27,492 nt of DNA from Maritimibacter sp. Its GTDB lineage: Bacteria > Pseudomonadota > Alphaproteobacteria > Rhodobacterales > Rhodobacteraceae. A program made the translations under genes and the position numbers. How positions within the stretch are numbered: position 1 is the first letter of the stretch; the number at the start of each line of letters is the position of its first letter. This document shows positions 1 to 27,492 of this stretch, piece after piece. The notes beneath the pieces were generated by a model, which ran no database searches, was not told the origin of the DNA, and worked only from the letters and a program-made list of their open reading frames with translations. Where the stretch lies: assembly GCA_020441225.1 (NCBI GenBank), contig JAGRMP010000318.1:1-27492 (forward strand), in the 5' to 3' direction.

Positions 1-494
1 CGGGCCGGGTCTGGCTCGACGGCGAAAATGTCTCGGGGCTGCCCGAACATTTCCTGACCGCCGAGCGCCGCACGCGCTTCGGCTTCGTCTTCCAGCGGTT
101 CAACCTGATCCGCGGGCTCAGCGTGATCGAGAACGTGATGCTGCCGGCGGTGCCGCTCGGCGAACCCCATGCCGTGGTCCGCGCCCGCGCCCTGGCCCGG
201 CTCGCGGCGCTCGGGCTCGCGGACAAGGCCGAGACGCGGGTCGAATACCTCTCGGGCGGCGAGACCCAGCGGGTGGCCATCGCGCGGGCGCTGGTGAACG
301 ATGCGCCGATCTTCATCGCCGACGAGCCCACGGCCAATCTCGACACCGCGCTCGCCGAACGCTTCCTCGACATCGTCGCCGGGCTCAAGGCCGAGGGCCG
401 CACCATCATCATGACGAGCCATGACCCGAGGATCTGGGAGGCGCCGGTGGTCGACCGGGTGGTGGCGATGCGCGATGGGGAGATCGAAGGATGA
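1..494 (+). CDS. ABC transporter ATP-binding protein, LolD/MacB type (3' part)
   Basis: The gene is cut by the left window edge; its frame is open from base 3 and ends at TGA 492-494. Visible in order are the Q-loop (FVFQRFNLI), the ABC signature LSGGETQR, Walker B with its catalytic glutamate (IFIADEPTANLD) and the H-loop histidine (TSHD). Walker A must lie upstream of the window. The Q-loop context and the TANLD form of Walker B fit the small single-domain ATPases of the LolD/MacB/FtsE group, which work with FtsX-like permeases on envelope substrates. The permease is not visible and is presumably upstream. The stop overlaps the start of the next gene by 4 bases (ATGA), so the two are probably co-translated. 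Family assignment is firm; substrate is unknown. Confidence 0.93.
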   Translation, partial: GRVWLDGENVSGLPEHFLTAERRTRFGFVFQRFNLIRGLSVIENVMLPAVPLGEPHAVVRARALARLAALGLADKAETRVEYLSGGETQRVAIARALVNDAPIFIADEPTANLDTALAERFLDIVAGLKAEGRTIIMTSHDPRIWEAPVVDRVVAMRDGEIEG

Positions 495-1489
495 TCTTCC
501 AGGCTCCGATCCTCGCGCTGTTGCTGGTCTCGGCGCTGGCAGCGCTTGTCTCGCTCTGGAGCGCGGCGTTCGGCGTGCAGGTGCTGCGGCACTGGGACGT
601 GGCGAGCGGGGCGCAGAGCCAGCTCCGGCTCGAACGCGCGACCGAGCTGGTCTCGACCCTGTTCGGCTTTGTCCTCGTCGCCGAGATCGCCGCGCTTTTG
701 CTCTTCGTCTACAACGCCGACCGCATGGCCGAGCTGTTCGTCGGCGCGATGTGCGCGGTGGGCACGCTCAACGTCAACGCCTGGGGCTTCCCGGCGCTCT
801 ACCTCAAGGTCGCGGTGTTCTTTGCCGCCGCGCTCTGGCTGATCCTCGACCGGGCCGACCGGCTCGGCCGCGACTACCCGCTCGCCCGGGTGAAATACGC
901 GGCCCTCCTGCCCATCGCGGCGCTGCTCGTGACGGCGGGCGGGGTGGAGATCGCCTATTTCCTCGGGCTGGAAACGGATGTGATCACCTCGTGCTGCTCG
1001 AAGCTGTTCACGCCCGTAAACGAGGGGCTGGCGGCCGAGATGACCGGTCTCGCGCCGGGCCTGGCGTTGTGGATGCTGGCGGGGGCGGGCGCGACCGTGG
1101 CGGCGACCGGCGCGATCAGCCTCGCGACCGGGCGCGGGCAGGGCTGGTTCGCGCTCGCGGGCGCGGTGCTGTTCGCGGTCGCACTCGCCGCCATCGTCTC
1201 GGTGATCTCGCTCTATGTCTACGACCACCCCAACCACCATTGCCCGTTCTGCCTGTTGCAGCGCGAGCATGGCTATTACGGGTATCTCCTCTACCTGCCG
1301 CTCTTCGCGGGCACCGCTTTCGCGCTCGGGGCAGGGGTGTTGCGCCTGTTCCACCGGGTGGGGTCGCTTGCGGGCGGGTTGCCGGCGCTGACCCGGCGGC
1401 TGGTGGTGGCGGGGCTCGTCGCCTACGCGCTGTTCGGCCTCGCGGTGGTCTGGGCAATCGCGGCCTCGCAGCTCATCCTCTTCGGGTAA
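491..1489 (+). CDS. Polytopic membrane protein with paired cysteine motifs, unknown function
   Basis: I do not recognise a named family. The 332-residue product has about eight hydrophobic segments, starting with one at residues 4-25. It carries cysteines in three compact motifs: MCAVGTLNVNAWGFP (C88), SCCSKLF (C168, C169) and HHCPFCLLQREHGYYGY (C251, C254). These sit at loop or membrane edges, next to His248-His250. Such an arrangement suggests thiol/disulfide chemistry, or metal or heme binding, as in DsbB/VKOR-like proteins, but I see no homology that proves it. Translation is coupled to the upstream ABC ATPase by an ATGA overlap, so it is probably part of that transporter or serves it. 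A hydrophobic protein of this length would fit an accessory subunit better than an FtsX permease, which has a large periplasmic domain. Confidence 0.85.
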   Translation: MIFQAPILALLLVSALAALVSLWSAAFGVQVLRHWDVASGAQSQLRLERATELVSTLFGFVLVAEIAALLLFVYNADRMAELFVGAMCAVGTLNVNAWGFPALYLKVAVFFAAALWLILDRADRLGRDYPLARVKYAALLPIAALLVTAGGVEIAYFLGLETDVITSCCSKLFTPVNEGLAAEMTGLAPGLALWMLAGAGATVAATGAISLATGRGQGWFALAGAVLFAVALAAIVSVISLYVYDHPNHHCPFCLLQREHGYYGYLLYLPLFAGTAFALGAGVLRLFHRVGSLAGGLPALTRRLVVAGLVAYALFGLAVVWAIAASQLILFG

Positions 1490-1495
1490 GGCGCG

Positions 1496-1792
1496 TCAGG
1501 CCGGGGGCGGGCCCATGCCGAAGGGGAAGGGCGGCAGGAAGGCCGCGTTGCCATTGGCCAGCTGCAGCACCACGCCCGAGGGGCTGATCTCGATCGGCGT
1601 GCCCAGCGGCGTCGGCTGGTCGAGGTCGATGCGCCGGATCTCGCCTTCGGGAAAGCGCAGATAGGCGTGCATCGCATCCTCGGGACCGGCGACGCCGACG
1701 AGCGCGATCCGGTCGAGCGGCATCACCTCGGTGATCGTCGCATGTTCCGCCACAAAAGCATTGGGCGCGCCGCCGTAGTCCTGAGCTGACAT
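1496..1792 (-). CDS. Small hypothetical protein (98 aa)
   Basis: The start is ATG at 1792 with a strong purine-rich Shine-Dalgarno (AGGAGGGAGACGAGG) just before it on the minus strand; the stop is TGA at 1498-1496, seven bases from the end of the convergent membrane gene. The product is soluble, with no signal peptide or membrane segment. Its middle (ALVGVAGPEDAMHAYLRFPEG, then a hydrophobic-charged beta pattern ending VVLQLANG) loosely recalls the small beta domain of PilP/GspC-type proteins, and the tail is rich in Pro, Gly and Phe. The resemblance is by eye only. No operon partner is evident: the LacI gene lies upstream on the same strand, 113 bases away. Confidence 0.7.
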   Translation of the reverse strand: MSAQDYGGAPNAFVAEHATITEVMPLDRIALVGVAGPEDAMHAYLRFPEGEIRRIDLDQPTPLGTPIEISPSGVVLQLANGNAAFLPPFPFGMGPPPA

Positions 1793-1905
1793 CCTCGTCT
1801 CCCTCCTGGATTCGTGCCGTCGTCAGGCTAGACCCAGGAGGGTGAACGGCCGGTTAACCTTGAAGATTTCGCTGGGCGCGGCCAGGGGCGCAGTCGGGCG
1901 GGCGA
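1793..1905. other. Short spacer between lacI-type gene and hypothetical gene
   Basis: No gene. It holds the ribosome binding site of the 98-aa gene and one GGTTAACC half-site at 1852-1859. There is no second TTAA at the right distance to make a full CtrA box. Confidence 0.6.
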
Positions 1906-2916
1906 TCAGGCAATGGGGGGGCCGGTGGTGCCGCGGACCACGAGCGTCGCGGGGAAGAGGGTGATCGACGGCGGCGCCTCGGGTTCCTTGAGACGGTCGA
2001 GCAGGGCGCGGGCAAGCTTGCGGCCCATCTGGTAGGGCGAGATCGCCATGGTGGTGAGCGGCGGCGAGGCCAGGCAGGCATCCTGGATGTCGTCGAAACC
2101 GATGATCGAGACCTCGCGGCCGGGCAGGAGCCCGTCCTCGATAAGGGCAAGCGACGCGCCGAGGGCGACCATGTCGCCGTTGCACACAAGCGCGGTGACC
2201 TCCGGATGCGCCGCGCGCAAGACCCTGAGCGCGTCGCGGCCCGAGATCTTGTCGTCGCCGGTTTCCCAGATCAACGGTGGACCGAGGTCCCGCTCGGCCA
2301 TCACCCTCGCGTAGCCCTCGATCCGTTCGGCGCGCACGACCGAGTGGGTGGCGCCGCCGAAATAGGCGATGTGGCGGTGGCCGAGATCGGCGAGATGGCG
2401 GGTCGCCTCGGCGGTGGCACGGGCGTTGCGGATACCGACATGGTCGAAATCGCCCGTGCGGGCCGGGCGCAGGAAGGTGACCGTCGGCATCCTGTGTGCG
2501 CGAAGCAGGTCGAACGTGCTGTCGGGCGTGTCGTTGGCGGGCACCCAGAGCAGGCCGCCGCGCGAGGAGCGGATGAAGGCTTCGAGGTTGCGCCGCTCGC
2601 GTCCGGCATCTTCCTGGCTGTCGAGGATCGAGAGCAGGTAGCCTTCGCTTTCGAGGAGATCGCTCGCGCCCGAGATGACCTCGGCATTGAACGGGTTGGC
2701 GATCGCCTGGATCACCAGCCCGATCTCGCGCCGTTCGCCCGAGCGCATCGCGGCGGCGCGCCCGTCGGGCACATAATGCAGCTTCGCCGCCGCGGCCATC
2801 ACCTTCTTGCGGGTCTGATCCGAGATCCGGCCGGTCCCGCGCAACACCTGGCTGACGGTGGCGGTGGACACACCGGCCTCCTTTGCGACGGTCTCGAGTT
2901 TTGGCTTGTCGGTCAT
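1906..2916 (-). CDS. LacI-family transcriptional regulator
   Basis: The product is 336 residues from ATG 2916. The N-terminal helix-turn-helix (LETVAKEAGVSTATVSQVLRG, residues 7-27) and hinge region (KLHYVPDGRAAAMRSG) are typical of LacI/GalR proteins. They are followed by the periplasmic-binding-protein-like effector domain (GLVIQAIANPFNAEVISG to the C-terminus). The frame is open further upstream to 3003, but only via a TTG, and residue 1 at 2916 places the helix-turn-helix at its usual distance. No good Shine-Dalgarno precedes 2916, so expression may be low. The gene is divergent from the sugar-type ABC operon and probably represses it until the transported glycoside or a derivative binds. 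A matching operator is seen at 3064-3081. Confidence 0.95.
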   Translation of the reverse strand: MTDKPKLETVAKEAGVSTATVSQVLRGTGRISDQTRKKVMAAAAKLHYVPDGRAAAMRSGERREIGLVIQAIANPFNAEVISGASDLLESEGYLLSILDSQEDAGRERRNLEAFIRSSRGGLLWVPANDTPDSTFDLLRAHRMPTVTFLRPARTGDFDHVGIRNARATAEATRHLADLGHRHIAYFGGATHSVVRAERIEGYARVMAERDLGPPLIWETGDDKISGRDALRVLRAAHPEVTALVCNGDMVALGASLALIEDGLLPGREVSIIGFDDIQDACLASPPLTTMAISPYQMGRKLARALLDRLKEPEAPPSITLFPATLVVRGTTGPPIA

Positions 2917-3055
2917 GGCGGGGTGCTGGTCCCGGTCAGCGGCTGTGGGTCTGAAACGGTATAACGATCTATCAGAATTGTGACGATTTGTCGAATTTCT
3001 CAAGGAGACGATTTCATTGTCCCTGAAACAATGGATTTTTGCGGGGGATTTCTGG

Positions 3056-3085
3056 TTGACAGATGATACAACGTTTTACCAAAAT
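3056..3085 (+). promoter_or_regulatory. Promoter and LacI-type operator of the ABC importer operon
   Basis: A perfect -35 hexamer TTGACA lies at 3056-3061, with a weak -10 CAAAAT at 3080-3085 (18-base spacing). Between and over them is TGATACAACGTTTTACCA (3064-3081), a dyad centred on CG at 3072-3073 with 6 of 8 positions symmetric. LacI/GalR operators characteristically have such a central CG with A/T-rich arms. A repressor bound here would cover the core promoter. The site lies about 115 bases before the binding-protein start and 150 bases from the regulator gene start, so it could also serve autoregulation. Confidence 0.65.
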
Positions 3086-3195
3086 TCCATCATCTCCACA
3101 AAACCCGGCCCCGAGTCGGGACCGGGGAAGCGTCGCGGGAGGCGGCGCCAGCGCAGAAAACATGCGCGCCAAGTTCACCGTTCTGGGAGGAACAC

Positions 3196-4464
3196 ATGAC
3201 ACTCAAGATGAAATTTGCCGGCGCTGCGTCGGGCCTCGCCCTGTTGGTCGCCGCGGGCGCCGCACAGGCGGACGTGCTGTTCTGGTCGACCCAGGCCAAG
3301 CCGGTCGAGGAAGCCCAGGCGATGCGCGACGAGGTGCTTGCGGGCTACGGCGAGGCGGTCGATTACCAGCCCAATGACGCCGGCCCCTGGATCACCCGTC
3401 TTCAGGCCGAGCTCGAAGCGGGCACCGGCACCATCGCCGTGCTCGGCGGGCTGCATGGCGATTTCTCGGCGATGAACCCCGACGACCTGGTCGATCTGGA
3501 CGATCTGGGTGTGATGTCGGCTTCGGGCACCTTCAACGAGCTTGCCAAACTCGGGACGGACTCGATGCAGTACATCCCCTGGATGCAGGCGAGCTACATC
3601 ATGGCCGCCAACAAGGAGGCGCTGCAATACCTGCCCGAAGGCGCCGACATCAACGCGCTCAGCTATGACCAGCTCATCGAATGGACCGCCAATGTGCACG
3701 AGGCCGTGGGCGAGCCCAAGTTCGGCTTCCCGGCCGGGCCAAAGGGGCTCAAGCACCGGTTCTTCCAGGGCTATCTCTACCCGTCCTACACCGACGGCGT
3801 TGTCCGCACCTTTGCGTCGCCCGAAGCGGTGACGGCGTGGGAAAAGATGAAAGAGCTCTGGGCCCATACCAACCCGGCCTCGACCAACTTCGCCTTCCTG
3901 CAGGAACAGCTCCTGAACGGCGACGCCTGGATCGTGTTCGACCACACCTCGCGCCTGGCCCAGGCGTTCAACGATCGGCCGGACGATTTCGTCGCCTTCC
4001 CGGCGCCCGCCGGCCCCACCGGCCGCGGCTTCATGCCGGTGCTGGCCGGCGTCGCGATCCCGCGCACCGCCCCCGACATGGACGCCGCCAAGGCTTTGGT
4101 GAGCTACATGCTGAAGCCGGAAACCCAGATCGCGACCCTGCGCGCGACCAGCTTCTTCCCGGTCGTGGACGTCGAACTGCCCGACGATCTGCCGCCCGCC
4201 GTGCAGGCTGCCGGCAACGCGGTCTCGATCATGTCGGCGAGCCCCGACGCCAACCCGGGGCTTCTGCCGGCCGGGCTGGGCGAAAAGGGTGGCGACTTCA
4301 ACCGCGTCTTTGTCGACACCTTCGAGCGGATCGTGCTCGCGGGGCAGCCGATCGAAGCCGTGCTGGAAGACCAAAAGAAGACGCTCGCCGCGATCATGGA
4401 AGAGACCGGCGCGCCGTGCTGGGCGCCCGATGCGCCGTCTGACGGGGCCTGCCCGGTCGAGTAA
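3196..4464 (+). CDS. Carbohydrate ABC transporter substrate-binding protein
   Basis: The 422-residue protein starts at ATG 3196 behind GGGAGGAACAC. Residues 1-25 are a Sec signal peptide ending AAGAAQA, with a cleavage site before DVLFWS. The length, the fold-type pattern (VLFWSTQ, ITRLQAELEAG, SYIMAANKEAL, GDAWIVFDHTSRLAQAF, VLAGVAIPRTAPD) and the position directly before two CUT1 permeases identify it as a family-1 extracellular solute-binding protein. It would capture a sugar or glycoside in the periplasm and deliver it to the permeases at 4599-6277. Two cysteines close to the C-terminus (CWAPDAPSDGACPVE) could form a disulfide. The ligand cannot be read from sequence; the hydrolase downstream suggests a glycoside. 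Confidence 0.94.
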   Translation: MTLKMKFAGAASGLALLVAAGAAQADVLFWSTQAKPVEEAQAMRDEVLAGYGEAVDYQPNDAGPWITRLQAELEAGTGTIAVLGGLHGDFSAMNPDDLVDLDDLGVMSASGTFNELAKLGTDSMQYIPWMQASYIMAANKEALQYLPEGADINALSYDQLIEWTANVHEAVGEPKFGFPAGPKGLKHRFFQGYLYPSYTDGVVRTFASPEAVTAWEKMKELWAHTNPASTNFAFLQEQLLNGDAWIVFDHTSRLAQAFNDRPDDFVAFPAPAGPTGRGFMPVLAGVAIPRTAPDMDAAKALVSYMLKPETQIATLRATSFFPVVDVELPDDLPPAVQAAGNAVSIMSASPDANPGLLPAGLGEKGGDFNRVFVDTFERIVLAGQPIEAVLEDQKKTLAAIMEETGAPCWAPDAPSDGACPVE

Positions 4465-4478
4465 GCCGCCGGACTTGC

Positions 4479-4529
4479 CGGGCGGGTGCGTCTGCATCCG
4501 CCCGACGCCCGGGCCGGCTCTGGCCCGGG
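4479..4529 (+). terminator. Two tandem stem-loops after the binding-protein gene
   Basis: The first stem pairs CGGGCGGGTGC (4479-4489) with GCATCCGCCCG (4494-4504), with one G-U pair and loop GTCT. The second pairs CCCGGGCC (4508-4515) with GGCCCGGG (4522-4529), loop GGCTCT, followed by TTCTCT. Such hairpins after a binding-protein gene commonly protect the upstream message and partly stop transcription, giving more binding protein than permease. That role is inferred from position. Confidence 0.7.
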
Positions 4530-4598
4530 TTCTCTGACCGGTCAGCTCTGCCGGTGCACCTCGCCTGACCCATGACACCCATCTGAGGGAGCGGTTCC

Positions 4599-5444
4599 AT
4601 GAACCCGCGGCTGTTGCCCTATGTGATGATCCTTCCGGTCACACTGTTTCTGTGCCTGTTCTTCATCTACCCGTTCCTGCTGGTGGCAAAGCAGGCGTTC
4701 CATGTCGACGGGAGCTGGTCGCTGGCGAATTTCCAGGAGGTCGTCGGCTATTGGAAATTTCCGATCTCGATGAAGAACACGCTGCTGCTCGCCGTCGCGG
4801 TGGTGCCGATCCAGGTGGTGCTCGCGCTGGCCATGGCGACGATGGTCACCAAGATGAAGTCCGGGCGCGACCTCGTGCTCTACATCTGGACCATCCCGCT
4901 CGGGATCTCCGACCTTGCCGCCGGGATCATCTGGCTCGCGATCTTCGAGCAGTCCGGCTTCCTCAACTCGATGCTGCACGGGATCGGCGCAGTCGACCGG
5001 CCGGTCAACTTCCTGACCTACAGCAATCCCGGGATCGTCTTTCTCGCCATTGCGCTCGCCGAGATCTGGCGCGCGACGGCGATCATGCTGGTGATCCTCG
5101 TGGCCGGCATGGGGTTGATCCCCAAGGAATATTACGAAGCCGCCGAGGTCTTCGGCGCCTCGCCCTGGAAGCGGTTCCTGCGGATTACCCTGCCGCTCCT
5201 GCGGCCCTCGCTGCAGACCGCGCTGATCCTGCGGGTGATCCTCGCCTTCGAGATTTTCGCGGTGGTGCAGGCGCTGGGCGGCACGCTGTTCCCGGTGCTC
5301 ATGGGCTCGGTCTACGAATACCAGTTTGACCTGCTCAACAGCGGCGCGGCCGCTGCCATCGCCCTCATCATCCTGGTGATCTCCGTGGGCTTCACCCTGT
5401 TGATCCTGCGCGCCCTGCGCGTGCCGAAAGGAGCCACGATATGA
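4599..5444 (+). CDS. Sugar ABC transporter permease, CUT1 family (MalF/UgpA-like)
   Basis: This is a 281-residue inner-membrane protein with six hydrophobic segments, the first at residues 8-30. The cytoplasmic EAA loop, which docks on the ATPase, is clear at residues 179-203: EAAEVFGASPWKRFLRITLP, with the invariant Gly186. The start ATG 4599 has GAGGGAG upstream. The gene overlaps the next permease by 4 bases (ATGA at 5441-5444), so the two are probably translated together as a heterodimer. Confidence 0.95.
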   Translation: MNPRLLPYVMILPVTLFLCLFFIYPFLLVAKQAFHVDGSWSLANFQEVVGYWKFPISMKNTLLLAVAVVPIQVVLALAMATMVTKMKSGRDLVLYIWTIPLGISDLAAGIIWLAIFEQSGFLNSMLHGIGAVDRPVNFLTYSNPGIVFLAIALAEIWRATAIMLVILVAGMGLIPKEYYEAAEVFGASPWKRFLRITLPLLRPSLQTALILRVILAFEIFAVVQALGGTLFPVLMGSVYEYQFDLLNSGAAAAIALIILVISVGFTLLILRALRVPKGATI

Positions 5445-6277
5445 GCGACGCTGCTGCTCCCAACCCGCGCGACACCCGTTCGGCGGGCCGGTTCCTCTAT
5501 ATCGCGGCCGTGGTGCTGCTGGTGGCCTGGGTGCTGGTGCCGATCTACTTCCTGCTGATCAACACGCTGTCCTCGCCGGACTCCGTGAACAGCTTCCCCA
5601 AGCGCTTCTTCCCCGAGTTCGACCTCGGGAGCCTCAAGTTTTTCGCCGGTTTCGACGGGATGCTGCGGGCGCTGTGGAATTCGGCGCTGGTCGCGGGGAT
5701 CACCATGGTCATCTCGATCACGATCTCGGCGCCCGCGGGCTACGCGCTCTCGCGCTTCGATTTCCCGGGCAAGTACCTGTTCCGGCTGCTTATTCTGCTC
5801 ACCCGCGCCTTTCCGCTGCCGCTGCTCGCGCTGCCGCTCGCGGTGATGTTCATCCGCACCGGGCTCGACGACACGGTGTTCGGCCTGGCGCTCGTGCACA
5901 CGACGCTGGCGATCCCCTTCGCCGTGCTCATCACCTATTCGCTGTTCTCGGGCATCCCGCTGGAGCTCGAAGAGGCGGCCTGGACGCTCGGCTGCACACG
6001 GGTCACCGCCTTCACCAAGGTGATCCTGCCCCTGATCCTGCCCGGCATCGCGGCCAGCGCGATCTTCGCTTTCGTGATCTCCTGGAACGAGGTTTTCGCC
6101 GCCGCGGTGCTGACCATCGAGAACCGGACGCTGACCGCCTTCCTCCTGCAGAACCTCGACACATCGCCCCTGCATCTCAAGTTCGCGGGCGGCTTCATCC
6201 TCGTCGTGCCGGCGCTGATCTTCATCTTCGCCGTGCGGAAATACCTCTTCGCGATGTGGGGCATCGCCAACCGCTGA
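5441..6277 (+). CDS. Sugar ABC transporter permease, CUT1 family (MalG/UgpE-like)
   Basis: The product is 278 residues with six predicted membrane segments; the first spans about residues 17-41. The EAA loop is LEEAAWTLGCTRVTAFTKVILP (residues 176-197, Gly184). The start overlaps the end of the partner permease, and a Shine-Dalgarno (AAAGGAG) lies inside that gene. Together the two permeases form the translocation pore for the solute bound by the protein at 3196-4464. Confidence 0.95.
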   Translation: MSDAAAPNPRDTRSAGRFLYIAAVVLLVAWVLVPIYFLLINTLSSPDSVNSFPKRFFPEFDLGSLKFFAGFDGMLRALWNSALVAGITMVISITISAPAGYALSRFDFPGKYLFRLLILLTRAFPLPLLALPLAVMFIRTGLDDTVFGLALVHTTLAIPFAVLITYSLFSGIPLELEEAAWTLGCTRVTAFTKVILPLILPGIAASAIFAFVISWNEVFAAAVLTIENRTLTAFLLQNLDTSPLHLKFAGGFILVVPALIFIFAVRKYLFAMWGIANR

Positions 6278-6302
6278 GCGGTTGCAAGCAAGGAGCCAGG
6301 CA

Positions 6303-7352
6303 ATGGCCGAGATCCAGATCAAGAACGTCGCCAAGCGGTTCGGGGCCTACCAGGCGCTGAGCGATATCAACCTGACCATCGCCGACCAGGAGTTCATGGT
6401 GCTGCTGGGCGCGTCCGGTTGCGGCAAGTCCACGCTGCTCCGGATCATCGCCGGGCTCGAAACCGCCTCCGAGGGCGAGGTCTGGATCGGCGGGCGCCGC
6501 ATCGACCATCTCGCACCCAAGGATCGGGGCATCTCGATGGTGTTCCAGAATTACGCGGTGTTTCCGCACCTGACCGTGTTCGAGAACATCGGTTTCGGCC
6601 TGCGCATGCAGAAACTGCCCAACGACGAGGTGACACGCCGGGTTGAGCGCACGGCGGGGCTGATGCAGATCGGTCAACTGCTCAAACGCTACTCCGGTGA
6701 ACTCTCCGGCGGTCAGCGTCAGCGGGTCGCGGTGGCGCGGGCCCTCGCGATGGAACCCGACGTGATCCTGATGGACGAGCCCCTGTCGAACCTCGACGCG
6801 CTCCTGCGGCTCGAAATGCGGGCCGAGCTCAAGGGCGTGCTCGCCGAGAGCAACACCACCGCGATCTACGTGACCCACGACCAGGTCGAGGCGATGTCGC
6901 TCGCCGACCGGATCTCGGTGATGCACGAGGGCCGCATCGCCCAGGCGGCGACCCCGGTCGAGGTTTATCGCAACCCGGCCGAGCGTTTCATTGCCAGCTT
7001 CATCGGCAACCCGCCGATGAACTTCATCGCGGCGACGCCCGCGGGCGGCGGCGGCGGCACATGGGACGTGGCCGGCCAGGTCTTCGACGGGCCGACGACC
7101 GACCACAGACAGCTCGATTTCGCGATCCGCCCCGAGGATCTGCGCACCGCCGACGTGGGGCTCACGCTCAAGGTGCGGGTGGTCGAACCGCTCGGCGCGC
7201 ATCTCCTGGTCACCGGCGAGGTCGACGGGCACCTGTTCCGCGCCGTGCTCGACAGCGACCTCGAGGTCGACCGGGGCGATACGCTGACCCTCGCGCCGCT
7301 GCCCGACCGGGTGCGCTGGTTCGACACCGACACGACGCTTGCCGTCGCCTGA
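6303..7352 (+). CDS. Sugar ABC transporter ATPase, MalK/UgpC type
   Basis: The 349-residue protein has all nucleotide-binding motifs: Walker A GASGCGKST (residues 36-44), Q-loop Q82 (MVFQNYAVFPH), signature LSGGQRQR (134-141), Walker B VILMDEPLSNLD (154-165) and H-loop H192 (THDQVEAMS). The C-terminal third (from about residue 235) forms the TOBE/OB regulatory domain of CUT1 ATPases, so it energises both permeases as a dimer. ATG 6303 is chosen because AAGGAG lies 9 bases upstream and the usual family N-terminus starts there; an earlier in-frame start at 6282 adds only seven atypical residues. Confidence 0.96.
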   Translation: MAEIQIKNVAKRFGAYQALSDINLTIADQEFMVLLGASGCGKSTLLRIIAGLETASEGEVWIGGRRIDHLAPKDRGISMVFQNYAVFPHLTVFENIGFGLRMQKLPNDEVTRRVERTAGLMQIGQLLKRYSGELSGGQRQRVAVARALAMEPDVILMDEPLSNLDALLRLEMRAELKGVLAESNTTAIYVTHDQVEAMSLADRISVMHEGRIAQAATPVEVYRNPAERFIASFIGNPPMNFIAATPAGGGGGTWDVAGQVFDGPTTDHRQLDFAIRPEDLRTADVGLTLKVRVVEPLGAHLLVTGEVDGHLFRAVLDSDLEVDRGDTLTLAPLPDRVRWFDTDTTLAVA

Positions 7353-7373
7353 CACCCTGCGGAGAAAACCGAC

Positions 7374-8645
7374 ATGTCCGATGCCGTGATTGCGAAGGCG
7401 AAGGAGATCCTGCGCCTGAATGACCTTGGGCACTACACCGTGCCCACCCACGGGCTCTACCCGTTCCAGTGGAACTGGGATTCCGCGCTGTCGGCGCTGG
7501 GGCTCTCCTATGTCGACGAAGACCGGGCCTGGACAGAGATCGAGACGCTGTTCGACCACCAGTGGGAGGACGGCATGGTGCCGCATATCATCTTCCACAA
7601 GGTCGATCCGGGCTATTTTCCGGGCCCCGAGGTCTATGCAACCGGCCGCCCGGTGCCGACGTCCGGCCTGACCCAGCCGCCGGTGGCGGGCTTCGCGGTG
7701 CGGCGGCTTTACGACCGGGCGAAGGACCAGGAGATGGCCCGAGAACGGGCGCGGGCGCTGCTCCCCAGGATCGCCCGCTGGCACGAATGGTTCTTCCGTG
7801 CCCGCGATCCGCACGGGACCGGACTGGTCGCGGTGATCCATCCCTGGGAGACGGGGCGCGACAATTCCATCGACTGGGACGTGGCCTTCGAACGGGTGCC
7901 GACCGAGGGGGTGGGCGAGTTTCAGCGTCGCGACACCCAGCACGCCGACCCGGCGCACCGGCCGACCCAGGAGCAATACAAGCGCTACATCTGGCTGGTG
8001 CAGCTTTTCCGCAGCCTCGACTGGGACAACATGAAGCTGCACGACGCCTCGCCCTTCCGCATCGTCGATCCCGGGTTCAACGCGATCCTGCTGCGCTCCT
8101 GCATCGACCTCGCCGACCTCGCCGAGGCGCTGGGCGCGCCCGATCTGGCGCGCTCCCAACGCGCGCTGGCGGCGCAGGGGCTCGACGCGCTGGAGACGCT
8201 GTGGAGCGAGGCGCACCAGCAGTACCTGTGCTACGACCGGGTGACCAACGCGCTGATCGACAGCCCCTCGGTCGGCGGGCTGATTCCCGCCTTCGCGCCC
8301 ATCCCACCGGCCCGGTCGGCGGCCATCGCCGCCCATATCGACAGGCTGGGGGAGCGGGTGGCGTACCTTATCCCCAGCCATGAACCGGATGCGCCGGGCT
8401 ATGACAGCGCGCGCTACTGGCGCGGGCCGTCCTGGCTGATCGTCAACTACATGGTGGCCGACGGGCTGGAGCGCGACGGGCATCTCGACACGGTGGCGCG
8501 GATCGTCGCCGACAGCCTCAAGCTGATCGAGGTCGGCGGGTTTTCCGAGTATTTCGACCCCGAGACCGGCGCTCCCTGCGGCGGTCCAGCGTTCACCTGG
8601 ACCGCCGCGATGGTGCTGGAGTTTCTCCACCGCGATCACATGTGA
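7374..8645 (+). CDS. GH63/MGH1-like glycoside hydrolase (glucosyl/mannosylglycerate hydrolase family)
   Basis: This is a 423-residue soluble protein with no signal peptide, so it acts in the cytoplasm. Its motifs match the (alpha/alpha)6-barrel MGH1/GH63 group: YPFQWNWDSALSALG near residues 29-43, HPWETGRDNSIDWD (156-169), YWRGPSWLIVNYM (348-360) and GFSEYFDPETGAPCGGPAFTWTAA (389-412). By analogy with mannosylglycerate and glucosylglycerate hydrolases, Asp163 is the likely general acid and Glu392 the likely base. It is the last gene of the importer operon, 21 bases after the ATPase, and would split the imported glycoside. The substrate could instead be another small alpha-glycoside; sequence alone does not decide. 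Confidence 0.85.
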   Translation: MSDAVIAKAKEILRLNDLGHYTVPTHGLYPFQWNWDSALSALGLSYVDEDRAWTEIETLFDHQWEDGMVPHIIFHKVDPGYFPGPEVYATGRPVPTSGLTQPPVAGFAVRRLYDRAKDQEMARERARALLPRIARWHEWFFRARDPHGTGLVAVIHPWETGRDNSIDWDVAFERVPTEGVGEFQRRDTQHADPAHRPTQEQYKRYIWLVQLFRSLDWDNMKLHDASPFRIVDPGFNAILLRSCIDLADLAEALGAPDLARSQRALAAQGLDALETLWSEAHQQYLCYDRVTNALIDSPSVGGLIPAFAPIPPARSAAIAAHIDRLGERVAYLIPSHEPDAPGYDSARYWRGPSWLIVNYMVADGLERDGHLDTVARIVADSLKLIEVGGFSEYFDPETGAPCGGPAFTWTAAMVLEFLHRDHM

Positions 8646-8804
8646 GGCGCGGGGCCCGGCTCAGGCGAACCCGATCTGGCTCGGGGTGGGGCCATCGCCA
8701 ACGGAGCCCGCGCCCGCCGGGTGCACCGCAGCCGCGCCGACGACTCCCGCCGCGCGATTGCCGGCGCGGCGTGTGCGATGTTCAGGGCTGTTCGGTGGCG
8801 CCGG

Positions 8805-8820
8805 TTAACACAGGGTTAAC
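8805..8820 (+). promoter_or_regulatory. CtrA-type box TTAA-N7-TTAAC
   Basis: TTAA at 8805-8808 and TTAAC at 8816-8820 are separated by exactly seven bases, the full consensus of the alphaproteobacterial cell-cycle regulator CtrA. The surrounding 21 bases (8803-8823) match a second box at 16409-16429 at 18 of 21 positions. No start codon of a recognisable gene follows, so the controlled transcript is unknown. Confidence 0.5.
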
Positions 8821-8874
8821 GGCGACTTCCATCCAACCCATTGATCACAAGAGATAAAGCTTTCTCCGAAAAGG

Positions 8875-8894
8875 CTACTCCCCTAGGGGAGTAG
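8875..8894 (+). terminator. Perfect 20-bp palindrome, probable terminator of the importer operon
   Basis: CTACTCCCCTAGGGGAGTAG is a perfect dyad. As RNA it folds to an 8-bp stem with a CTAG tetraloop, followed by TCCTGTTTT, which fits a rho-independent terminator for the plus-strand operon ending at 8645. It could equally be a DNA operator: the TAC...GTA arms resemble sites of NarL/LuxR-type response regulators. Confidence 0.5.
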
Positions 8895-8946
8895 TCCTGT
8901 TTTCCCTGGGAGACCCGTGCCGGGACGCGCCCGCTCACCAAAGACA

Positions 8947-8977
8947 GAACCGGACGGGAAGCGCGCCCGTCCGGTTC
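8947..8977 (-). terminator. Terminator of soxB
   Basis: A 12-bp perfect stem, GAACCGGACGGG (8947-8958) with CCCGTCCGGTTC (8966-8977), has a 7-base loop. It lies 50 bases past the soxB stop and is followed on the minus strand by TGTCTTTGG. Transcription of the sox genes probably ends here. Confidence 0.75.
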
Positions 8978-9026
8978 GTCATGCTCCCAATGCGGAGGTC
9001 CGAAACGGCGCCCGCAACGGGCGCGA

Positions 9027-10718
9027 TCAGCCCTCGATCACCTCGACGCTCATGTTCGGGTCGACCGTGACGCTGCCCTGTTTCCTGATCCAGCCCTCGA
9101 CCAGATCGAAGATCGCCGGGCCCTCGGTGCCTTCGTTGACCGAGGCCCAGCCCGCGACCACGTAGGTCTTGCCGGGGTCGATCGCTTCGCCGCTCTTCAG
9201 CAGCGTCATGTTGGTCAACCGCTCGCCCTGGGGCTTGGTCACGTCGATCCGGTAGCCCATGCCGCCCACGCGCACCATGTCGCCGCCCTGCTGGTAATAG
9301 GGATTGGGGTTGAACAGGTTGTCGGCCACGTCTTCGAGGATGATCTTGAGCTGTTCGCCGGTCATCTCGGAACGGTAGGCGTTGGGATAGCTCATCGCGG
9401 TTGCGTTGTAGAGGTCCTCGCGGGTGATCGGATCGCCCGCCACCAGCGACGGCCCCCAGCGGAAGCCGGGGCTGAGCGCGATGTCGGCCTCGCGCTCCTC
9501 GATCAGCGCGTTGCAGATCAGATCGTCCCAGGTGCCGTTGAAATTGCCGCGCCGGTAGAGCGTGGTCTCGGTGGTGCCCAACACTTCTTCGAGCTCGGCC
9601 TTGTAGGGCGCGCGCACGCCGTCGATGTAGCTCGCCATCTCGGCATCGGGCTCGATGGCATCCGAGAAGATCGGAATGAGCTTGTGGCGGAAGCCGAGAA
9701 GCTGGCCGTTCTGCACGTCGAGGTCGAGACGGGTCACGAACTTGCCGTTGGAACCGCTCGCGATCAGCAGCGTGTCGCCCACCAGCACCGGTTCGGGCAG
9801 GGCGTCATGGGTGTGGCCGGTCAGGATCACGTCGATCCCGGGGACCTGCGCCGCCATCTTGCGGTCGACGTCGAAGCCGTTGTGGCTGAGGCAGACGACG
9901 AGGTCGGCGCCGGCGTCGCGCACCTCCTGCACCACTTCGGCCATGCGTTCCTCGCGCACGCCGAAGCTGAGGCCGGGAAACATCCACTTGGGGTTGGCGA
10001 TGGGCAGGTAGGGGAAGGCCTGGCCGATCACCGCCACCTTGGCGCCGCCGCGCTCGAACATCTGGTAGGGCTCGTAGGCCGGCTCGTCCCATTCGGCGTC
10101 GAAGATATTCGCGCCGAGGAAGGGGAAGGGCAGGTTGTCGACGATCTCGGTCACCCGGTCGATCCCGAGGGTGAATTCCCAATGCGAGGTCATCGCGTCG
10201 GGTCCCAGAAGGTTCATCGCGTCGACCATGTCCTGGGCCGCGGTCTTCATCACCGTGTAGGAGCCGTGCCAGGTGTCGCCGCCGTCGAGCAGCAGCGCCT
10301 CGGGGCGGGCGGCGCGGATCGCCTTCACCACGGTCGCCACCCGGTCGAGCCCGCCCATGCGGCCGTATTCGCGGGCCAGCGCGGTGAAATCGACGTTGGT
10401 CAGGGCATAGGCGCGGGCCGACCCGGCTTCGATGTTGTAAAGCTTGAGGAAATCTTCGCCGGTCACATGCGGCGGCAGGCCCCGGACCTCGCCGACGCCG
10501 AGGTTAATCTCGGGTTCGCGGAACCAGACCGGTTTGAGCTGACCGTGGATGTCGGTGACATGGACGAGGGTGATGTTGCCGAACGTGTCGAATTCGAGCA
10601 GCTGGTCCTGGGTGAGTTTCTGCCCGGCGGCGATCTGGGCGAAGGCGCCGGTGGCGCCGGAGCCGAGGATGGCGGAAGCGGCCATGCCGGCCTGAAGGAA
10701 GTCGCGGCGGGAAATCAT
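9027..10718 (-). CDS. soxB: SoxB, thiosulfohydrolase (sulfate thiol esterase)
   Basis: The 563-residue product is the family's usual length. The start at ATG 10718 gives a twin-arginine signal (SRRDFLQAG, residues 3-11), so it is exported folded to the periplasm. Metallophosphoesterase-type metal ligands are seen in order: HVTDIHG (D56, H58), LLDGGDTWHG (D148), GANIFD (N204), LSHNG (H279) and TGHTHD (H302, H304). SHWEFTLG (178-185) is a SoxB hallmark. The C-terminal 5'-nucleotidase-like domain follows from about residue 350. In this family a dimanganese centre hydrolyses the terminal sulfonate from cysteine-bound thiosulfate on SoxY, releasing sulfate. It is the last sox gene of the run; soxCD does not follow. 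Confidence 0.98.
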   Translation of the reverse strand: MISRRDFLQAGMAASAILGSGATGAFAQIAAGQKLTQDQLLEFDTFGNITLVHVTDIHGQLKPVWFREPEINLGVGEVRGLPPHVTGEDFLKLYNIEAGSARAYALTNVDFTALAREYGRMGGLDRVATVVKAIRAARPEALLLDGGDTWHGSYTVMKTAAQDMVDAMNLLGPDAMTSHWEFTLGIDRVTEIVDNLPFPFLGANIFDAEWDEPAYEPYQMFERGGAKVAVIGQAFPYLPIANPKWMFPGLSFGVREERMAEVVQEVRDAGADLVVCLSHNGFDVDRKMAAQVPGIDVILTGHTHDALPEPVLVGDTLLIASGSNGKFVTRLDLDVQNGQLLGFRHKLIPIFSDAIEPDAEMASYIDGVRAPYKAELEEVLGTTETTLYRRGNFNGTWDDLICNALIEEREADIALSPGFRWGPSLVAGDPITREDLYNATAMSYPNAYRSEMTGEQLKIILEDVADNLFNPNPYYQQGGDMVRVGGMGYRIDVTKPQGERLTNMTLLKSGEAIDPGKTYVVAGWASVNEGTEGPAIFDLVEGWIRKQGSVTVDPNMSVEVIEG

Positions 10719-10770
10719 CGCTGACCCTCTCGAAATTCGGTGATGTGCGGGATGCGGGGTGCAAAAGGGA

Positions 10771-10793
10771 GGCGGCCCCGCTGGGGGGCCGCC
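10771..10793 (-). terminator. Terminator-like hairpin between soxA and soxB
   Basis: The stem pairs GGCGGCCCC (10771-10779) with GGGGCCGCC (10785-10793), loop GCTGG. It is followed on the minus strand by TCCCTTTTGC and lies 11 bases after soxA. It may end part of the transcription and lower soxB relative to soxXYZA. Confidence 0.65.
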
Positions 10794-10803
10794 GTCCGGT
10801 TCG

Positions 10804-11670
10804 TCAGTTGCGGACCGAGGGGGCCTCGACCGAGAGCCCGTTGCCGCGCGAGGCGACGTAGAGCTCCAGCGCATGGAACTCGGGCCCGCCCTTGGCGTAG
10901 CTCTCGCCGCGGGTGTCGCGGACGCAGCCGTAGAAGCGGTTGTGCATCGACACCAGCGCCGACTGCTTCAGCCGGTAGACCGGGAAGCCGTTGATCTGGC
11001 CCTGCGAGAGGTGGTCGGCGCGGATGTGATGGCCGTTGTTTTCCTCATGGCAATTGGCGCAGGAGAGCTGCAACAGCCCGTGGCGGGTGTAGTAGAGCTC
11101 CTTGCCCTGCTCCCAGTAGGACTGGGCCGGGCCGTCGATGGCGACGTTGACCGGCATGCCGCGCGACTGCAGCGCGATGGCGGCGGTCATGTTCTTCATC
11201 GGGTCCTTGTCCCAGTTCCAGGCCTCGGCGCCCATCCGGTTCACCCGGCAGTCGTTGATGTAGTCTTCCATCGACCACAGCTCGCCGTTCTCCGGATTGA
11301 CCTTGGGCATGACGGCGCGCAGGCCCTTCATGCTTTCCTCGATCGAGCCGTGGCAGGAGGCGCAGCTTTCGCCCTCGGTGCCCTCGACCGTCTCCCAGGC
11401 CGTGAGACCCTCGTCGACGGCCGCCATGGCCGGGTTCTCGAAATCGTCCATCTCCATGGCGCGGGTGGTCTCGGAGCGGTAGTGCCAGCCCGAGATCACC
11501 TGTTCGAGCGCGCCTTCGAGGTGGTCGGGCGCGGCCGCGATGGTGGTCATTTCGAGTTCGTCGTTGATGACCAGCTTGGCGTCCAGATCCGGTTCCGCCA
11601 ATGCTGCCGACCCAAGGCCCAGCATCATGGCGGCGGCAAGCGCCGTGGTCGTCTTCGCGCGAATTTTCAT
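10804..11670 (-). CDS. soxA: SoxA, diheme cytochrome c of the SoxXA complex
   Basis: The 288-residue protein has a Sec signal (residues 1-25, ending AALA). Two c-type heme motifs are present: CASCH (C103, C106, H107) and CANCH (C204, C207, H208). C141 (YINDCRVNR) and C249 (RFYGCVRDTRG) occupy the positions of the heme-ligating cysteines of diheme SoxA; C249 would be the active-site cysteine. With SoxX it oxidatively couples thiosulfate to the SoxY cysteine. The start ATG 11670 has GGGAGGAGACGCG upstream; the longer open frame to 11790 is not coding sequence. Confidence 0.98.
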   Translation of the reverse strand: MKIRAKTTTALAAAMMLGLGSAALAEPDLDAKLVINDELEMTTIAAAPDHLEGALEQVISGWHYRSETTRAMEMDDFENPAMAAVDEGLTAWETVEGTEGESCASCHGSIEESMKGLRAVMPKVNPENGELWSMEDYINDCRVNRMGAEAWNWDKDPMKNMTAAIALQSRGMPVNVAIDGPAQSYWEQGKELYYTRHGLLQLSCANCHEENNGHHIRADHLSQGQINGFPVYRLKQSALVSMHNRFYGCVRDTRGESYAKGGPEFHALELYVASRGNGLSVEAPSVRN

Positions 11671-11707
11671 CGCGTCTCCTCCCTGACTTGTTCTGTTGCG
11701 GACGGTC

Positions 11708-12034
11708 TCACGCCAGCTCGATGGTTTTCGAGTCTTCGTAGACGTTGCCGTTGTCCTCGTACCAGGTGAACTTGAATTCACCGGCCGCATCGATCATCGC
11801 GTCGAACTCGATATAGGGGTTCGCCGAGACACCGCCGTGGAGCGTCATGTCGATGACGTTCTCGCCGTTGAAGTCGCAGGTGAAGCGGTTGATGATGTTC
11901 TGCGGGATGAGGTTTCCATCGCCATCCTTGCGCAGGCCCGATTCCATGACGTGGCTGATCAGGGTCTTGATGGTGATCGGTTCGCCGGCCGCGGCCGAGC
12001 TCGGAACCTTCACGCGAGGTTTTACGTCTGCCAT
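11708..12034 (-). CDS. soxZ: SoxZ, sulfur carrier complex subunit
   Basis: The 108-residue protein has no signal peptide, as expected, since SoxZ leaves the cytoplasm bound to Tat-exported SoxY. Recognisable SoxZ features are PRVKVPSSAAAGEPITIKTLISHVMESGLRKD at the N-terminus, IPQNIINRFTCDFNGE, and the closing KFTWYEDNGNVYEDSKTI. It is an all-beta immunoglobulin-like partner that holds SoxY. It lies 37 bases before soxA and 78 bases after soxY on the same strand. Confidence 0.98.
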   Translation of the reverse strand: MADVKPRVKVPSSAAAGEPITIKTLISHVMESGLRKDGDGNLIPQNIINRFTCDFNGENVIDMTLHGGVSANPYIEFDAMIDAAGEFKFTWYEDNGNVYEDSKTIELA

Positions 12035-12112
12035 TTGGTGCTCCAGAATATGCGTGTTTCTGACGTCCCGCGCCGGGGTCCTGGACGAGGGCGCGGGCTG
12101 TGGCTTCGCGTG

Positions 12113-12532
12113 TCAGCCGCCGCAGCCGCCGACCGTCACCTTGACGGGCTGGGCGGTCATGACGACGCTGCCGTCGCCCATCCGGGCCAGCGCGGTCACA
12201 TCCTGCGACTTGGCCAGGCGGATCCGGGTCGACAGGCGCTGCGACCCGGCCTTGGGGCCGAATTTCACGCTTGCGATATCGGCCGACGGGTTGCCCGGGG
12301 CGACGATGGCGATCTCTGTGGCGCCAGGCGCCTCGACTTCGACCGGCACCACGTTGCCGTTCTCGGCGATCTCGGGCGCGGTCAGGGTGATCCCGCCGTC
12401 GCCGACATCCGCGCCGCCGGTGAACGCGGCGATCGCTTCCTCGCCGGTGGCGGCGAAGGCCCCGCGGGTCACGGCGATGAGCGCGATCGCGCTTGCGCCG
12501 GCGGCCAGGGCGTTTCGTCTCGTAAAGGTCAT
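12113..12532 (-). CDS. soxY: SoxY, sulfur-carrying protein
   Basis: The 139-residue protein begins with a twin-arginine leader (FTRRNALAAGASA; R5, R6) cleaved near AFA-ATG. It ends in the diagnostic flexible arm GGCGG, whose C137 carries the sulfur substrate between SoxXA and SoxB. The middle is the immunoglobulin-like SoxY domain (ITLTAPEIAENGNVVPVEVEA). soxX ends 35 bases upstream, so soxX, Y, Z and A form one tight run. Confidence 0.98.
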   Translation of the reverse strand: MTFTRRNALAAGASAIALIAVTRGAFAATGEEAIAAFTGGADVGDGGITLTAPEIAENGNVVPVEVEAPGATEIAIVAPGNPSADIASVKFGPKAGSQRLSTRIRLAKSQDVTALARMGDGSVVMTAQPVKVTVGGCGG

Positions 12533-12567
12533 TGTCAGTTACCTCATGTGTCTGATGGCTGCGCCGC

Positions 12568-13053
12568 TCATTCCGGAAGCGGTTCGTCGAAAGTCTTGAG
12601 CAGGGCGACGAGGTCTTCGACCTGCTGTGCGGTCAGAACCGTCACTTCTTCGGTCGCCGCCTTGCCGGTGTAGCCGTCGCCGGGGCGGTAGATGTCGTCG
12701 AGATTGTAGAAGGCCGGCATCACGGTGCCCGGGAACGCCTTTTTCGAGTTCACGAGAATCCCGCGCAGGGTTGCCTCGTCGTAGACATTGGCGATGCCGG
12801 TCAGCACCGGTCCGACGTCCCCGGGGAAGGGCATGTCGGCCCAGCCCTCGGCGAAGTGGCAGGCGACGCAATTGCCGATGCCACGCTGGGTCGCGGCGTT
12901 GAAACCGGCTTCCGGGTCGCCGGGCGTGTCGGTCAGGGGGGTCGCCACCTCACCAAGTTCGCCGAAGACCACGTCCCGCGGGGCCGTTTCGGCGCTCAGA
13001 ACGGATGGAATTACCATCGTCGCTGCCGCGCAAAGCACGAACAGTTTTCTCAT
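12568..13053 (-). CDS. soxX: SoxX, monoheme cytochrome c of the SoxXA complex
   Basis: From ATG 13053 the protein is 161 residues with a Sec signal (residues 1-20, VLSAE). The heme motif is CVACH (C62, C65, H66) and the likely axial methionine is M112 in KKAFPGTVMPAFYN. SoxX takes electrons from the SoxA active site and passes them to small cytochromes. The start follows GGGAGGGCTCCG; the open frame upstream to 13287 crosses the regulatory region and is not coding. An inverted repeat at 13151-13168 suggests its own promoter and operator. Confidence 0.97.
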   Translation of the reverse strand: MRKLFVLCAAATMVIPSVLSAETAPRDVVFGELGEVATPLTDTPGDPEAGFNAATQRGIGNCVACHFAEGWADMPFPGDVGPVLTGIANVYDEATLRGILVNSKKAFPGTVMPAFYNLDDIYRPGDGYTGKAATEEVTVLTAQQVEDLVALLKTFDEPLPE

Positions 13054-13150
13054 CGGAGCCCTCCCTGATGCTCTCGTTTCGCCGCGGCTTTGTGCCGCTG
13101 TAGTTGCGTCATTTTGCCCAATTGGGCAGCGCGCGACTCGGAACGTAGCA

Positions 13151-13168
13151 GTCATATTGAAATATGAC
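13151..13168. promoter_or_regulatory. AT-rich inverted repeat upstream of soxX, candidate SoxR operator
   Basis: GTCATATT (13151-13158) and AATATGAC (13161-13168) are perfect 8-bp arms around GA, 98 bases before the soxX start. In Paracoccus pantotrophus the ArsR-family repressor SoxR binds the soxW-soxX intergenic region, which is this position. The site shares TTCAATAT with the repeat at 15355-15376. Confidence 0.6.
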
Positions 13169-13188
13169 CATATGTTTTTGTCGCTGCT

Positions 13189-13205
13189 GCGCAACATTAT
13201 TGCGC
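13189..13205 (-). other. Stem-loop between soxW and soxX genes
   Basis: GCGCAA (13189-13194) pairs with TTGCGC (13200-13205) around CATTA. It lies just before the soxW-like stop on the plus strand, so after the soxX promoter region; on the minus strand it precedes the candidate operator. No T-run follows, so a terminator role is doubtful. Confidence 0.35.
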
Positions 13206-13228
13206 CGCACTGCAGAAAGCTGCAATCC

Positions 13229-13816
13229 TCAGTTCTGCCCGTAGAAGTTTTCGGCGAAGTAACGCTGGAAATTCGGCTCGGTTTCATAGGCCTTGTCGCG
13301 GATCCAGGTGAACATCGCGAGGGTCGTGTTGCGCTCGAATGCGCCCGGCATCACCGCGACCGCGTTCTGCACCGCGGTTTGGGTTTCGTCGGCCGCCTCG
13401 GGCAGAAAGATCATCGTGGGCGTGAAGAGCAGGCCCCATCGGCGGACCATGTCCTTTTCGCTCATCACCGTGCCGTCGAAATCGGTTACCTCGAGCGCGC
13501 CGAACATGTTGAGTTGCACCACGAAGAAGCTCTCGCGGATGATCGCGTCGATGGCGGGTTTGGGAAAGATCTCCTCGTGCATCTTGGTGCAGTAGATACA
13601 GCCGCGCTGTTCGACGATCACCATCATCCGCTTGCCCTGGGCGGTGGCCTCGGCGAGGTCTTCGCCGAGGTCGAGGAAGGTCTCCTGCAGCCAGTCGGGC
13701 TTGTGCAGCCCGTCGTCGCCCAGGGTGACCTCGGCGTGGGCTGGGACGGTGAGAGCGAGGGCGGCGGCCGAGATCGCGGGGCCGAAATTTCGGAACAAGA
13801 AACGGCGGAGAAACAT
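13229..13816 (-). CDS. soxW: SoxW-like periplasmic thioredoxin, copy 1
   Basis: The 195-residue protein has a signal peptide (residues 1-28, VPAHA) and a thioredoxin fold with active site CIYC (C73, C76) and cis-proline P133 (FTPT). It would receive reducing power from the membrane protein SoxV and keep periplasmic Sox components, likely the SoxY cysteine, in active thiol state. It is clearly a tandem copy of the gene at 13911-14504: GDDGLHKPDW, ETFLDL, EQRGCIYC, KMHEE, VTDFDGT and FTPTM are shared in order. Which copy is the functional equivalent of Paracoccus SoxW is not known. Confidence 0.92.
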   Translation of the reverse strand: MFLRRFLFRNFGPAISAAALALTVPAHAEVTLGDDGLHKPDWLQETFLDLGEDLAEATAQGKRMMVIVEQRGCIYCTKMHEEIFPKPAIDAIIRESFFVVQLNMFGALEVTDFDGTVMSEKDMVRRWGLLFTPTMIFLPEAADETQTAVQNAVAVMPGAFERNTTLAMFTWIRDKAYETEPNFQRYFAENFYGQN

Positions 13817-13910
13817 GGGTCACTTTCCTGGCTGGGTGCGGATCGACGGTCCCAGGACCGGGCGGGCTTTCGCCGGTTGGGCCGGGTTGGGCGGCGTCAG
13901 GCGGGGGCGA

Positions 13911-14504
13911 TCACTCTGCGTAGATGTCCCGGTCGACGTTGAAATACTCATCGACGTAGTAGCGCTGCAGCTGCGGCTCGGTGAGGTAGGCCTTGTCCTT
14001 GATCCAGGTGAACAGGGCATGGGCCATGCGCGGCTCGAAGGCGCCGGGCAGGAAGGCGACGGCGCCGCGGGGCGCGATCACGTCCTCGGGCACGTCTTCG
14101 GGCATGAACAGCATCGTCGGGGTGAAGATGACCCCCCAGCGCACCGCCATGTCCTTTTCCGACAGGGTGGTGCCGTCGAAATCGGTCACTTCCTTGTCGC
14201 CGTAGATATTGATCTGCACGACGAAGAAGTTTTCCCGGATCAGCTTGTCGATCGACGCGATCGGAAACACCTCTTCATGCATTTTCTTGCAGTAGATGCA
14301 GCCCCGTTGCTCGGCGATGATCAGCAGGCGCTTGCCCTCCTGGTTGGCCTCGGCGAGGTCGTCGCGCAGATCGAGGAATGTTTCACGGACCCAGTCGGGC
14401 TTGTGCAACCCGTCTTCTCCGATCGGGATCTCGGCGAAGGTCGGGGTGGCGAGCCCGAGAAGGGCGAGGGCGGCGAAGCGGCGCAGCAAGGTGAGCAGGG
14501 GCAT
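13911..14504 (-). CDS. soxW: SoxW-like periplasmic thioredoxin, copy 2
   Basis: The 197-residue protein has a signal peptide (residues 1-24, TPTFA), active site CIYC (C69, C72) and cis-proline P129. It sits between soxV and the first copy, 67 bases after the soxV stop and 94 before the next start. Differences from copy 1 fall mainly in the signal peptide, the loop after the cis-proline (PEDVPEDVIAPRGAV) and the C-terminal tail, which suggests separate partners or redox potentials. Confidence 0.92.
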   Translation of the reverse strand: MPLLTLLRRFAALALLGLATPTFAEIPIGEDGLHKPDWVRETFLDLRDDLAEANQEGKRLLIIAEQRGCIYCKKMHEEVFPIASIDKLIRENFFVVQINIYGDKEVTDFDGTTLSEKDMAVRWGVIFTPTMLFMPEDVPEDVIAPRGAVAFLPGAFEPRMAHALFTWIKDKAYLTEPQLQRYYVDEYFNVDRDIYAE

Positions 14505-14571
14505 GGTCGCGGGTCCTCTCTACAGGTCGGGTTTGGCGGGCCGCACCCCGTGGGGCGGGATGGGAGCCGGC

Positions 14572-15321
14572 TCAGACGATGGTGTTTTCCCAGCTGAAAT
14601 TGTCGATCAGCCATTGGGCGATGACGTTGACGGAATTGGTCACGATGAGCAGGGCGAAGACGATCAGCATAACCCCCATCGCCTTTTCGACATAGCCCAT
14701 CAGCTTGCGGTTGCGCGCGACCCAGCCGAGGAAGGGGCGCGCGAGGGCGGCGGCGATGACGAAGGGCAGGGTCATGGCGAGGCCGTAGACCAGCAGCAGC
14801 AGGCCGCCGCGCAGGAGATCGCCGGTGCCGGACGCGACGAACAGGATCGCCGCGAGCGCCGGACCCACGCAGGGCGTCCAGCCGAAGCCGAAGGCGAGGC
14901 CCATGACATAGGCGCCGGCCATGGTCGAGGGGTCGGTCTTCGCTTCCACCCGGGCCTCGCGGTAGAGGAAGGGGATGCGCAGGATGCCGAGGAAGTGCAG
15001 GCCGAAGACCGCGAGGATCGCCGCCGCCACGTAGGACAGCGGCGTTTTCCACTGGGCGAAGGCGGCGCCCGCCGCGGTGGCGCCGAGGCCGAGGAGCACG
15101 AAGATCGTCGTCACCCCGAGGGCGAAGGCGATGGCCGAGAGGATCAGGCGGGTCTGCGCCGCGCGCGGGATCGCCGGCGCGTCGCCGGTTCCGTGCAGCT
15201 CCTGCATCGACAGCCCGGCCATGTAGGACAGATAGAAGGGCACCATCGGCAGGATGCAGGGCGAGAAGAACGACAGCAACCCCGCGAGGGCCGCGCCGCC
15301 GAATGTGATGTCCAAACCCAT
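14572..15321 (-). CDS. soxV: SoxV, CcdA/DsbD-type thiol-electron transporter
   Basis: The 249-residue membrane protein has six hydrophobic segments and the two conserved cysteines of the CcdA family: FSPCILPM in the first segment and GWTPCVGP in the fourth. It carries electrons from cytoplasmic thioredoxin across the membrane to SoxW-type proteins. The start ATG 15321 gives the standard CcdA N-terminus (MGLDITFGGAALAGLLSFFSP) preceded by an AAGGACAAG purine stretch. It is the first gene of the minus-strand sox run and faces soxS across a 65-base gap with operator-like repeats. Confidence 0.95.
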   Translation of the reverse strand: MGLDITFGGAALAGLLSFFSPCILPMVPFYLSYMAGLSMQELHGTGDAPAIPRAAQTRLILSAIAFALGVTTIFVLLGLGATAAGAAFAQWKTPLSYVAAAILAVFGLHFLGILRIPFLYREARVEAKTDPSTMAGAYVMGLAFGFGWTPCVGPALAAILFVASGTGDLLRGGLLLLVYGLAMTLPFVIAAALARPFLGWVARNRKLMGYVEKAMGVMLIVFALLIVTNSVNVIAQWLIDNFSWENTIV

Positions 15322-15354
15322 GTCTTGTCCTTGTCGCTGGCCCGCACCTATTCT

Positions 15355-15376
15355 AATATTCAATAAGTTCAATATT
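15355..15376. promoter_or_regulatory. Inverted repeat in the soxS-soxV gap, candidate SoxR operator
   Basis: Arms AATATTCAA (15355-15363) and TTCAATATT (15368-15376) are separated by TAAG and match as a dyad at 8 of 9 positions. The patch is strikingly AT-rich against the surrounding GC. In Paracoccus pantotrophus SoxR binds the soxS-soxV intergenic region, which this is. It would repress both directions in the absence of sulfur compounds. Confidence 0.6.
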
Positions 15377-15386
15377 GGGCCCGTCA

Positions 15387-15851
15387 ATGAAAGAAAGTTT
15401 CGCAAGCGCAGCATATTCATTCTTGAATGTGTCCGTTTTCTCCGCCGTCCGGGGGGCTGTGCGTGTCGGCGCGCTGGCCGCCGCGGTGTCGGCCGTTCTG
15501 GCCTGGGCAATGCCGGCCGGGGCGGGGGAGCTGCGGCTGATCATGTTCGACCAGCCCGGCTGCATCTACTGCGCCCGCTGGGACGCCGAGATCGGTCCGA
15601 TCTACCCGTCGACCGACGAGGCGCAGATCGCGCCGCTGACCCGGATGTCGATCCATGACGACCTGCCGGAGGGGATCGCGCTCGACCGTCCGGCGGTTCT
15701 GACGCCGACCTTCGTGCTGCTCGACGACGGCCGCGAATCCGGTCGGCTTGAGGGCTACGCGGGGGACGAGTTTTTCTGGTTCCTGCTCGGTGAGCTCATC
15801 GACGGCGCCCAGGCGCCGCAGGCGGGCGCGGCAGGGGCGAACGAGGGGTGA
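15387..15851 (+). CDS. soxS: SoxS, periplasmic thioredoxin-like protein
   Basis: From ATG 15387 the protein is 154 residues. A signal segment (about residues 24-47, ending PAGAG) precedes the thioredoxin active site FDQPGCIYCARWD (C59, C62); the cis-proline is in VLTPTFVLL. SoxS of Paracoccus is a thiol-disulfide oxidoreductase that supports Sox expression and keeps the SoxY cysteine functional. Position (divergent from soxV) and short length agree. The start is uncertain: there is no good Shine-Dalgarno at 15387, and a GTG at 15429 would leave the repeat at 15413-15430 mostly outside the gene. soxR, which usually follows soxS, is absent; a DUF302 gene follows instead. Confidence 0.88.
   Translation: MKESFASAAYSFLNVSVFSAVRGAVRVGALAAAVSAVLAWAMPAGAGELRLIMFDQPGCIYCARWDAEIGPIYPSTDEAQIAPLTRMSIHDDLPEGIALDRPAVLTPTFVLLDDGRESGRLEGYAGDEFFWFLLGELIDGAQAPQAGAAGANEG
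15413..15430. promoter_or_regulatory. Second inverted repeat at the soxS start, candidate SoxR operator
   Basis: ATATTCA (15413-15419) and TGAATGT (15424-15430) flank TTCT, symmetric at 6 of 7 positions, 36 bases after the first repeat. ATTCA...TGAAT dyads are typical of sulfur-sensing ArsR-family repressors (SqrR, BigR). It overlaps the 5' end of soxS if the ATG at 15387 is used. Confidence 0.5.
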
Positions 15852-15914
15852 CCACGCCGGGGGACGTCGGCAGCCGCCGGCGGTGACCTTCCGGATTTCT
15901 CAGGGAGGAAGACC

Positions 15915-16361
15915 ATGAAACTCACTTTGACGGCGGCCGCGCTGGCCCTGGTGCTCGGGGCCCCGGCCCATGCCGACGGGCCGGTGACGACGACCGTGTC
16001 GGGCGCATTCGACGACGTCCAGTTCGACATCGAGACCGCCATCACCGATGCAGGTCTGGTGATCGACACCGTCAACCATGTCGGCGACATGCTCGAGCGC
16101 ACCCGCGAGGATGTGGGCGGCGAGGTGGTCCTTTTCACCCATGCGCAGGTGTTCAACTTCTGCTCGGCGGTGGTGAGCCGCCAGGTGATGGAGGCCGATC
16201 CGATGAACCTCCAGCATTGCCCCTATGCGATCTTCGTGGCCGAACGCCCCGAGGCGCCGGGCGAGATCATCGTCGGCCGGCGGGCCTATCCTGCAGGGCC
16301 GATGGATGCGGTGGCCGGGCTGCTCGACGGGATCATCGGCGACGCGCTCGCGGGCTACTGA
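15915..16361 (+). CDS. Periplasmic DUF302-family protein in the sox locus
   Basis: The 148-residue protein has a Sec signal (residues 1-20, APAHA) and a strong Shine-Dalgarno (AGGGAGGAAGACC). DUF302 hallmarks are the early VTTTVSGAFDDVQFDIETAITDAGLVI, the central HVGDMLERT and the later MEADPMNLQHCPYAIFVAER. Two cysteines (C83 in NFCSAV and C103 in QHCPY) may form a disulfide or bind a ligand. DUF302 proteins have a small alpha/beta fold with no settled biochemical role, but they recur beside sulfur-oxidation genes. It follows soxS by 63 bases and takes the place where soxR might be expected. Confidence 0.85.
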   Translation: MKLTLTAAALALVLGAPAHADGPVTTTVSGAFDDVQFDIETAITDAGLVIDTVNHVGDMLERTREDVGGEVVLFTHAQVFNFCSAVVSRQVMEADPMNLQHCPYAIFVAERPEAPGEIIVGRRAYPAGPMDAVAGLLDGIIGDALAGY

Positions 16362-16410
16362 GGCGGCACGGGGGCCGCGCACCGGACGCAGGTTTGCGGC
16401 GACATTCAGG

Positions 16411-16426
16411 TTAACAAGAGGTTAAC
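16411..16426 (+). promoter_or_regulatory. CtrA-type box TTAA-N7-TTAAC
   Basis: TTAA (16411-16414) and TTAAC (16422-16426) are spaced by seven bases. The extended 21-base site (16409-16429) is nearly identical to 8803-8823, differing only at the three central positions, which is more than the CtrA consensus requires. No gene start follows closely. Confidence 0.5.
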
Positions 16427-16484
16427 GGCATCTTTGCGGTTGACGTGGGCGTCTCGCAAGGCTTCGAAAAGGCTTGGTTATTTC

Positions 16485-16528
16485 GAAATCCAGAAATCCA
16501 GAAATCCGGAAATCCGGATTTCTGGATT
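16485..16528 (+). repeat. Four octamer repeats forming a 15-bp hairpin
   Basis: Octamers GAAATCCA, GAAATCCA, GAAATCCG, GAAATCCG run from 16485 to 16516. AATCCAGAAATCCGG (16495-16509) then pairs perfectly with CCGGATTTCTGGATT (16514-16528) around AAAT. The stem is AT-richer than its surroundings. It may end transcription of the soxS-DUF302 unit or be a small mobile or REP-like element; no T-run follows. Confidence 0.7.
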
Positions 16529-16585
16529 CGGGGCCCAGCCTCCGAAAAACCCAATCGCCCGCTCAACCGGCGCGTGGCAAGGGAA

Positions 16586-16613
16586 ACGCCCGGCCGCTCT
16601 CACGGCCGGGCGT
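16586..16613 (-). terminator. Terminator of the minus-strand DUF302 gene
   Basis: ACGCCCGGCCG (16586-16596) pairs perfectly with CGGCCGGGCGT (16603-16613), loop CTCTCA. It begins 23 bases after the DUF302 stop on the minus strand and is followed there by TTCCCTT. It could work in both directions. Confidence 0.75.
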
Positions 16614-16635
16614 CACAGAACCGGATGGGATGGGT

Positions 16636-17202
16636 TCAGAAGCTGCCTTCGGCGGCGCCGTCGAGGATCGCGAGGATCACATCCTTCACGTGCATCGCCT
16701 CTTCCTTCAGATCGGGGGGCAACGGCTTGCCACCGTAGATCATCATGTCCATGTCGAGCGAATAGAGCCAGAGCGCGCCGTCCGCGTCCTCGACCAGCGA
16801 CACCCGGCAGGGCAGCCAGGCCGAGTAAGCCTCGGAATACTCGACCATTTTTGCCGCCGTCAGCGGGTTGCAGTAGAGGTAGATCCCGAGCTTGCGCCAC
16901 TCCTCCTCGCGCATCAGGGTGACCTGGTCGCCGAGCGGCAGCTCTCCGACCGCGCGGATGTTTTCAGTAGCGGCGACCGACTTGATCGATTCCTCAACCT
17001 CCTCGAAGCTCAGCCCGTCTTCGACCTTGCGCCGCCATACCGTCGCTTCGACGGCATTGCCGGTTTCGGCCAGGCGTTTGGCCATGTTCCAGTAGACGCT
17101 GCCGGCTTTCGGGTCGAATTCCCGAAACGTCCAGGCCGCGTAGCCGACCGCGATGATGGCGACGAGGCCGATCAGCGCAAGTAGCCCACTCACCAATCTC
17201 AT
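16636..17202 (-). CDS. Membrane-anchored DUF302-family protein
   Basis: From ATG 17202, behind GGAGAGGAGGACCCCC, the product is 188 residues. It has one N-terminal membrane anchor (residues 3-27) and a periplasmic part whose second half shows the DUF302 pattern (LGIYLYCNPLTAAKMVEYSEAYSAWLPCRVSLVEDADGALWLYSLDMDMMIYGG). Cysteines occur in YLYCNP and WLPCRV. It faces the shorter DUF302 gene at 15915-16361 and may be functionally linked to it, perhaps at the membrane. The much longer open frame running on to 18570 is not real; the sugar dehydrogenase gene occupies it. Confidence 0.85.
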   Translation of the reverse strand: MRLVSGLLALIGLVAIIAVGYAAWTFREFDPKAGSVYWNMAKRLAETGNAVEATVWRRKVEDGLSFEEVEESIKSVAATENIRAVGELPLGDQVTLMREEEWRKLGIYLYCNPLTAAKMVEYSEAYSAWLPCRVSLVEDADGALWLYSLDMDMMIYGGKPLPPDLKEEAMHVKDVILAILDGAAEGSF

Positions 17203-17306
17203 GGGGGTCCTCCTCTCCCTAAGGTGGGTCCCATATCCCGGTTTGTGAATGCGTGTGTCAAGCGTCTTGACGTTTGCGGGTCGGGCAATGACGGGCTTCG
17301 GCCGGA

Positions 17307-18503
17307 TCAGTTGGCCGGAGTCAGACGGATCAGCTTGCCGCGCTCCGCGTCGGTGAGGATCATCACCGCGCCATCCGCGGCCACGTCGACATCGCGGATC
17401 CGGCCCATGCCCTCGCGGTAGCGCGCCTCGCCGGTCACCCTTGTGCCGTCGAGTTCGAGCCGCACCAGCGCCTGGCTCGCCAGACCGCCGATCAGCAGGC
17501 TGCCCTGCCAGTCGGGGAACATCCCGCCATCGTAAAACACCATCCCGCTCGGCGCGATCACCGGGTCCCAGTAATAGAGCGGCTGCTCGATCCCCTCTGC
17601 CGCGGTCACGCCATCGCCGACCGGCTGGCCGGAATATTCCACGCCGTAGGTGACGACGGGCCAGCCGTAGTTGCGCCCGGGTTCGGGCCGGTTCAACTCG
17701 TCGCCGCCGCGCGGTCCGTGTTCGACCGTCCAGAGCGCGCCATCGGGACCGAGGGTCGCGCCCTGCATGTTGCGGTGGCCATAGGACCAGATCTCGGGCC
17801 GCCCGCCGGGGATCTCGGGGTTGCCCGCCGCCGGTCCCCCCATGGGATCGACACGGATCACCTTGCCGAGGTGGGTCGAGACGTCCTGCGCGAGCGCGCG
17901 CGGTTCGCGCGCCGCGCGTTCGCCGGTGGTGACGAACAGCGCGCCGTCCGTGTCGAAGACCAGCCGCGATCCATAATGCGCAGACGAATCCCAGGCCGGC
18001 TCCTGGCGGAAGATCACCTCGACATCCTCCATCCGCGCACCGTCCTCGGACAGCACGCCGGTTGCGACCGCGGTGGCGTTGGTCCCGCCGCCGCGCGGCT
18101 CGGCGTAGCTCCACCAGACCCGGCGGGTCTCGGCGAAATCGTCGCGCACGGCGACGTCGAGCAGCCCACCCTGGCCGCCGGAGAACACCTCCGGCAGCCC
18201 GTCGATCGGCGGCGAGCGGTCGCCCTCGGGGCTGATGATCCGCATCCGCCCGAGCCGCTCGGTCACAAGCCAGCTGCCGTCGGGAAGCTGGTCCATGCCC
18301 CAGGGGTTCGTGAGCCGCGACACGAGGGTTTCGGCCGCGAGCGCGATCGTATCGGCGATCACCGGCGCGCGGGTCTGGCCTTCGAAAGCGGGCTGCTGGC
18401 CGGGCGCATTCGGCGGGGCGGCGTTGAAATCCTGGGCGGCTGCGGTCGTGGCGACGAGGAGGGTGGCTGCGGCGAGGCGCGCGGCGGGGGCGGGTCGGGG
18501 CAT
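17307..18503 (-). CDS. PQQ-dependent aldose sugar dehydrogenase-like protein (YliI/Asd family)
   Basis: The 398-residue protein has a signal peptide (residues 1-23, TTAAAQ) and is periplasmic. It has the six-bladed beta-propeller pattern of soluble glucose dehydrogenase relatives: LTNPWGMDQLPDGSWLVTERLGRM, GGQGGLLDVAV, SRLVFDTDGALFVTTGER, HLGKVIRVDP, IWSYGHRNMQGATL, LWTVEHGPRGGDELN, GRNYGWPVVTYG and IAPSGMVFYDG. The GHRN and HGPRGGDE motifs carry the PQQ/calcium ligands in this family. It would oxidise free aldoses and pass electrons to the respiratory chain. It stands alone between the DUF302 gene and nadC; no PQQ synthesis genes are in the window. Confidence 0.92.
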   Translation of the reverse strand: MPRPAPAARLAAATLLVATTAAAQDFNAAPPNAPGQQPAFEGQTRAPVIADTIALAAETLVSRLTNPWGMDQLPDGSWLVTERLGRMRIISPEGDRSPPIDGLPEVFSGGQGGLLDVAVRDDFAETRRVWWSYAEPRGGGTNATAVATGVLSEDGARMEDVEVIFRQEPAWDSSAHYGSRLVFDTDGALFVTTGERAAREPRALAQDVSTHLGKVIRVDPMGGPAAGNPEIPGGRPEIWSYGHRNMQGATLGPDGALWTVEHGPRGGDELNRPEPGRNYGWPVVTYGVEYSGQPVGDGVTAAEGIEQPLYYWDPVIAPSGMVFYDGGMFPDWQGSLLIGGLASQALVRLELDGTRVTGEARYREGMGRIRDVDVAADGAVMILTDAERGKLIRLTPAN

Positions 18504-18605
18504 GATCGGTCCTTTCGGTTGGACCGAGTGTACCGATGCCGCGCCGGCCGCGAACCGGCCGGGACTTCAACCCGCCTCACAATGCTGCGAGGGACGGCGC
18601 CCGGC

Positions 18606-19454
18606 TCAGAAGTCGAGCCCGAGGTCCAGGGTCTTCGCCGAATGCGTGAGCGCGCCGGACGAGATGTAGTCGACCCCGGTCGCCGCGACCTCGGCGATAC
18701 GGTCGAGCACCATGTTGCCCGAGGCTTCGAGCACCACCGCACCGCCCGCCATCGCCACCGCTTCGCGCAGGGTGGCCGTGTCCATGTTGTCGAGCAGCAC
18801 CACGTCCGCGCCGCCGACGTCGAGCACCTCGGCCAGCTGGTCAAGCCGGTCGACCTCGATCTCGACCTTGACCATGTGGCTCGCCACCGCCTTGGTCGCC
18901 TCCAGCACCGCGCGCACCCCGCCCGCGGCGGCGATGTGGTTGTCCTTGATCAGGATCGCGTCCGACAGGCTGAAGCGGTGGTTGAAGCCGCCGCCATGCA
19001 GCACCGCGAGCTTTTCTACGGTGCGCAGGCCCGGCGTGGTCTTGCGGGTACAGGTGATGCGGGCGGCGGTGCCCCGGGTCTCGGCGACGAAGCGCGCGGT
19101 GAGGCTAGCGATGCCCGAGAGCCGCCCGGCGAAGTTGAGCGCCACCCGTTCGGCCGACAGGATCGAGGCGGCCGCGCCCTCGATGGTCATCAGCGTCTCG
19201 CCCTTGGCGCAGGCCGATCCATCCGGAACCAGGGTGTCCACTTTCAGCTCCGGGTCGACGAGATGGAAGGCGACGCGCGCGATCTGCATCCCCGAGACCA
19301 TGCCCTCGGCGCGGGCATTGAGCCGGGCCTTGTAGCGCACATCGGCCGGGATCACCGCACGGGTGGTGATGTCGCCGTACTGGCCGAGGTCTTCCATCAG
19401 CGCAGCGCGGATCGCCGGTTCGAGGACCATATCCGGCAAGGTCGCAAAACTCAT
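18606..19454 (-). CDS. nadC: Nicotinate-nucleotide (quinolinate) phosphoribosyltransferase
   Basis: The 282-residue enzyme makes nicotinate mononucleotide from quinolinate and PRPP with release of CO2. Family motifs include EDLGQYGDITT (21-31), ALNFAGRLSGIASLT (105-119), the substrate-binding TRKTTPGLR (136-144), LHGGGFNHRFSLSDAILIKDNH (152-173), VEIEV and the C-terminal VDYISSGALTHSA. ATG 19454 overlaps the nadB stop by 4 bases, so nadB and nadC are translationally coupled. It is the last gene of the nadABC unit. Confidence 0.98.
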   Translation of the reverse strand: MSFATLPDMVLEPAIRAALMEDLGQYGDITTRAVIPADVRYKARLNARAEGMVSGMQIARVAFHLVDPELKVDTLVPDGSACAKGETLMTIEGAAASILSAERVALNFAGRLSGIASLTARFVAETRGTAARITCTRKTTPGLRTVEKLAVLHGGGFNHRFSLSDAILIKDNHIAAAGGVRAVLEATKAVASHMVKVEIEVDRLDQLAEVLDVGGADVVLLDNMDTATLREAVAMAGGAVVLEASGNMVLDRIAEVAATGVDYISSGALTHSAKTLDLGLDF

Positions 19455-21031
19455 GTCAATTCCTTAACGGCGGCGGCCCGGATCTCTTTGGCCTCGGCCA
19501 GCGTCATGTGGCTGCGCGCGGCCTGGGTCGGGTCGGTGTCCGGGTAGTCGGTGCGGTAGTGCCCGCCACGCGATTCCCGGCGTTTGAGGGCGGCGGCGGC
19601 GATCAGGGTGGCGGTGGCGCACATGTTGGCGAAGGTGATCGAGCCTTCTTCGGCAGCCTCCAGCCGGGCGATCCCGGCGAGCGCGGTCTTGAGCCCGGCC
19701 GCGTCGCGCAGCACGCCGACATGGTCGGTCATGAGCTGGCGCAGTTCCCGCATGGAGTCCTTCGAATAGATATCCGTGCCCGGTCCCTGGAAATCGATCT
19801 CCACCGGCGGCACCGAGCCGGGGTCGGGCAGGGCGGGGACGGTGGCGGCAATGTCCTGCGCGGCGAGCCTTGCGTAGACCACGGCTTCAAGCAGCCCGTT
19901 CGAGGCCAGCCGGTTGGCGCCGTGCAGGCCCGTCGACCCGGCTTCGCCGCAGACCCACAGCCGGTCGAGCGAGGCGCGGCCTTCCAGCCCGGTCTCGACC
20001 CCGCCCATGTGGTAATGTGCGGCACAGGCGACCGGGATTGTCTGTGTTACAGGATCAATCCCATTGCGTGCACAGGCATCGGCCACGGCGGGGAAACGGG
20101 TCAGGATCTCTTCCCCGAGCGCAGCGCGTGTGTCGAGGGCCGGGCGGCGTCCGGCTTGCGTCTCGGCGAAGATCCCGCGGGCGACGATGTCGCGGGGCGC
20201 GAGCTCGCCGCGCGCGTCGATATCGAGCATGAACCGGTGCCCGGAGTCGTTGATGAGCCAGGCGCCTTCGCCGCGCAGCGCTTCGGTGGCGAGCGGGGCC
20301 GGGTCCTCGCCCACGTCCATGGCGGTGGGGTGGAACTGGACGAACTCGGCGTCGGCGACGACCGCGCCGGCGCGGGCCGCGAGGCCGATCACCTGGCCGC
20401 GGATGCGCGGCGGGTTGGTGGTGACGGCAAAGAGGCCGCCCGAGCCGCCGCCGGCGAGCAGCACCGCGGGGGTGTGGATCAGCACCGGGCCGGCGCCCTT
20501 GCCGGCCGCGCGGATCCAGACGCCGGTGACGCGCCCGTCCTGCACTTCGAGCCCGGTGGCCAGCGTGCGCTCGGCGACCTGCACCGAGGCGAGGGCCCGC
20601 ACTTCGGCGATCAGGGTTTCCATGATCTGCGCGCCCGCCTGGTCGCCCTGCACCCGGACCACGCGGGCCATCGAATGGGCCGCTTCCAGGCTCATTACAT
20701 AGCCGCCCTCGGGGGTGCGGTCGAAGGGCGTGCCGATCTCGGTGAGGTCGAGAATGTGCTCGCGGGCGTGCTCGGTGACCATCGCGGCGACCTTGGGGTC
20801 GACCGTGCCGGCGCCGGCGGCAACGGTGTCGGCGGCATGGGCCTCGGGGCTGTCGGTCGCGCCCATCGCAGCGGCGATGCCGCCCTGCGCCCAGGCGGAC
20901 GAGGCGCCTTCGCCAAGCGTCTCGGGCGAGATCATCAGGACCGGTCGGGGCGCCAGTTCGAGCGCCGCATAGAGGGCGCCGAGGCCGGCACCGACGATGA
21001 CGATGCGTTGGGTGTGGATCTGCTGTGTCAT
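19451..21031 (-). CDS. nadB: L-aspartate oxidase
   Basis: The 526-residue flavoprotein oxidises L-aspartate to iminoaspartate, the substrate of NadA. The N-terminal FAD site is IVIVGAGLGALYAALEL (residues 10-26). SAWAQGGIAAAMG, LAGGGSGGLFAVTTNP, EFVQFHPTAMDVG, and CAAHYHMGGVETGLEGRASLDRLWVCGEAGSTGLHGANRLASNGLLEAVV are the aspartate oxidase/fumarate reductase motifs with catalytic His and Arg residues. It lies 30 bases after nadA. Confidence 0.98.
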   Translation of the reverse strand: MTQQIHTQRIVIVGAGLGALYAALELAPRPVLMISPETLGEGASSAWAQGGIAAAMGATDSPEAHAADTVAAGAGTVDPKVAAMVTEHAREHILDLTEIGTPFDRTPEGGYVMSLEAAHSMARVVRVQGDQAGAQIMETLIAEVRALASVQVAERTLATGLEVQDGRVTGVWIRAAGKGAGPVLIHTPAVLLAGGGSGGLFAVTTNPPRIRGQVIGLAARAGAVVADAEFVQFHPTAMDVGEDPAPLATEALRGEGAWLINDSGHRFMLDIDARGELAPRDIVARGIFAETQAGRRPALDTRAALGEEILTRFPAVADACARNGIDPVTQTIPVACAAHYHMGGVETGLEGRASLDRLWVCGEAGSTGLHGANRLASNGLLEAVVYARLAAQDIAATVPALPDPGSVPPVEIDFQGPGTDIYSKDSMRELRQLMTDHVGVLRDAAGLKTALAGIARLEAAEEGSITFANMCATATLIAAAALKRRESRGGHYRTDYPDTDPTQAARSHMTLAEAKEIRAAAVKELT

Positions 21032-21061
21032 GGGGTCCTTCGTCCCGGGGATGTGGACGGG

Positions 21062-22114
21062 TCAGATGCCGAGCGTCTGGCTCATCTCGATCATGCGTTC
21101 GACGGCGCGCCGGGCCTTCGCGGAAATGTCAGGATCGACAAACACCTCCTGCTCGCCGGCATGGAGCGACCACAGGATCTTTTCCAGCGTGATCTTTTTC
21201 ATGTAGGGGCACATGTTGCACGGGCCGACGAAATCGACCTCGGGCAGCGCGTCGGCGATGTTCGAAGCCATCGAGCACTCGGTCACCAGCATCGCGTGCT
21301 CGGGCTTGTTGTCCTGCACATATTTGATGATGCCGCTGGTCGAGCCCGAGAAATCGCTCTCGGCCACCACGTCCGGCGGGCATTCGGGGTGGGCGATGAT
21401 CCGGGTCGTCGGGTGCCACTCGCGGAAATCGCGCAGGTCCTGGGCGGTGTATTGCTCGTGGACGATGCAGGAGCCTTCCCACCAGACCACGTTCTTCTCC
21501 GGCACCTCGTTGGCCACGTTCTGGGCGAGATACTGGTCGGGGGTCATGATGATGGTTTCGTCGGGCAGCGCGCGTACGATCGCAGCGGCGTTCGACGATG
21601 TGCAGCAGATGTCCGAGGCGGCTTTCACTTCCGCCGTCGTGTTGACGTAGGAAACCACCGGCGCGCCGGGGTATTTCGCCCGCATCTGGGCGATGCCCTC
21701 GGCGGTGATGCTTTCGGCGAGCGAACAGCCTGCGTCCACGTCCGGGATCAGCACGGTCTTGGCCGGGTTCAGGATCTTCGAGGTCTCGGCCATGAAATGC
21801 ACGCCGCACTGGACGATGATGTCTTCTTCGGCCCGGGTCGCCTCGATCGCGAGCTGCAGGCTGTCGCCGAAGAAATCGGCGACGCCGTGGTAGATCTCAG
21901 GCGTCATGTAATTGTGCGCGAGGATGACCGCGTTCTTCTCTTTCTTGAGCGCGTTGATCGCGGCGACGTAGGGCGCGTAGCGGGCCCAGTCGACCGGGTT
22001 CACCACCCGGTCCATCCTGGCGTAGATCTCGGACATTTCGCTGGCGAGCGCCGGGTTCGGCGCAAGGTCGTAATGGTCCGCGAGTTCATCGCGCATGCGG
22101 GCGAAATCGAACAT
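21062..22114 (-). CDS. nadA: Quinolinate synthase
   Basis: From ATG 22114 the enzyme is 350 residues. It condenses iminoaspartate and dihydroxyacetone phosphate to quinolinate with an oxygen-sensitive [4Fe-4S] cluster. The three cluster cysteines are C103 (VQCGVHFM), C216 (WEGSCIVHE) and C302 (CNMCPYMK). LAHNYM (65-70), GDSLQLA, PDVDAGCSL, SYVNTTAEVKA, SDICCTSSNA, HPEC and SGSTSGI are family motifs. The frame is open to 22171, but the start at 22114 has GGGGGA upstream and gives the usual N-terminus. It heads nadA-nadB-nadC. Confidence 0.98.
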   Translation of the reverse strand: MFDFARMRDELADHYDLAPNPALASEMSEIYARMDRVVNPVDWARYAPYVAAINALKKEKNAVILAHNYMTPEIYHGVADFFGDSLQLAIEATRAEEDIIVQCGVHFMAETSKILNPAKTVLIPDVDAGCSLAESITAEGIAQMRAKYPGAPVVSYVNTTAEVKAASDICCTSSNAAAIVRALPDETIIMTPDQYLAQNVANEVPEKNVVWWEGSCIVHEQYTAQDLRDFREWHPTTRIIAHPECPPDVVAESDFSGSTSGIIKYVQDNKPEHAMLVTECSMASNIADALPEVDFVGPCNMCPYMKKITLEKILWSLHAGEQEVFVDPDISAKARRAVERMIEMSQTLGI

Positions 22115-22397
22115 GGGTCCCCCGGGGATGAGACAGCACGGCCGTCCCAGTGTCGGCCGCGTCAGAAACATAACACTTGGTCCGGGCCGGGGGAAAGATC
22201 AAGCGTTTCCGGGGCTCCGCCGGCCCCGGGCGGCAAAGGCGGCCGGTTCGGGCCGGGTGTGGCCCTGGCGCGGCCCCGGTGCGGCCGGGACGGGCCCGGG
22301 TGGGTTGCGCGCGCAATTTTCGTGCTGCGACCACTTGTGACTCGCACAAATCATAATATCCATATATGTCAGTTCAGCAGGTCAGATGGGAGGAGCC
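22115..22397. promoter_or_regulatory. Divergent nadA / coiled-coil gene promoter region
   Basis: The 283 bases contain no gene. On the plus side are a 12-bp palindrome TTGCGCGCGCAA (22305-22316), a dyad TTGTG-ACTCG-CACAA (22335-22349) and a -10-like TAATAT (22354-22359), about 40 bases before the ATG at 22398. The dyad is placed to act as an operator for the coiled-coil gene. I see no NrtR- or NadQ-like site that I can name for nadA. Confidence 0.4.
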
Positions 22398-22853
22398 ATG
22401 TACCGGCGGGCAACCAGCGGCGCATTCATCGTCGTCACCACGTTCTTGATCGTGGTGGTCATGGCGCTGTTCACCTGGGTGATCTACGGCATGGCGCGGC
22501 AGGTCTACACCCTGACCGACACCATGATCGAGATGAACCGGAATTTCGGACAGATGGTCACCGACATGGACCGGATCTCGGACAACATGGGCACGATCAC
22601 CGGGAACATGGACGAGATGACCCAGGCGATCCGGACGATGACCGGCACCATGGAAACCATGACCGATACCCTGGGCTCGATGGACGGGGCGATCACGGTG
22701 ATGTCCGGCGAGATCGAGACCATGAACCGCGGGGTCACCTCCATGGCCGGGTCGGTCTACGGGATGAACGCGGCGATGAACCGGATGACCATGGACATGG
22801 GCCGGGTGGGGCAGGCGTTCTCCAACCCGATGTCGTTGATGTTCCCGTTCTGA
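22398..22853 (+). CDS. Membrane-anchored methionine-core coiled-coil protein
   Basis: ATG 22398 is chosen because GGGAGGAGCC precedes it; an ATG four codons earlier lacks a site. The 151-residue product has one N-terminal membrane helix (about residues 9-30) and an otherwise extracytoplasmic helix. From residue 43 to 134 an unbroken heptad pattern runs for about 13 repeats. The d positions (46, then every 7) are M, M, I, I, M, M, M, M, M, M, M, M, M, and the a positions (43, then every 7) are M, F, M, M, M, I, M, L, I, I, V, V, M, M. Twenty-four of 151 residues are Met. The tail ends NPMSLMFPF. I do not recognise the family. It precedes an RND adaptor-permease pair by 416 bases and may be a periplasmic accessory of it. 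Confidence 0.88.
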   Translation: MYRRATSGAFIVVTTFLIVVVMALFTWVIYGMARQVYTLTDTMIEMNRNFGQMVTDMDRISDNMGTITGNMDEMTQAIRTMTGTMETMTDTLGSMDGAITVMSGEIETMNRGVTSMAGSVYGMNAAMNRMTMDMGRVGQAFSNPMSLMFPF

Positions 22854-23269
22854 CGGGGGCGCGCCCGGCGCCACCCGGTGCCGCCGGGGTCCTTCCGGTG
22901 TCGTCCGGCGCCGGGAGGGTCGTTTCAGACAGACGGCGTCCGGCGGTTTTTTTGCCGGCGCCGCGGCGCCGGTCCGTGCGCCGGAGGAGAGGGAGCGACC
23001 ACAGAATATCCGTGCGGCAAAATAGTAAGTTGACAATCACAACGATCTCGGTGTTGGCGCTACCAGGGTGCCGTTGGGTCAACTTGTTCCAGAGCAACCC
23101 TGCGACAATCAGTTCCATTCACACATTCAAATAACTTGTTGCGTGGAGCCCATCAAAAAGGTAATGATATTTCACGGGCTGCTAATATACTTGCGCAAAG
23201 TAAGGCGCAAAATGCTCCGGCGCCACTGCAACACAGGCCGAGAATCGGCCTGAAAACAAAGGGAGAGGG
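22854..23269. other. 416-base intergenic region before the RND genes
   Basis: No convincing gene. The first part is GC-rich with a T7 run (22947-22953) and an 18-bp perfect palindrome CCGGCGCCGCGGCGCCGG (22955-22972), probably ending transcription from the upstream gene. The second part (about 23000-23220) is distinctly AT-richer. It has a promoter-like TTGCGT (23139-23144), 17 bases, TAATGA (23162-23167), and an inverted repeat TTGCGC-N8-GCGCAA (23191-23210). A small hairpin GGCCGA-GAA-TCGGCC (23236-23250) lies just before the adaptor start. Confidence 0.6.
22955..22972 (+). terminator. Palindrome beside a T7 run, possible terminator
   Basis: The T7 run at 22947-22953 is followed by a perfect 18-bp palindrome. 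GC-rich partial repeats upstream (CCGGCG and GTCCGG units, 22880-22946) could form the stem before the T-run. The exact fold is not clear by eye. Confidence 0.4.
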
Positions 23270-24430
23270 ATGCAGAAAATCACCAGAATCGCACCCGTCC
23301 TTGCAGCATTCGCAGCGGCAGTTTTCACCAGCTCGGCGGCGGTTTCGCAGGACCATTCGGGGACAATGACGCCCGGGGGCTACCGAACGGCCCCTGTCAT
23401 GGTGTCGCAGGTGGGCGGCTCGGCCATCGTCGGCGGGACCGTCATCCCCTACAAGGAAATCACCGTCTCGGCCCAGGTGCCGGGCCGGGTCACGTATCTC
23501 GCCGGGGTCGAAGGCCACAGGGCCGAGACCGGAGAGGTGCTGGTCAAGATCGACGACGCCGACGTCCAGGCCCAGCGGCGCGCGGCGCTCAGCCAGATCT
23601 ACCAGGCCGAAGCGGGTCTGCGGAACTCCTACATGCAATATTCGCGCGAGCTCTATTCGCCGCGCGTGAACTCGATCACCGGCTTTCCCGGCATGGGCAT
23701 CCCGGCGACGTTCGACCAGTTCTTCACTCGCGGCTTTTCCGAGGTGATGGGCCAGTCCGACAGCGGGCTCGAACGCCAGGCCGACCTCTACGCCCAGGGC
23801 GTCGGCGTCGACCAGGCGACCAGCGGCCTCGCCGCCGCCCAGGCCAACCTCGAAGCCATCGACGCGGCGCTCGACGATTTCCAGGCCACGGCCGCTTTCG
23901 ACGGCATCATCATGCGCAAGCATATCGAGGTCGGCGATACGGTGCAGCCGGGCATGCCGCTCGTTGACTACGCCTTCATCGATTACCTGCGGATCGAGGC
24001 GGATGTGCCGGTGCGGCTCGCCGCCGGGCTGTCCGAGGGGATGCTGGTGCCGGCGCGGCTCGACTCAGGGTCCGGTCCGGTCGAAGCCCGGGTGGCGCAG
24101 ATCTATCCCGTCGCCGACCCCAAGCGCCACACCGTCACGGTCAAGTTCGACCTGCCCGTCGGCACTCCGGGCGGCCCGGGCATGTATGTCGAGGTGACGG
24201 TGCCGGATGCCTCGGTGCCGGCCCAGGCGCAGACCTCGGTTCCGCTCGAGGCGCTGGTCTGGCGCGGCAGCCTGCCGGCGGTCTTCGTGCTCGACCAGGG
24301 CAAACCTTCGCTTCGCATCGTGCGGGTCGGCTATCCGCTGCCCGATGGCACGATCTCGGTCATCTCCGGTCTCGTTGGCGGCGAGACGGTGATCCTTTCC
24401 CCGCCGTCTTCCCTGATTTCAGGGCACTAG
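23270..24430 (+). CDS. RND efflux periplasmic adaptor (HlyD/AcrA-like membrane fusion protein)
   Basis: The 386-residue protein starts at ATG 23270 after AGGGAGAGGG. It has a signal peptide (residues 1-26, AAVSQ) and no lipobox cysteine. The split lipoyl domain is visible as KEITVSAQVPGRVTYLAGVEGHRAETGEVLVKIDD (62-96) and AAFDGIIMRKHIEVGDTVQPGMPLVDY (203-229). Between them is a short helical hairpin with an unusual segment rich in aromatic residues and Gly (residues 128-163, including NSITGFPGMGIPATFDQFF). A beta-barrel and membrane-proximal domain follow. It links the RND permease downstream to an outer-membrane channel, which is not in the window. Confidence 0.92.
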   Translation: MQKITRIAPVLAAFAAAVFTSSAAVSQDHSGTMTPGGYRTAPVMVSQVGGSAIVGGTVIPYKEITVSAQVPGRVTYLAGVEGHRAETGEVLVKIDDADVQAQRRAALSQIYQAEAGLRNSYMQYSRELYSPRVNSITGFPGMGIPATFDQFFTRGFSEVMGQSDSGLERQADLYAQGVGVDQATSGLAAAQANLEAIDAALDDFQATAAFDGIIMRKHIEVGDTVQPGMPLVDYAFIDYLRIEADVPVRLAAGLSEGMLVPARLDSGSGPVEARVAQIYPVADPKRHTVTVKFDLPVGTPGGPGMYVEVTVPDASVPAQAQTSVPLEALVWRGSLPAVFVLDQGKPSLRIVRVGYPLPDGTISVISGLVGGETVILSPPSSLISGH

Positions 24431-24457
24431 GCGAGACAGAGAGGACCGGGAGGAGAT

Positions 24458-27400
24458 ATGACCGACAACACCGCCACCCAGAACGGCAGCAGCCCCTCAG
24501 GCCACGGAAACGGCAACGGCAACGGAAACGGCAGCGGGCATGGCAACGGCAACGGGCACGGGCAAGACCTCGGGCTCGCCGGCCGTCTCGCCAGGGCCTT
24601 CATCAACTCGCCGCTGTCGCCGCTGCTGCTGCTCGCCTGTCTCGGGCTCGGCATCATGGGCCTCATCCTGACCCCGCGCCAGGAAGATCCGCAGATCTCG
24701 GTGCCGATGGTGGATGTGTTCTTCTCCTATCCCGGCATCTCCGCCGAGCAGGTGGCCTCGCTCGCCACCGACCCGCTCGAGCGGCTGATGAGCGAGATCC
24801 CCGGGGTCCAGCACGTCTATTCCACCTCTGCGCGCGATGGCGCCATGGTGACGGTGCAGTTCGAGGTCGGCGAGGAGATGGGTCCGTCGCTGGTCAAGCT
24901 CAACGACAAGATCCAGTCCAATCTCGACAAGATCCCGCCGGGCGTGTCGATGCCGCTGATCAAGCCCAAAGGGGTGGACGACGTGCCCGTCGTCACGCTC
25001 ACCCTGTGGAGCCACGAGGTCGATGAAGGGGCGCTGCGCGCGCTCAGCCTCGACGTGATGCAGCGGCTCAAAGAAGTGCCCAATACCTCGCAGAGCTTCG
25101 TCACCGGCGGGCGCTCCGACGCGATCAAGGTCGAGGTCTTCCCCGAACGTCTTGCCGGTTTCGGGATCGGGCTCGACGAGATTGCCCAGACGATCAACGC
25201 GGCCAATTCCGAGCGCGGCGTGGGGATGGTCGAGGCGGGGCAGAGCTCGTTCACCCTCTATACCGGCTCGTTCCTGCGCACTGCCCGCGACATCGAGAAC
25301 CTGATGATCGGCGTGAGCTTCGGCCAGCCGACCTACATCCGCGACGTCGCCCTGGTAACCCAGGGCACCGACGACGCCACCTCGATGGTCAACTACTACA
25401 CCGGCCCGGCCTATGGCGCGCATGGCGACGACGAAAGCCACGCCGCGGACCTGGAACTGGCGCCGCTCGGCGCGCCCGCCGTCACCATCGCCGTCGCCAA
25501 GAAATCCGGCTCCAACGGCGTGACCGTGACCAATGCGGTGCTCGCCGCGGTCGAGCGGCTGCAGGGCAGCCTGATCCCCGACAACGTCCATGTCGAGGTC
25601 ACCCGCAATTACGGCGAGACCGCCAACGAAAAGGTCAACGAGCTGATCTTCAAGCTCTTCGTGGTGACCGGCGCGGTGACGCTCCTGATCTGGATGGCGC
25701 TCGGTTTCCGCGCTGCGACCGTGGTGCTGATCGTGATCCCGATCGTCATCCTGGTCACCGTCTTCTCGGCCTGGCTGCTCGGCTACACGATCGACAGGGT
25801 CTCGCTCTTCGCGCTGATCTTCTCCATCGGGATCCTCGTCGACGATGCCATCGTCGTGGTTGAGAACATCTACCGCCGCTGGCTCGAAGAGGGCGAATGC
25901 TCCGAGGGCTGCTCGGTCGACGCGGTGCGCGAAGTCGGCAACCCGACCATCCTCGCCACCCTCACCGTGATCGCGGCGCTCCTGCCCATGGGCTTCGTGC
26001 GCGGGATGATGGGCCCCTATATGGAGCCGATTCCGGCGCTCGGCTCGGTGGCGATGATCTTCTCGCTGTTCGCCGCCTTCATCTTCACCCCCTGGCTCGC
26101 CCAGCGGATCCGGCCGTCGATGGAGAGCCTGGAGAAGAGCCAGGAGAGCGAGCACAAGCAGACGCTCTGGCTCAACCGCTTCTACGTCCGGCTGCTGGTA
26201 CCGCTCATCACCCGGCGACCCGTCGGCTGGGGCTTTGCCATCGGGCTGATCGCGGTGTTCCTGCTCTCGGTCTTCCTGTTCTACATGCAGGCCGTCACCG
26301 TGAAGATGCTGCCCAAGGACAACAAGCCGGAATACAACGTCACCGTGAACATGCCCGAGGGCACGCCGCTGCCGGTGACCGCCAACGTGGTCTCGCAGCT
26401 CGCCGAGCGGCTGATGACGATCCCCGAAGTGGTCGCGCTGCAGAGCTATGTCGGCACCGCGAGCCCGTTCAACTTCAACGGCCTCGTGCGCCACAGCTAC
26501 CTGCGCGACAAGCCTTGGATGGCCGATATCCAGGTCGAGATCGGTGCCAAGCACCACCGCGAGCGCTCGTCGGAAGAGCTGGCCGTCGTCACGCGCGAGA
26601 TGCTGACCCCGGTCGCCCAGGAGCTCGGCGCGCGGATCGAGGTGATCGAGATGCCGCCGGGGCCGCCGGTGCTGCAGACGATGGTCGCCGAGGTCTACGG
26701 CCCCGACGACGCCACCCGCCGCCAGGTCGCCGCCGATATCCGTGCGATGTTCGAGCGCGCCGAGATCACCGTCGATGCCGACAGCTACCTGCAGGACCCG
26801 TATACCTCCTGGCGCTTCGTGGTCGACCGCGAAAAGGCCTCGCGCCGCGGTGTTTCGGTCGAAACCATCAACCGGCAGCTCGAAATGGCGATGGGCGGCT
26901 ACATCCTCGGCGACGTGAAAACCGACCGCGCGGTCGAGCCGATGTTCATCTACCTGCAGATGCCGCTGGCGCTGCGCGGCCAGTTCGGCCGGCTCGGGCA
27001 ACTCCCGGTGCCGTCGGTGACCGGCGCGATGATCCCGCTGACGGAGCTCGGCCATTTCGAGGAATTCCAGCTCGACGACCCGATCTATCACAAGGACCTC
27101 CGCGCGGTGGAATTCGTCACCGGTGAGGTGACCGGCAAGCTCGGCGCGCCGATCTACGCGATCTTCGAGCTCGAAGACCTTCTCGACACCTACGTCGCCC
27201 CCGACGGCGTGCGGGTCGACACCAACTATGTCGGTCCGCCCGAGAACACGCTTTCGTCCGCGCTCGAATGGACCGGCGAATGGACGGTGACCTACGAGAC
27301 CTTCCGCGACATGGGTCTGGCCTTCGCCGTGGCGCTGATCCTGATCTACATCCTTGTGGTCTGGGAGTTCGGCAACTTCACCATCCCCGCAATCGTCATG

Positions 27401-27492
27401 GTGCCGATCCCGCTCACGCTCATCGGCATCGTGCCCGGCCACTGGCTGTTCGGCGCCTCCTTCACCGCAACCTCGATGATCGGCTTCATCGC
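24458..27492 (+). CDS. RND-family efflux permease (3' end beyond window)
   Basis: The frame is open from ATG 24458 (Shine-Dalgarno GGGAGGAGAT) to the window end, 1011 complete codons. Residues 15-37 are a tail of Gly, Asn and His. Membrane segment 1 (SPLSPLLLLACLGLGIMGLI) is followed by the porter domain (PQISVPMVDVFFSYPGISAEQVASLATDPLE). Segment 4 carries the proton-relay aspartates D462 and D463 (GILVDDAIVVVENIYRR). A second porter domain and segments up to about 11 (ILIYILVVWEFGNFTIPAIVMVPIPLTL) are visible, so roughly 100-140 residues are missing. It is a proton-driven exporter of the AcrB/HAE superfamily, 27 bases after its adaptor. Substrate unknown; the neighbourhood allows metals or sulfur-related compounds. 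Confidence 0.93.
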   Translation, partial: MTDNTATQNGSSPSGHGNGNGNGNGSGHGNGNGHGQDLGLAGRLARAFINSPLSPLLLLACLGLGIMGLILTPRQEDPQISVPMVDVFFSYPGISAEQVASLATDPLERLMSEIPGVQHVYSTSARDGAMVTVQFEVGEEMGPSLVKLNDKIQSNLDKIPPGVSMPLIKPKGVDDVPVVTLTLWSHEVDEGALRALSLDVMQRLKEVPNTSQSFVTGGRSDAIKVEVFPERLAGFGIGLDEIAQTINAANSERGVGMVEAGQSSFTLYTGSFLRTARDIENLMIGVSFGQPTYIRDVALVTQGTDDATSMVNYYTGPAYGAHGDDESHAADLELAPLGAPAVTIAVAKKSGSNGVTVTNAVLAAVERLQGSLIPDNVHVEVTRNYGETANEKVNELIFKLFVVTGAVTLLIWMALGFRAATVVLIVIPIVILVTVFSAWLLGYTIDRVSLFALIFSIGILVDDAIVVVENIYRRWLEEGECSEGCSVDAVREVGNPTILATLTVIAALLPMGFVRGMMGPYMEPIPALGSVAMIFSLFAAFIFTPWLAQRIRPSMESLEKSQESEHKQTLWLNRFYVRLLVPLITRRPVGWGFAIGLIAVFLLSVFLFYMQAVTVKMLPKDNKPEYNVTVNMPEGTPLPVTANVVSQLAERLMTIPEVVALQSYVGTASPFNFNGLVRHSYLRDKPWMADIQVEIGAKHHRERSSEELAVVTREMLTPVAQELGARIEVIEMPPGPPVLQTMVAEVYGPDDATRRQVAADIRAMFERAEITVDADSYLQDPYTSWRFVVDREKASRRGVSVETINRQLEMAMGGYILGDVKTDRAVEPMFIYLQMPLALRGQFGRLGQLPVPSVTGAMIPLTELGHFEEFQLDDPIYHKDLRAVEFVTGEVTGKLGAPIYAIFELEDLLDTYVAPDGVRVDTNYVGPPENTLSSALEWTGEWTVTYETFRDMGLAFAVALILIYILVVWEFGNFTIPAIVMVPIPLTLIGIVPGHWLFGASFTATSMIGFI

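Follow-up and report, generated by a model that had tools for sequence, protein, structure and literature searches.

The window analysed in this work, a stretch of 27,492 nucleotides from Maritimibacter sp., carries on its forward strand a gene for a small protein with a methionine-cored coiled coil (hereafter Met coil), followed by the genes of an RND adaptor and permease; a sox cluster lies on the opposite strand (Table 1). Pfam domains and position led us to name SoxB, SoxX, SoxV and two SoxW-like proteins as presumable further members of this cluster, and SoxCD was not seen next to SoxB in the list of window ORFs. The sox cluster belongs to the same pathway and is outside the Met-coil operon; sox genes were also neighbours in a related locus (L045). 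Several additional features were observed in this part of the window: sugar-type ABC transporter-like genes to the left of the sox cluster (plus strand, by eye), two adjacent thioredoxin-like genes of SoxW type with the look of a duplication (13229-13816 and 13911-14504, minus strand), and an apparently secreted protein of 148 aa (15915-16361, plus strand), which had no Pfam match at E <= 0.01 and was 84% conserved in L045. A relative of the DUF302 protein adjoins the adaptor in contig L102.

Table 1. Coordinates of the features considered in the window.
Feature	Position	Strand	Basis
Met-core coiled-coil protein (Met coil), 151 aa	22398..22853	+	translation, shuffles, AlphaFold2 model
Unbroken Met heptads (codons of residues 43-134)	22524..22799	+	heptad count
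RND periplasmic adaptor, 386 aa	23270..24430	+	HlyD_D23; TIGR01730 over cut-off
Conserved segment between the long hairpin helices of the adaptor (residues ~128-173)	23651..23788	+	alignment; low-confidence model
AcrB-type RND permease, ended by the window edge	24458..27490	+	PF00873
sox genes	9027..15300	-	SoxA, SoxY, SoxZ by Pfam
TM and DUF302 protein	16636..17304	-	tblastn relatives among module genes in L115, L117, L118 and L119

The Met coil consists of a short Arg-bearing N-terminus, one transmembrane (TM) helix and about 14 heptads with Met at d, and it closes with the C-terminal motif AFSNPMSxMF..PF. An alternative in-frame ATG was found at 22386 and some homologs have extended N-termini; since most homologs start with MYRR or MYKR, 22398 is the likelier start. 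With the register set at residue 43 for a and residue 46 for d, the 13 d positions between residues 43 and 134 were occupied by 11 Met and 2 Ile and the 14 a positions by 7 Met, 3 Ile, 2 Val, 1 Leu, and 1 Phe, so that M, I, L, V or F stood at 27/27 core positions and the heptad ran without a break, exactly as had been counted when the protein was first read from the sequence alone. Shuffling the segment 20,000 times never gave 27 hydrophobic core positions (best shuffle, 18) or 11 Met in one register (best shuffle, 10). The 3-4 heptad pattern is beyond chance. The antisense frame of this ORF is likewise open; open antisense frames are frequent in GC-rich DNA. AlphaFold2, run as a monomer model with 80 family members as input, returned a single unbroken helix from residue 7 to residue 142 (mean pLDDT of 87.7, with 105/151 residues at 90 or above). 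The membrane anchor and the rod with a Met-lined core, as initially proposed, were supported. According to the positive-inside rule, the N-terminus would be cytoplasmic and the rod periplasmic.

All Pfam and NCBIfam models scored below their cut-offs with the Met coil, in agreement with the earlier statement that no family could be recognised; the best Pfam scores were those of DUF948 (28.1 bits) and DUF1664 (27.3 bits), and PF17228 was absent from the 23 Pfam matches at E up to 5. A first homology search with the Met coil returned 4 relatives, and the profile built from these four sequences collected 103 proteins at E <= 0.01, the four included. Inspection by eye showed that the complete relatives have in common a TM helix, heptads rich in Met and a C-terminal motif of the kind AFSNPMSYMWGNPFPF. 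For the composition count, 5 fragments and an antisense reading were excluded, together with 5 more sequences lacking the anchor motif, which left 94 proteins including that of the window, 6 of them anchored at a wrong, nearer site. In these 94 proteins Met filled 895 of the 1,101 d cells (Leu 148, Ile 49) and was also the most frequent residue at a (476 cells; Ile 255, Val 217), so that the predominance of Leu at d that marks a canonical coiled coil was not found in the family. A swap of Met for Leu or Ile across homologs, which would have refuted the initial reading, was therefore not seen in most of the family; in a small low-Met subgroup (P0093, P0095, P0096, and P0099-P0102), Leu, Val, and Ile are mixed into the core and Met takes about one third of the best register. 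In 90 of the 99 members having both a TM motif and a C-terminal motif, the spacing of the two was equal modulo 7, which indicated that insertions and deletions are of whole heptads. Over 117 family proteins Met amounted to 14.6% and Leu to 3.6% of residues, and Cys appeared 3 times in 17,224 residues; adaptors are also Cys-poor (29 Cys in 20,397 residues of 61 sequences, taken as control), and hence low Cys alone says little about the rod. A PDB sequence search with the rod gave 396 matches at E up to 1, the best 60 of which were assorted coiled coils and helical bundles, so that matches to solved structures are uninformative. An origin of the Met coil in mobile elements was also considered and discarded, as no relative of the window protein was found in plasmids and none was confirmed in viral contigs. 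The final homology search, carried out with the wider relatives, gave 17 matches, one of them titled 'hypothetical protein'.

The gap between the Met coil and the adaptor in the window is 416 bp, and co-transcription of the two is putative. The conserved extra segment of the adaptor has the consensus SPRxNSxxGxPGMGxPxxFDQFFTRGFSxxMGQSxxxLERQADL; the structure model of this protein reached a mean pLDDT of 58.5, and structural claims do not rest on it. The permease scored 394.7 bits with PF00873, over the cut-off; truncated as it is, it stayed below every listed NCBIfam cut-off, including that of the CusA/CzcA model TIGR00914 (183 bits vs. 701.45). Its fourth transmembrane helix reads GILVDDAIVVVEN, with two Asp, which we take to mean that it is not of the HME type; neither a TIGR00914 score over cut-off nor an HME-type TM4 motif supported membership in the CusCBA-like metal RND group. 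Of the parts that make up a tripartite RND pump, the window holds the adaptor and the permease. As regards the outer-membrane channel, no TolC-type cluster was recognised (no OMF profile was used) and there is no space for its gene in L121, and it could sit elsewhere. The beginning of the permease ORF (24458-24577, plus strand) encodes a His/Gly/Asn-rich tail, HGNGNGNGNGSGHGNGNGHG.

The neighbourhood of the Met coil was then compared among relatives, with operon genes assigned by conserved clusters and tblastn. An RND adaptor was located on the same strand at most 1.2 kb downstream in 41/48 loci. An M41-like gene sits between the Met coil and the adaptor in L005 and L007. Among the other seven loci, the RND genes lie upstream in L009 and L043, the Met coils of L011 and L012 adjoin other module genes (the pump of the L012 genome being on contig L102), the contigs L019 and L046 stop after no more than some 210 bases, and no module gene was found around the Met coil of L048. 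When 248 genomes of one family were searched, the 8 genomes with a Met coil (E <= 1e-5) were exactly those with the adaptor (E <= 1e-40) (P = 3e-15, a value that ignores kinship and genome completeness). One of these eight (G070) has a fragmented Met-coil match containing a stop, in another both the Met coil and the adaptor are divergent, the latter at 37% identity (G120), and G008 carries its Met coil and its pump on separate contigs. The conserved link with an RND pump which had been anticipated for this protein was thus confirmed.

The longest arrangement, that of L121, comprises eleven genes: Met coil, adaptor, permease, two secreted low-complexity proteins and a sulphur-globule-type protein, and then DUF4412-like, ParA, TM/TPR, dynamin-like and M41-like genes. 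The same order was found in L001, whose contig runs out at the dynamin-like gene, and in L101, except that one secreted protein and the sulphur globule protein (SGP) were missing by tblastn; an SGP gene is present in L022, from the same genome as L101. Over 71 loci, tblastn located the permease in 53, the adaptor in 51, DUF4412 and ParA in 29 each, TPR in 28, the dynamin-like gene in 26, the M41-like gene in 13, SGP in 11, DUF302 in 6 and, of the remaining secreted proteins, one in 6 and one in 3. Low-complexity proteins are poorly detected by tblastn, and many of the contigs are short. ParA, DUF4412, and TPR were downstream in 16 of the 20 loci with at least 9.5 kb on that side (of the first 48); the exceptions were L009 and L012, with another arrangement, L031, a shortened remnant, and L047, with DUF4412 only. 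In the remnant (L031:10610-12800) a short adaptor is followed by pieces of the dynamin-like and M41-like genes, the genes from permease to TPR being absent by tblastn. In four loci of the Magnetospira order (L115, L117, L118, and L119) the dynamin-like gene precedes the Met coil and a DUF302 gene belongs to the run. No module gene was shown by L104, L105, L109, L111, L114, and L120, several of which are short contigs. The recurrent operon genes included none recognisable as metal-handling (no metal-binding profile was used), and no msr-like gene was seen among the recurrent clusters (again with no profile).

Several secreted low-complexity proteins are encoded per operon in relatives, and the small W/G/N/Y-rich one matches the Pfam family PF17228, Sulphur globule protein. 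Among 17 distinct operon proteins the match was listed for 14, seven of which passed the curated cut-off of 26.7 bits (L118, 87.9; L113, 75.1; L119, 74.0; L117, 65.7; L106, 64.9; L009, 43.0; and L006, 37.3 bits) and seven of which stayed below it; it was not listed for the remaining 3/17 (L003 and both L110 proteins). These matches rest partly on the W/G/N/Y-rich composition and the weak ones are worthless, but the scores of 65-88 bits, which recur at one position of the operon in both the Magnetospira order and a second class, are hard to dismiss. The SGP gene is a feature of the operon in relatives, and the window ends ahead of the position at which it would be expected. Secreted proteins encoded ahead of the SGP gene (L117:2032-2529, L009, L001, and L002) end in SPFGFW, FAPFGIW or SWMPFW. 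These ends recall the NPFPF end of many Met coils and are possibly a shared docking tail.

Wider relatives were found in two groups of hosts. In the order of the Magnetospira MAG G006 (L043), 23/150 genomes gave a match at E <= 1e-4 and 15 at E <= 1e-15. Over the phylum, Met-coil matches appeared in 54/398 genomes, mostly in one block, presumably the class Magnetococcia, with several matches per genome; some of these matches, found in frames as long as 1,503 aa, probably represent other coiled coils. Met was the commonest core residue in both groups too, and 17 wider relatives (13 from the phylum block and 4 from the order) were 17-29% identical to the first, with three Met invariant. Some loci of the second class (L107, L108, L112, L122, and L123) contain two differing Met-coil paralogs as a pair after a distinct RND permease, 39-40% identical, and tblastn found neither SGP nor ParA near these pairs. 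In L105 (10193-10816) a paralog stands, by eye, between a cytochrome-c-peroxidase-like ORF and long membrane sensor-like ORFs, with no RND gene near.

The presence of dsrA, scored as TIGR02064 over cut-off, followed that of the Met coil. In the G006 order it was present in 15/15 strong positives vs. 45/135 other genomes (P = 3e-7, with the threshold of E <= 1e-15 chosen after the matches had been seen), and in 18 of all 23 positives vs. 42/127 negatives (P = 1e-4), 5 of the 8 weaker positives being without dsrA. In the family it was found in 5/6 positives vs. 10/118 others (P = 7e-5; 124 genomes, presumed to be a subset of the 248, 20 not listed). None of these P-values is corrected for kinship or genome completeness. 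Queried directly, 11/13 positives had dsrA, with none over cut-off in G120 and G005, as did 12/13 genomes of the second class, where positives only were considered. The isolates Sinisalibacter aestuarii B-399 and Maritimibacter fusiformis HY14 each have both the Met-coil gene and dsrA. Thus, a dsrA-bearing host is indicated by association in two taxa, that is, for relatives and not for the window genome itself. ORFs similar to dsrE/F/H adjoin dsrA in L124 (by eye), which speaks for a dsr system of the oxidising type at that locus. The 45 dsrA-bearing genomes of the order with no strong Met-coil match indicated that the family is dispensable for Dsr-based oxidation. Two other candidates for the common trait were set aside: SoxCD-less thiosulfate oxidation showed no association (TIGR04555 over cut-off in 5/8 positives and in 151/248 genomes overall), and SoxY was a weaker correlate than dsrA (13/15 strong positives vs. 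76/135 in the order, P = 0.027; 8/8 positives vs. 164/240 in the family, P = 0.11).

In relatives, the pump-centred gene set of the Met coil is found together with granule-coat and sulfur-oxidation genes, and a part for the Met coil in making or handling sulfur granules is therefore probable. Its place in a sulfur-globule module of relatives is well supported, and we judge it fairly probable that the protein is a component of a periplasmic sulfur-globule gene module in dsr-bearing sulfur-oxidising Alphaproteobacteria and a second class.

A purely structural coiled coil is quite possible as well: the rod would serve the RND complex as a spacer or tether, or would bridge inner membrane and globule, and its Met would be mere flexible filler that does not touch sulfur. 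The changes by whole heptads and the one continuous helix suggest that register matters above length, the best PDB matches listed are diverse coiled coils and helical bundles, and the low-Met subgroup accommodates Leu, Val, and Ile in its core, all of which suits a spacer. Such a rod should nevertheless drift to Leu or Ile, yet both the share of Leu at d and its overall content are small, and in the two classes alike Met occurs in the core more often than any other residue. We regard as unlikely the idea that the RND operon and the Met coil serve the secreted low-complexity proteins or another surface polymer, the link to sulfur being ecological only. It would account for the several secreted proteins per operon and need not assume a sulfur cargo, but protein export is not a known function of RND pumps, and one of the secreted proteins belongs to a curated sulphur globule family. 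The globules of A. vinosum and Ca. Thioglobus are moreover periplasmic (PMC10386293, PMC6509183), which also argues against a surface polymer.

The Met content could be read in two further ways. An oxidant-quenching surface, repaired by methionine sulfoxide reductase, fits with high Met and low Cys; it is very unlikely, however, given that Met is mainly in the core, that no msr-like gene was seen among the recurrent clusters, and that such a surface would not account for the link with dsrA and SGP. Still less credible is a periplasmic helper that binds Cu(I)/Ag(I) for a metal pump, an idea put forward in the sequence-only reading on account of the Met-lined core and not upheld here. Many Met pairs are indeed 3 and 4 residues apart, but these residues occupy the core a and d positions, the permease is of the AcrB and not of the metal type by its TIGR00914 score and its TM4 helix, the recurrent operon genes offered no recognisable metal gene, and the operons encode sulphur globule proteins; as a main reading it was rejected.

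Our best reading of the Met coil is thus that of a periplasmic scaffold of the sulfur-globule module, for which the following mechanism may be proposed. The rods would associate side by side as a bundle beside the pump and span about 15 nm of the periplasm, and the conserved motif at their C-terminus might touch the globule coat or the odd adaptor tip. Inside the envelope, the pump would shift or arrange sulfur, polysulfane or coat protein as its hydrophobic cargo, at a site placed and shaped by ParA and the dynamin-like protein. In usual adaptors, the tip docks to the outer-membrane channel. The extra segment at this docking tip, together with the lack of space for a channel gene in L121, favours work inside the envelope over outer-membrane export. 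The Met core could provide a soft, flexible, thioether-lined and nearly Cys-free surface tolerating zero-valent sulfur, which would make persulfides with Cys; a Met-rich, Cys-poor core would fit contact with zero-valent sulfur and equally a flexible structural core. A more far-reaching version of the scaffold is conceivable but doubtful. In it, zero-valent sulfur would pass along the Met-lined, Cys-poor bundle or dock on it; together with the RND pump, whose adaptor would have its tip rebuilt at the point of TolC docking in other adaptors, the bundle would put sulfur chains into periplasmic globules or take them out, and ParA and the dynamin-like GTPase would position and shape the globule membrane. 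If true, it would amount to a dedicated organelle-like machine for the biogenesis and transport of sulfur globules, of a kind for which no description was found among the matches listed in the open-access literature.

In the literature covered, the established parts of periplasmic sulfur globules are coat proteins only; how globules are built, placed, and emptied, and by which route their sulfur reaches the cytoplasmic Dsr enzymes, are in our judgement open questions. The operon, with SGP, RND pump, ParA, dynamin-like GTPase, and Met coil, offers concrete genes in named isolates and MAGs, and its Met core is a natural test of whether elemental sulfur is handled by thioether surfaces. Neither the operon nor a Met-cored coiled coil beside an RND pump was described among the top matches listed in the open-access literature. 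The Met-coil family is absent from the libraries searched, and the operon adds testable genes for globule biogenesis beyond the coat proteins.

Among known systems, excerpts of a study on A. vinosum describe periplasmic sulfur globules that carry SgpA-D, SgpD (Alvin_2515) being the most abundant globule protein (PMC10386293). Like the predicted rod of the Met coil, SgpD is periplasmic, and it is globule-bound, with two predicted helices and possibly a coiled coil; its gene adjoins that of a hydrophobic/amphiphilic exporter (PMC10386293), which we take to be an HAE-type RND transporter. Unlike the Met coil, SgpD has a cleavable signal peptide and no TM anchor, a comparison made by description only, and the excerpts mention no Met core (PMC10386293). 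Deletion of SgpD in A. vinosum had no visible effect according to the same excerpts (PMC10386293), so that single parts of the module may be redundant. Globules of Ca. Thioglobus are likewise reported as periplasmic (PMC6509183), and the RND genes of A. vinosum reported to be induced on pyrite (PMC11267869) are other loci. The PF17228 proteins share operons with the Met coil in relatives, although they are Gly/Trp/Tyr/Asn-rich and secreted and the Met coil has no PF17228 match. The TM coiled coils DUF948 and DUF1664 come closest among Pfam families, yet below their cut-offs (37.2 and 34.6 bits, respectively). The coiled-coil domain of MmpL10 is said to oligomerise this transporter (PMC12183618), a member of the RND superfamily; it differs from the Met coil in lying within the transporter itself, which serves mycobacterial lipid export. 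Finally, the pump resembles those of the AcrB/MdtBC type, with an adaptor over the TIGR01730 and a permease over the PF00873 cut-off, and departs from them in the conserved extra hairpin segment of its adaptor, in the absence of space for an outer-membrane channel gene in L121, and in being accompanied by ParA, dynamin-like, and SGP genes.
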